Assembly (NCBI GenBank): GCA_023382675.1 | Contig: JAHDWN010000025.1 | Span: forward strand, 1 to 64,000 | Direction: 5' to 3' | Origin: Anaerolineae bacterium | GTDB lineage: Bacteria; Chloroflexota; Anaerolineae; Aggregatilineales; Phototrophicaceae | Length of the DNA stretch: 64,000 nt | In this document: piece by piece, positions 1-64,000 of the stretch | Numbering within the stretch: position 1 is the stretch's first letter | Layout of the letters: the number at the start of each line of letters is the position of its first letter | Translations under genes and position numbers: made by a program | The notes under the pieces: model-generated | The model's database searches: none | Told to the model about the DNA's origin: nothing | Seen by the model: only the letters and a program-made list of their open reading frames with translations

Positions 1-205
1 TGTCGATACGATGGGCATATTGGTGTAGACGTAAGAAACAGTCTTGAACGATGTCTTCAGCAGCGGCCGGATCATGCAGAACTGCCACGGCTGTGCGATA
101 AAGCTGAGGGGAATAACGGTCAAACAGAACGCCCAATGCTTCAAGGTCTTGATCGCGCAAACGCTCTATCAATGCTGCGTCGCTTACTTCTGCGGGGTCG
201 GTCAT
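1..205 (-). CDS. ECF sigma-70 factor, N-terminal part, cut by window edge
   Basis: Reading leftward from an ATG at 203-205 the frame is open to the window edge (68 codons). It begins MTDPAEVSDAALIERLRDQD and continues with LFDRYSPQLYRTAVAVLHDP and AAAEDIVQDCFLRL, the pattern of sigma-70 region 2 in ECF factors (core-polymerase binding, -10 recognition). A GGAGGG Shine-Dalgarno lies 3 bases upstream of the ATG. Region 4 would lie outside the window, so the ECF subgroup cannot be judged. It is divergent from the LysM gene, with 233 bp between them. Confidence 0.85.
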   Translation of the reverse strand, partial: MTDPAEVSDAALIERLRDQDLEALGVLFDRYSPQLYRTAVAVLHDPAAAEDIVQDCFLRLHQYAHRID

Positions 206-438
206 TTTCCCTCCGCATCCTGGCAAGCTTAAAAGCCTGCAAAATTATGGCCGCTAAAGTCACCCGTCTCGTAATGAGAACGATGAATGATATTGTAATT
301 ATTTTAGGCATGACATACAAATTTTGTTCTCAAGACAACAAAAAACCGGGTCATTCGCCAAATCTGGCGTGTATCTCCCCTGTCTCAGGCTATAATTGAA
401 CTGAGGACACTGCAAACCAACTATTGGTGGGGTAAAAG

Positions 439-1029
439 TTGGCAGCGCGACTTCAGGCTTTGATCGACCGTGTACCATCCGGGCTGAGGCGGATCATTAT
501 TGCTGTGATCGTGCTCGTGATCCTGGCCTTTCTCTTCCCACTCACCGATGATGATCACCGCCGGAGTCCGCCTATCTCCGACTTGGTACCGCCGACGCTT
601 TTCCAGGCCACACCGGCCATAGAATCTTCGCCGATGATCGCGGTTGATACACCCGTCGCTACCGCGCCTGATCGATCGACACCTTCTTCATCTCAACAGG
701 ATGTGCTTGCATCACCCGCTGCTGCCACGAGTAGGCCCTCAGCGACGCGAGTCGTTGCTACCAGAACGCCCACGCCTGTGTTCATTTGTACGCTCTCTCC
801 CCACACCGACTGGGAGCTTTACACTGTTCGTCGTGGAGATACACTCCAGGCAATCGCCCAGCTCGTGGGAGTGTCGGTCGCAGATCTGGCCGAGGCAAAT
901 TGTCTGCAAGATCCGAATCGCATCACTGCCGGTCAATCGATCTGGGCACCCGCTTTGCCAAACCCATTCGCCACGCCAACGCGGACGCCGCGGCCTACTG
1001 TCACCAGGACGCCGACGCCGTCGAATTGA
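439..1029 (+). CDS. Membrane-anchored LysM-domain protein
   Basis: This 196-residue protein starts with TTG behind a GGTGGGG ribosome site. One membrane segment (about residues 18-37) is followed by a long Ser/Thr/Pro/Ala-rich linker. A LysM domain follows at about 127-172, containing YTVRRGDTLQAIAQLVGV and a typical final Trp-Ala-Pro. The tail is rich in TPTRTPRPT repeats. LysM domains bind peptidoglycan or chitin GlcNAc, so it probably sits outside the membrane and touches the wall. A TATAAT at 391-396 is a possible -10 element, but no good -35 is visible. Confidence 0.8.
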   Translation: MAARLQALIDRVPSGLRRIIIAVIVLVILAFLFPLTDDDHRRSPPISDLVPPTLFQATPAIESSPMIAVDTPVATAPDRSTPSSSQQDVLASPAAATSRPSATRVVATRTPTPVFICTLSPHTDWELYTVRRGDTLQAIAQLVGVSVADLAEANCLQDPNRITAGQSIWAPALPNPFATPTRTPRPTVTRTPTPSN

Positions 1030-1033
1030 AGAT

Positions 1034-1855
1034 TCACCAGCCGTTTGTGGTTCTGATGTAGGTGTATGCCTCATTGATGACCTGGAAGCGGCGTTCGGCT
1101 TCATCCTTGGGCAGGTGGCTCACGTCAGGGTGGCACTCGCGCGCCAGCTTGCGGAACGCAGACTTAACGTCATCCTCCGCCGCATCGCGCGTTAAACCCA
1201 ATTGCTTGTAGGCAATTTCGAGCTTGGCATCCTGAAGCATCGGCACAGTGCGATCCATGTAAGCGCCATAGGCACGCTCACTCGACCAATGGTTAACGCG
1301 CTGGCCTTCGTATTTTGCCTGTTCCGTCAATCGTTCTGCGCGGAAATCACTTTGCTTCCAGAATAGTTCGTTTCCAAAATTGGCAATCAGCCAGTCGCCG
1401 CGAATACTGGGCGTCTTCACCCACACGCGGTAAAACGGCAGCCCGGATGGTGTCACATCCGGCCCATACCAGACCTCGCGCAGATTACCTCCGTACACTC
1501 TGAAATGTACCTGTCCGATAATCGCCTGCTGATTGTCTATCCGGTAGGTGTAAATCCGGCCGCTAGAGAGTTCGTGGAGCGCAATCTGCCAATCGGCGGG
1601 TTCAACCCGCGCACCATCGGGCGGCAAAAGCCGGGCGTCGATCAAAAACAACGCGCCGATGCCCAGGCGTGATGTTTCTTGAAGAATTCGCTTGATCTGG
1701 CGTGTCTTGGGCACAGCATCGAAGACGTGAATGTGTACCGCTGCGCCGCTCCACAGATTGGCGGACAACACATTATCCTGCGTCAGCGAGCAGTTCTTGA
1801 CGCTGTTAAGACGTTTTACTTGTTGTGCCAGGCTTTTTTGCAGCGTCGTAATCAT
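1034..1855 (-). CDS. DnaJ-like protein with C-terminal J domain
   Basis: The last 65 or so residues form a J domain: AYKQLGLTRDAAEDDVKSAF, then ARECHPDVSH with the HPD tripeptide (about residues 242-244) needed to stimulate DnaK ATPase. The N-terminal 200 residues are not a Gly/Phe region or a zinc finger and I do not recognise them. I start at the ATG at 1853-1855 (MITTLQKSLAQQ). The frame is open further upstream, but those codons encode an unlikely peptide. It converges tail to tail with the LysM gene, 4 bp apart. It may be a specialised DnaK co-chaperone. Confidence 0.75.
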   Translation of the reverse strand: MITTLQKSLAQQVKRLNSVKNCSLTQDNVLSANLWSGAAVHIHVFDAVPKTRQIKRILQETSRLGIGALFLIDARLLPPDGARVEPADWQIALHELSSGRIYTYRIDNQQAIIGQVHFRVYGGNLREVWYGPDVTPSGLPFYRVWVKTPSIRGDWLIANFGNELFWKQSDFRAERLTEQAKYEGQRVNHWSSERAYGAYMDRTVPMLQDAKLEIAYKQLGLTRDAAEDDVKSAFRKLARECHPDVSHLPKDEAERRFQVINEAYTYIRTTNGW

Positions 1856-1913
1856 CGCCGGTAGCCCGCTGAGTGAACAATGAATCTCATTGTAGCATCG
1901 TTCCTTGCCGATT

Positions 1914-2085
1914 CCCCAGGACGGGTGCATTCGGATTCTGGGGCACGCCCGCCCATGAAATGGGACGGGCTACGGGAAACGCCCTCTCCGAGGGCTGTGA
2001 CAGCCGTTATGACGCCACTGAGCCTCCGCAGGAGGCGCACATTTAGACGGGGAATTACATTCCCCGGCGATGAAATGGCGCATTT
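1914..2085. repeat. Array of consecutive short hairpins with 3-nt loops
   Basis: The 383-bp gap between the J-domain gene and ubiE has no convincing gene but holds a chain of inverted repeats. They are: CCCCAG/CTGGGG (1914-1919 with 1938-1943); GCCCGCCCAT/ATGGGACGGGC (1947-1970, loop GAA, one bulged A); GCCCTC/GAGGGC (1981-1995, loop TCC); GGCTG/CAGCC (1993-2005, loop TGA); GCCTCC/GGAGGC (2022-2036, loop GCA); CGGGGAAT/ATTCCCCG (2048-2066, loop TAC); AAATG/CATTT (2073-2085, loop GCG). Six of the seven have exactly three loop bases. The stems are unrelated in sequence, so this is not a tandem repeat. Function unknown. Confidence 0.75.
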
Positions 2086-2238
2086 GCCCCAATCTCGAAT
2101 TCACCCCCTCAGGACTATCGGCAGGGATACAGAGTGAGGACACTGCCTGCTTCGTGCAAGTGTAAAATGGCACAATTCCTGTTGCGAGACGTCCGGCGAG
2201 CGAGATCGGCGGCCGGGCACTCTGTCGCGCGGCTCATT

Positions 2239-2949
2239 TCAGGCAGCAGGTTTTTCTCCCCAATGTACCGCCATGGTCGCAAACATGAAGGTTTTGTAGC
2301 CGACGTTGACGAGGCCGGACGCACGCATCAGCGCTGCCAGTTCGTCAGGCGTCTTGAATGCCTGAGTCGACTCTGGCAGATAGCGATAAGCATCAGCGTT
2401 CCGGCTGATGAGCCTCCCCAGGGTGGGGATGACGTATTTGAGGTGAAAGAGAATGAATGGGCGCAGGAGGTTATGCGGCGGCGGGGAGGTGTCGAGAATG
2501 ACAACGCGACCGCCTGGTTTGAGGACACGGAGCTGTTCAGCGAAGGCGCGCGGAATGTCATAGACGTTGCGAATGAGATAGCCGGCGGTGATGGCATCGA
2601 ACGTGTTGGCAGCGTAGGGCAGATTGAGCGCATCAGCCCCGCTCCACAGGACATTTTTGCCGAGAGGCAGCCGCTTGCCAACGCGCATCATCCCCAGCGA
2701 GAAATCACCGCCCACAGCCATCACGCCGGGGATCATGCGCAGGGCTTCAAAGGCGATGTCGCCTGTGCCGGTGGCGAGATCGAGCAGCTTCCCCCCTGGC
2801 CGCAAATGTGTCTGGCGGACGACGAAACGCCGCCATTTCATATCCTGCCCGAACGTCATCACGCGGTTCATCAGGTTGTAACGTGCCGCGATCCGGTCAA
2901 ACATATCCTGGACGTAATCCGCCCGCGCTTTGCCTTCTAGCGAAGCCAT
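2239..2949 (-). CDS. ubiE: Demethylmenaquinone methyltransferase
   Basis: The protein has 236 residues, normal for UbiE/MenG. It uses S-adenosylmethionine to methylate demethylmenaquinone, the last step of menaquinone synthesis. The family opening VQDMFDRIAARYNLMNRVMT and SAM-binding motif I LLDLATGTGDIA are present, as is the later family signature ITAGYLIRNV. The start is an ATG at 2947-2949 behind AGAAGG, only 2 bases away. No other men genes are next to it. With ccmAB elsewhere in the window it supports a quinone-based respiratory chain. Confidence 0.92.
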   Translation of the reverse strand: MASLEGKARADYVQDMFDRIAARYNLMNRVMTFGQDMKWRRFVVRQTHLRPGGKLLDLATGTGDIAFEALRMIPGVMAVGGDFSLGMMRVGKRLPLGKNVLWSGADALNLPYAANTFDAITAGYLIRNVYDIPRAFAEQLRVLKPGGRVVILDTSPPPHNLLRPFILFHLKYVIPTLGRLISRNADAYRYLPESTQAFKTPDELAALMRASGLVNVGYKTFMFATMAVHWGEKPAA

Positions 2950-3047
2950 ACCTTCTCACTCTGGTGTGGTTGTGGACAAATCTTTCGCTATCTTACTCGG
3001 GATCGGCGCATAGACCAGAGTCGTGATAGCGGATATTCACCGGACGC

Positions 3048-3938
3048 TTATTCGGCGACCAGTGTCGTAGAGCGCAAACGGTCAGGCGCTGCCGATTGAG
3101 TGCCAGCGATGGTTTCACTCAGTGCCCAGAGCCGCCGCTGGAGCGTCTCATCGTAAGACAGCGGTGATGAAGCGACAGGTGTTGACCTGGTGAAGTAGCT
3201 CCCGCTGACGTTGGTGACTTCTGGCGACGAGGCGAGATAGATGGACGTTTGTGCGCCTTGCTCATCCGACATGCTCAGCATGTGGAAAGCCCGGAACATC
3301 ACCTGGTTGATCAAGCCCCGGTTGTTCATGCCAAAGCCCGTTGCGACTGCGCCGGGATGTAAGGTGTTGGCCGTCACACCGGAACCGGAGAGCCTGCGCG
3401 CCAGTTCATAGGTAAACAGGACATTCGCCAGTTTGGAACGGCCGTAAGCGGCAAACCCCTGATAATGCTTGGGGTTCCGGATATCGTCCAGCTTCAGAGC
3501 ACGGACGGTGCGATGAGCATCCGAGGCGACATTGATAATGCGCGCCGGAGCACTGACTTTGAGCAGGTCGAGGAGCAGATGCGTGAGCAAGAAGTAGTTC
3601 ATGTGATTGAGCGCGAAGGTCATTTCCAACCCATCGGCGGTGATCTGCTTGCTGTTGAAGATGGCTCCTGCGTTGTTAAGCAGCACGTCGAGCCGGTCGT
3701 AACGATCCTCGATTTGCCGTGCCAGCGAGCGAACCCCGGACATGACCGAGAGATCGGCAACGGCCTTTTCGACACGCTTGTTGCCGGTGGCGGACTTTAT
3801 CTCTTGCACGACACTTTCGGTTTTGTCGGCGTCACGCCCGGCAACGATGACGGTTGCACCCATACGCGCCAGTTCGCGAGCGGCAACTTTGCCGATACCA
3901 TTGGTAGCGCCTGTGACGAGGGTAACTTTTCCTTGCAT
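3048..3938 (-). CDS. Short-chain dehydrogenase/reductase (retinol-dehydrogenase-like)
   Basis: A 296-residue SDR protein. The N-terminal Rossmann motif is TGATNGIG (residues 10-17), and NNAG appears at about 90. The active-site YGRSK carries the catalytic Tyr and Lys, with a Ser in the preceding VASDAH stretch. The overall layout matches the larger WW-oxidoreductase/retinol-dehydrogenase-like SDRs, which act on hydrophobic alcohols or ketones with NADP(H). The substrate cannot be read from the sequence. It is separated by about 100 bp from ubiE on the same strand. Confidence 0.85.
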   Translation of the reverse strand: MQGKVTLVTGATNGIGKVAARELARMGATVIVAGRDADKTESVVQEIKSATGNKRVEKAVADLSVMSGVRSLARQIEDRYDRLDVLLNNAGAIFNSKQITADGLEMTFALNHMNYFLLTHLLLDLLKVSAPARIINVASDAHRTVRALKLDDIRNPKHYQGFAAYGRSKLANVLFTYELARRLSGSGVTANTLHPGAVATGFGMNNRGLINQVMFRAFHMLSMSDEQGAQTSIYLASSPEVTNVSGSYFTRSTPVASSPLSYDETLQRRLWALSETIAGTQSAAPDRLRSTTLVAE

Positions 3939-4115
3939 GATTCCGTTAAACCTCAGAACTACGAGTATCCCTTACCACAACGACATTATAGGACAGCAAT
4001 TGACGTTCAGAGCGCAATTCTCACAGATTGTTTAGCGGTATCCAACGCAAGAAACAGATAGCGTTCGCAGGGGGAGAAATGATAGGCTTTAGCAGTAAAA
4101 GAGAGGTAGGGACAC

Positions 4116-5198
4116 ATGACAGAGCAGGCCAGACAAACACCCCAAAGGCTGAGCGATGAAACACGCTGGCAGGCGACGATCATGCGCGACGCGCGCTATG
4201 ATGGCGCATTTGTAGTCGCGGTCAAGACGACCGGCATCTACTGTCGCCCATCCTGCCCAGCCGTCAAACCGAAGCGACAAAACGTAACGTTCTTCCTGTT
4301 GGCTGAAGCGGCAGAATCCGCTGGATACCGCGCCTGCAAACGCTGCCGCCCCCAGACGTGTCCACCGGTCGATCCTCAGGTGGAGATGGTGCAGCAGGCG
4401 TGCCGCTATATCGAGCAGGCCGGAGCCATGCCCGCGCTCGCCGAGATCGCCGACGCTGTACACGTCAGTCCTTACCATTTGCAGCGCACTTTCAAGATGA
4501 TGCTGGGCATCACGCCACATCAATATGCCAATGCTCTGCGTACGGACGCGCTGAAGTCGTTGTTGAAGGATGGCAAACCGGTGACGGATGCCATGTATGA
4601 GGCGGGCTACGGCTCCAGCAGCCGTCTGTACGAACAGTCCGATGCACAACTGGGCATGTCACCATCGATCTATGGCAAGGGAGGCAAGGGGATGGAGATC
4701 CGTTATACCATTCAGCCGTGTACACTGGGGCGCGCGCTGGTCGCCGTGACTGACCGGGGTGTATGCGCGGTCTATCTGGGGGATGATGACAGGGTACTGA
4801 TAGATGCGCTGCGGGAAGAATTCCCTGCCGCCGAGCTTTCGGCAGATTCACGGGACTTATGCCAGTGGGCGGCGCAGTCGCTTGAATACCTGAATGGGTG
4901 GACTCCCAATCCAGAACTCCCCTTCGATTTGCAGGGAACGGCTTTCCAGCAGCGTGTATGGCAGACGTTGCGCCAGATCCCACGCGGCGAGACACGCACG
5001 TATCAGGAGATCGCCGTTGCTATCGGCGCGCCGACGGCAGCCCGTGCGGTAGCGAAAGCCTGCGCCGATAACCGCGTCGCTGTGCTGATTCCGTGTCATC
5101 GGGTCATTCGCAGCGATGGCAGCCTGGCCGGTTATCGGTGGGGGATTGAACGAAAGGAAAAGCTGCTGGCACGCGAGCGCGAGCCACAGCTATCATAA
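4116..5198 (+). CDS. ada: Ada: DNA alkylation repair protein and regulator
   Basis: The protein has 360 residues with the full Ada plan. The N-terminal zinc domain has Cys43, Cys47, Cys74 and Cys77 (YCRPSCPAV and CKRC), which take methyl groups from phosphotriesters. An AraC-type helix-turn-helix region follows at about 95-185. The C-terminal O6-methylguanine methyltransferase has IPCHRV, with acceptor Cys327. Methylation of the N-terminal cysteine normally turns Ada into an activator of its own gene. The ATG at 4116 follows AGAGAGGTAGGGA. No alkA or alkB is adjacent. A terminator follows at 5216. Confidence 0.93.
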   Translation: MTEQARQTPQRLSDETRWQATIMRDARYDGAFVVAVKTTGIYCRPSCPAVKPKRQNVTFFLLAEAAESAGYRACKRCRPQTCPPVDPQVEMVQQACRYIEQAGAMPALAEIADAVHVSPYHLQRTFKMMLGITPHQYANALRTDALKSLLKDGKPVTDAMYEAGYGSSSRLYEQSDAQLGMSPSIYGKGGKGMEIRYTIQPCTLGRALVAVTDRGVCAVYLGDDDRVLIDALREEFPAAELSADSRDLCQWAAQSLEYLNGWTPNPELPFDLQGTAFQQRVWQTLRQIPRGETRTYQEIAVAIGAPTAARAVAKACADNRVAVLIPCHRVIRSDGSLAGYRWGIERKEKLLAREREPQLS

Positions 5199-5215
5199 GC
5201 GAAATAAAGCGTAGG

Positions 5216-5240
5216 CGAGCAGGAAACCCTGCTCGTTTTT
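5216..5240 (+). terminator. Intrinsic terminator after ada
   Basis: Arms CGAGCAGG (5216-5223) and CCTGCTCG (5228-5235) pair perfectly across a 4-base loop and are followed by five T (5236-5240). It lies 18 bp after the ada stop. Confidence 0.85.
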
Positions 5241-5522
5241 GCTGTATACCTTTTGATCGAGAAGACAAGCTCCGGCAGAGTTTGAGATTCGGAACAACAC
5301 AAACCATCTCTTGCATCAATTCGATACGAGATATGGATAGCTTGAGATAATCCACATTTTGTCCGCAAATCGTCAAGGGTTTTGGCTCTATGAGTGAGGC
5401 CTATAAATAAAATTGAGAAAAAGTTGTGAAGATTGATTAATTTCTCATGTAGTTATTCTTTCTTTACGTTACAATAAGTTGGAGAGCATGAGGCACACTA
5501 CCAATCAAAGAGGAAGCTTCGG
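5241..5522. other. Non-coding gap between ada and the GAF kinase
   Basis: The stretch is AT-rich from about 5395 onward. It holds no convincing gene. TACAAT at 5470-5475 could be the -10 of the kinase gene, but no matching -35 is visible at 16-18 bp. GAGGAAG before the 5523 ATG is the likely ribosome site. Confidence 0.4.
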
Positions 5523-6764
5523 ATGTCATTGCCGATGAACGTGCGTCACGGATGGTTGCAACACCTCGCGATTCAACTTCACCACCAACGTCTGCACAGC
5601 GCTTCGATTATGGAAACTGCACTCGACATCATGAACGAAGTCGTATCGGCTCAATTTGCATATCTGGTCGTCTTCGGCGCAAATTACGAGATCGAAAGCG
5701 CTTATTCCTTAGGTGATAAGTATGGTGTGTTCACCCGTGGGCGTTGGGGGCAGCTGCTTCTTCAGCGTTTGACACAAAGGATTCAGGAGCGGTATGCCCC
5801 TGTTGTTTTCAACAATCTGCAAACAGAACCTGAATTGGGCCAACTAATGCACAACTTGCACATCCCCCAACCCTATTCGGCGTTGGCGTTACCGCTGATG
5901 TGTGAGGATGTGTTGCTGGGAGCGGTCGTCTTTGTTCATGCCGAGCCGGAAGGCTTTGATGATGCATTGATCGCCGACCTGGCTGAAGCTGCCTCATTCA
6001 CGGCGTGCGCCCTGGCGAATGCGCGCGAGCACCAGCGCACGATAGAGATTATGAGCCGGCAGATCGAACAGGAAAGACTGCGGCGGGATCTCAGCGCGAT
6101 GATCTATCACGATTTGCGTGGGCCACTGCACAATATCGCCGGCAGTCTATCGCGACTTGAGCGGTTCATGCAGCGCGATTCTTCGACGGCCTCGTCCCTC
6201 ATCCGGATCGCAGCGACCAGTACACAGCAGATGATGCGGATGATCAAGAGCCTGCTCGATATTGAGCGGCTTGAAAGCAATTCGTTTGTCGATCTCAAAC
6301 CTGTGACGATCAAACACCTCTTGCAAGAAGCTGTCGATATGGTCAATACGCTGGCCTATGAATCGGAGCAGGCGATTTTGCTGGAGTTGGATGAGCAAGA
6401 CCTGGTCGTCGAGGCTGATCGCGACATGCTGCTGCGGGTGATGATCAATCTGTTGGAGAATGCCGTCAAGCATACCCCGCGCGGCGGTCGGATTGTCGTG
6501 AGTACACAGCGTTTAGAAGATGACATACAGGTGCGAGTTACAGACACAGGCCCCGGAATACCTTTGCATCTTCAGCAGGAGATTTTCGACAAGTACGTCC
6601 GCTTGAAATCGAGCTTTGTGCGCGATGGCTACGGCCTTGGGTTGGCCTTCTGTCGTCTGGCAGTAGAGGCACATGGCGGACATATCTGGGTAGAGAGCGA
6701 CATGAATGGCGGTGCGGTCTTTGCCTTTAGTCTGCCAGCCGCGCGAGAAGCCGTCATCGCATGA
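5523..6764 (+). CDS. GAF-domain sensor histidine kinase
   Basis: This 413-residue kinase has no membrane segment, so it is probably a cytoplasmic sensor. Residues 1-165 resemble a GAF domain. A HisKA dimerisation helix carries the phosphorylatable His196 in YHDLRGPLHNI. The ATPase domain follows, with N-box MINLLENAVKHTPRGG, G1 box DTGPGIP and G2 GYGLGLAFCRLAVEAHGG. No response regulator is adjacent, so the partner is unknown. The start is an ATG behind GAGGAAG. Confidence 0.88.
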   Translation: MSLPMNVRHGWLQHLAIQLHHQRLHSASIMETALDIMNEVVSAQFAYLVVFGANYEIESAYSLGDKYGVFTRGRWGQLLLQRLTQRIQERYAPVVFNNLQTEPELGQLMHNLHIPQPYSALALPLMCEDVLLGAVVFVHAEPEGFDDALIADLAEAASFTACALANAREHQRTIEIMSRQIEQERLRRDLSAMIYHDLRGPLHNIAGSLSRLERFMQRDSSTASSLIRIAATSTQQMMRMIKSLLDIERLESNSFVDLKPVTIKHLLQEAVDMVNTLAYESEQAILLELDEQDLVVEADRDMLLRVMINLLENAVKHTPRGGRIVVSTQRLEDDIQVRVTDTGPGIPLHLQQEIFDKYVRLKSSFVRDGYGLGLAFCRLAVEAHGGHIWVESDMNGGAVFAFSLPAAREAVIA

Positions 6765-6768
6765 GTAA

Positions 6769-6827
6769 AACCAGGTAGACCACAAACATAGCATTTGCAG
6801 TCTATGCGGTCTACATGACCGCTGGTT
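6769..6827. repeat. Nested inverted repeat after the GAF kinase
   Basis: AACCAGGTAGACC (6769-6781) pairs with GGTCTAC (6808-6814) and CTGGTT (6822-6827), leaving a 7-base bulge on one side. An inner stem pairs CATAG (6787-6791) with CTATG (6802-6806). No T run follows, so it is not a plain terminator. It starts 5 bp after the kinase stop. The rest of the 319-bp gap to 7083 shows only TATACT at 7019-7024, a possible -10 for the next gene. Confidence 0.55.
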
Positions 6828-7083
6828 CAAGGCTGGCAAGCTTGCCTACAAAATGCCAAAGCGTTGAAATTCGTGCATCAAAATCGTTCCTGAGTCGGCA
6901 CGCAAGGTGATCATTTAGCTTGTCAATCTCTCACTGCGGGTGTGAATGTCGGCATTTTCTGACAATTTGTTGATACAGCCTCTACGGCATCTTGCTATTG
7001 TCGTTGGGTGGATCGCGCTATACTGTGAATGATTATCTGGGTGCATAGGATTCTATCGTCCTATCTGCGACGGAGGACGCGAA

Positions 7084-9663
7084 ATGCCGCGACAAGCCGC
7101 CAGCCGCACAACAGCAGTGCATTCTTTGTCGATCATATTGGTTGCAGCCGTTTTGTTTGTGCTGCTCGCAAGTCCGGCTCTGGCGCAAGTCACAGCCGTC
7201 GATGATTACGTTTTCACCTTTCTGAACACACCGTTCAACATTGACGTTTTGGCGAACGATAATCCCTTCGGAAGCCTATCGATTGCGTCCAACACGAATG
7301 TGAGCAACGGAATCCTGAATTTGCAGCCGGACAATACGTTCGACTATGCGCCCGCCACAGGATTTTCGGGCACTGACTCATTCACCTACACAGCGACGGA
7401 CGGTACAAATACATCCTCGGCCACGGTCTACATCAACGTGGCAAATGGGCCAAATGCGGGGAATGATACCTATTCGACTGTGCTCAACACGCCGTTAACC
7501 ATCACCAGCGCGGCAGGCCTGCTCGCCAACGATCAGGTCAACGGGGCTGGATCACTTGTCGCCGAACTCGTCACCGGTATTCCGGCAACGCAGGGTGTGC
7601 TGGTGCTCGATCCGACAGGCAATGGTGCGTTTACGTATACGCCTCTGGCGGGTTTTTCCGGCGATGTGACATTCACGTATCAGGCACGCCGGAGCGATGG
7701 CATCGCCTCGAGTGCCGCTACCGTCACCATCACGGTCTCAGGCGGGACGATTATCGCTCAGAACGACTCGTATACTGTCACAGCCAATACCGTTTATACG
7801 GTGGCTGCGCCTGGGGTTCTCCTAAACGACTCTGGCCCTGGCGGCCCTCTGACTGCGCTACTCGTTGCCGGAGCCAGCAGCGGAACGGTGATCCTCAATA
7901 GCGATGGGTCGTTTACTTATACGCCGCAGGTGGGTTTTACGGGCGTGGCAAATTTCCAGTACCGTGCTACCCAGGGCAGCTCGCAATCGAATATCGCGAC
8001 GGTGACTCTCAATATCACCGGTGGCATCATTGCCACGGCAACACCCTTGATCACGCTGACACCTGTGCCAACAGCTACGGCGACACGAATCCCACTTTTT
8101 ATTCCCGGCCCAACACCCGTGCCACAGGCTGTGCCGAACGGCGGCCAGCTTGCCAGCCTGGTGTGCCCACCCGTGCCCACCGACGTGACGGTGGTGGTTA
8201 ACCGGGATGGCGTGAACGTTCGGTTGTTCCCGGCGATTGGCGCAGAAGTCCTCGGATTCTTGAATGCGGGTTACGACACGGAGGCGCGGGCACGCAGCGC
8301 TGACAACCAGTGGGTAAAGGTGGAATTCAGCGGCGATGAAGGTTGGGTCGGTTTCCCGGTGATCACGCTGATCAGCGGCAACCTTGAAAGCCTGCCGGTT
8401 GAAGATCCACGGACGGTTCCCTACGGCGGTTTTGGCTGCCCACGTGCGGGTTTGACGGGCAGCACCAGCGCCATCGCCGGTATTCTGCGGGACAGCGGCG
8501 TGCGCGTGCGTTCCGGCCCCAGTCGTTCGTATGTTGTCCTGGCAAATGCGCCGCGCGGCAGTGTGTTTCCGATCCTGGGGCGTACATATAACAATGCCTG
8601 GTTCCAGGTGAATTTCAACGGCGTGCTGGGTTGGGTGATCGCGCGTGAAGTTGAACTTCAGAGCGCGAACTTCACCGACATCCCGCTTGAAGGGATCGTG
8701 GCGGATGCGCTGCCGATTTCGCAGCCCACGACAGATAACTACATCGGCACGCTCAAGCTGCTGTTGTCGCGCCTGAATCTGGCACAAGAATCGCTGGATG
8801 CGGCACGTCAGCGCTGGACGGATGCTGCGCTGACCGGGACCCTTGCCTGCGGTTACTATCCTCCCAGCCCCACCGACCAGGCATTGGCAAACCCGCTAGC
8901 GGCGGCCTTCAACGATACGCTGGTGCCACTGGTCAACGATTTCAATGCAGCCATGGCGCTCGTGCGGGTTCCGGTCGATCTGCTCTTGAGTTCCTGTACG
9001 GAATCTCGTGGCACGGTGGGACAACCACAGATTCAGATCGCGCTCCAGGCCATTAGTGATGCAGATGGATTATTCACGGCGCTGCGCCAGCGGTTGAGCC
9101 AATTGATCCCGCCTGATCGCGAGATCGGCCCCGACGACTGCCCATTTAGCTTTGCGCGCCAGACGGACATTCTACCCAGGCTGGGGCAGGGGCAACTGGC
9201 TGTGGTGCGGCTTACGGGAAACAACTATGTCGTGGGTTTCTGTGTCGATGCAGCGGCAGGACAACAACTGCGTGTGGAGGCATTGGCCTTCCAGGGCAAC
9301 GCGCGCCCCTCAATCGCCGTCAGTCCGTATGACAACCCGACGAATTTCATCGGGCTTGGGCGTGCCTCTGGCGATAACCAACTGGTGACAGTTGGGCCGA
9401 TCCTGATCGACCGCACAGGTGTATATCTGGTGATCATCAGCGATTTCAATGATGAACGAACAGCGCCACTGGACTCGCAAGTGGCACTCCTGGTCACGGA
9501 CATCAGTGCGTTTGGCGGAGGCGGCGTCCAACCGGGTCTCTACATCGATCCGAATACCGGACAGTTGATTGCCAATCCGAATCCGTCAAGAGCGATACAA
9601 GGCACCAATCCGCTCCTGGACGCTTTTGCAACACCGGCAAGCGGCCCGCTACCGTCCCCATAG
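7084..9663 (+). CDS. Large exported protein with Ig-like repeats and SH3b domains
   Basis: The protein has 859 residues. A signal peptide ends at ASPALAQ (about residue 35). Three cadherin/Ig-like repeats follow at about 36-120, 123-215 and 222-315, each with a LLANDQ/VLANDN-type asparagine-aspartate turn and an FTYTP or FDYAP strand. A Thr/Pro linker then joins two SH3b-type modules, recognisable by VNVRLFPAIG and VRVRSGPSRS. A long C-terminal part of unknown fold has a possible pre-peptidase-C-like beta domain near 700-810. It is probably cell-surface or secreted, used for adhesion or matrix building. No sortase or membrane anchor signal is seen at the C terminus. Confidence 0.8.
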   Translation: MPRQAASRTTAVHSLSIILVAAVLFVLLASPALAQVTAVDDYVFTFLNTPFNIDVLANDNPFGSLSIASNTNVSNGILNLQPDNTFDYAPATGFSGTDSFTYTATDGTNTSSATVYINVANGPNAGNDTYSTVLNTPLTITSAAGLLANDQVNGAGSLVAELVTGIPATQGVLVLDPTGNGAFTYTPLAGFSGDVTFTYQARRSDGIASSAATVTITVSGGTIIAQNDSYTVTANTVYTVAAPGVLLNDSGPGGPLTALLVAGASSGTVILNSDGSFTYTPQVGFTGVANFQYRATQGSSQSNIATVTLNITGGIIATATPLITLTPVPTATATRIPLFIPGPTPVPQAVPNGGQLASLVCPPVPTDVTVVVNRDGVNVRLFPAIGAEVLGFLNAGYDTEARARSADNQWVKVEFSGDEGWVGFPVITLISGNLESLPVEDPRTVPYGGFGCPRAGLTGSTSAIAGILRDSGVRVRSGPSRSYVVLANAPRGSVFPILGRTYNNAWFQVNFNGVLGWVIAREVELQSANFTDIPLEGIVADALPISQPTTDNYIGTLKLLLSRLNLAQESLDAARQRWTDAALTGTLACGYYPPSPTDQALANPLAAAFNDTLVPLVNDFNAAMALVRVPVDLLLSSCTESRGTVGQPQIQIALQAISDADGLFTALRQRLSQLIPPDREIGPDDCPFSFARQTDILPRLGQGQLAVVRLTGNNYVVGFCVDAAAGQQLRVEALAFQGNARPSIAVSPYDNPTNFIGLGRASGDNQLVTVGPILIDRTGVYLVIISDFNDERTAPLDSQVALLVTDISAFGGGGVQPGLYIDPNTGQLIANPNPSRAIQGTNPLLDAFATPASGPLPSP

Positions 9664-9708
9664 AACGGATAACGGTCGCTATTGAGCAATGGTGTAGTAG
9701 CGATAACA

Positions 9709-9738
9709 AAAAAGAGTGGGGAGACACCCACTCTTTTT
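9709..9738. terminator. Bidirectional terminator between exported protein and ftsH
   Basis: Arms AAAAAGAGTGGG (9709-9720) and CCCACTCTTTTT (9727-9738) pair perfectly over 12 bp around the loop GAGACA. The A and T tracts give each strand a U-run, which suits two converging genes. Confidence 0.92.
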
Positions 9739-9758
9739 GTTGGTGGTAAGGCTGCGTA

Positions 9759-11681
<1,923 letters not shown>

Positions 11682-12109
11682 GGGCAATCAACTCCGAAGA
11701 CTCACAGTGAACACTCAAAACTGGGAATGTGTACCGAAGAAACCGATGTAGAGGTTAGCGTCCTTAAATTACAGGGACATGAGACGACGAAATGAGTTTT
11801 ATTGACATGCAGGGAGGACACTGTAAATTGAACATACTGGAGAAGTATACATAGATTCAGCACAGCAAGCGAGGGTAACACGGAATGATATTGGCCTGAT
11901 GTCTGGAAGCCGTCGGGAGGCGGTCAGGCGAGATTGCGCGTACCGCTGATGCCATGACACATCTCAGGATGAATTTTTGGTCATTTATAACGAGCAAAAG
12001 TAATATTGACGCTTCATGGTCGATGACTAATGGTACAATAGCACTGACATGTCGAAAGCAATGCATCGGTGGGTGTGGTCAACCCATAAGAGGATAGAGG
12101 ATCGCCACG
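11682..12109. other. Divergent non-coding region between ftsH and the FHA gene
   Basis: This 428-bp region has no supportable gene. TTGACA at 11802-11807 with TAAATT at 11824-11829 (16-bp spacer) is a possible rightward promoter far from any start codon. TGGTACAAT at 12031-12039 resembles an extended -10 element about 70 bp before the FHA gene start and is the better promoter candidate for that cluster. ftsH promoter elements are not clear. Confidence 0.35.
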
Positions 12110-12634
12110 GTGAAAACGTGCTCGAACTGCAGAGGTGAAGTTGATGGCAAGGTCTTGATTTGTCCGTTCTGTGGTTCGCTTCTACAGAATCCTTTGGAAA
12201 TCACAAGGTCATTGGACGATATAGATTTAGAAGAAGAGATAATCGCGCGCTTTGGAACAGCACATTTTAGCCGGACGAGTCTAGTTTTACAGGTACGAGG
12301 CGCAAGTAAGACCTATGTTTTTGATGCTGAGACGATTACGGAACTCACCCTTGGCAGATTAGATCCAGACACAGGTGAGTCCCCAGAAGTGGATTTGCAG
12401 GACTGCGGCGCTGTCGAAAAAGGTGTTTCCCGCCGTCACGCGGCTGTGCTCAGGCGTGACGATAAACTCCAGCTCATGGATCGAGGTAGCCCGAACGGTA
12501 CCTATTTGAATGGGCAGCGCTTGATCGCCAACCAGCCTCGAGTGCTGCGCGACGGTGATGAGATACGGCTAGGCCATCTGGTGCTGGTGGTTTCCTTCGA
12601 AAAGTTGTCGCCACTCGGCATCGATAGACGTTAG
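12110..12634 (+). CDS. Zinc-ribbon plus FHA-domain protein
   Basis: The protein has 174 residues with a GTG start. An N-terminal zinc ribbon has the pairs CSNC and CPFC (residues 4-7 and 19-22). An FHA domain at about 72-160 shows the phosphothreonine-binding signature: LGRLD, then VSRRHAAV and DRGSPNGTYLNG. FHA proteins dock onto Thr-phosphorylated partners of Ser/Thr kinases. No kinase gene is adjacent. It lies 80 bp before an ECF sigma gene on the same strand, so it could belong to the same regulatory cluster. Confidence 0.85.
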   Translation: MKTCSNCRGEVDGKVLICPFCGSLLQNPLEITRSLDDIDLEEEIIARFGTAHFSRTSLVLQVRGASKTYVFDAETITELTLGRLDPDTGESPEVDLQDCGAVEKGVSRRHAAVLRRDDKLQLMDRGSPNGTYLNGQRLIANQPRVLRDGDEIRLGHLVLVVSFEKLSPLGIDRR

Positions 12635-12714
12635 ATCTGTGCAACCGGATATATTTGCCGCTATATTTGCAGCTTGCAGGCGATAATCAAGTTGCACCGG
12701 GCGGGCTTTCCCCA

Positions 12715-13368
12715 ATGACTGAACGCACAAACGAACAGTGGACAAGCGATCTGCGCAGTGGGGGTGCTGTTCAGGCGGCGGCGCTTGAAGATTTACGGAA
12801 GCGGTTGCAGCGCGGCATTCTCTACTACTTGAGTCGTGAACGAAGCGATCTCTCTCATTTCTCGAATCACGAACTAACGCAGATGGCCGGAGACCTGGCT
12901 CAAGATGCAACGCTGCGGATCCTGGAAAACCTGGATACTTTTCGCGGCGACAGCTTGTTCACCACCTGGGCGACACGGATCGCTGTGCGTGTAGCCATCA
13001 GCGATTTGCGGCGTGCGCGTTACCGGGACTTCAGCCTGGATAACCTGACGGCTGATGGAGATTTGCTGCCCTCGTCCACGAATAATCTGCTTGGTCCCAA
13101 ACCGCCGGGACCTGAACGGTCTGCCGAGCGTGAAGAGATCCTCAGACGGATTGACGAGGCACTGGGTGATGCGCTGACTGAGCGCCAGCGCCGGGCGCTG
13201 GTAGCGGTGGTGGTACAGGAAGTGCCACTCGAAATCGTCGCTGAGCAACTGGGCACGAATCGAAATGCGCTGTATAAGCTGCTGCATGATGCACGGCGCA
13301 AGCTGAAATCTACGCTAGAGGCGCAGGGATTGTCGCTGGATTATGTGTTAGGGTTGTTTCAGGATTAG
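12715..13368 (+). CDS. ECF-type sigma-70 factor
   Basis: Starting at the ATG at 12715 the protein has 217 residues. Region 2 covers LAQDATLRILENLDTF and TTWATRIAVRVAISDLRR. Region 4 covers LTERQRRALVAVVVQEVPLE and the helix-turn-helix AEQLGTNRNALYKLLHDAR, for -35 recognition. A TTG 20 codons upstream keeps the frame open but has no better ribosome site. A small ZAS-type protein and trxB follow on the same strand, suggesting that this factor is held by that protein and serves thiol stress. Confidence 0.85.
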   Translation: MTERTNEQWTSDLRSGGAVQAAALEDLRKRLQRGILYYLSRERSDLSHFSNHELTQMAGDLAQDATLRILENLDTFRGDSLFTTWATRIAVRVAISDLRRARYRDFSLDNLTADGDLLPSSTNNLLGPKPPGPERSAEREEILRRIDEALGDALTERQRRALVAVVVQEVPLEIVAEQLGTNRNALYKLLHDARRKLKSTLEAQGLSLDYVLGLFQD

Positions 13369-13450
13369 CAGCAAAGCGCGCTATTGCTACGTAAGATCGG
13401 GGCGGTGCTGGTCGTCCGTAATGTGAGTATACGTTGAGGTAGACAGTGTT

Positions 13451-13702
13451 GTGGAAAAGCAACATCTTCACAAGTTAGTGGAGTCGATATTCACGGTCCA
13501 TGCGGATGAGAACGAAATCGATTGTGAAGGCTGCGGCTGCCAGATCGATCACCTGGCCGAGCTGGTGGCAGGCGGAGCAAATCTGAGGGAGTTGCTGCCG
13601 GCAGTTGAGGCTCATCTGCGCTGCTGCACGGATTGCCGGGAGGAATTTGAGGCGCTGGTCGCCATCATTCGCAGCCAGAATACAGAAAGCCCGCTTGCCT
13701 AG
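13451..13702 (+). CDS. Small zinc-finger (ZAS-like) anti-sigma candidate
   Basis: This 83-residue protein has a GTG start with GAGGT about 10 bases upstream. His55, Cys59 and Cys62 match the H-x3-C-x2-C zinc-binding anti-sigma (ZAS) motif. Further cysteines lie at 25, 28, 30 and 58. In RsrA-type proteins such cysteines hold zinc when reduced and form disulfides under oxidation, releasing the sigma factor. There is no membrane segment, so it is cytoplasmic. The ECF sigma gene is 82 bp upstream and trxB 60 bp downstream. The role is inferred from motif and context. Confidence 0.65.
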   Translation: MEKQHLHKLVESIFTVHADENEIDCEGCGCQIDHLAELVAGGANLRELLPAVEAHLRCCTDCREEFEALVAIIRSQNTESPLA

Positions 13703-13762
13703 TCGAAACGCCCGTTTCCCAACAACCAGCATCGTTACAACGATTACAGGAGTATTCAAAGC

Positions 13763-14770
13763 ATGTCAGAAGTCAAGAAGGTGCGTGTGGTGGTCATTGG
13801 CTCCGGCCCAGCCGGGTTGACCGCAGCTCTGTATACGGCGCGCGCGCTCTACAGCACCGTGGTCATCACGGGGAAGTATATGGGTGGGCAGATTGCGACC
13901 ACCAGCGACGTCGATAACTTCCCCGGATTTCCCGACGGTATTCAAGGGCCTGAACTGACCGAGCGGATGCGCGCGCAGGCGGAACGGTTTGGCGCGGAAT
14001 TCGTGTTTGACGAAGTGACCGAGGTCGATTTTGAGCACGGTTCGCCCTATCGGGTGAAGACGTACAACACAGAATACGTAGCCGACTCGGTCGTGGTGAC
14101 GATTGGCGCCAGCCCGCGCCATCTGAATGTGCCGGGCGAAGTCGAGTACACCGGTTATGGTGTCAGCTATTGCGCGACCTGCGACGGCTTCTTCTTCCGG
14201 GGCAAAGACGTGATCGTCGTCGGCGGCGGCGACTCGGCGCTGCAAGAAGGTATCTTCCTGACCAAGTTTGCCAACAGCGTGACGATTGTCCACCGGCGTG
14301 ATGAACTGCGCGCGAGCGTGGCTTTGCAGAAGAGAGCGTTCGCCAACCCGAAGATCAAATTCATCTATGACACGGTGATCGACGAGGTCAAAGGCGAGAC
14401 TCTGGAAGACGGTATCCGTAAGACGACGGGCGTGATGCTGCGCAACGTCAAGACCGGCGAAGTCAACGAGCAGCCAATTGACGGCGTGTTCATTTTCATC
14501 GGCTACGATCCCAACAGCCGGATCTTTGGCGACCAGGTGGCGAAGAACGAAGACGGCTATATGCTGGTCGATGACAAGATGCGCACCAGCGTTGAAGGCG
14601 TCTTCGCCGGCGGTGAGATCCACGATTTCACCTTCCGGCAGGCGATCACGGCTGCGGGACAGGGATGCTCGGCAGCGCTGTCGGCCATTCACTGGCTGCA
14701 AGATCGCGAAGATGAACTCCAACCCCTGGATGAGGCCGCGCCGACGCTGGAGACTGCAAGCGGCGACTAG
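13763..14770 (+). CDS. trxB: Thioredoxin-disulfide reductase
   Basis: The protein has 335 residues and transfers electrons from NADPH through FAD to thioredoxin. The FAD motif GSGPAGLTAALYTARA lies at 13-28. The redox pair Cys137-Cys140 is in CATCDGFF, followed by an NADP motif VVGGGDSALQEG, and the second FAD contact GVFAGGEIHD is near the C terminus. A clean terminator follows at 14800. It is the third gene after the sigma and ZAS-like genes, which makes it the natural regulon target of that pair. Confidence 0.93.
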   Translation: MSEVKKVRVVVIGSGPAGLTAALYTARALYSTVVITGKYMGGQIATTSDVDNFPGFPDGIQGPELTERMRAQAERFGAEFVFDEVTEVDFEHGSPYRVKTYNTEYVADSVVVTIGASPRHLNVPGEVEYTGYGVSYCATCDGFFFRGKDVIVVGGGDSALQEGIFLTKFANSVTIVHRRDELRASVALQKRAFANPKIKFIYDTVIDEVKGETLEDGIRKTTGVMLRNVKTGEVNEQPIDGVFIFIGYDPNSRIFGDQVAKNEDGYMLVDDKMRTSVEGVFAGGEIHDFTFRQAITAAGQGCSAALSAIHWLQDREDELQPLDEAAPTLETASGD

Positions 14771-14799
14771 GGTGTAACGGAATAGTAACCCGTGACGTT

Positions 14800-14831
14800 A
14801 AAGCGGTGACGGCTGTCACCGCTTTATTGTT
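14800..14831 (+). terminator. Intrinsic terminator after trxB
   Basis: AAAGCGGTGAC (14800-14810) pairs with GTCACCGCTTT (14815-14825) around GGCT, followed by the T-rich ATTGTTT. Confidence 0.85.
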
Positions 14832-14870
14832 TCCAGGGATGATATAATCGGTCCGGCGAAGGGAGGTTCC

Positions 14871-15470
14871 ATGAGTGAAACGATATTCAATCTTGCACGC
14901 GATCTGAGCGAAGCGTCCGAGATGGCAGCCCTGCTGCCCGACTATCTGATTGGCGATCAACTCTACGGCAGCATGAGCGGCGGGATATTTGGCAGCGGCT
15001 CGAAGCCGGCACTGACACTCGGTGCGCTGCTGCTGCGGCTGCGTCGGCTGCGCCAGTTGGAGAGCCATCTCTCCAGCGACCAGCAGGCGGTGTTAGCCAA
15101 GGCGGAGCGCGATCACGAACAGGCGCGGCGCGAATGGCACGTCCATTACGAAGAGAAGCTGGTGCATGAGGCCAATTCACGGCTGGACGCGATGCGCACA
15201 TTCTTCGATGAATGCACACAGAATCCACGCCAATGTGCCGGACTGTATCTGCCAGAAGCAATGCGACGTACGATTGTCCAGGAAATCGCTCTGGCGCTGG
15301 CCGCCGAGGATATAACGAGCACCGAACTGACGACGAAAATGCGCGAGATTGACTCGCAGCTGCGCCGGCACGTGCGTACCTCTGAATTTGTCTGGGCGAA
15401 TGAACTCGCGCCAGTGTATCCGCAGGAGACCTTCTGGTGGCTGTATTCGCGGCCTCCGGTGGTGAGCTGA
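14871..15470 (+). CDS. Hypothetical protein, helical, function unknown
   Basis: A 199-residue soluble protein with an ATG behind GGGAGG. No signal peptide, membrane segment or catalytic motif is visible. The middle (about 55-110) is rich in Glu, Arg and Leu and should form long helices. Two cysteines lie close together in FDECTQNPRQCAG. A nearby LPEAMRRTIVQEIALAL stretch looks like a conserved helix. It sits between trxB and a wall-peptidase gene with no clear functional link. Confidence 0.65.
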   Translation: MSETIFNLARDLSEASEMAALLPDYLIGDQLYGSMSGGIFGSGSKPALTLGALLLRLRRLRQLESHLSSDQQAVLAKAERDHEQARREWHVHYEEKLVHEANSRLDAMRTFFDECTQNPRQCAGLYLPEAMRRTIVQEIALALAAEDITSTELTTKMREIDSQLRRHVRTSEFVWANELAPVYPQETFWWLYSRPPVVS

Positions 15471-15576
15471 TCTCGACCGGGTAGGACGAGCGGCGGTTGC
15501 CAGCGGTGGACGCGTCGGCTAAGATGGCCGGTGCTCACGCGGGTGGGCTTTCTGTCAATGAGTTTGAGTAGACGCG

Positions 15577-16815
15577 ATGTCTGACGAACTTGAATATCTC
15601 GAACAAGAACCTGCCGATCATCTGGCAGATACCAATCCGATGCGCCCGATCGGGGCAGAGCGGCTGCCAGCGTGGCGTCGTCTTGTCGGCCTGTTCAGCC
15701 TGCTGGCCGCAGTCGGTCTCACGCTGGCGACCATCGGCCTATTATTCGTACCGCAGGCGGATGACACGCCTAGGGTTGGCACAGCACCTACTGCTGCTCC
15801 GCCCACGGCACTGCCGCCGACACCTGAGCCGGTCGCGGTTGAGAGCACACCCGAACAAGGCGCTCAACCTGTGGCGGCGTCTGTGATCAGCCCGGAGCTT
15901 GGCGCGGCGCTGCTGAACCAGCCGCTGCAGTTTGTGTCGCTTGACAGCGGTTTTGCCGTCACGCGCAACGAGTTCAAACCGTTCACTTTTGTGCCGGATC
16001 GCCCACGCAGCGAGATCATCGAGTACGAGGTAGTGAGCGGCGATACCATGTTCTCGATTGCCGAACGCTTCGGGATCAAGCCAGAGAGCATCGGCTGGTC
16101 GAACCCGCGCAGCATTATCGGCAATCTGCGACCTGGAATGGTGCTGACGATCCCGCCGGTGGACGGCGCAGTCGAGCTGATTGCGAACGACCGAACGATT
16201 GCCAATCTGGCGACCGGTTACGGGGTCGATCCCTACGCGATCATCGATTGGGAGAGCAATGGATTGTACGGTGCGTCGCCCGACACCATGCTCTTGAGCG
16301 GTATGAGAGTCTTTGTCCCCGGTGGCACTGCCGAACAGATCAGTTGGACACCGAGGGTCGAACGCACCTCTGGCAACAGCGGCGGAGTCGGCACGATCTC
16401 CGTCGCTCCTGGTGAGCCAGGTAGCTGCGGACAGGTAGCGAACCCCGGCGGGTTTGGCGCCTGGGCGCGCCCCATCGGCGGCTACACGTTTGTGCAGGGT
16501 TTCAGCGCCTGGCACGCGGGCGTTGACCTCGCCGCGCCGGTGGGTACCCCGGTATACTCGGCGCTGGGTGGCGTTGTCATTTTCCGTGGCTGGAACAGCT
16601 TTGGTTACGGCTATCTCGTTGTGCTGGCGCACGGGCCGTTCACGACTGTATACGGCCATTTGAGCGATATTTCCGTGGGCTGTGGGCAGTCCGTTTCGCC
16701 CGGCCAGGTCATCGGCGCTTCCGGTAACAGCGGCAATTCTTCCGGGCCCCATCTGCATTTTGAAATTCGCTACAATGACGTGGTGCAAGATCCGACGACT
16801 GTGATGGCCTTTTAA
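15577..16815 (+). CDS. LysM/M23 peptidoglycan metallopeptidase, membrane anchored
   Basis: The protein has 412 residues. One membrane segment (about 34-55) is followed by a Pro/Thr/Ala-rich linker. A first LysM (about 150-190) contains YEVVSGDTMFSIAERFGI. A second, weaker LysM-like stretch around 200-245 follows. The M23 domain runs from about 300 to the end, with zinc motifs HAGVD (H-x3-D) and HLHFE (HxH). M23 enzymes cut peptide cross-links in peptidoglycan. The key residues are intact, so it should be active, in division or wall remodelling. Confidence 0.9.
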   Translation: MSDELEYLEQEPADHLADTNPMRPIGAERLPAWRRLVGLFSLLAAVGLTLATIGLLFVPQADDTPRVGTAPTAAPPTALPPTPEPVAVESTPEQGAQPVAASVISPELGAALLNQPLQFVSLDSGFAVTRNEFKPFTFVPDRPRSEIIEYEVVSGDTMFSIAERFGIKPESIGWSNPRSIIGNLRPGMVLTIPPVDGAVELIANDRTIANLATGYGVDPYAIIDWESNGLYGASPDTMLLSGMRVFVPGGTAEQISWTPRVERTSGNSGGVGTISVAPGEPGSCGQVANPGGFGAWARPIGGYTFVQGFSAWHAGVDLAAPVGTPVYSALGGVVIFRGWNSFGYGYLVVLAHGPFTTVYGHLSDISVGCGQSVSPGQVIGASGNSGNSSGPHLHFEIRYNDVVQDPTTVMAF

Positions 16816-16867
16816 CAGACGACCTTATCCGTCGCGGTTGGTTGGCGGCTTGCGCAGGGACAGATAC

Positions 16868-17818
16868 ATGACGGTCACATCTGGCGATATTGCGCTCGCT
16901 CGCTATCGACTCTCAAGGTATTTGACGCCGACGCCACTTGAGGCAGCTTCCGGGTTGGGCGAACACGTCTGGCTCAAACTGGAAAATGCGAATAAGACGC
17001 ACTCGTTCAAGATTCGTGGTGCGTTGAATGCCATGCTCGCGCTTGATCCAGAGGCCCGCGCGCGTGGAATCATTGGGGCATCATCGGGTAATCATGCACA
17101 AGGGATGGCCTGCGCGGCCAATCTCCTGGGTCTGAAAGTGCGCATTATTATGCCTGCCAGCACTGCCCAGCGCAAAGTCCGCGGCGTGATCCGCTGGGGC
17201 AGTGAACCCATCCTGTTTGGCGAGGGCTACACCGAAGCGGAAGCCGAAGCGCTGCGCCTGCGCCGGGAGAGCGGCCTGACATTCGTGTCCCCCTACAATG
17301 ATCCGCATGTGGTCGCCGGCCAGGGGACGATTGGGCTGGAGATTATCGACGCGCTGCCGGATGTCGAACGTGTGATCGTGCCGACGAGCGGCGGCGGCCT
17401 GATCAGCGGGATTGCGCTCGCGGTCAAAGCGCTGAAGCCCTCGGTAGAGGTCGTCGGCGTCAATCTCGAACGATCACCCGCCATGTACAATCTGATGTAC
17501 GGGACGCAGTTGCCCGTCTTTGAAGACAGCCTGGCCGATGCGCTGCCAGGCGAAGTCGAAGAAGGCTCGATCACGATTGATCTTGTGCGCCAGTGGGTAG
17601 ATCGGATCGTGCTCGTCTCCGAAGAAGCCGTCGCCCAGGCGATGCGCTGGATGGTCGCCGACGCCGGGTGGATGGTCGAAGGCGGCGGCGCAGTCGGAAT
17701 TGCGGCGCTCCTGACCGATGCGGTCGCCGATGATGGCAAACGGACAGTGGTGGTCGTCAGCGGCGGCAATGTCGATGCAAACGTGCTGACACGTGTGCTC
17801 GCGGACACGTCGCCATGA
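16868..17818 (+). CDS. Threonine dehydratase / serine racemase-family PLP enzyme
   Basis: The start is the ATG at 16868, behind AGGGACAG. A TTG ten codons earlier also keeps the frame open. The protein has 316 residues and the fold-type II PLP site KTHSFKIRG, with Lys48 as the Schiff-base lysine. The phosphate-binding glycine loop SSGNHAQG and a later PTSGGGLISG are present. It lacks the C-terminal ACT regulatory domain of biosynthetic IlvA, so it resembles the catabolic TdcB or serine racemase group. It turns threonine or serine into 2-oxo acids and ammonia. It overlaps holB by 4 bp. Confidence 0.88.
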   Translation: MTVTSGDIALARYRLSRYLTPTPLEAASGLGEHVWLKLENANKTHSFKIRGALNAMLALDPEARARGIIGASSGNHAQGMACAANLLGLKVRIIMPASTAQRKVRGVIRWGSEPILFGEGYTEAEAEALRLRRESGLTFVSPYNDPHVVAGQGTIGLEIIDALPDVERVIVPTSGGGLISGIALAVKALKPSVEVVGVNLERSPAMYNLMYGTQLPVFEDSLADALPGEVEEGSITIDLVRQWVDRIVLVSEEAVAQAMRWMVADAGWMVEGGGAVGIAALLTDAVADDGKRTVVVVSGGNVDANVLTRVLADTSP

Positions 17819-18822
17819 GTTCCATTCAACATTGGCGGGTCTATGGTCATGATTGGGCGGTCGAGCAGCTTCAGCGCAGTTTGATCCACCAGCGCATTCG
17901 GCACGCCTATTTGATCGTCGGTGCAGAATCGGTCGGTAAGGAGACGCTGGCGCGCACCTTCGCGATGGCACTCAATTGTCTGCACGATGACGTGCTGCAG
18001 CGCCCCTGTTTCGAGTGCCGCATCTGCCGCCAGATCCTCAGCGGCAATCACGCCGATGTGTTGTACTCACAATCCGACCCCAACAGCGGCATTCTGCGCA
18101 TCGAAGAAGTGCGCCTGATGACGGGACGCATCGCGCTCAAGCCGTTCGACGCGCGCTACCGTGTGGCAATCTTCCGTGATTTCGACAATGCGCAACCGCG
18201 TGCCCAGGATGCGCTGCTCAAGACTCTGGAAGAGCCACCGCCCCACGCCGTTCTGGTGCTGCTGGCGCGTTCGCAGGAGCCGATTCTGTCAACGATCACG
18301 AGTCGCAGCCAGATGATCCACCTGCGTCCGGCGAACGCCCATGACATCCACCATACGCTGACCAGCATCTATGCAGCCGACGATGTTCACGCGGAGCTGC
18401 TCGCGCGGTTGAGCGGCGGGCGGGTCGGCTGGGCGATCCGCAGTCTTGAAGACGAGGCGGCGCTTGAGCAGCGTAGTGCGGCTCTGGATTTGCTGGAAGA
18501 TATTCTCAGCAAGTCACGTGTGGGTCGCTTTGCCCTGGCAGAAGATTTGAGCAAAGACAAGCTGGCGCTGATCCCGCTGCTGGAGTTGTGGCAGAGCTAC
18601 TGGCGCGACCTATTGTTGTTGGTCACGGACTGCGGTGTTGCCTTGATGCACACGGATCGTACAGCGCATCTGAGCCGATTGGTCTCACAGGTGAGCGAGG
18701 CGGAAACGCTGACAGCTTTGCGCGCGACACAGGCGCTGCTCTCGACGTTGAAGACCAACGCCAATGTGCGCCTGGCCCTCGAAGTGATGCTTCTGGATTA
18801 TCCCGGTCTTATTCAGAACTGA
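17815..18822 (+). CDS. holB: DNA polymerase III delta-prime subunit
   Basis: A 335-residue clamp-loader subunit. The P-loop region reads VGAESVGKETLA, so the usual Ser/Thr after the lysine is Glu. This fits a delta-prime subunit, which does not hydrolyse ATP. Zinc-module cysteines appear in CFECRICRQ. The conserved DNAQPRAQDALLKTLEEPP and the SRSQ in place of the SRC motif are seen. ATGA overlap with the dehydratase gene suggests translational coupling. It loads the sliding clamp at replication forks, a fit with dnaA close by. Confidence 0.9.
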   Translation: MSSIQHWRVYGHDWAVEQLQRSLIHQRIRHAYLIVGAESVGKETLARTFAMALNCLHDDVLQRPCFECRICRQILSGNHADVLYSQSDPNSGILRIEEVRLMTGRIALKPFDARYRVAIFRDFDNAQPRAQDALLKTLEEPPPHAVLVLLARSQEPILSTITSRSQMIHLRPANAHDIHHTLTSIYAADDVHAELLARLSGGRVGWAIRSLEDEAALEQRSAALDLLEDILSKSRVGRFALAEDLSKDKLALIPLLELWQSYWRDLLLLVTDCGVALMHTDRTAHLSRLVSQVSEAETLTALRATQALLSTLKTNANVRLALEVMLLDYPGLIQN

Positions 18823-18831
18823 GTGAAAGCC

Positions 18832-19659
18832 TCATCCTTTGTAACGGGCGGCGCGCTCACGCAGCGCGTGAACGCATTCCGGCGGTGGATTGGTCACACC
18901 AGGTTGAAGATTGGCCTTGATCGCTTCGCCATGGAAATCTGATCCGCCGGTCACGACCAGATCATACTGCTGCGCCAGTCCTTTGAGATTGAGCCGCACC
19001 GTCTGATTGTTCTCCGGATGATAGACTTCGACGCCATCGAGACCTGCTGGTATGAGACGCTCCACCATCGCCCGATAATCCGGCAGCAAGCCGGGATGCG
19101 CCAGCACAGCCGCACCACCCGCGCCATGGATGAACTGAATCGCTTCTTCGGGGCTGAGTCGATAGCGCGCGACGTAGGCAGGGCCGCCGTTATACAGGAA
19201 GCGGTCAAAGGCTTCGCGGACACTGCCGACATAACCCGCCTCGACCAGTGCGCGCGCGATGTGGGGACGCCCAATGGAGGCGTCGCCTGCGATTTCGCTG
19301 ACGCGCTCCCAGGTAATGGGCATGTTTAAGCCGCTCAGCTTTTCGACGATGCGCTGCCCACGTGACAAGCGCTCCGAGCGAAAGCGTTGAAGTTCGCCCT
19401 GGAATGCTGCGTTGTTTGGATCGATGAGGTAGCCCAGGACATGCACATCGCCCTGTTCATCTTCAGCACTCAACTCGATACCAGGGATAACTTGAGGATA
19501 GCCTGCGCTCGCGGCTTGTGCCTGAGCGATACCTGCCGTCGTATCGTGATCGGTCACGGCGATAATATCGAGACGGTGCTTGCGCACAATATCTATGAGT
19601 TCGGATGGCGTATGCTGTCCGTCAGAGGCGTTCGTATGAAGATGTAGATCAATACGCAT
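18832..19659 (-). CDS. PHP-domain phosphoesterase (RNase AM/TrpH-like)
   Basis: This 275-residue protein has the PHP metal motifs: DLHLHTNASDG at the start, VTDHDT at about 37-42, PGIELSAE at about 60-67, LAHPG at about 160-170, and a closing GSDFHGEA. Proteins of this size and order in the family (YciV/RNase AM, TrpH) act as 5'-3' exoribonucleases on RNA ends or as 3',5'-bisphosphate phosphatases. It converges with holB, with 9 bp between stops. Function beyond phosphoester hydrolysis is inferred from the family. Confidence 0.85.
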   Translation of the reverse strand: MRIDLHLHTNASDGQHTPSELIDIVRKHRLDIIAVTDHDTTAGIAQAQAASAGYPQVIPGIELSAEDEQGDVHVLGYLIDPNNAAFQGELQRFRSERLSRGQRIVEKLSGLNMPITWERVSEIAGDASIGRPHIARALVEAGYVGSVREAFDRFLYNGGPAYVARYRLSPEEAIQFIHGAGGAAVLAHPGLLPDYRAMVERLIPAGLDGVEVYHPENNQTVRLNLKGLAQQYDLVVTGGSDFHGEAIKANLQPGVTNPPPECVHALRERAARYKG

Positions 19660-19672
19660 GTTTGACTTGCTT

Positions 19673-20020
19673 TTAGCGACGAACTTCTACGTTGAAGCGG
19701 ACCGCAGTACGTTCCTGACCTTCAATGTCGACTTCTCTAAAGAAAGGCACACATACTATATCAATGCTATCATCTTGTAAGTATCCACGCGCAATCGCCA
19801 AAGCTTTCACCGCCTGATTGACAGCACCGGCGCCAATCGCCTGTACCTCGGCATAGCGATGTTCACGAATTACCGCAGCAATAGCACCAGCTACTGCTGT
19901 CGAACGGGACTTAGCCGAAACTTTAATTACATCTGGCTTTCCCGCCGTGTCAACAATGGGCTGATTCGCAAACTCATCCGAGTCGCTATGAGCGGTGTCG
20001 TCGTCGTATGCATCGGGCAT
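19673..20020 (-). CDS. spoVS: SpoVS-family protein
   Basis: I start at the ATG at 20018-20020, because GGAGGTGA lies 5 bases upstream. An earlier in-frame start 11 codons up has no such site. The protein has 115 residues. The last 85 match SpoVS: VIKVSAKSRSTAVAGAIAAV, then GAGAVNQAVKALAIARGYL and the closing VRFNVEVRR. SpoVS is a small Alba-like nucleic-acid-binding protein, named for sporulation in Bacillus but also kept in non-sporulating phyla. The acidic N-terminal 30 residues are extra. It lies 13 bp upstream of the PHP gene on the same strand. Confidence 0.85.
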   Translation of the reverse strand: MPDAYDDDTAHSDSDEFANQPIVDTAGKPDVIKVSAKSRSTAVAGAIAAVIREHRYAEVQAIGAGAVNQAVKALAIARGYLQDDSIDIVCVPFFREVDIEGQERTAVRFNVEVRR

Positions 20021-20395
20021 CGCGTCACCTCCGCTGTTGATGCATATCGTCATGCAGAATGTAACCGCATTTTGATTGTACTGGAATTTTCGTAATAAGT
20101 CTAGAAAGTGTAATATAAAAAGTCATATTAAGACATGTTGAAATTCGTGTTAAAGGGCATTTTCACAAGTTTCTGCAGAACTGGGGAGAAATTATCCCAA
20201 TGTTAAAATGTTTGCTGCCCGTCAGACTTTTTCTAAATCTGATCAGCTTAATCTGGGCACAGGTCATTTTGGACACAATATTAGCGCATATGCCTGGGAA
20301 ATATCATAATTCATGGGCGAATCAGGCCGTCGAATAGAGGGCGACGAACGCTACGATTTGTATTTCGTAATATGCGTCTCGGTAGAAAATATCCC

Positions 20396-20424
20396 AACCT
20401 TAAAATATTCAATTTTTTAAGGTT
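20396..20424. repeat. AT-rich perfect inverted repeat upstream of dnaA promoter
   Basis: AACCTTAAAA (20396-20405) and TTTTAAGGTT (20415-20424) are perfect inverse copies around 9 bases. The left arm overlaps the second TATCCCAA repeat and the right arm ends 17 bp before the -35 element. It could be a protein-binding site for dnaA control or a helix-opening element. Confidence 0.6.
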
Positions 20425-20441
20425 GATCGACCTGGAATCGG

Positions 20442-20470
20442 TTGAGATCACACCCAGGACTCGTTATACT
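20442..20470 (+). promoter_or_regulatory. Putative dnaA promoter
   Basis: TTGAGA (20442-20447) and TATACT (20465-20470) are separated by 17 bp. Each matches 5 of 6 consensus bases. Transcription would start near 20477, giving a 200-base leader with stems such as CCGCG/CGCGG and ATCGGG/CCCGAT. Confidence 0.6.
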
Positions 20471-20675
20471 TGACAATACGTTGATCACCAAAAGCCCTCC
20501 CAAAAAAAGGGCCTCATGGGGGAGCCGCGAACCACTCTTCACGCGGCAGACCAATCTACAACGGACAACCGGTTTATAGACACGCGGCAATCGGGGTAAA
20601 TCACCCGATCCTGGCTTTTTGTATTTTGCTATCGGGCGTTGAAAAGTACGCGAAGCACTCACCAGGCAGACAAAC

Positions 20676-22073
20676 GTGAACGCTCAAGAACTTTGGAATA
20701 CTGCTTATCATCAACTGGAATTACAGCTTGACCGCGCCAGTTTCGAGACGTGGTTGCGCGGTGCTAACCTGCTGGCAGTTGACGGTGATGTCTTTGTGAT
20801 TGGCGTTCGCAACGAATACGCCCGTGATATGCTGCAACATCGTCTGTATCGCAATGTGCGCCGTGTGCTGAGCGATGTGGCAGGCAAAGCTGTCGAACTG
20901 CGGTTTGAACTGCATAAAGTGCCGGTTCGCCAACCGGCGGCGGTTGAAGAGTTGGTACAGATGCCGCTGTTCCAGTTGATGGCGCAGCAAGATGCCAGCC
21001 AGCCGAGCGCGCCGCTGCATCAGCAGATCCTGCGCCCGGAACGTGCGCCGCTGCCGGATCACGATCTCAACAGTAAGTACACCTTTGACCGCTTCCTTCC
21101 CGGCAACGAAAACCAGATGGTGTATGCTGCTGCGCAGGCAGTTGCCGATCTGCCGGGCGGGAGCTACAACCCATTCTTTGTTCATGGCGGTGTTGGGCTG
21201 GGCAAGACTCATATCCTGCAAGCCATTGCGCACCGATGCCGCGCGCGCAATCTGCGGGCGATTTACGTGCCCTCGGAAGTGTTCATCAATGATCTCGTCG
21301 ATGCTATCCGCCAGAAGACCACGGCCATGTTTCGTGACAAGTACCGGTCCTGTGATGTGCTGCTCGTGGATGACATTCAGTTTATCGCTGGCAAAGAAAG
21401 CTCACAGGAAGAATTCTTCCACACGTTCAATGCGCTCTACACCTTCAATAAACAGGTGGTGCTGGCAAGTGACCGGCCACCGCGCGATTTGCAGACGCTA
21501 GAGGCACGGCTGCGGTCGCGTTTCGAGGGCGGCTTGGTCATCGACATCCAGCCGCCGGAACTGGAAACGCGCGCGGCGATTCTTTGCCAGTGGGCTAAAG
21601 AGAACAACATCGCCCTTCCGGCGAGCACATGCGAGATGATCGCGGCCAAGGCGCGCGCAAACGTCCGTGAATTGGAAGGCATCTTCAACCAGATCGTCGC
21701 GACGATCCGGCTAAGCGGCGCAAAGGTGACTCCCATGTTGACCGACGACATCCTGGATGGTTACCGTCGGCCTCGTCACCGGGTCACGCTCAAACACGTG
21801 CTGGAAACGGTCGCCAACCATCATGGACTGAGCACCGATGATCTGATCGGGCCCAAGCGGAATGGGCCGATCAACCAGGCGCGCCAGATCGCGATGTATC
21901 TCGCCCGCGAGTATACGACGGCGTCGCTGCCGCAAATTGGCGATGCGTTTGGCGGTCGGAGGCACAGCACCGTTCTGCATAGCTGTTCCAAGGTCGAGGA
22001 AGAAATCCGCACCAGTGACGCCTACGCCGGGATCGTCAATTACTTGCGTGACAGACTGCTCAAGCTGAAATAG
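20676..22073 (+). CDS. dnaA: Chromosomal replication initiator DnaA
   Basis: The protein has 465 residues with a GTG start. Domain I (1-85) opens with LWNTAYHQLELQLDRASFETWL, and a short linker follows. The AAA+ domain has Walker A GGVGLGKT (171-178) and Walker B LLVDDIQ (229-235). Domain IV holds the DNA-binding signature, here GGRRHSTVLHS after AREYTTASLPQIGDAF. DnaA binds origin boxes and opens the helix. The ribosome site is weak (AGGCAG). It is not followed by dnaN, unlike many bacteria; a terminator and a MarR gene come next. Confidence 0.95.
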   Translation: MNAQELWNTAYHQLELQLDRASFETWLRGANLLAVDGDVFVIGVRNEYARDMLQHRLYRNVRRVLSDVAGKAVELRFELHKVPVRQPAAVEELVQMPLFQLMAQQDASQPSAPLHQQILRPERAPLPDHDLNSKYTFDRFLPGNENQMVYAAAQAVADLPGGSYNPFFVHGGVGLGKTHILQAIAHRCRARNLRAIYVPSEVFINDLVDAIRQKTTAMFRDKYRSCDVLLVDDIQFIAGKESSQEEFFHTFNALYTFNKQVVLASDRPPRDLQTLEARLRSRFEGGLVIDIQPPELETRAAILCQWAKENNIALPASTCEMIAAKARANVRELEGIFNQIVATIRLSGAKVTPMLTDDILDGYRRPRHRVTLKHVLETVANHHGLSTDDLIGPKRNGPINQARQIAMYLAREYTTASLPQIGDAFGGRRHSTVLHSCSKVEEEIRTSDAYAGIVNYLRDRLLKLK

Positions 22074-22096
22074 ACGCACGGGTCATTCATCGGGAG

Positions 22097-22120
22097 GACG
22101 CTGGCAACAGCGTCTTTTTT
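22097..22120 (+). terminator. Intrinsic terminator after dnaA
   Basis: GACGCTG (22097-22103) pairs with CAGCGTC (22108-22114) around GCAA and is followed by six T (22115-22120). Confidence 0.9.
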
Positions 22121-22203
22121 GATTCCGGCAGAGGTGATTTTCTCACAGTGGTTTGGGCATTCCTTTATCTGGCATTCATGCAGCGATGCCGAAATGACCA
22201 TAT

Positions 22204-22220
22204 GATTAGCCCTGTTAATC
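22204..22220. promoter_or_regulatory. Possible MarR operator
   Basis: GATTA (22204-22208) and TAATC (22216-22220) form a perfect short palindrome with a 7-base spacer, 28 bp before the marR start. MarR proteins commonly bind such dyads in their own promoters. The arms are short, so chance is possible. Confidence 0.3.
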
Positions 22221-22248
22221 GTTAGTACGCCTAAAAGTTGGTAGTGCT

Positions 22249-22716
22249 ATGGAAATCAATGACGAACGGCGTGAAATCGCCCGCCTGATTCTGGAAGTGC
22301 TGCCGCTGACTATGCGTGTCCTCGCCGCGAAGATGCGCGATGCGCGGCACTCGCTATCGACGGCGCATTTGCCTGTGCTGGCTGCGCTCGAACATAAGCC
22401 ATACACACAACGTGAATTGGCCGAAATGATGTCCGTCAGTGGCGCAACGATGTCCAACACACTGACAACGTTAGAGGAACGCGGATGGATTGCGCGTGAA
22501 CGTTCGAAAGAGGACAGGCGGCTGATCCTGATCGAGATCACAAAGGGCGGGCATACCATCCTGCGTGAAAGCCTGGAGGATATGGAAATCCAGATCCAAC
22601 AACTGTTGGTCGATCTTGACGAGCGCCAGCACGAGGAATTGAAGCAGGGACTCGTGATCTTGCAGTCCATCTTTGCGCGCGCTCTGGTAGACATCACACA
22701 AGCCAAAGATGGGTAA
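22249..22716 (+). CDS. MarR-family transcriptional regulator
   Basis: A 155-residue regulator. The winged helix region shows LSTAHLPVLAALEHKPYTQ, then RELAEMMSVSGATMSNTLTT and a wing with RERSKEDRRLILIEIT, the classic D-x-R-(D/x)-R pattern of MarR. N- and C-terminal helices would form the dimer. It is 70 bp upstream of an ABC ATPase and its permease on the same strand, so it very likely represses that exporter and responds to an exported compound or drug. Confidence 0.88.
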   Translation: MEINDERREIARLILEVLPLTMRVLAAKMRDARHSLSTAHLPVLAALEHKPYTQRELAEMMSVSGATMSNTLTTLEERGWIARERSKEDRRLILIEITKGGHTILRESLEDMEIQIQQLLVDLDERQHEELKQGLVILQSIFARALVDITQAKDG

Positions 22717-22786
22717 GAGCCGACACAACGGGCGGCCAAAACGTGTGTCAAATCAGTGATGAAGCTGAGAAGGTAGGAGTAGAGCC

Positions 22787-23758
22787 ATGTTTGATCGAGA
22801 GATAATCGCGGAGCACCTGGTCAAGCGCTATAACGGCAGTGTGATCGCAGTCAATGAAGTATCGTTCAAAGTGAATTCTGGCGAGATTTTCGGCTTTCTG
22901 GGGCCGAACGGCGCAGGTAAGAGCACGACGATCTCGATGCTGACGACGCGCAGCCTGCCGACTGGCGGTCGCGCGACCGTGTGCGGCTATGATGTCGAAC
23001 GGCAAGCCAGTGACGTGCGGCGATTGGCGGGGGTGGCGCTTCAGGAAATCGGCCTTGATCCATTGATGAAGTCGATCGAGATGCTGGTCATTCAGGCGCA
23101 GTTGTTCGGTATGTCGCGAACACAGGCGCAGAAACGCGCCGAAGAACTACTGGAGATTGTCAAGCTCTCCGACGTGACTGACAGGCCGGTCGGCAAGTAC
23201 AGCGGCGGGATGCGTCGCCGGTTGGATCTGGCGATGGCGCTAGCGCATGAACCGGCCGTGCTGTTTTTGGATGAGCCGACCACCGGGCTTGACCCTGCCA
23301 GCCGGCGCGACATCTGGGCGGAAGTGCGCCGTTTGAATCGCGAGTTGGGGATGACGATCTTCCTGACGACGCAGTATCTCGAAGAAGCCGATGAACTGGC
23401 GGATCGGGTGGCGATTATCAATCACGGCCAGATCGTCGCAGCCGGCCAACCGGCAGAACTCAAGGCGCAACTCGGTGGCGACGCTATCAATCTGACTTTT
23501 GCTGACGATGCAACCGTCGAGCGTGCGCGCAAACAATTGAGCGATATGACAAATCGCACCCAGGTTGATCGCAACATCCTCCGTCTTTATCTCGCCAATG
23601 CCGCGGCTGCTGTGCCCGCTGTGATCAATCGGTTGCAGCAAACAGGCTTGCAACCGTCATCGCTGACCCTGACGCAGCCGACGCTGGACGACGTATTCCT
23701 TCAGGTCACAGGCCAGCGTTTCACGGTCGAACCAGAAGTCGAAGACAAGGTCGCTTGA
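22787..23758 (+). CDS. ABC exporter ATP-binding protein (DrrA-like)
   Basis: The protein has 323 residues. Walker A GPNGAGKST, signature SGGMRRRLDLAMAL and Walker B LFLDEPTTGLDP are all intact. The C-terminal 90 residues form the extra domain usual in DrrA/NodI-type ATPases. It powers the ABC-2 permease encoded 58 bp downstream. The set MarR, ATPase, permease is the common layout of regulated drug or lipid exporters. The substrate is unknown. Confidence 0.9.
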   Translation: MFDREIIAEHLVKRYNGSVIAVNEVSFKVNSGEIFGFLGPNGAGKSTTISMLTTRSLPTGGRATVCGYDVERQASDVRRLAGVALQEIGLDPLMKSIEMLVIQAQLFGMSRTQAQKRAEELLEIVKLSDVTDRPVGKYSGGMRRRLDLAMALAHEPAVLFLDEPTTGLDPASRRDIWAEVRRLNRELGMTIFLTTQYLEEADELADRVAIINHGQIVAAGQPAELKAQLGGDAINLTFADDATVERARKQLSDMTNRTQVDRNILRLYLANAAAAVPAVINRLQQTGLQPSSLTLTQPTLDDVFLQVTGQRFTVEPEVEDKVA

Positions 23759-23816
23759 GATCAAGCGTTCAGCCTACCTACTCGAATAAACTCTTGAACA
23801 TGGAGCAAAAGCAATC

Positions 23817-24635
23817 ATGAGTGCGATCACGCTCTTTCCCAGCCGCACAGACGAACGTTCAGGGACGATGCTCTTTCTCAACCAGGTCTCGATGATGGCT
23901 CGACGCAGCTTGACGACGATCTTTCGGGAGCCTGCGTCGGTGATTCCGGGCTTGATCATCAGCGTGTTCTTCGTGCTGGTCTACGATGGCTCGCTCAATG
24001 GTGCGGCGCGCTTCTTCTTGCCGGGCCAGAGCTATCTGGGTTTCATTCTGCCGGTGTCGATCATCAGTTCGGCCCTATCTGGCGCGAGTATCGCCGGGCA
24101 AGCGATTGTGCGTGACATTGACAACGGCTACTTTGACAAGCTGCTGCTGACGCCCATCAGCCGCTCGGCGCTGCTGCTCGGCCCGATGATTGCCGGCGCG
24201 CTGGTGCTGGTGCTGCAAACGGCGCTTGTCATATTGGTGGGTTTTCTGCTGGGATTGCAGCCAGAAACGGGCTTCGTTGGCGTGCTCGCCGTGTTGGGCT
24301 ATGCGCTGCTCATCGGGCTGGCGTTCTCTGGCTTTGTGATCGGTATCGCCCTGCGAACGGGCAGCGCGGCAGCTACAGGCGGGGCATCTTTCCTGTTCTT
24401 CCCGCTGACCTTCCTGACAGCGACGTTCACGCCTGTGGAACTGTTGAGCGGGTGGATTCGAACAGCAGCGGATTACAACCCCATCACTTACATTCTGGAA
24501 GCGATGCGTGCGCTCTTCAACACGGGTTGGGACGCGGAAATCATGCTGCGTGGGTTGACCGCCTCGATCATCATCGCGCTTTTCACATTCGCGTTCGCAT
24601 TCTTCAGTCTGCGCGCCCGCGTGCGTCGCAAGTAG
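23817..24635 (+). CDS. ABC-2 type transporter permease (DrrB-like)
   Basis: The protein has 272 residues and about six membrane segments. It starts with a cytoplasmic N terminus and the amphipathic stretch MMARRSLTTIFREPASVIPG. A DNGYFDKLLLTPISRSALLLG loop is typical of ABC-2 permeases. An internal ATG about 17 codons later is also possible. It pairs with the upstream ATPase. A strong hairpin (24651) ends the operon before the oppositely oriented ccmB. Confidence 0.88.
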   Translation: MSAITLFPSRTDERSGTMLFLNQVSMMARRSLTTIFREPASVIPGLIISVFFVLVYDGSLNGAARFFLPGQSYLGFILPVSIISSALSGASIAGQAIVRDIDNGYFDKLLLTPISRSALLLGPMIAGALVLVLQTALVILVGFLLGLQPETGFVGVLAVLGYALLIGLAFSGFVIGIALRTGSAAATGGASFLFFPLTFLTATFTPVELLSGWIRTAADYNPITYILEAMRALFNTGWDAEIMLRGLTASIIIALFTFAFAFFSLRARVRRK

Positions 24636-24650
24636 CCGGACATGTGGCCA

Positions 24651-24686
24651 GGGACGAGATGCCTCTCTCGTCCCTGCTTGTTCTTT
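24651..24686. terminator. Terminator between ABC permease and ccmB
   Basis: AGGGACGAGA (24651-24660) pairs with TCTCGTCCCT (24667-24676) around TGCCTC, followed by the T-rich GCTTGTTCTTTT. It lies between two converging genes. Confidence 0.75.
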
Positions 24687-24698
24687 TGTGCCCCGATC

Positions 24699-25376
24699 CT
24701 ATTCCTCGACGACATACTCATAGAGCACGAGCGATAATCCAAAATAGACAACATCGATCACGAGTAGAAGCTGCACCCAGACGAACCAGTCTTCCTGCGG
24801 CGTGCCGCGCAAGATGCCGGTCGTCGCGCGGACGGCGCAGAGCATGACCGGCAGCGCAACCGGCAGCATGACCAGCGGCAGCAGCGCTTCACGGGCGCGT
24901 GTCTGCACTGTGATCGTCGCCAGGATTGTGCCGACTACAGAGAAGCCGATTGTGCCCAGGAACAAAGTGATAAGCACCCACGGCTGCAAGATGTCTGCGT
25001 TGTAGAGAATGGTCATGACCGGCAGCAGCGCGACGCTGACAAACAAAACGAACAACGCCCCGCCGATCAATTTGCCGCAGAGAATGGCAGCGCGCGGGAT
25101 AGGCGAGATCAGCAGCGCATCCATGCCACCGCCTTCGCGCTCGCTGGTCATACTCCGATTCAGGCCAAGGATGCTCGCGAAGACCACGGTCACGTAGAGG
25201 ACGCCGCTGACCGCTTCGACTCTTGCCTGACGATCCAGTTCGAGGGCGAAACTGAAGACGAGAATGCTCATCAGCGCGAACAGGCCCATGGTCGCAACTA
25301 ATTCACGACTGCGCAGCTCGGTTTGCACATCTTTGCGAGCGATATGGAGCACTGCGGCCAGGAAGGGTGTATTCAT
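24699..25376 (-). CDS. ccmB: Heme exporter subunit CcmB
   Basis: The protein has 225 residues and six predicted membrane segments. The N-terminal ARKDVQTELRSRELVATMGL and SMTSEREGGGMDALLISPI match CcmB, the membrane part of the CcmABC complex. That complex releases heme-loaded CcmE for cytochrome c maturation. It overlaps ccmA by 4 bp (ATGA), so the two are coupled. No ccmC, ccmE or ccmF is next to it here; those should be elsewhere in the genome. Confidence 0.85.
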   Translation of the reverse strand: MNTPFLAAVLHIARKDVQTELRSRELVATMGLFALMSILVFSFALELDRQARVEAVSGVLYVTVVFASILGLNRSMTSEREGGGMDALLISPIPRAAILCGKLIGGALFVLFVSVALLPVMTILYNADILQPWVLITLFLGTIGFSVVGTILATITVQTRAREALLPLVMLPVALPVMLCAVRATTGILRGTPQEDWFVWVQLLLVIDVVYFGLSLVLYEYVVEE

Positions 25377-26125
25377 CGCTCACGCTCCCTTGTCATGCCG
25401 GTGACATCGGTGTAGATGGCAACCAGTTCCTGGCTTGATGTCCCGGTAAGCGGCGCATCGTAGCCGACGCGGCCACGCGACAAGATCAGCGCGCGACCGG
25501 CGATGCGCGGCACCCGTTCGAGTTCGTGCGTGGTCACGACGATGGTGTGACCGTCATCTCGCGCCTGGGCGATCAGGGTGTCCAGGGTGGCCGCGCCTTC
25601 CTGATCAAGGCCGGTGTAGGGTTCGTCGAATAGGAGCACCGCAGGCTGATGCACGAGCGCGCGGGCAATGCTGAGGCGCTGCTGCATTCCGCGCGAGAAA
25701 GCGCGCACACGGTCATCAGCCCGTTTGGCGAGACCAACTTTGTCCAGCAGCCGGGCGATTCGCTCTTCACGGACAGCCGTATCGACGTTGTACAGACGCG
25801 CGAAGAAGCGCAGATTCTCGCGCGCGCTGAGATTGTCGTAGAGCAGCGGTTTGTGACTGACCATGCCGATTTGCGCGCGCACAGCGGCAGCTTCTCGCGG
25901 CATATCCCAGCCGCCAATAGTCAGTTCGCCGCTGGTGGGCTTGCTCATACCTGCGAACAAGCGCAGCAGTGTGGATTTGCCACTGCCATTTGCACCAAGC
26001 AGCGCGACGCATTCGCCGCTCAGTACGTCAATGTCAAGTTGGCGCAGGACGAGGCGAAGATCATAGGCCTTGTTGAGCGCACGCGATTGGATGAGAGCTT
26101 TTATGGGCGGCGAAGTTTCGGTCAT
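25373..26125 (-). CDS. ccmA: Heme exporter ATP-binding protein CcmA
   Basis: The protein has 250 residues. Walker A LLGANGSGKSTLLRL, signature FSRGMQQRLSIARAL and Walker B LLFDEPYTGLD are present, and the TTHELERVPRIAGRALIL stretch carries the switch histidine. The pairing with ccmB by a 4-bp overlap makes the assignment firm although ABC ATPases are alike. It supplies energy for cytochrome c maturation. The gene is divergent from the 26341 gene. Confidence 0.85.
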   Translation of the reverse strand: MTETSPPIKALIQSRALNKAYDLRLVLRQLDIDVLSGECVALLGANGSGKSTLLRLFAGMSKPTSGELTIGGWDMPREAAAVRAQIGMVSHKPLLYDNLSARENLRFFARLYNVDTAVREERIARLLDKVGLAKRADDRVRAFSRGMQQRLSIARALVHQPAVLLFDEPYTGLDQEGAATLDTLIAQARDDGHTIVVTTHELERVPRIAGRALILSRGRVGYDAPLTGTSSQELVAIYTDVTGMTRERER

Positions 26126-26340
26126 GAGTCCTTCAGTGATTGACGGTGGGTGTTTCGATGAGCGGCTAATCTACCTGATTGCAGCAGGAATGCCAACCGG
26201 GTGAATTTACCGAATGCACAAATCACGGGAGTATAATAAGGGGTATTGCGTATGCGCATCTAACGTAGATGTGCTAGCGTAAAAGATGTGATGCATGAGC
26301 ATCATTGATGAATTGACCCCCATTGGAATTGAGGCTAGGT

Positions 26341-27030
26341 ATGGCAGCGCTTGAAATCGTCAAAGTTGACAGCGCCGTGCCCTACGCTGAGGCGATTGAT
26401 TGGTGGATCAAGACACGCTGTGCGCTGCGCGGCGAGAATCCGCTGACTCACAGCCATCTCTACGATCCATCGTATCTCGCCTGGGAAGACGTACGTCTAA
26501 AGCGAAATCCCTTCTTTTCGCAGGGCACCGGTCTGGAGGGGTATCTTGTCGGAAAGGATAGTTCACCCGGTCGGGCGATGGAGGAGATCCTCGCTATCGG
26601 CAAGAATATCCTTGACAGCATCGCACGCTTACATCGATACGATTATGCCCGCAAGACCCGCTTGATGAAAACGCTGTCGGGCGAGAAGCAAGATCCACAC
26701 GCGATCGATGAATGGTCTGCTATTCTCGGGGCGTTGCTGGGCAAGCTGCGTGCCAATCTATACAGCAGCCCCGAAGCAGAGCTGTTCCAGCACCAGACGT
26801 ACGAGATTGTCAGCAAGCTACCGCGTATCCGCTACGACATGGACGGTGGCCGTGAACCGCTTCATCAGCATTATGCCATCGGATACTACCCGAATCAGCC
26901 GACAGGCTTCATCTCGGTCGAGCCACACCTGGTCAAGGCCATCGATCAGGATGCCTGGCATGTCGCCGAGGAAATCGGCAAGTTTGGGCATCCGCTGCTG
27001 CGGGACTTCGTGCGACACAGAGCGAACTAA
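26341..27030 (+). CDS. Hypothetical protein, function unknown
   Basis: I start at the ATG at 26341, with GAGG 6 bases upstream; a TTG six codons earlier overlaps that site. The 229-residue protein has no signal peptide or membrane segment. Notable features are two Trp early (IDWWIKT), a GLEGYLVGKDSSPGRAMEEI loop and two conserved-looking histidine spots (LHQHYAIGY and HVAEEIGKFGHP). I do not recognise the family. TATAAT at 26232-26237 and a GCGCATCT/AGATGTGC dyad (26254-26274) lie upstream and may form its promoter region. Confidence 0.6.
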   Translation: MAALEIVKVDSAVPYAEAIDWWIKTRCALRGENPLTHSHLYDPSYLAWEDVRLKRNPFFSQGTGLEGYLVGKDSSPGRAMEEILAIGKNILDSIARLHRYDYARKTRLMKTLSGEKQDPHAIDEWSAILGALLGKLRANLYSSPEAELFQHQTYEIVSKLPRIRYDMDGGREPLHQHYAIGYYPNQPTGFISVEPHLVKAIDQDAWHVAEEIGKFGHPLLRDFVRHRAN

Positions 27031-28281
27031 TCACTCGCTGCCAGTTTGATCCATCAGGTCTGCGAGGCGACCTTTCAGGGGGCCACGCTGCCTTCGATAT
27101 TGATCCACGTCGATTTCGCCACTTTCGTAAGCGGCATCCAGTTCGGCGATTTGCTGCACGAGTGTGTCCATGATCGCCTGGTGATTGGCTGGCGGGGTGG
27201 TCATTCTCTGGCGTCGTCGGCGTCGATACCAGAGATACAACCCAACGACGAGTGCGATTTCTGCCAGTGCGCCACAAATGAGCAGCGGCAGAAAATTGTT
27301 CGAACTGACGACAGGGCCGTCATCTCGCGCACCTGCGCTTTGCGCGCTGCCGCTCAACTCGTAGCGCAGGGCATCCCCGGCTTCTAGAGACAGGTTCCCC
27401 TCATAGACCTGCCATTGATTCTCGCCGATGGTTTCTTCGCCGGTCGAATCCAATTGCTCACTTTGCAGGCCGATGCTGTCCGGCCTGACGAGCACACGGG
27501 CTGCACCATCAAAGGCATAGTTGAGAGGCTGTTCAATGATGGCGCTGGCTTCGTAGGGGATGATGTAGACAACGCCGACCGCATGTTCCTCACCGGGCAG
27601 GACAGGCAGGGTATCGGCAACCGCGAATTGATCTTGAATCGCAGCGTAGCGATTGGCGTTGTCTGGAAAACCCCAGATGACTGAACCTGGTGGCAGCGAG
27701 ATGACAGCGGAGATAGCCCGTCCATCCGGCGTCGTCTGGCTGGTGCTGTAGGCACGGTCGCTGTTGTTACGCAGGGTGAAGACCTGGGTGATCTCTAGGC
27801 TGTCGCCAATCGCATTCACCTGAGCGACCATGTGGTCGATAGCGATGACGCCGGGGTCTTCAGTCAGCTCGTAGATGACGATGGGAATGTCGAGTATCCC
27901 GCTTTCAGGTGTGCCGGTGAAGACTTCACTGACGAACGTGCGTTCACGATAATTGACCGCGACGATGTAGCGCATTGCCGCGCTCATAGGCACTTGATCG
28001 AACTGGTAATTGCCGTTGGCATCCGCCGTCGCTCCAACCGACGTTTGCTCCAGACTCTCGTCAAAGTAGACTAGAGTCACCGGCAGGCTGGGGGGCACGC
28101 TGCCGCCTGCGCTTCGATTGACGATCTGCCCACGAATAACACCTGGGGTGGTTGTGCCTGGCTCTGCCGTTTGAGTAACCTGATTTGCAGCAAAGTTGAC
28201 AGGGTAAGTTCGCACACCGAGCAAAATCAGCCCGATGAGAAGCAGGCCCAAGCTTTGCATACTCCTGAGGAAAATGTTCAA
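27031..28281 (-). CDS. Exported single-pass membrane protein with carboxypeptidase-regulatory-like domain
   Basis: The protein has 416 residues and a TTG start with GGAG 8 bases upstream. A signal-like segment (8-24) is followed by an Ig-like/CarboxypepD_reg-like domain (about 45-125; VIRGQIVNRSAGG, then ADANGNYQFDQVPM). A large extracellular beta-rich domain comes next. One membrane helix at about 330-350 ends in RRRRR. The cytoplasmic tail is acidic and helical. The gene converges with the 26341 gene with no gap between stops. The function is unknown; redox or cytochrome-linked roles are only guesses from ccmAB nearby. Confidence 0.65.
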   Translation of the reverse strand: MNIFLRSMQSLGLLLIGLILLGVRTYPVNFAANQVTQTAEPGTTTPGVIRGQIVNRSAGGSVPPSLPVTLVYFDESLEQTSVGATADANGNYQFDQVPMSAAMRYIVAVNYRERTFVSEVFTGTPESGILDIPIVIYELTEDPGVIAIDHMVAQVNAIGDSLEITQVFTLRNNSDRAYSTSQTTPDGRAISAVISLPPGSVIWGFPDNANRYAAIQDQFAVADTLPVLPGEEHAVGVVYIIPYEASAIIEQPLNYAFDGAARVLVRPDSIGLQSEQLDSTGEETIGENQWQVYEGNLSLEAGDALRYELSGSAQSAGARDDGPVVSSNNFLPLLICGALAEIALVVGLYLWYRRRRRQRMTTPPANHQAIMDTLVQQIAELDAAYESGEIDVDQYRRQRGPLKGRLADLMDQTGSE

Positions 28282-28475
28282 TTGGGAATCTCCAGCGTGT
28301 TCAAGTGCGCTGTAACTCTATTTCGCGGTGTGGGCGCAATCTTACCATGGGCGGGTATGGGGTGCGATGATGGATTGAGCGCCGCCATTTTCCTGTCGAA
28401 TGTCACGTCGAACGAATGACCATCAACGCCGGACTTCCGCGCATAATGGGGTCAAGCAGGGTAAGGAGGGGTGTT

Positions 28476-28970
28476 ATGTACAACCATATCCTGGTTCCAC
28501 TGGATGGTTCGTCGATCAGTGAAGAAGCACTCCTCGAAGTGCGCCGTTTGCTCGATAAGGGAGCAAAGATCACCTTAGTGACGGCGGTCGATGTGCCAGA
28601 GCTTCCGGCTCATGGCTTCGACATGTATGGCGGCATCGTGCTTTCCGACAGCGAAACTCAGCGACAGATGGAAGACTGGGCCAAGGGCTACCTGGAAAAC
28701 ATCGCCAGTACACTGATCGGTGAGGGCTTCGAGGTGAAGAAAGTCGTTGAGATTGGCGATCCGGCCAAAGTGATCGCGGATACTGCGACGATGGAACACG
28801 TCGATGTGATTGTGATGACGACGCATGGGCGTTCCGGTGTCAGCCGCTGGCTATTCGGCAGTGTTACAAACAAGGTACTAAACGTCTCGTCGTGTCCGGT
28901 GTTGGTTGTGCCGAGCAAAGAGAAACTCAAATTACTTGCAGGAACCTCGACAGAGGAATTCTACGGTTGA
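28476..28970 (+). CDS. Universal stress protein (UspA family)
   Basis: I start at the ATG at 28476 because AAGGAGGGG lies just upstream. The 164-residue protein begins YNHILVPLDGSSISEEAL, with the Usp ATP-loop aspartate. It ends with the nucleotide-binding motif TTHGRSGVSRWLFGSVTNKV, matching G-x2-G-x9-G-S/T. ATP-binding Usp proteins help cells in starvation or oxidative stress. It is a single-gene unit with a hairpin at 29049 beyond its stop. Confidence 0.92.
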   Translation: MYNHILVPLDGSSISEEALLEVRRLLDKGAKITLVTAVDVPELPAHGFDMYGGIVLSDSETQRQMEDWAKGYLENIASTLIGEGFEVKKVVEIGDPAKVIADTATMEHVDVIVMTTHGRSGVSRWLFGSVTNKVLNVSSCPVLVVPSKEKLKLLAGTSTEEFYG

Positions 28971-29048
28971 CGTGCCTACACGTCTTGAGATTGCAGACGA
29001 CGTGACGGTTTGAGTAGAGGGCGCTCCCTCAAACATAATACTTCTTTC

Positions 29049-29083
29049 GCCGGAGGATGCGTATGTGCGTCCTCCGGCATTTT
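29049..29083. terminator. Hairpin between uspA and the HAS-barrel gene
   Basis: GCCGGAGGATGC (29049-29060) pairs with GCGTCCTCCGGC (29067-29078) with one wobble, followed by ATTTTAT. It lies between converging genes and touches the last codon of the leftward gene. Confidence 0.75.
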
Positions 29084-29705
29084 ATGGCCGTTCGGGTTTG
29101 ATCAAGGCCAGGACGCGCGATAGCCGCTTGAGATCATGCGACAGCAGAGCGGCCAATTGGCGTCCTGATTGAACCAGAAAAGCATAGCGCTCGCTGTCCG
29201 GATAGGCGGCGGCAGCATTGCGGATCGCCGCGGCCAGTAATTCATCTGACGGCACTTCGGACGCACCGAGAACGACGCGGAAATAATCAAAACGGCGGGT
29301 GAAATAGTAAATTTCGTCCGGCGAACAAAGCTGTACTTCGCTCAGGCTCAACGGCGGGCGGGGCGGCAGTGCCTGGATGACGTTCGCCCCATGGGTATAG
29401 CCTACATTGATAACGGCGATTTCGACCGGCACCATGCGGTTCTCGCGTTGGTCGAGCAGCGCACTGTTATCGACGACCGCCGCCATAACCAGTTCGCGCG
29501 CCAACGGATCGTCTTCAATGCGGATGGCGTAAATCAAGCCGATAGCATAGGCCGAGTAATCCTCCGCAATCGACACTTTGACAAACGAGCCGAATACAAA
29601 GTGCTCGTTGATATGGCTGCCGCGTGTGCCACAGTCAAAGCCGGTGGTGCTGGCGCGGAGGACGCGTCCGACAATTTCGTGGTTTGCCTGTACGCTCATG
29701 AGCAA
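29082..29705 (-). CDS. Stand-alone HAS-barrel domain protein (HerA-associated type)
   Basis: The protein has 207 residues. The N-terminal 100 (EIVGRVLRASTTGFDCGT, FGSFVKVSI, YAIGLIYAIRIEDDPL) look like the HAS-barrel that normally begins the HerA DNA translocase. No ATPase motifs follow. The C-terminal half is helical. It starts 10 bp after nurA on the same strand, so the two form a unit. It may bridge NurA to a HerA ATPase encoded elsewhere, or replace its N-terminal barrel. The barrel call is by pattern only. Confidence 0.6.
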   Translation of the reverse strand: MLMSVQANHEIVGRVLRASTTGFDCGTRGSHINEHFVFGSFVKVSIAEDYSAYAIGLIYAIRIEDDPLARELVMAAVVDNSALLDQRENRMVPVEIAVINVGYTHGANVIQALPPRPPLSLSEVQLCSPDEIYYFTRRFDYFRVVLGASEVPSDELLAAAIRNAAAAYPDSERYAFLVQSGRQLAALLSHDLKRLSRVLALIKPERP

Positions 29706-29715
29706 AGCCTTTCGC

Positions 29716-30942
29716 TCATCCTTTCAGACGGTGCTGACGGCGTTCGCCGCGCGCCAGGTATTTCGTCTGCAATTTATTCGACATCTCGGGTTGCAGGCCA
29801 TTCTTGCGCATTTCAATGCCGATCAATTCGTTGAGTTGTTCACGCTCGGCACTGCTGACGACGGCCATTTCGTCGGCGCGCGTCAGAGCATACGGATAAC
29901 GCTTGCGCCCCTGAATGCTGCACTGGTGCAAGAGAAGCGCGTGCAGAGAATCGACCGCCGCCGGTTCGCGCGCCACCCAGAGCGGCGCATCGACTCGGGC
30001 GATGACAGGTCGCCCATCCGGCGCGGCATTCACGTAGAACGATGCGATTTCGAAATCAGCCCCACGGCGGATGTATTCAACGTTTTGCGGTGAATTCTGG
30101 GTGATGAGCGCCGAACGCTGCCCAGCGCCAAGCACCCGTGCGAACAACTGCGAGTCGGTCAGACCTTCGAGTTCACCGTTGGTCTTCAGATTGACATCAT
30201 TCAGTTCTGAGTCGGCGAGGCTCATGAGATGGAGCAGGCTGATGAGATAGGTGCTGCGCGGATTATCGACATAGCCACAGAGGACGGTTCCTGCATCACG
30301 AAGCTGCTGGAGCGCATCCATGTAGTCGGTTTCGACCTGCTTGACGTAGGCAATCTCGGTGCCGCCGAAGAACTTGAGCAGGTTGCCATCGTGAATCGCG
30401 ACCAGCGGGCGTGATTGATCGCGTAGTTCCCAGGCTTGACGCGCCAGCGAACGCATTTCCTCGACCGAACGCCGCGCATTCACTGTCTGGTTGTTGATCA
30501 GCCGCCCGTCTTCATCCTTCAGTTTTGAATCCGCGTAGGCCAGTTCTGGCGATGAAAGCTGGCCGGGGAGACGCGGTTCACCATGATGATAGATATAGAC
30601 GCCGATGTTGATCAGGTAGTAGAGGGCGGCAATGTGCTGATCGGGATAGATCTGGGAACCATCGGCAGCGACCAGTGTCGCGCTTTCGGGCATAGGCGGG
30701 GAATCGCCAACGCCACAGATGAACTCGCTGTAGGGCTTGGGGAGCGGTGCTGCGCCTCGATAACCGCTGATGCTGGAATTGCGGACGTATTCGATGCGGT
30801 GGTGGATGGCGTCTAAATCGGTCGCGGCGTAAAATCGTTCGAGTGCGAGAGCGAGACGATCACTTTGCGAAAGGTTGCGCTTGCCTAAGAAGCGCCCCAT
30901 GCGCTGAACCTGATCGATCACTTTGTTGAATTCGAGTGCCAC
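29716..30942 (-). CDS. nurA: NurA-domain nuclease
   Basis: The 408-residue protein shows NurA motifs: VAADGSQIYPD with catalytic Asp94, and LVAIHDGNLLKF with Asp185. Late conserved stretches are DAPLWVARE and YPYALTRADEMAVV. NurA is a 5'-3' exonuclease that works with HerA to resect DNA ends in archaea and some bacteria. No HerA gene is adjacent here. The HAS-barrel gene follows 10 bp downstream. The N-terminal 85 residues are helical and could bind the partner. Confidence 0.85.
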   Translation of the reverse strand: MALEFNKVIDQVQRMGRFLGKRNLSQSDRLALALERFYAATDLDAIHHRIEYVRNSSISGYRGAAPLPKPYSEFICGVGDSPPMPESATLVAADGSQIYPDQHIAALYYLINIGVYIYHHGEPRLPGQLSSPELAYADSKLKDEDGRLINNQTVNARRSVEEMRSLARQAWELRDQSRPLVAIHDGNLLKFFGGTEIAYVKQVETDYMDALQQLRDAGTVLCGYVDNPRSTYLISLLHLMSLADSELNDVNLKTNGELEGLTDSQLFARVLGAGQRSALITQNSPQNVEYIRRGADFEIASFYVNAAPDGRPVIARVDAPLWVAREPAAVDSLHALLLHQCSIQGRKRYPYALTRADEMAVVSSAEREQLNELIGIEMRKNGLQPEMSNKLQTKYLARGERRQHRLKG

Positions 30943-31055
30943 GTGGCCTCTTGCGAACAGATTTTCTTAACGCCAATGCCCAGGTTAGCACTCATGTTCG
31001 TTTGTGTCAAGCAAACCTTCTTAACACAGCATCAAAGCGACGATAAATCTCATTG

Positions 31056-31102
31056 CTTGCAGCGTTAATTTTTGATAGATTTCTGCAAGTTTTGATAGAT
31101 TT
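31056..31102. repeat. 13-bp direct repeat with 20-bp period, plus inverted repeat
   Basis: TTTTGATAGATTT occurs at 31070-31082 and again at 31090-31102, exactly 20 bp apart, two helical turns. CTTGCAG (31056-31062) and CTGCAAG (31083-31089) form an inverted repeat in the same stretch. The block is 22-68 bp before the 31124 start, the right place for control of that gene. Confidence 0.6.
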
Positions 31103-31123
31103 GATCGGTGCCTATAGACAGGA

Positions 31124-31915
31124 ATGGTCATCATGCTGTCGCTTCCGCTCATGTTGTCTGCGATAACGGCGCTCACCAGCGCTGTCTTCGCTGTGATCGT
31201 GTTTCGCCGCTGGCTGGACAAGCGACGCCCTCACCTTCTGGCCTGGGCGATTGGCCTGGCGTTGTATTTTCTGGGTAGCCTGAGCCAGGTGGTGCTGACT
31301 CTGACCTGGAGTCCGATCTTCTTCGGTCTCTGGTACTGGTCGGGCGCATTGATGGTCGCGGCGTGGCTGGGCCAGGGGACGGTCTACTTGTTGCTGAGGC
31401 GGGGCAACATCGCGCGCAACATTCAGATGGCGCTGATCCTCGTCGGGTTGATGACTCTGCCCTGGACGCTGTTCTTGACGCCCTTCAATGACTCGGCGTG
31501 GCAGCCCGGCACGGATATGACGCAGATCTACCGGGACGAAGTGGATGCGAATGGCAATGTCATCCGTGAAGGCATCATGAGCGGGAGTGCGCGGGGTTCG
31601 GTACGTTTCTTTTCACCGATCATGAACGTGTGGGGGACACTGGCGCTGGTGGGCGGCGCGATCTATTCGGCATATTTGTTCCGACGCAAGCAGATCATGC
31701 GCAATCGTGTGGTCGGCAACTGGCTGATCGCGGCTGGTGGTCTGCTGCCGGCGCTGGGAGGGGCGCTCATCCGCCTGGGCGTGCCTGAATTGAAGTATCT
31801 CGGCGAGATGTTCGGCGTGATCCTGATCTTTTGGGGCTTCTGGCTGGCGACGCACGCCGCGGATGCCGACGACTCTCCACAGGCCAGGCCGCATCCAGCA
31901 GCGGCAGGAGACTAG
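31124..31915 (+). CDS. Seven-helix-type membrane protein, unknown function
   Basis: The protein has 263 residues with about seven hydrophobic segments and short loops; the longest loop (about 125-160) carries TDMTQIYRDEVDANGNVI. The ATG at 31124 is given, but ATG at 31133 has AGGA at better spacing. No transporter signature is seen. The next gene starts at the base after this stop (TAG-ATG), so the two are co-translated and may form a complex. Confidence 0.7.
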   Translation: MVIMLSLPLMLSAITALTSAVFAVIVFRRWLDKRRPHLLAWAIGLALYFLGSLSQVVLTLTWSPIFFGLWYWSGALMVAAWLGQGTVYLLLRRGNIARNIQMALILVGLMTLPWTLFLTPFNDSAWQPGTDMTQIYRDEVDANGNVIREGIMSGSARGSVRFFSPIMNVWGTLALVGGAIYSAYLFRRKQIMRNRVVGNWLIAAGGLLPALGGALIRLGVPELKYLGEMFGVILIFWGFWLATHAADADDSPQARPHPAAAGD

Positions 31916-32308
31916 ATGCCATACCATCTCTATCCCGTTATCGAGCAAGTACATTTCTACTTCAGCCGGGGATTATTGATCATCGCGGTGGCGATGTTCG
32001 CGCTGGCTGTCTATATCGGCCTGATCCGCCATGGCGACGTGACCCGGACGTTCAGGCGTGGCGCCTATGCTGTCACGGCTCTTGTCGTGATCGATGCGCT
32101 TCTGGGTGTGCTGCTGTACGCGATGAACGGACGCCCATTTGAGGAAGTGCATCTCATCTATGGTCTGGGGGCGGTGCTGTCGCTGCCCTTCTTCATCTTT
32201 GTTGAGACGACTGCCAAGAAGCGCCCGGCCATGGGCAGCTATATCTGGGGTTTTGCGCTGTTGGCCGGGATCATCATTCGCGGGATCATGACCGGGCGGG
32301 CAGGTTAG
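31916..32308 (+). CDS. Small membrane protein, unknown function
   Basis: A 130-residue protein with four hydrophobic segments. Charged turns RHGDVTRTFRRG and VETTAKKRPAMG separate them. It begins directly after the stop of the seven-helix protein, so the pair is one operon. The 3' end overlaps the convergent DUF2087-like gene by 4 bp. Similar small 4-helix proteins are known as partners of larger membrane proteins, but no family is recognised. Confidence 0.65.
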   Translation: MPYHLYPVIEQVHFYFSRGLLIIAVAMFALAVYIGLIRHGDVTRTFRRGAYAVTALVVIDALLGVLLYAMNGRPFEEVHLIYGLGAVLSLPFFIFVETTAKKRPAMGSYIWGFALLAGIIIRGIMTGRAG

Positions 32309-32631
32309 CCGAATCCACGGCTGCCCATGTCCTTGTGTTCGGTGTCCGGGGGTTCGCCGGGTGTGCGCCAATAGGCGGAGCCATCCTTGAGCCGCTGGAG
32401 ATAACCGCGCTCGATCAATTCGCGGCGCAGCAGGGCGGCGTCGCCGAACGTGTGCAGCTTATTGAGCAAATCGTTGACCTGGCGCTCGGTATAGCGCTGC
32501 CCGGCTTCGAAGCGAGACGCAAGGTATTCGAGCGCCATTTCCTGTAAGCCTTTGCCTTTTCTCGGCGAAGGCCAGGAGATCAGCCGCCCCTGGTCATCCA
32601 TATGTGGCTTGAGGTCGTCGAAGATTTTCAT
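32305..32631 (-). CDS. DUF2087-domain protein
   Basis: A 108-residue protein. The core ASRFEAGQRYTERQVNDLLN followed by LHTFGDAALLRRELIERGYL and RLKDGSAYWR is the DUF2087 pattern, a small winged-helix-like domain often fused to or near regulators. No catalytic residues are known. It lies 8 bp downstream of the fmdB-like gene on the same strand and probably shares its transcript. Confidence 0.8.
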   Translation of the reverse strand: MKIFDDLKPHMDDQGRLISWPSPRKGKGLQEMALEYLASRFEAGQRYTERQVNDLLNKLHTFGDAALLRRELIERGYLQRLKDGSAYWRTPGEPPDTEHKDMGSRGFG

Positions 32632-32639
32632 GAGAATAT

Positions 32640-32987
32640 TTACTCCGAGGATGTCGCAGGCTTTGACGAGTTGGCTGCCGAGTCTTTGGCGTCCTTGATC
32701 ACTTCTGCCTGCTGCACGGTGCTGGCGGCATCTTGCCCGGACTGGCGGAAAAGCTCGTTGACTTCGTGGTGGTTGCCGCCTTCGAGGACGGAGAGCATGT
32801 CGCCGGAAGTCATGCCCGTGTAGTTGCGCGAGCCTGTTTGCAGAGCGACATTGGTGATCATACGTTCAAGATCGCTGCTGCCACAGTGCGGGCAGGCAGG
32901 TGTGGCCGCGTCATAATCCTTGTAGGTTTTATAGAAGAGTGAGACTTCTCGCCCACACGAATTGCAGCGATAATCGTAAACTGGCAT
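32640..32987 (-). CDS. FmdB-family zinc-ribbon protein
   Basis: I start at the ATG at 32985-32987 because MPVYDYRCNSCGREVS is the invariant opening of the family; upstream codons encode an improbable Arg-rich peptide. Cys8, Cys11, Cys32 and Cys35 form the zinc ribbon. The 115-residue protein has a Ser/Ala-rich acidic tail. FmdB was named as a regulator of formamidase genes, but most members are uncharacterised. It heads a two-gene unit with the DUF2087 gene. Confidence 0.85.
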   Translation of the reverse strand: MPVYDYRCNSCGREVSLFYKTYKDYDAATPACPHCGSSDLERMITNVALQTGSRNYTGMTSGDMLSVLEGGNHHEVNELFRQSGQDAASTVQQAEVIKDAKDSAANSSKPATSSE

Positions 32988-33051
32988 CGGCAACCCCGGT
33001 GTTTTTGTACGTATATCATAGCATTTCAGCCGTGCGAAAGATAGCTTGACC

Positions 33052-33930
33052 ATGCTCGACAACCCCGAACCACCGGCGCGCAAGGTGCATCCGTTAGAAG
33101 CGCCTCGGCAGACTGTACCAGGGCGACCAGCAGCACAGACTCCGACGGTGAGACGCCGCTTGATCTTTGCGCGCACGTCACGCACGCCCTATGTCATGTA
33201 TGCCTTGATCGTGATCAACGTCGCGATCTTTATACTGCGTGCACTGTCACCGACGCTCGATGTGCAACTGGTGACGCTGGGTGCGAACAGCGCGCAAGGC
33301 GTCCTGCGTGAAGGCGAGTACTGGCGGCTGTTTACGTCAATGTTTCTGCACGCGAGCATCTACGATTTTCGCGGCGGCTTTGCCCTGCAAAATGTGACCC
33401 ACATCCTGTTCAACATGTACATCCTCTACGTCTCCGGGCGCGTTGTCGAGCGCTTCTTTGGACAGGCACGCTTTCTGTTGACCTACCTGCTCGGCGGGAT
33501 GACGGGGTCGCTGCTCAGCGCGTTGATGGGCGTCGGCCTGTCGGTCGGCGCATCCGGGGCGGTCGCGGCGACACTTGGCGCAGAATTCAGCTTTTACAGC
33601 CGTCATCGTGAACTGCTCGGCGAACAGGGGCGGGTGATGCGCGCCAGCCTGATCCGTCTGGCACTGATCAACGTCATCTTTGGTGTTGCGAGCGCGTACA
33701 GTGCGAACTTCCGTGTCGATAACTGGGCGCATCTGGGGGGCGCGGTTGGTGGGCTGGCGCTGGGCGCACTGGCAGGGGCGCACTATGTCGCGACGGTGCG
33801 TGGTCTCGACCAGCGCGTGGTCATCGCACGCGATCACAGCGATATGCGCGGCAGTTTGATGCGGCTGGGGCTGTATGCGGCGGGCTTTGTGCTGATTCTG
33901 CTGGGACTCGGCACCCTCAGACCCGGATAG
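33052..33930 (+). CDS. Rhomboid-family intramembrane serine protease
   Basis: The protein has 292 residues with a disordered N-terminal 35 and six or seven membrane helices. The catalytic serine is Ser168 in GASGA and the histidine is His227 in NWAHLGGAVGG. EYWRLFTSMFLHAS and HILFNMYILYVSG are the other family marks. Rhomboids cut single-pass proteins inside the membrane. A TTG two codons earlier is in frame, but the ATG at 33052 is the likelier start. Confidence 0.92.
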   Translation: MLDNPEPPARKVHPLEAPRQTVPGRPAAQTPTVRRRLIFARTSRTPYVMYALIVINVAIFILRALSPTLDVQLVTLGANSAQGVLREGEYWRLFTSMFLHASIYDFRGGFALQNVTHILFNMYILYVSGRVVERFFGQARFLLTYLLGGMTGSLLSALMGVGLSVGASGAVAATLGAEFSFYSRHRELLGEQGRVMRASLIRLALINVIFGVASAYSANFRVDNWAHLGGAVGGLALGALAGAHYVATVRGLDQRVVIARDHSDMRGSLMRLGLYAAGFVLILLGLGTLRPG

Positions 33931-33949
33931 CGTCGTAGACTTGGCCTCA

Positions 33950-33978
33950 TTGATGTGCCCGACGCCTGATGCTATACT
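33950..33978 (+). promoter_or_regulatory. Putative promoter of the aminotransferase gene
   Basis: TTGATG (33950-33955) and TATACT (33973-33978) with a 17-bp spacer. The start of transcription would be near 33985, 54 bp before the ATG. Confidence 0.45.
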
Positions 33979-34038
33979 GCTGATAGAGTGTAATTGCTCG
34001 TAACCTCATTCGTCGTAGTATCTCCCGGAGCTTTTTTC

Positions 34039-35382
34039 ATGGTGATCAGTACAAGCCTTCGTCCCGGCCCGCAAGGCCAGGCGATTATTGCGCGCGATGA
34101 CCAGGTCATGTCCACATCAATGACACCGCGTTATCCTTTTGTGATGGAGCGTGGCCTGGGTGCGCGTGTTTGGGACGTCGATGGCAACGAATACATCGAT
34201 CTGGCGGCGGGGATCGCCGTCAATGCCACCGGGCACTGCCATCCGGAAGTCGTACAGGCCGTGGTCGATCAAGCGCACAAATTCCTGCACATCGCCGGCA
34301 CCGACTTCTACTATGAGGTGCAGGTGCAGTTGGCAGAACGGATGGCAAAGATTGCGCCCTTCAGCGATCCGGCGCGCGTTTTCCTGTGCAATTCCGGCGC
34401 GGAAGCCGTCGAGGGTGCGATCAAAGTGGCGCGTTGGCATACCCGACGCCATCACGTGATCGCCTTCTTTGGCGCGTTCCATGGGCGCACGATGGGCGCA
34501 CTGTCGCTCACGGCGAGCAAAGTCGTCCAGCGTGAAGGATTCACGCCCTTCATCCCCGGTGTTCATCACATTCCGTTCAACAATCCGTACCGCTGTATGC
34601 ACGGTCGCGAAGAAGCGCAGTGCCGCGCCGACTGCATCTGCGCCGATTATCTGGAGAAAGTTGTTTTCAAACGGATTATCCCTGCCCATGATGTGGCCGC
34701 GATCATTTTCGAGCCGATTCAAGGTGAGGGTGGTTACGTCGTGCCGGATACGCGCTTCGTGCAACAACTGCGCGAGATCTGTGACAAACATGGCATCATG
34801 CTGATCGCCGACGAGGTGCAAAGCGGCATGGGGCGCACGGGCAAGTGGTGGGCCATCGAGCACTACGGTGTCGAACCGGACATCGTTACCAGCGCTAAAG
34901 GCATCGCCAGCGGAATGCCTCTCGGCGCGATCATTGCTCGCGAGAACGTGATGCAGTGGCCGCCCGGCGCGCATGGGACGACCTTTGGTGGCAATCCTGT
35001 CTCATGCGCCGCAGCCCTCAAGACGATTGATCTGATCGAGCGCGAGTACATAGCGAACGCAGCCGAACAGGGCGAATTCCTGATGGATGCGCTGATGGAG
35101 ATGCAGCCGCGCCATCCATCGATGCGGCATGGACGCATTGATGGTAAGGGGTTGATGATGGGCGTCGAGCTGGTCATGGATGAGCAGCGCACCCCGGCGA
35201 ACGGACTTCGCAACCGCGTCGAGCGCATCGCGCTTGAGAATGGCTTGTTGATCCTGGGCGCGGGTGAAAGCACGATCCGTTTCTGTCCGCCGCTGATGAT
35301 CGAGCGCGCGACTCTGGAAAGCGGCCTGGAAATCTTCGAGACTTCGCTGACGGCAGCGGAGCAGGAAGTTGGCCTGCTGTAG
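34039..35382 (+). CDS. Class III aminotransferase (acetylornithine/4-aminobutyrate family)
   Basis: I start at the ATG at 34039, with GGAG 9 bases upstream; 15 earlier in-frame codons look non-coding. The 447-residue PLP enzyme has the class III signature around LIADEVQSGMGRTG, with the PLP lysine in SAKGIASGMPLGA. The cysteine-containing insertion RCMHGREEAQCRADCICADY is typical of the bacterial/archaeal subgroup annotated as acetylornithine or ornithine/GABA aminotransferases. The exact amino donor cannot be told. No arginine genes are adjacent, which argues for a catabolic role. Confidence 0.85.
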   Translation: MVISTSLRPGPQGQAIIARDDQVMSTSMTPRYPFVMERGLGARVWDVDGNEYIDLAAGIAVNATGHCHPEVVQAVVDQAHKFLHIAGTDFYYEVQVQLAERMAKIAPFSDPARVFLCNSGAEAVEGAIKVARWHTRRHHVIAFFGAFHGRTMGALSLTASKVVQREGFTPFIPGVHHIPFNNPYRCMHGREEAQCRADCICADYLEKVVFKRIIPAHDVAAIIFEPIQGEGGYVVPDTRFVQQLREICDKHGIMLIADEVQSGMGRTGKWWAIEHYGVEPDIVTSAKGIASGMPLGAIIARENVMQWPPGAHGTTFGGNPVSCAAALKTIDLIEREYIANAAEQGEFLMDALMEMQPRHPSMRHGRIDGKGLMMGVELVMDEQRTPANGLRNRVERIALENGLLILGAGESTIRFCPPLMIERATLESGLEIFETSLTAAEQEVGLL

Positions 35383-35400
35383 TTGATGTGGAAGTACACT

Positions 35401-35433
35401 GCCGGTGTCAGCGAGTGGCTAGCTGACACCGGC
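35401..35433. terminator. Strong hairpin between aminotransferase and murJ
   Basis: GCCGGTGTCAGC (35401-35412) and GCTGACACCGGC (35422-35433) pair perfectly over 12 bp around a 9-base loop, between converging genes. No long T run follows, so termination may need other factors. Confidence 0.6.
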
Positions 35434-35440
35434 GGTTGCT

Positions 35441-37078
35441 TTAGCTGCGCTTGAAGCGGCGGAGCAATAATGCAGGCAGGGCGCTGGCTTCATTGACGCG
35501 CAGCAGCAGCGCCAGGCCAAAGAAGACCGCTATCCCCAGCGGCACCCCGATGATCACCTGCATCCAGACGCTGTTGATAGATAGATTGCCCATCACCCAC
35601 CAGATGAGCACACCCATGCCGACGGCGGCGAAAGTAATGCGAATACTTGTGGACATGACTCCTGCGTCGTCTTTCCAGCCGATTCGGCGGCGGAGCAGCA
35701 GCCAGAGCACACCAGATTCGAGCAGAGTCGTCAGAGAATTGGCGAGCGCCAGCCCGGCAAACGCGCCGCGCGCCAGCTCATCAGGATTGCCGACAAAGCG
35801 CACGAGAATGATGCTCAGGGTGATGTTGACGATCATGGCGACCACGCCGACGAAGACAGGCGTGCGCGTATCTTCCAGCGCATAGAAGGCGCGGGCAAGA
35901 ACTTCGAGCAAGGCGTGACCAGGCATACCGATAGCCAGGAGCGACAGTGCCCAGGCTGCGGCTACGGAATGCTCAAACGTCCATAGTCCGCGTTCGAACA
36001 GCACGCGGATGACTGGCTCACCGAGGACAATCAAGCCCACGGCGGCGGGCAAGGCCAGAAACAGGACACCGCGCATGGCGCTGGCAAGCCGATCTTTGTA
36101 GCCATCGTGATCGCCAGCGGCAGCCAGCGCCGATAACGAGGGAAAGAGTGCCGTGCCCACACTCTGGGCGACGGGTCCCAGGACGAAAAACATGAGCTTC
36201 CAGGCCTGCGTGAAGACACTGGCGCTGCCGGCGATCATGCGCGGGGGATAGGCGAGGGCGACGTTGACCAGGAAATTGATCTGCACGACGGCCAGACCGA
36301 GGACACGCGGCCCCATCATGAGCAAGACTTCGCGCGTGCCCGGGGTGTTGAAGTTGGGCAAAAAGCTAAAATGCGCGCCCACACGTCTCAAGCCGGGAAG
36401 CTGCACGGCTAGATGCAGCACCGCACCGATGACTGTCCCCCAGGCAAGGCCGTAGATGTTGGCATGGCTCTCGCCCTGAATGACGAGCGCCGGAAGCACA
36501 CGCGCAAGCACGAGCGCGCCGAAGATCTGTCCGACGTTATACATGGCTGCGGCCAGGGCCGGGAGCGTAAAAAGCTGGTGCGCATTGAGCACGCCCATCA
36601 GCAGACCGCTGACGCTGAAGATCGGCACTGTGAGCAGCATGATCTGCGTCAGCGCGGTTGTCAGATCCCGGAGTTCGGCAGGCGCGTCCGGTGTGATGAG
36701 GCCGGAGACGATGGACTGCGCAGCGAGCGCCATGACGATTGCGAGCAGCGCTGCCGTCAGGAGTGCGAGCGTCATGACTGCGCTGGCAAGTCGCCACGCG
36801 CCCACGGTGTCACTTTTTTGCAGGAAACGCGCGAAGATGGGAATGAACGAAGATCCGAGTGCGCCACCGGCGACGAGTACGAAGAGCAGTTCCGGGATGC
36901 GCTGCGCATAGGCAAATGAATCGAGCACCGCCGACGCGCCGAAGGTCGAGGTGACGACCGCGTCACGGATCAGGCCGAGCGCACCGCTGGCGACGAACCC
37001 CAGCAAAACAGTGACGGCGGCGCGGGCAATCTGTCGGTTTGTCAGGGCGGCTGGGGGTAAGCTCATGGCATGTGGCAC
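35441..37078 (-). CDS. murJ: Lipid II flippase MurJ (MviN)
   Basis: The protein has 545 residues and about 14 membrane segments. It carries the MviN opening GFVASGALGLIRDAVVTSTF with ASAVLDSFAYAQRIPELLFV, then GGALGSSFIPIFARFLQ. MurJ moves the peptidoglycan precursor lipid II across the membrane. ATGs lie at 37078 and four codons later; either is possible. It follows the PucC-family gene by 72 bp on the same strand. Confidence 0.92.
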   Translation of the reverse strand: MPHAMSLPPAALTNRQIARAAVTVLLGFVASGALGLIRDAVVTSTFGASAVLDSFAYAQRIPELLFVLVAGGALGSSFIPIFARFLQKSDTVGAWRLASAVMTLALLTAALLAIVMALAAQSIVSGLITPDAPAELRDLTTALTQIMLLTVPIFSVSGLLMGVLNAHQLFTLPALAAAMYNVGQIFGALVLARVLPALVIQGESHANIYGLAWGTVIGAVLHLAVQLPGLRRVGAHFSFLPNFNTPGTREVLLMMGPRVLGLAVVQINFLVNVALAYPPRMIAGSASVFTQAWKLMFFVLGPVAQSVGTALFPSLSALAAAGDHDGYKDRLASAMRGVLFLALPAAVGLIVLGEPVIRVLFERGLWTFEHSVAAAWALSLLAIGMPGHALLEVLARAFYALEDTRTPVFVGVVAMIVNITLSIILVRFVGNPDELARGAFAGLALANSLTTLLESGVLWLLLRRRIGWKDDAGVMSTSIRITFAAVGMGVLIWWVMGNLSINSVWMQVIIGVPLGIAVFFGLALLLRVNEASALPALLLRRFKRS

Positions 37079-37150
37079 AAATGAAATGAGCGCATGTGAC
37101 TGCGCTCATCATACACGTGCGTCTTCGATTGTGCCAGCGGGCGAAATCCA

Positions 37151-38605
37151 TCAGTCCATGGCACCAGCGAGAATTGCCGCCGTATCTGCTTGTGGACTTT
37201 GCTCAGAAGCGAATTCGTGAACCCGCACCTGGTGCAGTGCCCAAAGTGATACGATCAGCCCAACTGCGCCGATAGCAAAGGCCACGCCGTAGGAGAGCGT
37301 AAAAGACTGGCTGAGTTGGAAGCCCAGGTCACGCAAAATGCCGCCGCCGCTCACGCCGATGCCGCGCGCAAACGTCACCACCAGCGTCCAGAAGCCGAGG
37401 AACGTGCCTGCACGGCCAGGTGGGCTGAGTTCGACCATCAGACCGAGCGTGCCGATATTCCAGACGCCGAGACCGAGGCCGAGCAAAATCAGCCCTGGCG
37501 TCACCAGGCCACGGATCTCAGCGAGTGCCGAGATCGCGAAGACGGCAAAGGTGATGACCAGCACTGCAACACCGATGAAGGACATGGTGGCGTTGGTCAA
37601 CCGCTTGTAGCGCCGTGACATGAAAAGGAATGCAACCGTGCCCAGAATCGCCATACTGCCCCAGTAGGCTGCGAAACGCGACGTGACACGCGCGGGCATG
37701 TCGAATACGTCACCGGCGAACGGCTCCAGGATCAAATCCTGAGAGAAGGCGAACGCCATCGAAAGCGCAAGATACCAGAAGAAGAAGCGCGCCCGGCGGC
37801 TGCGCCAGACCAGCGCCAGATCTTCTTTGAGAGATGTCTGCGGCCCTTCGCGCTCGGTCTGACTCGATGACGCCTGTCGGCTGCGTTTTTCCTCGCCCAG
37901 CACTGAGAACAGCCATAGGCCGCCCATGATCGCTGCGCCAATCAGGAACAGATTCTGAAGTGTTTCGGGCGAGTAGAGCGGCCCAGCCGCGGTAGGTTCA
38001 ACCACAGCGGTGGCGTCCGTCGCTGAAGCGAAAACGTCGGAGTGGCTGACGCTGTTCGGATCTTTATTCTCCGGCAGCAGCACGCCAAACAGGATGCCAC
38101 CGATAGTGAAACCAAGCAGCAGAAATGTCCAGACGACGCCGACCGCACGCCCGCGTTGATGCTCTGCGCTGCGATCGTAGATAAGCGCCAGGAAGGTGCT
38201 GCCGGAAAAAGCGTATCCCAGGCTGAAAAGGAGCAGCGACAGACTGATCACGCCCCAGATGAGGACATCTGCCGCACCGCCGCGCGCGATGTGTGCAGTC
38301 GCCAGACCAAGCGCCGCAATCGAAGCGACCATCAGGCCGCGCCCCAGCCAGATCCAGAACAGGCGTCGATAGCCGCCGATGGCGTGTCGGTCGGACATAC
38401 GGCCAGCCCAGACGCCGAGCGGGGCGAGAAAATAGCGTAGGGCAACGAGCAAGCCGATGGGGGTGGCGCTGAAGCCGAGGTCGCTGATCATGATGCGGTT
38501 CCAGACGCCCGTGGTGATCACGTCCGCCATGCCCGACCCAAGATGAAAGAGACCGATCTTCAAGTTGCGCGCGGTGCTGAGATGCGGTTGATTGTCTGAT
38601 TGCAT
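37151..38605 (-). CDS. PucC-family (BCH) MFS transporter
   Basis: The protein has 484 residues and twelve membrane segments. The opening NLKIGLFHLGSGMADVITTG, with VWNRIMISDLGFSA, and the second loop RYFLAPLGVWAGRMSDRH match the PucC/BCH subfamily of MFS carriers. In purple bacteria and cyanobacteria these serve light-harvesting complex assembly. No bch, puf or csm genes are in the window, so a pigment role is unproven; homologues also occur in non-phototrophs. The middle loop (about 180-255) is long and polar. A consensus promoter and inverted-repeat operator precede it. Confidence 0.8.
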   Translation of the reverse strand: MQSDNQPHLSTARNLKIGLFHLGSGMADVITTGVWNRIMISDLGFSATPIGLLVALRYFLAPLGVWAGRMSDRHAIGGYRRLFWIWLGRGLMVASIAALGLATAHIARGGAADVLIWGVISLSLLLFSLGYAFSGSTFLALIYDRSAEHQRGRAVGVVWTFLLLGFTIGGILFGVLLPENKDPNSVSHSDVFASATDATAVVEPTAAGPLYSPETLQNLFLIGAAIMGGLWLFSVLGEEKRSRQASSSQTEREGPQTSLKEDLALVWRSRRARFFFWYLALSMAFAFSQDLILEPFAGDVFDMPARVTSRFAAYWGSMAILGTVAFLFMSRRYKRLTNATMSFIGVAVLVITFAVFAISALAEIRGLVTPGLILLGLGLGVWNIGTLGLMVELSPPGRAGTFLGFWTLVVTFARGIGVSGGGILRDLGFQLSQSFTLSYGVAFAIGAVGLIVSLWALHQVRVHEFASEQSPQADTAAILAGAMD

Positions 38606-38612
38606 ATGATGA

Positions 38613-38665
38613 TTTCTGTAGATTTCTATAGGATCGTTTGGGAAGTATACAGAAATCTACAGAAA
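38613..38665. promoter_or_regulatory. 15-bp inverted-repeat operator before the PucC-family gene
   Basis: TTTCTGTAGATTTCT (38613-38627) and AGAAATCTACAGAAA (38651-38665) are perfect inverse copies, 23 bases apart. Each arm contains two half-sites one helical turn apart: TTTCTGT and TTTCTAT at 38613 and 38623, ACAGAAA at 38649 and 38659. The right arm fills the spacer between -35 and -10, and the left arm lies just past the transcription start. Confidence 0.75.
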
Positions 38666-38673
38666 CGTGTCAA
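38644..38673 (-). promoter_or_regulatory. Promoter of the PucC-family gene
   Basis: On the minus strand TTGACA (38673-38668) and TATACT (38649-38644) are separated by 18 bp. Transcription would begin near 38637, about 30 bases before the ATG. No clear Shine-Dalgarno is present in that leader. Confidence 0.7.
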
Positions 38674-38688
38674 TCAGGGATTTCTCAG

Positions 38689-39744
38689 TTAAAAGAGATA
38701 ATCGCGCAGATGGCGACTCCGCATTGGGTGGCGCAAGCGGCGCAGGGCACGGCCTTCGATCTGGCGGATGCGTTCGCGCGTCAGACCGAATTTCGCGCCG
38801 ACCTCTTCCAGGGTGTGGCTGCTTTCGTTGCTCAGCCCGTAGCGCAGACGAAGGACACGTGCTTCTCGCGGCGACAGCGTATCCAAAAGCTCCTCAAGCT
38901 GTTCGCGCAGCATCTTGTCTTCTGCTTCCTGGGCGGGCATCGGCGCGGCGTCGTTGGGGAGAAAGTGTCCCAGTTCGCTTTCCGAGTCATCGCCGACAGG
39001 TGTTTCAAGGCTGACCGGTTCAAGCGCGATGCGCAGCATCCAGCGCACTTTGCGCGCTGAAAGCTGGAGTGCCTGTGCCAGTTCGTCCGGCGTCGGCTTG
39101 CGCCCTAGTTCCTGTTCAAGATGGCGCGCGGTCTTTTGGAGCTGGCGGATGCGGTCACTCATGTGGACGGGCATCCGAATCGTGCGACTCTGATCGGCGA
39201 TAGCGCGCGTGATGGTCTGGCGAATCCACCAGGTGGCGTAGGTGCTGAAGCGATAACCCCGGCGGTAGTCGTATTTCTCGACCGCTTTCATCAGCCCGAT
39301 GTTGCCTTCTTGAATCAGATCGAGAAAGGCGATCCGCGAACTCATGTACCGCTTGGCAATCGAGACGACCAGGCGCGTATTGGCGCGGATCAGTTGATCA
39401 CGCGCATCCAATCCCAACTGTGCCTCACAGCGGAGCCGATCCGCGTCGGTGTGATCTGGTTGTTTGGCAAGCTGCCGGGACGCTGCCCGCCCGCTCTCGA
39501 TAGCGCGAGCGAGTTTGACCTCTTCGTCCGCATTGAGCAAAGGGACACGGCCCGTTTCGCGCAGATAGAGACCGACCGTATCCTGCGAGGGAAAATCGAC
39601 CGCGCTTTGAGGTTCGTCGTCATCGCCCTCGTCTTCCCATTCTATGAGTTCCTGACTATCGTCGCCGTCAGGCCATTCCTCATCTTGACCATGATAACTC
39701 AGGAGAATTTCCCACTCGGCGTTAAGGGCTGGATCGTCACGCAC
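38689..39744 (-). CDS. RpoD-type primary-like sigma-70 factor
   Basis: I start at the GTG at 39742-39744, since AAGGAG lies 6 bases upstream; the longer frame encodes an implausible peptide. The 351-residue protein has an acidic N terminus and region 1.2 ([20 protein letters not shown]). Region 2 contains [20 protein letters not shown] and [17 protein letters not shown]. Region 3 and region 4 ([20 protein letters not shown]) complete it. It is short for the primary sigma factor and may be one of several group 1/2 sigmas. It follows yceD, from which a hairpin separates it. Confidence 0.9.
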
Positions 39745-39776
39745 ACAGATCTCCTTCTCATGAGCAAGATACCGAT

Positions 39777-39804
39777 AAAAATAATGTCGCCTCACAGCGA
39801 CATT
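39777..39804 (-). terminator. Terminator-like hairpin between yceD and the sigma gene
   Basis: On the minus strand AATGTCGC and GCGACATT (39804-39783) pair over 8 bp around TGTGAG, followed by ATTTTT. It ends about 33 bases before the sigma start codon, so it would act as an attenuator on read-through from yceD. Confidence 0.55.
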
Positions 39805-39838
39805 TCTACAAATTGATCGAAAATTGTGGATGTGGGTG

Positions 39839-40369
39839 CTAACGCATCTGATCACGCAGGGCTTTGAGCTTTGCCATACGTGGGTCGATGGTGTCATCGG
39901 CACAGCTACACGACCCACGATTGAGATTTTCGCCACATTCGGCGCACAAGCCTTTGCAATCAGGCTTACATAGAATGCTGTGCTCTTCTTCGATGAGGAT
40001 TTCTGAGCGGATCAATGGAGCAAGGTCGAGAATGCCATCTTCTGCGATGCTAAATTCACAATCGCCTGGCTCAGGGTAGCCGAATAATTCTTCGATCTGC
40101 AACGAGACTTCGCGCTGGATAGGATCGAGGCAACGATAGCATTCAGTCTCGAATCCGGCCTGGAGTTCGCCTTGAACCAGGATGCCTTCTTTTGTGCGTG
40201 TCAGGCGGAGGAGGCCTTTAAGATAATCGAGATCGACATCTTCAGCCACGCGAATCGTGGGAATATCGAGTGCTGTCTCATGAATATTACCGGGGCCGTT
40301 GGCAAGCAGAAAACCGACGTTCAACTTGAGAACGCGATTGCCGATGTAACCGTTGCTGTAGTGTTTCAC
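39839..40369 (-). CDS. yceD: YceD/DUF177 family protein
   Basis: The protein has 176 residues. The core [20 protein letters not shown] and the late cysteine cluster [17 protein letters not shown], where zinc binding is likely, match DUF177. The family is linked to 23S rRNA accumulation, and its gene is usually followed by rpmF (ribosomal protein L32). Here a sigma gene follows and no rpmF frame is visible. A perfect consensus promoter precedes it. Confidence 0.85.
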
Positions 40370-40427
40370 GGGCTTGCCTCGGTACTTATCAGGAGATCAG
40401 TTGTTAAGGTTGAACCTCTTGGAGAGC

Positions 40428-40456
40428 ATTATAAGGATGTCGATCAGTCATGTCAA
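40428..40456 (-). promoter_or_regulatory. Consensus promoter of yceD
   Basis: On the minus strand TTGACA (40456-40451) and TATAAT (40433-40428) stand 17 bp apart, full matches to the housekeeping consensus. Transcription would start near 40421, about 52 bases before the ATG. Confidence 0.85.
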
Positions 40457-40545
40457 GCAGACTTATAGAACACTTATTCTAATTTGTGTTAAGGCTGTTC
40501 AATACCCAGATCGGTTAGAATCGAGTCATTCACGTGAGGGATATT

Positions 40546-41529
40546 ATGGACACGAGTCACAAGGTGGTTGAGGCGCTTTCACTGGCCATCAACCGGCTGG
40601 ATGAACCGCCTGTACTTGAAGCTTATCGTCGGCTAATCGAGATCGTAGACACGCATCTGGGGGCGCAAACTTTTGGGGGCGGCAACCTGCGCGCTCTGAC
40701 TGAGCCGCAACTGGTGCTGATCAGCTATGGATTGAAACACTTGAAGGCTGCAAATTCTGGGCCGCTGATACGGGCGACAGATCGGTTACTGGCGGTGTTG
40801 GCCGGAGAACCCGATCTGGAATCCGTAGCTGATGCCGAGGATGCCGAGCTGGGGGCGGATACCGAAGTCGCCTGGCAAATGGAAGAAGACAAGCTTCCAG
40901 AAGAGAAACCCGCGGCGGCTGCCGCCGAGCAGCCGCGGCCATCGCCAGCGACAACGCACGTTGAACAGCATATCGAAAGAATCAACGGCGGTACTGTGAC
41001 GATGATCGGCGTTCAGACCACCCATCATGCTGCGCCAACGCCAGCCGCAACTTATGACGCTGATGACGACGATACCTCTGAGATGGCGGCTGCACACACT
41101 GGCAAAACAAGAGAAATCCCGAACGATGTTTTCATTAGCTACAGCCGCAGAAACGCTGAGATCATGCGACGCATCCGCGCCGACCTGCGCTCAGGTGGCA
41201 TGAACGTCTGGACGGATGAAAATTTGCAGCCAGGCACGCCGTCGTGGAAGCGCGCGGTCGAGGCCGCGATTCGCGGTGCGCGCACTATGGTGATCATTAT
41301 GACTCCCGATTCCAAAGAATCAGAATGGGTTGAGCGAGAATTGAACGCTGCCAGAGAACACGGCGTGCCGATCTTCCCGATTCTTGCGCGCGGCAATAGC
41401 AAAAACGCGGTGCCGTTACAGCTCAATTCGTACCAGTATGTCGATATTCGAAAAGAAGAAAACTACCGAACCTCAATAATGAAACTGGCCAAAGCGATTC
41501 GCTCAGAGATCAAGCACGCGAAGCGTTGA
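40546..41529 (+). CDS. TIR-domain protein
   Basis: The start is the ATG at 40546 behind GAGGGA. The 327-residue protein has a helical N-terminal domain (1-85) and a disordered acidic/proline-rich middle (about 86-190). The TIR domain at about 192-325 shows DVFISYSRRNAEIMRRIRAD, then VWTDENLQPGTPSWKRAVEA and the ESEWVERELNAARE helix with the candidate catalytic Glu. Bacterial TIR domains cleave NAD or signal by contact. No known TIR-defence partner (Thoeris ThsA, SIR2, Argonaute, STING) is adjacent. The N-terminal domain is not recognised. Confidence 0.85.
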   Translation: MDTSHKVVEALSLAINRLDEPPVLEAYRRLIEIVDTHLGAQTFGGGNLRALTEPQLVLISYGLKHLKAANSGPLIRATDRLLAVLAGEPDLESVADAEDAELGADTEVAWQMEEDKLPEEKPAAAAAEQPRPSPATTHVEQHIERINGGTVTMIGVQTTHHAAPTPAATYDADDDDTSEMAAAHTGKTREIPNDVFISYSRRNAEIMRRIRADLRSGGMNVWTDENLQPGTPSWKRAVEAAIRGARTMVIIMTPDSKESEWVERELNAAREHGVPIFPILARGNSKNAVPLQLNSYQYVDIRKEENYRTSIMKLAKAIRSEIKHAKR

Positions 41530-41703
41530 CCATAATAGCGAGCACAACGTCATCACAAAGCATAATGCGTCCAGTGGTCGGTCTGCGGTATGGTTGTCTC
41601 TGGCAAACGCAGAGATTGCACGACCATCGGGCACGCGCCCTGCACATGCACGTATATGACGTTACAATTGAAGGATAAGCGTGCAGAAGAAAAGGACATT
41701 TTT

Positions 41704-42783
41704 ATGATGGGGAAGAAGCTGAACCAGTCGCTGCGATGGGTCATCGCAGTTTTCTTGCTGGTTGCGCTCATGATGCCCTCGTTAGTGGCATTGGCGCAGA
41801 CGGGGAGCGGTCAAATCACAGGCGTGTCACGCCTGAACGTACGCTCAGGGCCAGGCTCCGGTTATCCAGTGGTCGTGATTCTCGACGCCGGCGCAAACGT
41901 CACGCTCATCGGGCGCAACGGCGATGCGTCCTGGGTGAACATCCAACTGGCGGGTGGCGTGCAGGGCTGGGTGAATGCCCGCTACGTCACCGCGAACATC
42001 GCGATTGCCAGTTTACCGGTGAGTGCGCAGGGGACGGCTGCCAGTGCCACAGTCAACGCATACTATCTCAACGTGCGTACTGGCCCCGGTGTCGGTTTTG
42101 CCATCATCGGCCCGCTCGGCCAGGGGGACGGCGTCAGCATGATCGGGCGCAATGCCGATGCGTCATGGGTGGAGATCGTTTTGCCCAATGGTACGCACGG
42201 CTGGGTCAACAGCGGCTGGCTGATTCCGAGCATCCCGGTGATCAATCTGCCGATCACGGACGGTCAAGGTGGTGGGACGACCAACCCGCCGTCCGGAGCG
42301 GTGGGCGTCGTCACGGCTTTCTTCCTCAACGTGCGCAGCGGGCCTGCCGTCACGTACCCGTCGTTTGCCCGGTTGTCGCAGAATGACGCTGTCAACCTGG
42401 TCGGGCGGAATGCGGATGGCTCCTGGGTACAGCTCGCACTTCGCGATGGCCGGCAGGGTTGGGTGAATGCTGGGTGGATGCGCTTGAGCGTGGCCGTGAC
42501 CAGCCTGCCGATCACGGATGGATCGAGCAGCGGTTCGCCCCTGCCGCCTCCGCCAGGCCCGAATGCGACAGTGACGGCCTTTTATCTGAATGTGCGTTAT
42601 GGGCCGTCCTCGACGTATGGAGCCTTCACCCGTCTGGCTCGCGATCAGGTCGTCAGCCTGGTTGGGCGCAACGCCAGCGGCACATGGGTGCAGATCCAGA
42701 TTCCGGCGGGCGCATCGGGGTGGGTCAACGCCAACTACCTGATTCCATCTGTGGCGATTAGCACGCTGCCCGTGACTGGGTAG
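41704..42783 (+). CDS. Exported protein with four SH3b domains
   Basis: I start at the ATG at 41704, with AGGA 7 bases upstream. The 359-residue protein has a signal peptide ending at LVALAQ. Four bacterial SH3 repeats follow, each with an LNVRSGPG-type strand, a GRNxxxxWVxI core and a GWVNxxY/W end, at about 35-95, 105-165, 190-250 and 275-335. The domains bind wall peptides or glycans. No enzyme domain is attached, so it is a wall-binding or scaffold protein. A terminator follows at 42814. Confidence 0.85.
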   Translation: MMGKKLNQSLRWVIAVFLLVALMMPSLVALAQTGSGQITGVSRLNVRSGPGSGYPVVVILDAGANVTLIGRNGDASWVNIQLAGGVQGWVNARYVTANIAIASLPVSAQGTAASATVNAYYLNVRTGPGVGFAIIGPLGQGDGVSMIGRNADASWVEIVLPNGTHGWVNSGWLIPSIPVINLPITDGQGGGTTNPPSGAVGVVTAFFLNVRSGPAVTYPSFARLSQNDAVNLVGRNADGSWVQLALRDGRQGWVNAGWMRLSVAVTSLPITDGSSSGSPLPPPPGPNATVTAFYLNVRYGPSSTYGAFTRLARDQVVSLVGRNASGTWVQIQIPAGASGWVNANYLIPSVAISTLPVTG

Positions 42784-42813
42784 GCAGTGCTCCTCTGTGC
42801 AATTGAGCGAATT

Positions 42814-42842
42814 GGGGCGCATGAACTGCGCCCCTCGTTTTT
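42814..42842 (+). terminator. Intrinsic terminator after the SH3b gene
   Basis: GGGGCGCA (42814-42821) pairs with TGCGCCCC (42827-42834) around TGAAC, followed by TCGTTTTT. It ends right before the next gene's start. Confidence 0.85.
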
Positions 42843-42845
42843 GGC

Positions 42846-44018
42846 ATGACGATTACCTCTGCGCATCTCACTTTTTTGACATCCGCTGCGGGCATACAGC
42901 TCCTCGACCGGCTCAGATATGAAGACCTGAGCGACGCTAACGCCTTGACGTTGCTTACACGCTTACGACGGGAGTACAGCGGCGAGCAGGCGGGGGCCGC
43001 GCTGGAAATGGCGCGGCTGCGCCTGGCAGCGGTCGGCAAGTTTGGCGCTGACGCCGCGAAACTGTTCTTCACGCGCGAGGCGCTGGAGCAGGCAAGCGAT
43101 CCGTCGATCCGGCAGTGGCGCGCATCCTCGTGGCAGGCGCGTTCGGTGACGGATGTCTGTTGTGGCATTGGCGCGGATGCCCTTGCATTCGCGCAGGCGG
43201 GCGCGGCTGCGCATGGGCTGGACATCGACCCCATGCGCGTGGCGATGGCGGAGTTGAATGCTGCGGCGTTGGGGCTGAATGCGACGTTCGAAGTAGCAGA
43301 CGTGAGATTGGGTGTGCCTGAACAGGAGCTTGTTTTTTTCGATCCGGCGCGGCGCACGTCAGATGGACGACGCATCTTCGCTGTCGAGGATTATCAGCCG
43401 CCTTTATCATTGGCGCGCGCATGGCGTTCGCCGTCCGTGTGCGTCAAGCTCTCGCCAGGCGTGGATAAACAGCAGCTTGGCGAGTTCGCCTCAGGCTGGA
43501 GCCTGGATTTTGTCTCGGCCAATGGGGATTTGAAGGAGGCAAATCTATGGCGAGCAGATCGACTGGGGCCTGCGCTACGCGCTGTCCTGATCGCAGGCGC
43601 GGTGGCGTACACCTGGGATAACAATGGAACACACCCTGGTGTGCCGCTGCATGAGCCGCAGGCATGGCTGTGCGAGCCTGATCCTGCGTTGATACGCGCG
43701 GAACTGGTTCAGGATGTCGCGTCGGGGTGTCAAGGTACACTGCTTGATGAGACTATCGCCTACTTCACGACCGAACACCAGCCGGATAGCCCCTGGGTGC
43801 GCACCTGGGAAGTCGAAGCCTGGATGCCATTCAGCATCAAACGGCTGCGCGAATATTTGCGTGTGCGTGGCGTGGGGCGGGTGACGGTCAAAAAGCGTGG
43901 GACGGCGGTGACACCAGACATACTGATCCCGCAGCTCAAGCTCAAAGGCAGCGAAGACAGACTCGTCGTGCTGACACGGCTGCGCGGCCAGCAGATCGCC
44001 ATCGTCTGCGCTCCGTGA
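42846..44018 (+). CDS. Class I SAM-dependent methyltransferase, THUMP-like
   Basis: The protein has 390 residues. SAM motif I is VTDVCCGIGADALAFAQAGA, motif II GLDIDPMRV, and the FFDPARRTSDGRR stretch resembles the D-P-x-R motif of the THUMP-like/YcgJ group. The C-terminal region (about 290-385) matches a THUMP-like domain. It is likely an rRNA or tRNA methyltransferase, but the target base is unknown. A bidirectional hairpin (44033) separates it from convergent ssb. Confidence 0.75.
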   Translation: MTITSAHLTFLTSAAGIQLLDRLRYEDLSDANALTLLTRLRREYSGEQAGAALEMARLRLAAVGKFGADAAKLFFTREALEQASDPSIRQWRASSWQARSVTDVCCGIGADALAFAQAGAAAHGLDIDPMRVAMAELNAAALGLNATFEVADVRLGVPEQELVFFDPARRTSDGRRIFAVEDYQPPLSLARAWRSPSVCVKLSPGVDKQQLGEFASGWSLDFVSANGDLKEANLWRADRLGPALRAVLIAGAVAYTWDNNGTHPGVPLHEPQAWLCEPDPALIRAELVQDVASGCQGTLLDETIAYFTTEHQPDSPWVRTWEVEAWMPFSIKRLREYLRVRGVGRVTVKKRGTAVTPDILIPQLKLKGSEDRLVVLTRLRGQQIAIVCAP

Positions 44019-44032
44019 GCAATGAGCAGCAA

Positions 44033-44063
44033 AAAAGCGATGCACTTTGCGGGCATCGCTTTT
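44033..44063. terminator. Bidirectional terminator between methyltransferase and ssb
   Basis: AAAAGCGATGC (44033-44043) and GCATCGCTTTT (44053-44063) are perfect inverse copies around 9 bases, with A and T ends that serve both strands. Confidence 0.85.
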
Positions 44064-44101
44064 CGATTGCGAAAGCTACGCTTCGATATTGATCAGCGCT
44101 C

Positions 44102-44512
44102 TTAGAACGGGATATCGCCCATGTCGTTGCCGCCGCTGCTGCCATACTCTTCGTACTCGCCGCCCTGTTGGCCGGGGCCACCCTGACCGCCCAGGAAGCG
44201 AACGTCTCTGGCGCGTAGCTCAAGGGTTGCCTGCGGTTGGCCGCCCTGATCCATGTAGGCGCGTGCTTCGACGGTGCCGATGATCATTACCTGGCGACCC
44301 TTCGCCAGATAGCGCGAGCACGTCTCTGCCTGTGGCCCCCAGACGGAGACTCTGAACCAGGTGGTCTTTTCTTTGCGCTCATTGGTCTGGCGGTCATTCC
44401 AGACTTCGTTGACGGCAACGGAAAACCCGCAGACCGCTTGCCCCGTCTGGGTGTAGCGAATCTCAGGATCGCGACCCAGATTACCGACGATGATGACTTG
44501 TTGGTAAGCCAT
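44102..44512 (-). CDS. ssb: Single-stranded DNA-binding protein
   Basis: A 136-residue protein with one OB fold (1-105) opening with VIIVGNLGRDPEIRYTQTG. A short Gly/Gln-rich tail ends in the acidic tip GDIPF, the contact point for replication and repair partners. The ATG is preceded by AAGGAG at close range. It is compact, the tail being only about 30 residues. It is not flanked by rpsF or rpsR, the usual neighbours, so it may be a second, stand-alone ssb. Confidence 0.93.
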   Translation of the reverse strand: MAYQQVIIVGNLGRDPEIRYTQTGQAVCGFSVAVNEVWNDRQTNERKEKTTWFRVSVWGPQAETCSRYLAKGRQVMIIGTVEARAYMDQGGQPQATLELRARDVRFLGGQGGPGQQGGEYEEYGSSGGNDMGDIPF

Positions 44513-44677
44513 GCATTACTCCTTACAAGCACAGAACTCACGTATAGGCACAGATTAAAATGGAGCTTCATCGATTGACCGGGCGCAATCACCTAGGGAA
44601 ATATGCGCTTCGTCTTTCGTTGCATCCCTTAATTTTAACACAAAATTTCGAGAAATCATAGAACATAAATTCTGTTA
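44513..44677. other. Divergent non-coding region between ssb and the glycine operon
   Basis: This AT-rich stretch is the ssb side of the divergent gap. I see no gene in it. The rest of the gap, up to 44957, holds the promoter, riboswitch and terminator described in the next entries. Confidence 0.5.
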
Positions 44678-44706
44678 TTGTCACGTTGAATGGCTTTGGT
44701 TACAAT
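44678..44706 (+). promoter_or_regulatory. Promoter of the glycine riboswitch/gcv transcript
   Basis: TTGTCA (44678-44683) and TACAAT (44701-44706) with a 17-bp spacer; each matches 5 of 6 consensus bases. Transcription would begin near 44713, 11 bases before the riboswitch P1 stem. Confidence 0.7.
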
Positions 44707-44723
44707 GGAAGGTGTTCATCGAA

Positions 44724-44824
44724 GATCCGCGCAGAGAGCGCCCGGTTCGCCGGGACGCCGAAGGGGCAAACCAACGGAGGCGCAACCGTTTGGTGAAACT
44801 CTCAGGTCCAAGGATGCGTGGGTC
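44724..44824 (+). promoter_or_regulatory. Glycine riboswitch, single aptamer
   Basis: The conserved blocks CGCCGAAGGGGCAAACC and GAAACTCTCAGGTCCAAGGA are the hallmarks of the glycine riboswitch aptamer. P1 pairs GATCCGCGC (44724-44732) with GCGTGGGTC (44816-44824). P2 pairs GAGAG (44734-44738) with CTCTC (44799-44803). P3 includes CCCGG/CCGGG (44741-44754), and a further stem joins 44770-44777 to 44786-44794. Only one aptamer is visible. It stands before gcvH, the usual target. Confidence 0.92.
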
Positions 44825-44852
44825 GAATCGCTCTGAAAGTGAAGCATCTGAC

Positions 44853-44889
44853 AGAGCACACGTGGCGCGTTCGCCCGTGTGCTCTTTTT
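44853..44889 (+). terminator. Riboswitch-linked intrinsic terminator
   Basis: AGAGCACACG (44853-44862) pairs with CGTGTGCTCT (44876-44885) followed by a U run. GCTCTG at 44830-44835 can instead pair with CAGAGC at 44852-44857 and would block this terminator, so it is a candidate antiterminator. Confidence 0.88.
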
Positions 44890-44957
44890 GTTTCACCATC
44901 AGCGAGCAGGATGTAAACCTTGCGCCAATCATCAATTGAAATAGGAGGCTTTGATTC

Positions 44958-45347
44958 ATGAGTTCGCAAACCCCATCTGAATTGAAATACGCGCGCACGG
45001 ACGAGTATCTTCGGCTGGAAGGCGAAAATGCCACCATCGGAATCAGTGATTTCGCCCAGGAGCAATTGAACGACATCGTTTTTGTCGAACTGCCAGAAGT
45101 GGGCGCTCACGTGGCGCAGGGTGAACCATTTGGCGCAGTGGAATCCGTCAAGGCGGCTTCAGACTTGCTGATGCCGGTTGGCGGCACAGTGACCGAGGTC
45201 AACAGCCAACTTTCAGATGAGCCGGAACTGCTGAACACATCGCCCTATGACAAGGGGTGGATCGTGAAGATTAAGGTGGATGATCCAAGCGAGGCCAATG
45301 CGCTGATGGATGCAGCCGCCTACATTGAGTATTGCAAAACACGGTAG
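44958..45347 (+). CDS. gcvH: Glycine cleavage system H protein
   Basis: The 129-residue lipoyl carrier has the lipoylation site ESVKAASDL (Lys65) and the surrounding GDIVFVELPEVG-type fold (here LNDIVFVELPEVGAHVAQGE). It carries the aminomethyl group between the P, T and L proteins. It is the first gene after the riboswitch, and gcvPA starts 45 bp on. The ribosome site is AGGAGG, 8 bases before the ATG. Confidence 0.95.
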   Translation: MSSQTPSELKYARTDEYLRLEGENATIGISDFAQEQLNDIVFVELPEVGAHVAQGEPFGAVESVKAASDLLMPVGGTVTEVNSQLSDEPELLNTSPYDKGWIVKIKVDDPSEANALMDAAAYIEYCKTR

Positions 45348-45353
45348 TCAGGG

Positions 45354-45369
45354 GCGGGCGACAGCCCGC
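45354..45369. repeat. Intercistronic hairpin between gcvH and gcvPA
   Basis: GCGGGC (45354-45359) and GCCCGC (45364-45369) pair around GACA. No T run follows, so it could tune mRNA stability rather than end transcription. Confidence 0.5.
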
Positions 45370-45392
45370 TTCAACATATACAGGTACAGTCC

Positions 45393-46742
45393 ATGAGCTA
45401 TATTCCTCATACCGACGTCGAACGGCAGCAGATGCTGGCGGCCATCGGCGTCACAACCATTGAAGATCTATTTGAGTCTGTCCCCTCGCGCTATCGGTTT
45501 CCCAAACTGAACCTGCCGAAAGGCCTGAGCGAGCTTGAAGCCTGGGCAGAAGTGCAGGCGTTTGCGGAAGCCAATGAGCACGCCGGTGATTATGCGCTGT
45601 TCCGTGGGGCGGGCGCGTATCACCACTATATCCCTGCGGCAGTGAATCACGTCCTGCTGCGCAGCGAGTTCTATACGGCCTACACGCCCTATCAGCCGGA
45701 AGTGAGCCAGGGCACGCTGCAAGCCATCTACGAGTACCAATCGATGCTGTGCGCGCTGACCGGTATGGATGCGGCCAACGCCAGCCATTACGACGGCGCG
45801 ACGAGCCTGGCGGAAGCGGTAACGGTCGCGCTGGAGGCTTCGCGGCGCAAGCGCAACAAAGTCGTGCTGCACCCCGCGATTCATCCACATTACCGGGCAG
45901 TCGTGCGCACCTACCACCAGGGGAACGGTGTCGAATTCGTCGGCGATACCGGCAAGACCATCGAGCGAACGACCGCCGACGACCTGATCAAACTCATTGA
46001 CGATCAGACAGCACTCGTCGCTGTGCAGTACCCGAATTATCTGGGCAACATCGAAGATTTTTCCAAGCTGGTCGAAGCGACGCATAACGCCGGCGCTTTG
46101 ATCTGTTTTGTCGCCAATCCGATGGCTCTGGCGCTGTTCAAGTCGCCGGGTGAGCTAGGCGCGGACATCGTGGTCGGCGAGGGGCAGCCGCTGGGCATTC
46201 CGCTCAGCTATGGCGGGCCGTATCTGGGCTTCTTCGCTGTGCGGGATGAATACGTGCGCCGCATCGCCGGTCGTATCGTCGGCGAGACCATCGATCACGA
46301 CGGCAAGCGCGCTTTTGTGATGACTCTGCGCCCGCGCGAGCAAGACATCCGCCGCGAGAAAGCGAGCAGCAACATCTGTACCAATCAAGGCTTGATGGCT
46401 CTGGCAGCGTGTGTCTATATGTCGCTGATGGGGCGCAGTGGCTTGCGGCGTGCAGCCGAGATCAGCTACCAGCGTGCGCATTATGCTGCGAAGCAGATCA
46501 ACAAGCTCAAGGGCTATAAGGTCAACGTCGGCGCGGCCTTCTTCAATGAGTTCCCGGTCAAGTGCCCGAAGCCTGTCAGCGCGATCAATGATTTTCTGAT
46601 CGAGCGCGGCATCATCGGCGGCTATCCGCTTGAAGGGGACTATCCGAAGCTCAAGGATCACATGCTCGTCGCCGTGACCGAGATGAACAGCAAAGACGAA
46701 ATCGATCTCCTGGTCGAGGCTTTGGCGGAGGCAGCGAAATAA
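45393..46742 (+). CDS. gcvPA: Glycine dehydrogenase (decarboxylating) subunit 1
   Basis: The protein has 449 residues. It opens SYIPHTDVERQQMLAAIGVT, typical of subunit 1 of the two-part P protein, with later blocks RGAGAYHHYIPAAVNHVLLR and TALVAVQYPNYLG. The conserved SYGGPYLGFFA is also seen. With GcvPB it decarboxylates glycine using PLP, which is bound by the other subunit, and passes the methylamine to GcvH. GcvPB starts one base after the stop. Confidence 0.94.
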   Translation: MSYIPHTDVERQQMLAAIGVTTIEDLFESVPSRYRFPKLNLPKGLSELEAWAEVQAFAEANEHAGDYALFRGAGAYHHYIPAAVNHVLLRSEFYTAYTPYQPEVSQGTLQAIYEYQSMLCALTGMDAANASHYDGATSLAEAVTVALEASRRKRNKVVLHPAIHPHYRAVVRTYHQGNGVEFVGDTGKTIERTTADDLIKLIDDQTALVAVQYPNYLGNIEDFSKLVEATHNAGALICFVANPMALALFKSPGELGADIVVGEGQPLGIPLSYGGPYLGFFAVRDEYVRRIAGRIVGETIDHDGKRAFVMTLRPREQDIRREKASSNICTNQGLMALAACVYMSLMGRSGLRRAAEISYQRAHYAAKQINKLKGYKVNVGAAFFNEFPVKCPKPVSAINDFLIERGIIGGYPLEGDYPKLKDHMLVAVTEMNSKDEIDLLVEALAEAAK

Positions 46743-46743
46743 A

Positions 46744-48237
46744 ATGACGGAATCACTGATTTACGAGATCAGCTCGCCAGGGCGCACGGCGGTGACGCTG
46801 CCGGACGTGGGTGTCCCGGAGGTTGAGCTGCCGAAAGACCTGCTGCGTAAAGATCTGGATTTGCCCGAAGTGAGCGAACTCCAGGTGATGCGGCACTTCG
46901 TCAACCTCAGCCACTTGAATCATTCGATTGATACGGGGCTGTATCCACTTGGCTCATGCACGATGAAGTACAACCCGAAGGTCAACGAGGATGCGGCACG
47001 GCTGGCTGGATTCGCTTATTTGCACCCATTGAGCGACGAGGAAGGCAGCCAGGGCGCACTGGCGCTGATGTACCAGCTTCAGACGTGGCTGGCGGAGTTG
47101 AGCGGCTTCACGGGCGCGAGTATCGTGCCGGCGGCGGGTGCGCAGGGTGAGCTGGCCGGTATCTTGATGATCCGCGCTTATCACCTGGATCGAAAAGATC
47201 ACAAGCGCACGAAAATCCTCGTGCCCGACAGCGCCCATGGCACCAACCCCGCGACTGTGTCCATGGCCGGCTTGCAGGCCGTCGAACTGCCGTCGGACAA
47301 GAACGGCGATGTCGATTTGAATGCGCTGCGTGCGGCGCTCGATGACTCGGTGGCCGGGATGATGATCACCGTGCCGAGTACGCTCGGCGTTTTCGACACG
47401 AAGATCCGCGACGTGATCCGTATGGTACACGAAGCGGGCGGGTTGATGTACATGGACGGCGCGAACATGAACGCGCTGATGGGCGTCGTCAAGCCTGGTG
47501 AGCTGGGCTTCGACGTGATGCACTACAACCTGCACAAGACGTTCAGCACGCCCCATGGGGGTGGCGGGCCGGGCTGCGGTGCGGTCGGCGCGAATGAGAA
47601 ACTGGTCGATTTCCTGCCAGGGCCAATCGTCGAGATGGTTGAAGAAACGGAAGACGAAAATGATGCGCCGCTGTATGGCCTGAAGATGCCGGTCAAGAGC
47701 ATCGGGCGTCTGAAGGCTTTCCAGGGCAACTTCGGAATGCACGTGCGCGCCTACACCTATATGCGCATTTACGGTGGCGAAGGGCTGCACGAAGTCTCAC
47801 GCCATGCCGTCTTGAACGCTAACTACGTCCGCGCTAAGCTGCGTGGTGTCTACCCGATGCCGGTGGATCGCATTTGCGGTCATGAATTTGTCATGTCCGG
47901 GCACTTCGAAGGTGTCGAGGGGATACATGCGCTCGACATCTCCAAGCGGCTGATGGATTTCGGCATTCACCCGCCAACGAATTACTTCCCGCTGATCGTG
48001 CCGGAAGCACTCTTGATTGAGCCGACGGAGACGGAAGACAAGGCGACCCTCGATAACTTTGTCGAAGTGATGAAGAAGATCGCCCAGGAGGCGAAAGACG
48101 ATCCGGAACTGCTGAGGAGTGCGCCGCACACGACGCCAGTCAAACGCGTGGACGAGGTGCGCGCGGCCAAGCAATTGATGGTCTGCTGCCGCCCGATCCC
48201 GGATTACGATCAGCAGCGGACTCCATCGGGAGATTAG
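46744..48237 (+). CDS. gcvPB: Glycine dehydrogenase (decarboxylating) subunit 2
   Basis: The protein has 497 residues. The PLP lysine (about residue 265) is in MHYNLHKTFSTPHGGGGPG, and the family stretch SMKYNPKVNE appears here as CTMKYNPKVNED. It forms the active P protein with GcvPA. gcvT and the lipoamide dehydrogenase gene are absent from this operon and must lie elsewhere. A long perfect hairpin follows. Confidence 0.94.
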   Translation: MTESLIYEISSPGRTAVTLPDVGVPEVELPKDLLRKDLDLPEVSELQVMRHFVNLSHLNHSIDTGLYPLGSCTMKYNPKVNEDAARLAGFAYLHPLSDEEGSQGALALMYQLQTWLAELSGFTGASIVPAAGAQGELAGILMIRAYHLDRKDHKRTKILVPDSAHGTNPATVSMAGLQAVELPSDKNGDVDLNALRAALDDSVAGMMITVPSTLGVFDTKIRDVIRMVHEAGGLMYMDGANMNALMGVVKPGELGFDVMHYNLHKTFSTPHGGGGPGCGAVGANEKLVDFLPGPIVEMVEETEDENDAPLYGLKMPVKSIGRLKAFQGNFGMHVRAYTYMRIYGGEGLHEVSRHAVLNANYVRAKLRGVYPMPVDRICGHEFVMSGHFEGVEGIHALDISKRLMDFGIHPPTNYFPLIVPEALLIEPTETEDKATLDNFVEVMKKIAQEAKDDPELLRSAPHTTPVKRVDEVRAAKQLMVCCRPIPDYDQQRTPSGD

Positions 48238-48251
48238 CTCCCCGGAGCAGA

Positions 48252-48296
48252 GAAAGAAAACAGGGCGAGTCGTGTTGGCTCGCCCTGTTTTCTTTC
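48252..48296. terminator. Strong bidirectional terminator after gcvPB
   Basis: GAAAGAAAACAGGGCGAG (48252-48269) and CTCGCCCTGTTTTCTTTC (48279-48296) pair perfectly over 18 bp around 9 bases. The A/T tails serve both gcvPB and the convergent CPBP gene. Confidence 0.93.
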
Positions 48297-48312
48297 ATGG
48301 TGAATGGTGAGA

Positions 48313-49122
48313 TCAGGCGATTTGCCCCGCCGGTTCGCTAAGTGACTCCTTGCCCGTGAACCTCATCACCCAGGGCGCACCGAACTGGATGACCATGTCG
48401 GCGGCGAAGTGCGCGAGCATCGCCCATTCAAGGCCATAGTGCCAGTAGAGCCAGCCGAAAATGACGCCGCCGATGCCGTTGAGCACCAACGTGCGCATGA
48501 CGACCCAGGGCGTGAGTGGCGTCAACATGGCCACACTCGGCAGATGACCAGCACCAAAGAGGATGGCTGCGACGAGAATCGCCAGCCAGGCACCGGCGGT
48601 CGCTTCAACACCTATCTGGCGCAGCAGCCACAGCAAGCCCGACATGAGGAACAGGCGAAGAAGGACTTCTTCCGTGATGCCACCGTAGAACCCGGCCAGG
48701 AACCGTTTCCATGGCGCCAGGTCATAGACGTTGAGATTCTTCAGCGCCGCAGGGAGGTGGCGATAGAAAACGACCAGATCGAGCGCAAGGATGGCAGCGC
48801 CTGCCCCTGCACCGAGAACCATCGCCAGAAGCAGGGTGATCGTCTCGATGCTGTTTGATCCATCTGTCAGCAGCGCGTCCAGAATCGGTGTTCGCAACCC
48901 CACTGCTCGCGCTGCCAGCAGGCCGAGCGCCGCCGCAACACCGAGCAGAATGCCATTCTGAATCAGACTCAGCAGAATGATACGGCTGCGCGATATGTGC
49001 GCCAGGGGTTCTCTCATGAGCTGATTGCCTGTGAGTGCAAGCTGGTAGGGGAGGACGGCGACGACGCCGAGCATAGCTGCGAACCAGAGCATAAGCCAGT
49101 GTGTGACAGGGAACTCATTCAT
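48313..49122 (-). CDS. CPBP-family intramembrane metalloprotease
   Basis: The protein has 269 residues and about eight membrane segments, starting at the ATG at 49120-49122. The three CPBP motifs are present: GGITEEVLLRLFLMS (EE-x3-R), FGAGHLPSV (H) and AMLAHFAADMV (H). These metal ligands define the CAAX-protease/Abi group, which in bacteria processes peptides or gives bacteriocin immunity. The gene start overlaps the end of the HTH gene by 8 bp, so the regulator and protease are translated together. Confidence 0.85.
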   Translation of the reverse strand: MNEFPVTHWLMLWFAAMLGVVAVLPYQLALTGNQLMREPLAHISRSRIILLSLIQNGILLGVAAALGLLAARAVGLRTPILDALLTDGSNSIETITLLLAMVLGAGAGAAILALDLVVFYRHLPAALKNLNVYDLAPWKRFLAGFYGGITEEVLLRLFLMSGLLWLLRQIGVEATAGAWLAILVAAILFGAGHLPSVAMLTPLTPWVVMRTLVLNGIGGVIFGWLYWHYGLEWAMLAHFAADMVIQFGAPWVMRFTGKESLSEPAGQIA

Positions 49123-49657
49123 CGTGATCACTTTCTTCTTGTGCCGCATCGGTTGCTGGCATCAGAATGGTTGAAAGTAGGAAACGCTGCCGACCTTCGG
49201 GCGAGTGCTGTGCGAAATCCGCAATTATCTGGCCGAAAGCCTTAAGGTCATCTTCGTTCAAATAGACCGGGCGCTTGTGATAGCCAAGCGGCTGGCTGAG
49301 CGGGTCATCAGTCGTGTCCAGGTACTGGCTGAAATCGACGATCAGGCTTGTGACCAAGGCTGTGAATGCGCGCAGGTGATCGGCTTTGCTCCAGGTCGCC
49401 AGCTCTTCGACGGTCAGCGCGCTTTTCTGCGTATCGGTGCTGTAGACCTTTTCGACCACGCCTCGAACCGGGCGCTCCTTCACTACTTCGATCAGGTTTG
49501 CCTCCACCAGGATATTCACCTGACGATACAGGGTTGTCTGTGGCACATCTGGGAGCGCCTGAGCGAGTTGTTTGACCGTGCAGGCCTGTCCGCTCAACGC
49601 CACCAGGATGCGCATTCGGATCGGGTGAAGGATAAGATCAGCTTTCGACTGCGACAT
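49115..49657 (-). CDS. ArsR-like winged-helix regulator
   Basis: I start at the ATG at 49655-49657 (MSQSKADLILHP); the longer frame runs through the operator DNA and is unlikely. The 180-residue protein opens with a winged helix: ILHPIRMRILVALSGQACTV followed by LAQALPDVPQTTLYRQVNIL. A C-terminal helical domain of about 90 residues may bind a ligand. No metal-site cysteine cluster is seen. It heads a two-gene unit with the CPBP protease and sits downstream of paired palindromes it probably binds. Confidence 0.85.
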   Translation of the reverse strand: MSQSKADLILHPIRMRILVALSGQACTVKQLAQALPDVPQTTLYRQVNILVEANLIEVVKERPVRGVVEKVYSTDTQKSALTVEELATWSKADHLRAFTALVTSLIVDFSQYLDTTDDPLSQPLGYHKRPVYLNEDDLKAFGQIIADFAQHSPEGRQRFLLSTILMPATDAAQEESDHDE

Positions 49658-49659
49658 AC

Positions 49660-49718
49660 TTATATTTCCAAACATGGAAACAATATCTCCAATTATATTT
49701 CCAAAATTGGAAATATAA
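49660..49718. promoter_or_regulatory. Two palindromic operators before the ArsR-like gene
   Basis: Site 1 is perfect: TTATATTTCCAA (49693-49704) and TTGGAAATATAA (49707-49718), spaced by AA. Site 2 (49660-49685) shares TTATATTTCCA and TGGAAA but is imperfect on one side. The centres are 33 bp apart, about three helical turns. They lie directly before the regulator's start codon, as expected for self-control. Confidence 0.75.
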
Positions 49719-49929
49719 CGTCTGTGCAAGACCAACCCCTAAATAATGGGGGGTAGTGGCTGGCGTGATGCTTCTGAGCCGGTTGTCACCCGGCGCGCGC
49801 TTGCCCTACGGCCCCCGTATGCTGCTTGCATCTGCACTTGCCTTTGCTACAATCGGTTGTGATAAACCCAATTTGCAGCCTATCAAGACAACGGAATTTT
49901 CACCGCTGTTCTTGTGACCGGAGAACACC

Positions 49930-50628
49930 ATGCGGCTTCGCCTTGTCATCCTGTTTAGCCTCATCTTGCTGGCTATCGCAGCCTGCGATGGGCCACCGCC
50001 AACGATGGTTGTTCTTGTCGTTACAGCCACGCCGGACGCCAGCGTTATGCCGACCGCTGTTGCAACAGAGACAGCGGGCAGCACGCCGGAGAGCACACAG
50101 GCAAGCATTCCTGCCACGGTAACTCCGACGCCGACCGAGAATGCAGCCCCGACAAGTGCGCCCACGCCGACACCTGACGTATTTCCGACGCCGACTGTGG
50201 GGCAAATCCAGGTTGCTGAGCAGTTGTTCCAGCGGGGGCGAATGTTCTGGGTGCAGCCGACACAGCAAATCTGGGTGTTGACTATCACGGGCGAAGGACG
50301 TGGCACGTGGACAATCTACCCGGACACCTTCGAGGATGGTGTCGATCCGGATCTCGACCCGGCTCTGGTCGCACCGGAAGGTTTGATCCAGCCGGAACGT
50401 GGTTTCGGCAAGCTCTGGCGCAATAATCCAGAAGTGCGCGAGGCACTCGGTTGGGCTACGACGCCGGAATTTGGGTATGTTAGTGACTACGAGTACCATC
50501 CTGGCGGGAGGGTTGATGCTCAAGGCCAGTATGTTGCCGCGCCGGGGTATCATATTCTGTATAGTCTGTATCGCGAACAGTTCCGCTTTAACGAGGTGGA
50601 CAGTACCTGGCAGCTCGGCGGCGGATAA
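49930..50628 (+). CDS. Lipoprotein with Thr/Pro linker and LGFP-like C terminus
   Basis: The protein has 232 residues. The lipobox LAIAAC places the lipidated cysteine at residue 19, anchoring it to the outer face of the membrane. A long Thr/Pro/Ala linker (about 30-95) follows. The folded C-terminal domain (about 96-232) contains GFGKLWRNNPEVREALGWAT, which resembles LGFP repeats of wall-binding proteins. It precedes the glycosidase-like gene by 27 bp and may share its transcript. Confidence 0.75.
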   Translation: MRLRLVILFSLILLAIAACDGPPPTMVVLVVTATPDASVMPTAVATETAGSTPESTQASIPATVTPTPTENAAPTSAPTPTPDVFPTPTVGQIQVAEQLFQRGRMFWVQPTQQIWVLTITGEGRGTWTIYPDTFEDGVDPDLDPALVAPEGLIQPERGFGKLWRNNPEVREALGWATTPEFGYVSDYEYHPGGRVDAQGQYVAAPGYHILYSLYREQFRFNEVDSTWQLGGG

Positions 50629-50655
50629 TCCGATTCATTCCCATAAAGGAATGCT

Positions 50656-53004
50656 ATGAGCGATTTGCGCGCCTGGCAACTTGAACTTTCGCAACCCTAC
50701 GCTCTGCAAATCGCCGCTGATGCGCGTCTATCCGTGATAGATCCTGCGGATGATCAAGCCTGGGAAGTCGTGCTGGGGCAAGAGGATAGAGCTGCTATTG
50801 CCGTGCAGACGCGCTACGGTGGCCGCGCAGGGCTGGTGTCGCTTGTGCCAATGTGGCAAATCGCCGGGCACGTCATCTACCAGGCCAGACAGTACGCTTC
50901 ACCCGTCCTTGTGCAGCGTTTTTCTCCTGCGTTTGTTCAGCTCCAGACTCAAATCACCTCTGACGTTGCCCTCGCGGCTGAATTCTGGGCTATTGACTCG
51001 CATGTGGTCGGCGGGCGCTGCCGGCTGCGTAATCTGAGCACCACGCCGCAGCAGGTGCGCATCGACCTGTTGGCGTTCGTCGGCATGGAAGGGCAGGAGC
51101 AGGCAACCAAGCTGATCCCGATGGTCGGTGGCGGTCACGCGCTTGCCTTAGGCGCAGTCGGCGATCTGTATCCGATGGTGATGCTGGATAATGGCGCGGC
51201 GGCACCGGATGGCGGCAGCCATAAGATCGGGGCTGACATTTCATTGGAGTCGGAAGGGCGCGCTTCTGTTCGCTTCGTCTGCGCCGGTCTAGCTGACCCG
51301 CGAGACGCTCTCAGCACAGCACAGCATTGGCTGGGCGAGAACTGGAGCAAGCACTTCGCCAGGATTGCGGACGCCGCAGTTGCGCTGCCTCAGATTGAGA
51401 CGGGTGACATCAATCTTGATGCCACCATCGCCTTTGGCTACATGCAGCTTACCCAGGCGTTTATCAAAGCACCGGCGAGTGGGCCAAGTTCTGTTCTCGT
51501 GCCGATGCGCGTGGCGGGCAATTTTGCGCGGACACAGGTGAGTGCTCAAGTCGCTTATGCAACCGCCTTGGCGGCAGCAGCAGTCGATGCAAAGTGGGCG
51601 CAGGGCGTGGTACGCGGCTACCTGGCGGCTCAGCATGAAGATGGCTGGATCGACGGGGCAGCCCGTCTCGGCAATCGTTCGGGGTATTTGTGTTCGCCGA
51701 TACTGGCGCGACTCGTGTGGAGCATTTTCCAGTACACCGAAGACGATGCGTTTTTACGCGAGTCGTTTGTGCCATTGCAGCGGTTCTTCGAGCGCTGGCT
51801 GGCGGCAGATCTGGATGCAGATGGCGATGGCGCGCCCGAATGGCAGGCGGGTGGACAGCTAGGTTTTCCGTCCCACGTGGTGAGTGGAAACCATGTCGAT
51901 ACGCGCACGTTCGAAACGCCGGGATTGATCGCCTATCTGCTGTCCGAAGCCAACAGCCTGCGCGAAATCGCACACTATTTGCGCGAGACCGAACTGGAGC
52001 AGCAGTTTACCACTCATATTGAGCGACTTCAGGCGACGCTGGCGACCTTCTGGGATGCGAATAAAGGCCGGTTCGTCTATCGTGATCGCGATACGCACCA
52101 AACGCCATCAAGGCTGGAAATTCTGCGCGACGGAAACGGCGACCAAACGCATTTTGTGGCCTACGTACTGCCGCAACCGGGTCGGATCGTCGTCGAAGTT
52201 GTCGGCGGGGTCCAGCATACCCCCAAATTCACGCTGACTGTCGTCGGCACAGGGGCAGGGGGTGAAGACATCCGTGAGAGCGTGAGCGAGGATGCGTTTG
52301 CCTGGCAGACAGGGCGCGGGTCGTACACGACGAATGCAGTCTTTGCGCAGGTGGACAGCATCCAGTGTGAAGGGCTGGTGCGCGTTTATCAGGTGTCTGC
52401 CTACACTGCCGATCTGACGCCGTTCGAGGTCGACGCGCTGCTGCCGCTGTGGTCGTTGGGGGCCAGTCGTGAACAGGCGGATGCGTTGGTCATACAGATC
52501 GAGCACAATTTCTGGACGACCAGCGGCATTTCCGAAACCGCCGAACCACACGTGGAAACACCGACAGTTTCGACCTTCTTTGTCACTGTGCTGGGCGAGG
52601 CGCTGCTGGAGTACGCGCAGGGCGATGCTCGTGCGGCGTTTCCGCTGCTGGATCGGTTCTTGAAAACGCAGATTGAGTCACTTCGACAGCATAAAAGCTT
52701 CATGGAATATTATCGTGCGGACAAGGCGGAAGGCGCAGGCGAGCGTGGGCACGTTGCCGGGCTTCCGCCGCTGCATTTGCTGCTGCGGGTGTTGGGAGTG
52801 CGTGTGATCTCACCGACGAAGGTCTGGACAGGGGGGCCGTTTCCCGGGGGTGGCCCGGTCAGGATCACACAGCACGGCGTCGTGATCGAGCGCGATACTG
52901 ATGGCACACGGGTGACTTTCACCAGCGGTCAGGTCGTGGAACTGCCGGCGGATGCTCCATGGCAGGCAGTCGTCGATGTATCCGGCGCTTCTTCGGGGGC
53001 CTGA
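50656..53004 (+). CDS. Six-hairpin glycosidase-like protein
   Basis: The protein has 782 residues with no signal peptide, so it is likely cytoplasmic. An N-terminal beta domain (1-260) is followed by a helical region of alternating helices (about 265-480), with AAQHEDGWIDGAARLGNRSG and FFERWLAADLDADGDGAPEW. This resembles the (alpha/alpha)6 barrel of GH15/GH63-type enzymes. A beta-rich insert (about 480-600) and a second helical part follow. The DADGDG acidic loop could bind calcium or act in catalysis. The exact substrate and family are not recognised. Confidence 0.55.
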   Translation: MSDLRAWQLELSQPYALQIAADARLSVIDPADDQAWEVVLGQEDRAAIAVQTRYGGRAGLVSLVPMWQIAGHVIYQARQYASPVLVQRFSPAFVQLQTQITSDVALAAEFWAIDSHVVGGRCRLRNLSTTPQQVRIDLLAFVGMEGQEQATKLIPMVGGGHALALGAVGDLYPMVMLDNGAAAPDGGSHKIGADISLESEGRASVRFVCAGLADPRDALSTAQHWLGENWSKHFARIADAAVALPQIETGDINLDATIAFGYMQLTQAFIKAPASGPSSVLVPMRVAGNFARTQVSAQVAYATALAAAAVDAKWAQGVVRGYLAAQHEDGWIDGAARLGNRSGYLCSPILARLVWSIFQYTEDDAFLRESFVPLQRFFERWLAADLDADGDGAPEWQAGGQLGFPSHVVSGNHVDTRTFETPGLIAYLLSEANSLREIAHYLRETELEQQFTTHIERLQATLATFWDANKGRFVYRDRDTHQTPSRLEILRDGNGDQTHFVAYVLPQPGRIVVEVVGGVQHTPKFTLTVVGTGAGGEDIRESVSEDAFAWQTGRGSYTTNAVFAQVDSIQCEGLVRVYQVSAYTADLTPFEVDALLPLWSLGASREQADALVIQIEHNFWTTSGISETAEPHVETPTVSTFFVTVLGEALLEYAQGDARAAFPLLDRFLKTQIESLRQHKSFMEYYRADKAEGAGERGHVAGLPPLHLLLRVLGVRVISPTKVWTGGPFPGGGPVRITQHGVVIERDTDGTRVTFTSGQVVELPADAPWQAVVDVSGASSGA

Positions 53005-53008
53005 TCTG

Positions 53009-54028
53009 ATGAACAATACCAATGCCGACGTGGCGCAGATTCACCGATATTTATTTGAGCGCACCGGCGATGGGGTGCTGATCATCGACGCGCGCGGCAT
53101 GATAGAAATGATCAACCCGGCGGCGGTGGCGATGTTGGGAATCACCGGCGTAAAGGCACGTGGACAGCGCCCGGCGAAGCTGTTTCGGAACAATGCGTCG
53201 CTGGTCAATCTCATAGGCCGCTCTGGGGAGCAGGTGCTGGACGTACATTTACCCCGGCGGCGGTTGGCGCTTGGTAGCGCGTCCGAACTCGAAAATGGTG
53301 GCAAGCTGATCATCCTTCAGGATGTGACCGAACAGCGGCGCTTCGATGTGCATCGGCAGGAACTGGTGCAGCGCATGGCGCACGACCTGCGCAACCCCCT
53401 GATGGCGATGAGCGGCTTTGCCGAGCTGATCGAAACCATGGGCGAATTGACGCCTCAGCAGCATCACTTTATCGCTCGCCTGCGCCAGACGACGACGAAA
53501 CTTTACGACGTGGCCGCTGAATTGGTCGATCTCGTCTGGATCGAGGCGGGACTGCCGATGCAGCACCGGCCATTCCGCCTGCAAGAACAGATTGCGCAGG
53601 TCATTACCAATCTCTCAACACTGGCGGAAAGTCGGCGTATTGTCATCGCATTTTCTGTGCAAGATCCTCTGCCATTGGTTATGGGCGATCCGGACCGATT
53701 GTATATGGCGGTTTTTCAGCTTCTGGAGAATGCGATTCTCTATTCCGAGCCGGATAGCAGCGTGGCGATCCATGCCTGGGGCGATGGCTATGATCTGTAT
53801 TGCAGCGTCGCCGACAAAGGGATCGGGATTTCAGACAATGAGCTGTATCTGGTTTTCGACCGCCTCTATCGCTCGAACGATGCGCGTGTGCAGGCGATTC
53901 CTGGTGGCGGACTGGGCTTGACGCTGGCAAAGAAGATCATTTTGCGCCATGGCGGGGATATTTGGGCGGTGTCCAATCTGGGCAAGGGCAGCACATTCAC
54001 ATTTGTGCTGCCCGCTGTCGGCGCATAG
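53009..54028 (+). CDS. PAS-domain sensor histidine kinase
   Basis: The start is the ATG at 53009, 4 bp after the previous stop. The 339-residue kinase has a PAS domain (about 8-110; FERTGDGVLIIDARGMIEMI). A HisKA helix carries His125 in RMAHDLRNPLMAMSGF. The ATPase domain has FQLLENAILYSEPDS (N box), DKGIGI (G1) and GGGLGLTLAKKIILRHGG (G2). There is no membrane segment and no adjacent response regulator. It follows the glycosidase-like gene closely, so it may share its transcript. Confidence 0.88.
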   Translation: MNNTNADVAQIHRYLFERTGDGVLIIDARGMIEMINPAAVAMLGITGVKARGQRPAKLFRNNASLVNLIGRSGEQVLDVHLPRRRLALGSASELENGGKLIILQDVTEQRRFDVHRQELVQRMAHDLRNPLMAMSGFAELIETMGELTPQQHHFIARLRQTTTKLYDVAAELVDLVWIEAGLPMQHRPFRLQEQIAQVITNLSTLAESRRIVIAFSVQDPLPLVMGDPDRLYMAVFQLLENAILYSEPDSSVAIHAWGDGYDLYCSVADKGIGISDNELYLVFDRLYRSNDARVQAIPGGGLGLTLAKKIILRHGGDIWAVSNLGKGSTFTFVLPAVGA

Positions 54029-54038
54029 GGATGCGGCC

Positions 54039-54950
54039 ATGCGACGGATCAAGATCACCTTGCCTGCGACAATAACCGACCTGGGGCCAGCGTTGGGTGG
54101 GCTGGGCCTGGCGGTCGGCCTGTACACCACCATCGAGATCAGTGAGCGCTCGGACGACAATCTGCACGTGGAGACCGAGGGCGAAGATGCCGGTCGTTAC
54201 AGTGTCGGCCTGCGTCACCCTGTCGTTCTGGGGCTGATGCGCGTGTTTCAGATGCTTGAGAAGACCGTGCTGGGCCTGAACGTGCGGATCGAGAATCAGA
54301 TTCCACACAGCGCCGGGCTGGGCGTGGAAGCCATCTACATGGTGGCTGGGATCGTCGGTGCGAACAATCTGCTCGGCACGCCGTTCAATCGCAGCCAGAT
54401 ATTGGAGATTTGCGCCCAGGAAACGAGCCGCCCGAATCAGGTGACGGCAGCTATTCTGGGCGGGCTGACGGCGGCTGTTCTGGATAATGGCAAGCTCGTC
54501 TATCGCAGCCTGCCGGTCGAGACGTTTCAGCTTGTGATTGTCGCGCCCGATCTTGATGAGTATGCCGAGGCGCTGCGGGATGCCGTGCCAGAGCGTGTGT
54601 TACTACGCGATGCGGCTGCCAATCTGGCGCGTGTGCCGCTGCTGCTCGATGCGTTGCGCAGTGGAGACGTGCATCTGCTCGATCAGGTAGCCGATGATCG
54701 CTTGTATGCGCCGCACATTCGTGAGCAGCTTCCCGGCTTTCACGAGGCGGTCGCTGCTGCCAGGCGTGCCGGTGCAAAATCGCTCCTGCTCGCGCGCGGC
54801 GGCATTCTGATCGCGTTCGCAGAGCGCGATCACCGGCAGATTGCGCAGGCAATGCAGACTGCACTACAAGACGCCGGCTCGACCGTGCATTACTGGACGC
54901 TGCCCATCGACCGCCAGGGAATTGTCATCAGTGTGGCGCAGACTGGCTGA
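54039..54950 (+). CDS. thrB: Homoserine kinase homologue (GHMP family)
   Basis: I start at the ATG at 54039, 10 bp after the kinase stop. The 303-residue protein opens LPATITDLGPALGGLGLAVG, the ThrB form of the N-terminal GHMP motif. The ATP-binding loop is PHSAGLGVEA (89-98), where the usual GLGSSA is GLGVEA, so both serines are missing. The C-terminal GHMP region contains GAKSLLLARGG. ThrB phosphorylates homoserine for threonine synthesis. The altered loop leaves activity in doubt. Confidence 0.75.
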   Translation: MRRIKITLPATITDLGPALGGLGLAVGLYTTIEISERSDDNLHVETEGEDAGRYSVGLRHPVVLGLMRVFQMLEKTVLGLNVRIENQIPHSAGLGVEAIYMVAGIVGANNLLGTPFNRSQILEICAQETSRPNQVTAAILGGLTAAVLDNGKLVYRSLPVETFQLVIVAPDLDEYAEALRDAVPERVLLRDAAANLARVPLLLDALRSGDVHLLDQVADDRLYAPHIREQLPGFHEAVAAARRAGAKSLLLARGGILIAFAERDHRQIAQAMQTALQDAGSTVHYWTLPIDRQGIVISVAQTG

Positions 54951-55019
54951 TGCAACCTTAGCGGCGCGGATGCGTATAATGAGATGTGAAATGTGATCAC
55001 GGATGAGGAATACGAAACC

Positions 55020-55349
55020 ATGGATGAGAAACTGAACGGAAACGGAAATCCAGAAAACACAGAGCAGACTACCAATGATGTGTGGGATGCTTTCACCCGT
55101 TTTGCCGAACATCAGCGGAAAGCGATTGACGAGGCCGGGAGGGCCATCGATGCGCTGTTCCCGCCGGGCTTCAAGGAGCATGGTGGTGAGGCGCGCCGCG
55201 AATTCGTCAAAGGCTTCAAGGTCCTGGTAGACGCCGCAATCAACGAGCTGGAGAAGGCGAACCGCGAACTGGAGAAGACGCGCAAGCCGCAGGATCAGCC
55301 GCCGACTTCGACGACGGGCAAGGCCAAAGTCAAAGTTCAGATTGACTGA
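55020..55349 (+). CDS. Small hypothetical protein with C-terminal coiled coil
   Basis: I start at the ATG at 55020, with GAGGA 10 bases upstream; a GTG nine codons earlier is possible. The 109-residue protein has an Asn/Gly/Glu-rich N terminus. The helix [20 protein letters not shown] is a short coiled coil with a basic Lys/Arg end. No membrane segment or known family is seen. It ends at a terminator shared with the convergent tRNA gene. Confidence 0.6.
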
Positions 55350-55361
55350 GTGTCCAGGAAT

Positions 55362-55395
55362 ACAAACACCCCGCCAGATATGACGGGGTGTTTGT
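55362..55395. terminator. Bidirectional terminator between hypothetical gene and tRNA-Ser
   Basis: ACAAACACCCCG (55362-55373) and CGGGGTGTTTGT (55384-55395) pair over 12 bp around ten bases, with T tails on both strands. Confidence 0.85.
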
Positions 55396-55398
55396 TTG

Positions 55399-55488
55399 TG
55401 GCGGAGAGGGAGGGATTCGAACCCTCGATGGCCTTACGACCATACTCATTTTCGAGACGAGCCCGTTCAACCACTCCGGCACCTCTCC
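55399..55488 (-). tRNA. tRNA-Ser (CGA)
   Basis: The minus strand folds as a class II tRNA. The acceptor arm is GGAGAGG with CCTCTCC, and the 3' CCA is encoded (55401-55399). The T arm reads GAGGGTTCGAATCCCTC. The anticodon stem CTCGT/ATGAG holds the loop CTCGAAA, so the anticodon is CGA and reads the serine codon TCG. A long variable arm is as expected for serine. Confidence 0.95.
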
Positions 55489-55500
55489 GTATTGATGAGA

Positions 55501-55962
55501 TTATTTTTGACCATCGGCGCGAAGGCTCGCAAAAAAAGCGCGGATTTGTGCCGCTGCTTCGTCTGCCAGCAGACCTCCCTGCACATCGACCCGGTGGTTG
55601 AGCCGGTCGTGTCGCAGGATGTCCATAATACTGCCGCCTGCGCCTGCCTTCAGATCTGGCGCTGCATAGACCAGGCGCGGTATTCGTGCCAGAACCATCG
55701 CCCCTGCACACATGGCACAGGGTTCCAGTGTGCAGTAGATCGTGACAGCGTCGAGTCGCCAATGATGGATGGCACGCGCAGCTTCGCGAATCGCGATCAT
55801 CTCCGCATGTGCCGTAGGGTCGCCGTCGCGCTCGCGACAGTTATAACCCCTGCCGATGATCTCTCCCTGATGAACGGCGATTGCGCCGATAGGGACATCT
55901 CCGTGCGCGACCGCTTTCTCAGCTTCTGCGAGCGCAAGGCGCATCCAGGCGGCATCATCCAT
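55501..55962 (-). CDS. tadA: tRNA-specific adenosine deaminase TadA
   Basis: The protein has 153 residues with the deaminase zinc site: HAE at about 55-57 (DPTAHAEMIAIREAA) and PCAMC in CTLEPCAMCAGAMV. It converts A34 of tRNA-Arg(ACG) to inosine in the anticodon wobble position and is normally essential. It sits 12 bp from the tRNA-Ser gene on the same strand. The order is tadA, then tRNA. Confidence 0.93.
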   Translation of the reverse strand: MDDAAWMRLALAEAEKAVAHGDVPIGAIAVHQGEIIGRGYNCRERDGDPTAHAEMIAIREAARAIHHWRLDAVTIYCTLEPCAMCAGAMVLARIPRLVYAAPDLKAGAGGSIMDILRHDRLNHRVDVQGGLLADEAAAQIRAFFASLRADGQK

Positions 55963-56032
55963 GCGCCGATTGTAGCAGACTCGCCATACGGTGTGAAGTC
56001 CGGCTCATTCGTCGCTTTTGCCCTGTCAAAAT

Positions 56033-58054
56033 TCAGGGCAGCCGGTCGGCGATCAGCTCGACCACATCTTTGATCTCTGGTCCGTCGGTGACGGCGGTCT
56101 GTGCAGTCGTGAACATCTGCATACAGAAGGGGCAGCCCACGGCCAGCACCTCCGCGCCGGTGGCTCTGGCCTCCTCATAACGCTCGATGTTGACGGCTTT
56201 GTCGCCGTGTTCCTCCTCTTTCCAGAACTGCGCGCCGCCCGCGCCGCAGCAGAACGAACTGCTGCCGTGCCGAGCCATTTCCGTCACGCCCGCGCCCAGA
56301 CTTTCGAGCACAGTGCGCGGCGCTTCGATCACGCCATTGTGGCGGCCCAGGTAGCAGGGGTCGTGGAAGGTCACGTTCGACTGTTGGCTGGGGTGCGCGC
56401 TCTTCGGCAGTTTGCCCGCGGCGATCATTTCTTCGATCAGTTCCGTGTGGTGAATCACGGTGTAATCGCCGCCGAACTGATGGTATTCCTTGCCCAGATT
56501 GTGCAGGCAGTGCGGGCAGGTGACGACGATCCGTTTCGGATTGACCTCGTTCAGGATTTCGACGTTGGTCTGCGCCAGTTCTTGATACAGATATTCATTA
56601 CCGGCGCGCCGAGCGCTGTCCCCGGTGCAGTTCTCGCGCTCGCCCAGCACGGCAAAGCTGACGCCCGCTGTATGCAGCACCTTGACCAGCGCACGGGCGG
56701 TCAACTGAGCGCGGGCATCGTAGCTGGCGGCGCACCCTACCCAGTAGAGCACATCGAAATCAGGATTTTCTTCGACCGTCGGTACAGGGAAGTCGAGGCC
56801 GTTGGCCCAGCGGAAGCGGCCTTCGCCAATTTGCCAGGGATTACCCTGGCGCTCCATGCCATTGAAGGCCGCCTGAAGTTCTGGCGGAAACTCGCCCTGC
56901 GTCAGGACGGCGTCGCGGCGGATGTCGAGGATGTCGAGCATCGGTTCGTTGCCGACCGGGCAAATGTCGATGCACGCGCCGCAGGCCGTGCAGGCCCAAA
57001 CAGCGGACTCGCTGATGGCGCTGCCGACGAGCGAGAACGGTGATGCTGCGCCACCCGCCAGGTCGTGCAGATTGTCGCGCATGAGGTAGCGCTTGTTGAC
57101 TTCATAAGCCGAGGGCGAAAGCTCTTTGCCCGTCGTATAGGCCGGGCACACGTCTTGGCAGCGGTTGCACATGATGCAGGCGAAGCCATCAAAGATGTTG
57201 GTCTTCGTCAGGTCTTCGAGTTTGTTCGCGCCGAACTGCTCGCGATCTTCATCTTCAAAGTCGAGCTTTTCCATCTCGCCGAGCGAGGTGCGCTGCGGGC
57301 GGGTGAGATAGTTCAATGGCCCCATGAACAGGTGGGCGTGCTTGCTGTAGGCGAAGTAGGGTGTGAAGACGAGGATGCCACCCAACGCGAGCCACCAGAA
57401 AAGGTGTTCCCAGATTTGCGCGACGTCCGGCGTCAAGCCTGACCAGATCGGCGCGATCAGCGACGCAAAAGGCATGAGCGGATCGGCACTCTGTGAGACG
57501 ATAACTGTTTCCCCAAGAAAGCGCGCGCCGACGTGGATGAGGATGAAGATGGCGACGATCAGGGAATCCTGGGTGATAGCGCCAGCTTTGACCTTGGGAT
57601 GCAGCAGCACATTCTCATGATACTGAAGCTGTCTGCGCGCGGGCAGCACAAAGCGACGCAGAATGAAGTAGATCACGCCGACGAGGACAGCGATGCTCAA
57701 AACGTCGGCGAACAGGCGATAGAGATCGTAGATCAGACCGAGATTCTTGAGCGAGTCTTCGAAACCAGGAATAAAACCTCGTAGACCGTCAAGGATGTTG
57801 ACCAGAAAATAGAAGGTGAAGCCCCAGACGACGCCGAGATGAAACAGGCTGGTGAGGCGACGCGCGCGCAGCGTTGTCCTTTGCGACAAATAGATCCATA
57901 GAGCATCCCAGGCGCGACGCAGCAGGTGATTTAAGTAGAGCTTGCCCTGTCCGCGATTGATCGTCAGATACATATCGCGGAAGCCTGCATAGGTGGCCCC
58001 AATGGCGAGCAGCGCAAGCATGACGAAGGCCATTTTCTCAACCAGGGTCAGCAT
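56033..58054 (-). CDS. Membrane Fe-S oxidoreductase (nitrate-reductase-gamma plus HdrD-like)
   Basis: The start is the ATG at 58052-58054 behind CAGGAGA. The 673-residue protein starts with about five membrane helices resembling nitrate reductase gamma (about 1-235). Two 4Fe-4S clusters follow: CIMCNRCQDVCPAY and CTACGACIDICP. Two CCG domains end the protein, with FCCGAGGAQFWKEE and VTCPHCLHN. The layout matches HdrDE-like or GlpC/Sdh-type electron-transfer proteins that pass electrons between quinone and soluble carriers. The partner is unknown; no flavoprotein gene is adjacent. Confidence 0.85.
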   Translation of the reverse strand: MLTLVEKMAFVMLALLAIGATYAGFRDMYLTINRGQGKLYLNHLLRRAWDALWIYLSQRTTLRARRLTSLFHLGVVWGFTFYFLVNILDGLRGFIPGFEDSLKNLGLIYDLYRLFADVLSIAVLVGVIYFILRRFVLPARRQLQYHENVLLHPKVKAGAITQDSLIVAIFILIHVGARFLGETVIVSQSADPLMPFASLIAPIWSGLTPDVAQIWEHLFWWLALGGILVFTPYFAYSKHAHLFMGPLNYLTRPQRTSLGEMEKLDFEDEDREQFGANKLEDLTKTNIFDGFACIMCNRCQDVCPAYTTGKELSPSAYEVNKRYLMRDNLHDLAGGAASPFSLVGSAISESAVWACTACGACIDICPVGNEPMLDILDIRRDAVLTQGEFPPELQAAFNGMERQGNPWQIGEGRFRWANGLDFPVPTVEENPDFDVLYWVGCAASYDARAQLTARALVKVLHTAGVSFAVLGERENCTGDSARRAGNEYLYQELAQTNVEILNEVNPKRIVVTCPHCLHNLGKEYHQFGGDYTVIHHTELIEEMIAAGKLPKSAHPSQQSNVTFHDPCYLGRHNGVIEAPRTVLESLGAGVTEMARHGSSSFCCGAGGAQFWKEEEHGDKAVNIERYEEARATGAEVLAVGCPFCMQMFTTAQTAVTDGPEIKDVVELIADRLP

Positions 58055-58192
58055 AAAATGTCTCCTGAACAAGTCTGTTCGGCGTGGTGACGAGACAGCC
58101 GCGCCCGTGATTCGTGCGCCGGAGTTTACCACTGCCTCTGCACTTAGGCGAACGGGTTATTCGGGCAATGTTTGAAATGAACTTCTGCCGAG

Positions 58193-58699
58193 TTATTGGG
58201 CTGACAGCACCTGGAGGATGGTTTCGCGCAAGGCAAGGCGAGCTTGTAGATCGTAGGTCACATCCAGGCTGCGAAGCAGCGGTGCGGGCGGCGCACCATT
58301 GTCATCATAGTAGACAGTGAAATCCTTGCGCATGAGTTTGTGATAGACCTCGGCTTCGTAGAACGGGGCGGCGTAAGGCAGTGTGCGTTGGCCCATGATG
58401 ATACGCACCACGTGCGCCTCTTGAACCGTCCACACACCGCTCAACGACAGAGTTCTATAGCCAGTATAGCCGCTGGCGCGTCGCCACATGATCACGCCCA
58501 CCCAAGGCGAGGGCGTATCCCCTTTGACGGTTTTGGGACCCCAGGCAATGAGGCGTGAATAGCGGGCCAGGGCGGCTTCAACAGCCGTCCACGCATCCAG
58601 ATCATCGAGAATTTTCGCTAGTTCGGCCTGTACCGGTTGTGCGCGCAGCTGCCGCACCTGTTGGAGGATCGAACTCGGCGACGGACGCGACCGTTTCAC
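58193..58699 (-). CDS. Hypothetical soluble protein, unknown function
   Basis: A 168-residue protein without signal or membrane segment. It is Arg- and Leu-rich and mainly helical with a few beta stretches (YTGYRTLSLSGVWTV, FYEAEVYHKLMRKDFTVYYD). No catalytic motif is recognised. It begins 3 bp after the stop of the TPR gene on the same strand and 138 bp upstream of the Fe-S oxidoreductase, so it may share their transcript. Its role is unknown. Confidence 0.6.
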   Translation of the reverse strand: MKRSRPSPSSILQQVRQLRAQPVQAELAKILDDLDAWTAVEAALARYSRLIAWGPKTVKGDTPSPWVGVIMWRRASGYTGYRTLSLSGVWTVQEAHVVRIIMGQRTLPYAAPFYEAEVYHKLMRKDFTVYYDDNGAPPAPLLRSLDVTYDLQARLALRETILQVLSAQ

Positions 58700-58702
58700 T
58701 GT

Positions 58703-59680
58703 CTATCCATCAAGCGCAATCGCCGCGACAACTGTGCCGGTCGGGGTGTCGCCGGAATAAGTCACGACGAGCGTATACAACCCAGGGGATGCCAGCGGGA
58801 AATTCTCAATCAATGCTGACGGGTCGGTGTTGCTGGTGTCGTCATTGGCGACCATCGGCGTCCCATCGGGTGCCAACAGGATGATAAGCGGATCGACCTG
58901 GCTGTCCTGCCCAGGCACGGCAATCGCGCTCAAATTCTGCGGGCGGTCAATCGTCACCGGGATCAGATAGACGCGCCCTTCGGCAAACTCAAGCTGGCGC
59001 GGCTCATCGGGATTAAAGGCATCTGCCTCGCGTACGTCCGTGCCAATGAGAGTCGCATAGTCCATGTAGTCAGCCGCCGCCCCGCTCGAATCTCCGCGGC
59101 TGGTGTTGAAGAAACCGCGCAGGAGGTGCAGAAACGGCGGACTCTGATCGCCGCCAAGAGCCACCGCTTGATCAATATCGGCAATCGCCTGATCGAACGA
59201 CTCTTGCTGTGCAAACAGAAAGGCGCGATTGGTGTAGGTCTGAACGGTCGGATTGATGTCCAGGGCTTCCGTGTAGCTCTCAAGTGCGGAGGCAGTGTCT
59301 TCAAGTGCTGCGTAAATATTGGCCTGTAAGGTGAACAGGTTGGCACGGTAAGTCGCAGGATAAGCATCTTCCGGCGCAAAACGGATGGCGGTCTGGACAT
59401 CGGAGAGGGCAGCATCATTGTCTTCTCGACCCAAATAGCCAATGCTGCGTATGAAGTAGCCCTGGCTATCCGTCGGATTCAGAAGCACAAACAGGCTGGC
59501 ATCCAGAACCACGCGGTCGTAGTCCTGATTCTGGAGTGCCTGCTGGCCGCTTTCAAAAAAACTGATCCCTACCGGCTGCCAATCGGGGGTCTGCGTGGCA
59601 GATTGTTCCTGTGCCAGCGCCGGGAAGACACTCACTGCGGACAATAACAGCACGAATACAACCACCAGCCGCCTGTTCAT
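58703..59680 (-). CDS. Exported TPR protein with C-terminal PPC-like domain
   Basis: The protein has 325 residues. A signal peptide ends at VFPALAQ (about 24). Four or so TPR-type helical repeats follow (about 40-220), for example YRANLFTLQANIYAALEDTA and SYTEALDINPTVQTYTNRAF. The C-terminal 100 residues look like a pre-peptidase-C beta domain (VDPLIILLAPDGTPM). TPR parts bind proteins and the C domain often anchors secreted enzymes. It is probably at the cell surface as a scaffold. Confidence 0.75.
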   Translation of the reverse strand: MNRRLVVVFVLLLSAVSVFPALAQEQSATQTPDWQPVGISFFESGQQALQNQDYDRVVLDASLFVLLNPTDSQGYFIRSIGYLGREDNDAALSDVQTAIRFAPEDAYPATYRANLFTLQANIYAALEDTASALESYTEALDINPTVQTYTNRAFLFAQQESFDQAIADIDQAVALGGDQSPPFLHLLRGFFNTSRGDSSGAAADYMDYATLIGTDVREADAFNPDEPRQLEFAEGRVYLIPVTIDRPQNLSAIAVPGQDSQVDPLIILLAPDGTPMVANDDTSNTDPSALIENFPLASPGLYTLVVTYSGDTPTGTVVAAIALDG

Positions 59681-59775
59681 CTCACGCCACCTTCGTCACT
59701 CAAATCAATGATTATCCTACTCGAAAGTGCCGGATATGTATCAATTCGCGCAGCCTACATTCCTGCAATGCTCAT

Positions 59776-60135
59776 TTACGGTGCCATCTCTGCGTGCTGG
59801 CGGGCGCAGCGCTCCAGGGCGCGTTGGGCTTCACGAACGTTGATTTTCGGCGCAACGTCCTGGTAGAACCGGGTTGCGGTCGCTTCGATGGTCGCGCGTG
59901 CAGCGTCGCTCTGGACATCGAGATCGAGTGTGTAGTTAGCTTCGTCGAGACCTTCGATGGGTTCAAGTTTGATCTCAGTGACATTTTCGCGGCGAACACG
60001 CTCAAGATTGGCACGCCGTTTATCTGCATCAGCAGCACGCGCCGCGTCACCGGCGGATTGATAATAGTCGCGCAGTCTCGTTTCCATCTCGATGGCAAAC
60101 GTCATGATCGCGCCAAAGGTATTGAGAGAACTCAT
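59776..60135 (-). CDS. Small hypothetical protein, helical
   Basis: I start at the ATG at 60133-60135, with AGGA 6 bases upstream. The 119-residue protein is mostly helical. The N-terminal TFGAIMTFAIEMETRLRDYYQ and AADADKRRANLERVRREN resemble the rubrerythrin/ferritin-like helix pattern, but the metal ligand pairs (E-x2-H) are not found. No membrane segment is present. It is a member of the long minus-strand run between 58193 and 62488. Function unknown. Confidence 0.55.
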   Translation of the reverse strand: MSSLNTFGAIMTFAIEMETRLRDYYQSAGDAARAADADKRRANLERVRRENVTEIKLEPIEGLDEANYTLDLDVQSDAARATIEATATRFYQDVAPKINVREAQRALERCARQHAEMAP

Positions 60136-60217
60136 GCAACATCCTGTGTCGTTGGGCAAATCTTATGTGCCGAAGATTACAACAGGCGAGTGTGCCTGCG
60201 CAACGGTCGGCCAGGCA

Positions 60218-60598
60218 CTAGCGGGGCGGTGTCTCATGTTTAGCGCCACCCGTGAGATAAGACACACTCATCCACATCGAGCGCGAGTGCCGGTAAAAGA
60301 GCACGACAAAGACGACGTTATAGACGATCCAGAAGATCAGATGGGGCAGGACGGGTGGTTGGTAAGCACCGTGGATCAGGAAAAATCCACCCATGGTGGT
60401 CAGTTCGGCCAGCGCCAGATTGATGTACATCCCGCCGACCGATTCACCATCTTCATGCTCAAAACGAAGGCCACATTCGGAGCAGGTCTGGTTGACTTTT
60501 AGCAAGCCACTGAAGGTGCGTCCGCGTTCGCAGTGTGGGCAGCGCAGGCGTGCGCCGACCCACATCTTATGCAATACAACCCCCAGCGACATCGTCAT
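60218..60598 (-). CDS. DUF983 membrane protein
   Basis: The protein has 126 residues. The N-terminal zinc-ribbon-like region has RLRCPHCERGRTFSG and TCSECGLRFEHEDGES. Two membrane helices follow, ending in HSRSMWMSVSYL. This pattern is DUF983, whose role is unknown; some members sit near cytochrome oxidase or cytochrome c genes. It overlaps the acetyltransferase gene by 4 bp (ATGA), so the two are coupled. Confidence 0.85.
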   Translation of the reverse strand: MTMSLGVVLHKMWVGARLRCPHCERGRTFSGLLKVNQTCSECGLRFEHEDGESVGGMYINLALAELTTMGGFFLIHGAYQPPVLPHLIFWIVYNVVFVVLFYRHSRSMWMSVSYLTGGAKHETPPR

Positions 60599-60999
60599 AC
60601 GCCTGCCTGCCGGTCGAAGTTGCGCATGATCATGCCGGAGTAGCGGTTCATGCCGAACCGTTCGTAGAAAGGCTGAAGCTCTGGGTCACACATGAGGTCG
60701 ATCACGTAGAGATGACGCAGTTCAGCCAGAATGCGCTTCATCAGCTCGCCGCCGATCCCCTGCCTGCGATAATCCGGCAACACTTCCAGGAGCGGGATGT
60801 AGGCGGCGAGCACATGATCGCTGATGGCGTTGACAAAGCCGACAACGGTCTCCCCGTCCAACGCGAGCACGACGGCAGCGCTGTTTTGCAAGCTGCGCAG
60901 ATGTACTTCAGGCGCTGGCGGATTCGGCCAGCCTTCGAAGAACCCCCCACGCAGTTGAGCGGCGGTGATGCCGTCCGTGTTGGTCAGATAGCGAATCAT
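60595..60999 (-). CDS. GNAT-family N-acetyltransferase
   Basis: A 134-residue GNAT protein. Motif A, the acetyl-CoA-binding loop, is YRRQGIGGELMKRIL (R-x2-G-x-G/A). The substrate side opens TAAQLRGGFFEGWPNPPAPE and the end contains ELQPFYERFGMNRYSG. GNATs acetylate small amines, amino acids or protein N termini; the target is unknown. It is translationally coupled to the downstream DUF983 gene and lies 37 bp after mmsA. Confidence 0.85.
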   Translation of the reverse strand: MIRYLTNTDGITAAQLRGGFFEGWPNPPAPEVHLRSLQNSAAVVLALDGETVVGFVNAISDHVLAAYIPLLEVLPDYRRQGIGGELMKRILAELRHLYVIDLMCDPELQPFYERFGMNRYSGMIMRNFDRQAGV

Positions 61000-61036
61000 G
61001 AGGTGCGACTGATCCGGTTTGAAACCTCAGCCGAAG

Positions 61037-62488
61037 CTACAGCCAGCGCTCAATCAGGATCTTCTTATCGGTGAAGAACTCAATCGAGTCCGGCCCCTGG
61101 CCGTGCAAATCGCCGAAGAACGATTCTTTTTGCCCGCCAAATGGGAAGGATGCCGTCGCGGCGGCCACGCCGACGTTGATGCCAATGTTCCCGGCGCGGA
61201 TGCGATACTTGAATTCGCGGGCATACTTGCCATTGCTGGTGAACAGGCTGGCGGCGTTGCCGTATCTACTCTGGTTGATCATGTCCACGGCGCTGTCGAA
61301 GTCTTCTGCGTGCATGATCGACAAGACCGGGCCGAAGATTTCGTCACGCGCCACCGACATATCCGAGGTCACGCCGTCAAGAATCGTCGGGCCAACGAAC
61401 GAACCCGCCTCGAACCCTTCGATAGTGCTGCCGCGACCGTCGAGGACAACCTGAGCGCCTTCATTTTCGCCGGCGCTAATCATGCCTTCGATGCGCTGTT
61501 TCGCTGCGTCGGAAATCACCGTGCCCATCTGGGTGGTTTCTTCGAGACCATAGCCGACGCGCAGCCCACTAGCGCGCTTGAGCAGCTCTGCCTTGAGCGG
61601 CTCATAGGCATCGCCGACGGCCACCACCACCGACCCGGCCAGGCAGCGCTGCCCCGCGCAGCCAAACGCCGATCCCATGATGTTCGCGACGCTGGCGGCC
61701 ATGTCCGCATCCGGCATCACGGCGATGTAGTTCTTCGCGCCGCCCTGTGCCTGGACGCGTTTGCCATGCTTGCCGCAGGTTTCGTAGACGATCTTCGCGA
61801 CCGGCGTACTACCGACGAACGAAACACCCACAACGTCCGGATGTTCCATAACGGCCTGGGATGCCTCGGCACCCCCATGGACGAGATTGACCACACCTTC
61901 CGGTAGGTCGATTTCGTCCATGATTTCGTAGAACAGATCCATGCTCAGCGGTGTCTGTGGCGACGGCTTGATCAGGTAGGTGTTGCCGCAGGTGATAGCT
62001 GTGGGCAGGAACCAGAGCGGCACCATGAACGGGAAGTTGAACGGCGTGATCGCAGCGAAGACACCCAGAGGCTGGCGTTCTGCCGTTTCATCGATACCAC
62101 TGCTGATGTCCTCGACTTTGTAACCGCGCATCAGCGAGGGCACAGAGATGGCGAAATCGACGCTTTCGATGGCGCGGCGCACTTCGCCACGGGCCTCATC
62201 GCGCGTCTTGCCATTCTCTTCGACGACGACGCGCGAAATATCTTCGAAACGCTCTTCCAGAATATTCCTCAGGCGGTGCATATATTGCGCTCGACTGAGC
62301 ACGGGCGTGCTGCGCCATTCGTCAAAGGCTGCGTGGGCCGCTTTCACAGCCTGATCGACATCGGCACGGGATGAATCCGGGCATTCGCCAATCAGTTGGC
62401 AGGTGGCGGGATTGTGTACCGGGATATAGCGATCCGCGCTCGCTTCGACGAACCTACCGTTGATGTAATTCTTCAAACGCTTGACCAT
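61037..62488 (-). CDS. mmsA: Methylmalonate-semialdehyde dehydrogenase
   Basis: The start is the ATG at 62488, with GGAG 9 bases upstream; five earlier in-frame codons include a TTG. The 483-residue CoA-acylating aldehyde dehydrogenase has the catalytic Cys282 in FGCAGQRCLAG and the MMSDH-specific VKRLKNYINGRFVEASADR start. It converts methylmalonate semialdehyde plus CoA to propionyl-CoA in valine and thymine breakdown. No other valine-pathway gene is adjacent. Confidence 0.9.
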   Translation of the reverse strand: MVKRLKNYINGRFVEASADRYIPVHNPATCQLIGECPDSSRADVDQAVKAAHAAFDEWRSTPVLSRAQYMHRLRNILEERFEDISRVVVEENGKTRDEARGEVRRAIESVDFAISVPSLMRGYKVEDISSGIDETAERQPLGVFAAITPFNFPFMVPLWFLPTAITCGNTYLIKPSPQTPLSMDLFYEIMDEIDLPEGVVNLVHGGAEASQAVMEHPDVVGVSFVGSTPVAKIVYETCGKHGKRVQAQGGAKNYIAVMPDADMAASVANIMGSAFGCAGQRCLAGSVVVAVGDAYEPLKAELLKRASGLRVGYGLEETTQMGTVISDAAKQRIEGMISAGENEGAQVVLDGRGSTIEGFEAGSFVGPTILDGVTSDMSVARDEIFGPVLSIMHAEDFDSAVDMINQSRYGNAASLFTSNGKYAREFKYRIRAGNIGINVGVAAATASFPFGGQKESFFGDLHGQGPDSIEFFTDKKILIERWL

Positions 62489-62625
62489 GATCTGGTGCTC
62501 CAAACAAACTCATATACGCCAAGGCGGGCAATCTTAACGTCGATGCATAGGCGAGCGCAATAAATGCACGATGGATCGAAATTTCTGGTCGATGTTATGC
62601 GCCTGGAATCTACAGGCAATGCCGA

Positions 62626-63615
62626 CTAAGCGGACGTGCCCAAAAAGCTGAAAACGTATACGCTGAAGCCGCTGGAACGAATGCGGAGCATCAGTTCGTG
62701 CGCCTCCTGGCGACGGTTTCGAACGAGATGATAGACACGCGGATGGTCGATCATGATATTACCGGTGGTACTCACATCGTCGCCTCGTTGCTCATCGGCC
62801 AGCGGGCGGTCATCCTGCCAGACTTCGACGCTCATGACCTCTGGATTGAGCATCCGCTCGACCAGTTCGTGGTGAGGGCTGAAGACAGCATAGATTTCGG
62901 CAGCTTCGTAGGGCATGTGGATGACACCTTCGGTCTGGCCGACGTAAGTCAGCTGTTCTTCACCCGCCTGCCATGCCCCCTGAATGTAGAAGTGCCCGGC
63001 GCGTCGTTGTTCGGGCAGGCGATAGAGGATGGGCGCATGAAGGGAATAGCCTTCCGGGTTGCCGAGGGCACCGCGCTGCGCGCCGGTGAATAGCTCTTGG
63101 ATGCCTGGATCGCTTTGTTCAGATGCGGGCTGATCAAGCAGAGGCAAACTGGCTGAAGGATCGAGATCGCGCAGTGTCTTGTGGAGCTGTCGTTCAAATG
63201 CAGGCACACCGTAGATGCTTTGACCGACGATCATACCTTTATGATTGATCAGGTAGGCCACCGGCACGACCGGAATATGGAAGGCGCGGGCAGCGGCGTG
63301 CTGATTGTCCAACAGCGTCGGATGGGCAAATCGGAGTTCTTGTGCGGTGCGCTCGACTTGATGGCGCTCGCGCTCGAACGAAAACAGGGGCGTGTGAACG
63401 CCTATGAAGGCCAGATTGTGCCCGGCATAGCGTTGTTCGAGGCGGCGGATCTCTCTTAAGAAAACAAGCGAAGCTAATGAGGCATAATCCCAGAAATAGA
63501 CGATGACAGGCTGCCCCCGCAGCGCTGAAAGATGGATTTCTTGCTCGTGCAGCCATTCGCTTGGTGGGAATTCAGGCGCAATGGTCATGCGCTCAGGACG
63601 GAAACGAATGTTCAC
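62626..63615 (-). CDS. Cysteine-free thioredoxin-fold protein (DipZ/TlpA-like)
   Basis: I choose the GTG at 63615, because AAGG lies 6 bases upstream; the ATG at 63588 is the alternative. The 329-residue protein has a TlpA-like domain (about 12-160): GQPVIVYFWDYASLASLVFL fits the active-site strand, but the C-x-x-C is S-x-x-S (Ser46, Ser49). HIPVVPVAYLINHKGMIVG is the cis-Pro region. The C-terminal domain (about 190-329) resembles the beta domain after DipZ-type thioredoxins. There is no cysteine at all. It lacks a signal peptide and lies upstream of mmsA. Confidence 0.75.
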   Translation of the reverse strand: MNIRFRPERMTIAPEFPPSEWLHEQEIHLSALRGQPVIVYFWDYASLASLVFLREIRRLEQRYAGHNLAFIGVHTPLFSFERERHQVERTAQELRFAHPTLLDNQHAAARAFHIPVVPVAYLINHKGMIVGQSIYGVPAFERQLHKTLRDLDPSASLPLLDQPASEQSDPGIQELFTGAQRGALGNPEGYSLHAPILYRLPEQRRAGHFYIQGAWQAGEEQLTYVGQTEGVIHMPYEAAEIYAVFSPHHELVERMLNPEVMSVEVWQDDRPLADEQRGDDVSTTGNIMIDHPRVYHLVRNRRQEAHELMLRIRSSGFSVYVFSFLGTSA

Positions 63616-63723
63616 CGCTGACCTTGTATGACTCGCCTTAACGTGAGATGAGAATACAAACATTTGTGGTCGCACGCAATAAGATTGAAGTGCTTTAGCC
63701 ATTCTCGCCGAGGTGATCTGGAT

Positions 63724-64000
63724 ATGCCTACACTCCCTTTGGTTCGTACTGACACCAGCAATGCTTTTGCCCATAACACGATGAGCGTGCGTTCTCCGCA
63801 CATGCTTCAGGAGATCATGAACTTCAATCCTGACTACCCGGCGGCCATTCGCAGAGGGCTGACCCGGCTGCAGGATGCGTTGGTCGCGGACGAGACGATC
63901 CCTGATTTGCGTCTGCCTGCGCCCGACTATGCAGATTGGGCAGCAACCCGTGAGCAATTTCCCGGCGCAACGTGGCTGGGGACGAGCTGGTTCTATGCCG
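63724..64000 (+). CDS. ARMT1-like (DUF89) protein, N-terminal part, cut by window edge
   Basis: The frame is open from the ATG at 63724 to the window end (92 codons), behind GAGGTGA at 7 bases. The translation NAFAHNTMSVRSPHMLQEIM and the stretch ending TWLGTSWFYA match the opening of the ARMT1/DUF89 damage-control phosphatase family (compare the SFAYLTIKDRLPQIL pattern of eukaryotic ARMT1). These metal-dependent phosphatases remove damaged or excess phospho-metabolites; some were described as carboxyl methyltransferases. The catalytic residues would lie beyond the window. It is divergent from the thioredoxin-fold gene. Confidence 0.65.
   Translation, partial: MPTLPLVRTDTSNAFAHNTMSVRSPHMLQEIMNFNPDYPAAIRRGLTRLQDALVADETIPDLRLPAPDYADWAATREQFPGATWLGTSWFYA

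Follow-up and report, generated by a model that had tools for sequence, protein, structure and literature searches.

Our analysis of a 64,000-nucleotide stretch of Anaerolineae bacterium DNA (hereafter the window) identified a 184-bp element that is probably a non-autonomous, two-layer mobile element, in which a REP-like dimer of the Y1 transposase kind is nested within an ISKra4-type MITE. The chain of hairpins that it carries resembles a new RNA, but is explained here as two known kinds of mobile element nested in an unusual way, and a candidate parent can be named for each layer. The element and its surroundings comprise the following features:

1034-1852, minus strand: neighboring DnaJ-domain gene, outside the element (PF00226, E 5e-14)
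1914-1922, no strand: left flanking direct repeat CCCCAGGAC, a putative imperfect target duplication (8/9 bases identical to 2107-2115)
1923-2106, plus strand: whole element, 184 bp (extent common to the aligned own-genome copies; end pair found)
1923-1945, plus strand: left ISKra4-type end (end pattern in family genomes; same ends on full insertion sequences)
1946-2069, plus strand: core, a REP-like four-hairpin dimer (alignment A1 of 34 copies and covariance model R1)
1947-1970, plus strand: conserved hairpin 1, loop GAA, followed by TAC (94.7% of cells paired)
1981-1995, plus strand: conserved hairpin 2, loop TCC (99.0% of cells paired; both-side changes in 4/6 pairs)
2022-2036, plus strand: conserved hairpin 3, loop GCA (96.6% of cells paired; both-side changes in 2/6 pairs)
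2046-2068, plus strand: conserved hairpin 4, loop TAC, overlapping the tag TTAG (92.9% of cells paired; both-side changes in 4/10 pairs)
2070-2106, minus strand: right ISKra4-type end and subterminal stretch (own-genome copy alignment and end-pair search)
2107-2115, no strand: right flanking direct repeat CCTCAGGAC (flank-repeat comparison)
2239-2949, minus strand: neighboring ubiE-like methyltransferase gene, outside the element (PF01209, E 6.4e-54)

The initial annotation of this DNA had described seven inverted repeats at 1914-2085, six of them with 3-nt loops and two overlapping, and we recovered all seven: six hairpins with 3-nt loops and stems of at least 5 bp (1952-1964, 1981-1995, 1993-2005, 2022-2036, 2048-2066, and 2073-2085; two overlap each other), and a seventh with an 18-nt loop (arms 1914-1919/1938-1943). 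This is the best 172-bp stretch of the window, as no stretch elsewhere holds more than two such hairpins. The comparison with shuffled DNA that had been named as a possible refutation places the chain far beyond chance: when the window was dinucleotide-shuffled 60 times, the richest stretch had five hairpins in one shuffle, four in three, and two or three in the rest, while none of 5000 local shuffles of 1914-2085 reached five, the count used in this comparison because the sixth hairpin touches the edge once the region is cut out. The fold z-score against shuffles was -4.7 as RNA (plus strand) and -5.3 as DNA (minus strand), and in the predicted fold the outer arms 1923-1945 and 2070-2106 close the chain into a single multibranch structure. 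The chain is thus real, although the unit runs from 1923 to 2106 instead of the bounds first given, and four of the seven hairpins are conserved between copies, the other three being site-specific or poorly conserved. The pair 1914-1943 extends into the left flanking repeat and is therefore limited to the present site; a hairpin equivalent to the overlapping 1993-2005 is found in 4 of the 34 aligned copies; and hairpin 2073-2085 sits in the right arm and is changed in most aligned copies, as judged by eye. The stems had been called unrelated, which is true between positions, but each position is homologous across copies.

A BLAST search of the element's own genome returned 41 matches, 16 of them with E < 1e-17 (the query itself counted), and the oriented copies share one body of ~184 bp, with decayed ends visible in several. 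Covariance model R1, built from the core, gave at least 34 two-strand matches in this genome, corresponding to at least 22 places because 12 matches repeat the same place on the other strand; as 36 candidates were scored per genome, copy numbers are lower bounds. By the same model, seven of the 98 family genomes contain the core: five of one genus (the own genome, G002, G008, G010, and G013) and two of one other genus (G064 and G066). Two cores lie ~0.8 kb apart in opposite orientation at G000:C17:96067-96189 and 96971-97093, and a copy in G000:C6 that has an ISKra4-type end (L013) is truncated where the contig stops, as though the repeat had interrupted the assembly.

One copy, L009, is absent from G002, where the orthologous flanks lie 115 bp apart as opposed to 370 bp in the query; this empty site is not base-exact, since ~60 bp adjoining the element are missing too. 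The initial annotation had counted homologous gaps without stems in relatives against its proposal, and such a gap was found not for the window copy but for L009; we read it as a sign of mobility. At the window's own place, no empty site was found in G002, where homology upstream of the J-domain gene stops at 1903 and the gene that follows the J-domain gene is not ubiE, or in G013, where homology stops at 1810 and ubiE was not found in the locus either. The two flanks of another copy, L008, match separate G002 contigs.

An Rfam search of window positions 1700-2400 gave no match at E ≤ 5, and a scan of 1800-2400 revealed nothing resembling a promoter or terminator; on these grounds an intrinsic terminator and membership of an Rfam family were rejected. 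A plasmid repeat (no match) and a phage origin (no exact match of the end pattern in viral_contigs, from which records near the window's genome were possibly excluded) were likewise rejected. It had been suggested that the chain is a structured RNA between the J-domain gene and ubiE, a proposal left unsupported by a core that occurs at 22 or more places and by these negative searches. A broader version, in which a structured RNA or RNA-processing element with a cellular function multiplied as a repeat and was conserved because of its fold, would account for the strong RNA fold and for the compensatory changes described below, but is highly improbable in view of the dispersed copies, the absence of L009 from G002, the restriction of the core to 7 of 98 family genomes, and the lack of Rfam matches and promoter- or terminator-like sites in the regions searched.

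The outer layer of the element was identified through its ends. Of 98 family genomes, 16 contain the end pattern and none contains its reversed control; a looser pattern, applied to the own genome only, gave 25 matches against 1 in the control. At two loci (L095 and L098) these ends enclose insertion sequences of ~1.37 kb with two overlapping ORFs, the long ORFs of which match the ISKra4 model NF033572 of NCBIfam (E 8.5e-56 and 6.6e-52). Scored ORF by ORF, each falls below the curated cut-off of 205 bits (189.8 and 177 bits for the long ORFs; 36.6 and 46.7 for the short ones). Within the genus, ISKra4 transposase matches were found in 2 of 15 genomes: G007 holds an intact ISKra4-type copy carrying the element's ends (L122), and G013 a 39-residue transposase remnant adjoining an end. 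The own genome assembly gave zero matches to the ISKra4 transposase.

ISKra4 elements usually duplicate 8-9 bp of their target. At the full insertion sequences L095, L098, and L122, the two flank repeats are identical for 8 bp or more, and in the own genome they agree at 8/9 positions for the window copy (L001) and at 7/8 for both L005 and L014. Agreement of at least 7/8 was seen in 14 of 31 candidate end pairs compared with 4 of 930 mismatched pairs, in a test that kept only end pairs with GGG and CCC beside the ends. This filter dropped L078 despite its perfect GTCAGGTGG flank repeats, and 6 of the 31 pairs evidently arose by accident, five being long pairings that enclose no insertion sequence and one a shifted second pairing in L054; several end pairs, e.g., L002, L043, L074, and L081, showed no flank repeats by this test. 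Since the element shares its inverted ends with complete insertion sequences that encode an ISKra4-family transposase, and is bordered on both sides by a target duplication, it is an ISKra4-type MITE by the features that sequence can show.

Other small elements with such ends were also observed. In G014 (L051, L054, L085, L088, L089, and L094), ISKra4-type ends surround another interior, in which CCCTCACCC/GGGTGAGGG hairpins abound, with perfect flank repeats at L054/L085, L088, L089, and L094. Two elements of ~65-91 bp, L043:1501-1591 in the own genome and L082 at ~1501-1565 in G014, consist of little beyond two facing ends, and are possible MITEs without the dimer.

The inner layer was analyzed in alignment A1, which comprises 34 core copies selected from G000, G002, and G013; L013, L014/L017, L018, L022, and L062, which are partial or weak, were left out, as were further R1 matches. 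RNAalifold run without a supplied structure recovered the same four hairpins. Changes on both sides of a pair occur in 13 of 32 pairs and in 79 cells (shuffle mean 22.0), and 95.3% of cells are paired, compared with 88.9% in shuffles and 39-55% with slid partners, so that the covariation which the initial annotation had proposed to look for is seen as compensatory changes. The selection on shape that it had postulated fits these changes, but the number of further pair types is no better than in shuffles (27 versus 26.2; 204 of 500). Two pairs are often broken (in 10/34 and 14/34 copies). By alignment columns, loops of 3 nt are present at hairpins 1 to 4 in 34, 33, 34, and 34 of the 34 copies, one copy lacking the stem base beside loop 4. 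The tag after hairpin 1 is TA in 31/34 copies (TAC in 14) and that before hairpin 4 is NTAG in 23/34 (GTAG in 6), with TAC and GTAG both present in 4/34.

Short near-perfect palindromes can be corrected toward perfect pairing during replication, and such correction, or exchange between copies, could produce covariation in place of selection on shape. The present data do not separate this process from selection, and it may account for part of the covariation. As an alternative to shape selection it is nonetheless improbable, because the loop letters and the TA after hairpin 1 are conserved too, and correction alone needs neither.

The core is not confined to the ISKra4-type ends. With core coordinates set by hand, a recognizable end lies at the fixed distance from the core at 15 of the 22 own-genome places examined, flanking it on both sides at 10 of them, and is missing from both sides at the other 7; among these seven, L020 has weak ends 62-63 bp out and the flank repeats GATTTGGCG/GATTTGCCG (by eye), and 9.8% of shuffled flanks reach the same end match anywhere within 70 bp. 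In G013, none of the six core copies examined has an end at that distance. Moreover, at locus L183 of G002, an IS200/IS605-type Y1 gene is bracketed by three direct core copies, which have diverged, in the order core (1315-1439), Y1 gene match (1501-1845), core (1894-2018), and core (2024-2150). The Y1 protein is identical to one at the same place in JADLAY010000006.1, and G002 thus seems, for that contig at least, to be the public MAG "Anaerolineae bacterium isolate SJ143." The L183 copies score 56-68 bits with R1, against 113 for the window copy; as they score so low, the cognate gene of the window's core was not found among these loci, and none of the three short Y1 genes of the own genome has a core beside it.

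It could be argued that the element is a plain ISKra4-type MITE, with hairpins that are interior sequence without mobility of their own, end-less copies that are old and decayed, and a likeness beside the Y1 gene that arose when a unit inserted nearby. The end found on at least one side at 15 of 22 own-genome places and the decayed ends of several copies agree with this explanation, which is made unlikely by the G013 copies, by the direct core copies around the G002 gene, and by four other Y1 genes bracketed by units of the same plan. Together, the occurrence of the core outside the ends and the bracketing of the L183 gene suggest that the core is best read as a REP-like dimer of a Y1 transposase. 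A mobile single-strand DNA element had been the other possibility raised at first; the core beside a Y1 gene fits it, but ends belonging to a double-strand transposon of ISKra4 type are found on this copy as well.

The repeat test from which these four genes come covered 17 of 30 Y1 loci; of the excluded loci, 11 belong to open frames 551-1279 aa long and the remaining two to frames of 156 aa and 260 aa. At five of the 17 (L171, L176, L183, L193, and L194), the gene is flanked on either side by direct repeats of 126-175 bp; the other 12 lack long direct repeats (51 bp at L184, shorter or none at the rest). On visual inspection, every long repeat consists of a hairpin unit with stems of its own, with TA beside the big hairpins at four loci and TGAC/GTCA at L193. 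Five of the Y1 proteins (L172, L176, L183, L184, and L194) scored 83-103 bits with the IS200/IS605 model (cut-off 55) and 22-30 bits with the REP-associated model (cut-off 80), and their identification as RAYTs was dropped. The long open frames left out of the test carry PF01797 (Y1_Tnp) matches in many genomes of the genus (L177-L181, L186-L189, L191, and L196), and may represent a conserved long protein with a Y1-like domain.

We infer from these observations which transposase moved what, in which order the layers were nested, and what kept the hairpins in shape. A Y1 transposase would have placed the 124-bp core between the MITE ends, perhaps through its use of folded single strands, a step that rests on the bracketing of the Y1 gene and on the copies without ends. 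An ISKra4-type DDE transposase acting in trans would then have inserted the whole element, leaving a duplication of ~8-9 bp, and spread both layers, as the ends and flank repeats suggest. The plan of the core, in which two larger hairpins have TA(G) tags that point inward and the spacer between them carries two small hairpins, would have been maintained because the Y1 transposase recognizes folded single-stranded DNA.

Two further hairpin dimers with other stems were found by eye between ISKra4-type ends, which makes three different dimers, with the present core, in such a position within one genus. Type B occurs in G013 (L074:1278-1522, L078:1277-1522, and L081:1276-1522) and in G007 (L072), and type C is represented by L080:1501-1758 of G007 alone. 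In both types the loops are of 3 nt, and the big hairpins are accompanied by TAC, TAT or ATAG, GTAG. The interiors of the G014 MITEs and of L073, L077, L097, and L110 are of other kinds, and nesting is therefore not a rule for all ISKra4-type MITEs. It is conceivable, although doubtful, that IS200-class Y1 transposases of the genus drive their own REP-like four-hairpin units, with the folded arms of ISKra4-type MITEs as preferred insertion sites, so that joint elements of a single-strand and a double-strand transposition system arise repeatedly. The element offers a natural test case of whether Y1 transposases target the folded arms of other transposons. In the open-licence literature searched, we found no title on REP-like units inside ISKra4-type MITEs.

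Each layer can be compared with a known system. According to the sections of PMC3942029 consulted, ISKra4-family insertion sequences (p-MULT 4 with the ISMich2 branch) have Chloroflexi among their hosts. The ends of L095, L098, and L122 match those of the present element; the frameshifted arrangement of two overlapping ORFs described there for the ISMich2 group is the layout of L095 and L098. Unlike these insertion sequences, the present element has no transposase ORF of its own and encloses a REP-like dimer. Bacterial MITEs, as presented in part of PMC3733652, measure 70-300 bp, and the 184-bp element resembles them in its inverted ends, non-coding sequence, flank repeats, and dispersed intergenic copies, but differs in that its interior is a separate hairpin unit that is also found alone.

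The initial annotation had excluded a REP element on the grounds that it would not look like this, a claim not upheld here, as the core is REP-like. It shares with GTAG REP dimers, BIMEs, and REPtrons, in the portions of PMC3733652 and PMC6006769 available, dispersed inverted hairpin pairs, 3-nt loops, a structured spacer, and copies that flank a Y1 HUH transposase gene on either side, an arrangement seen at L183. In contrast with GTAG REPs, exact GTAG is rare in the core (6/34, at hairpin 4), copies occupy at least ~20 places per genome, and the five Y1 proteins scanned fit the IS200/IS605 model, none of them falling in the RAYT class. By analogy, the core appears to work like a GTAG REP, and we do not file it as one because the transposase class differs and the tag gives a mixed picture, with TA after hairpin 1 in 31/34 copies but TAC and GTAG together in 4/34. 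An excerpt of PMC6006769 ties REP sequences to TnpA-REP subclasses, and our results suggest that there may also be REP-like units with IS200-class transposases. Finally, REP dimers inside palindromes are noted in the available part of PMC3733652 for A. variabilis, T. roseum, and H. neapolitanus; compared with the cases as given there, the palindrome described here has a candidate parent.
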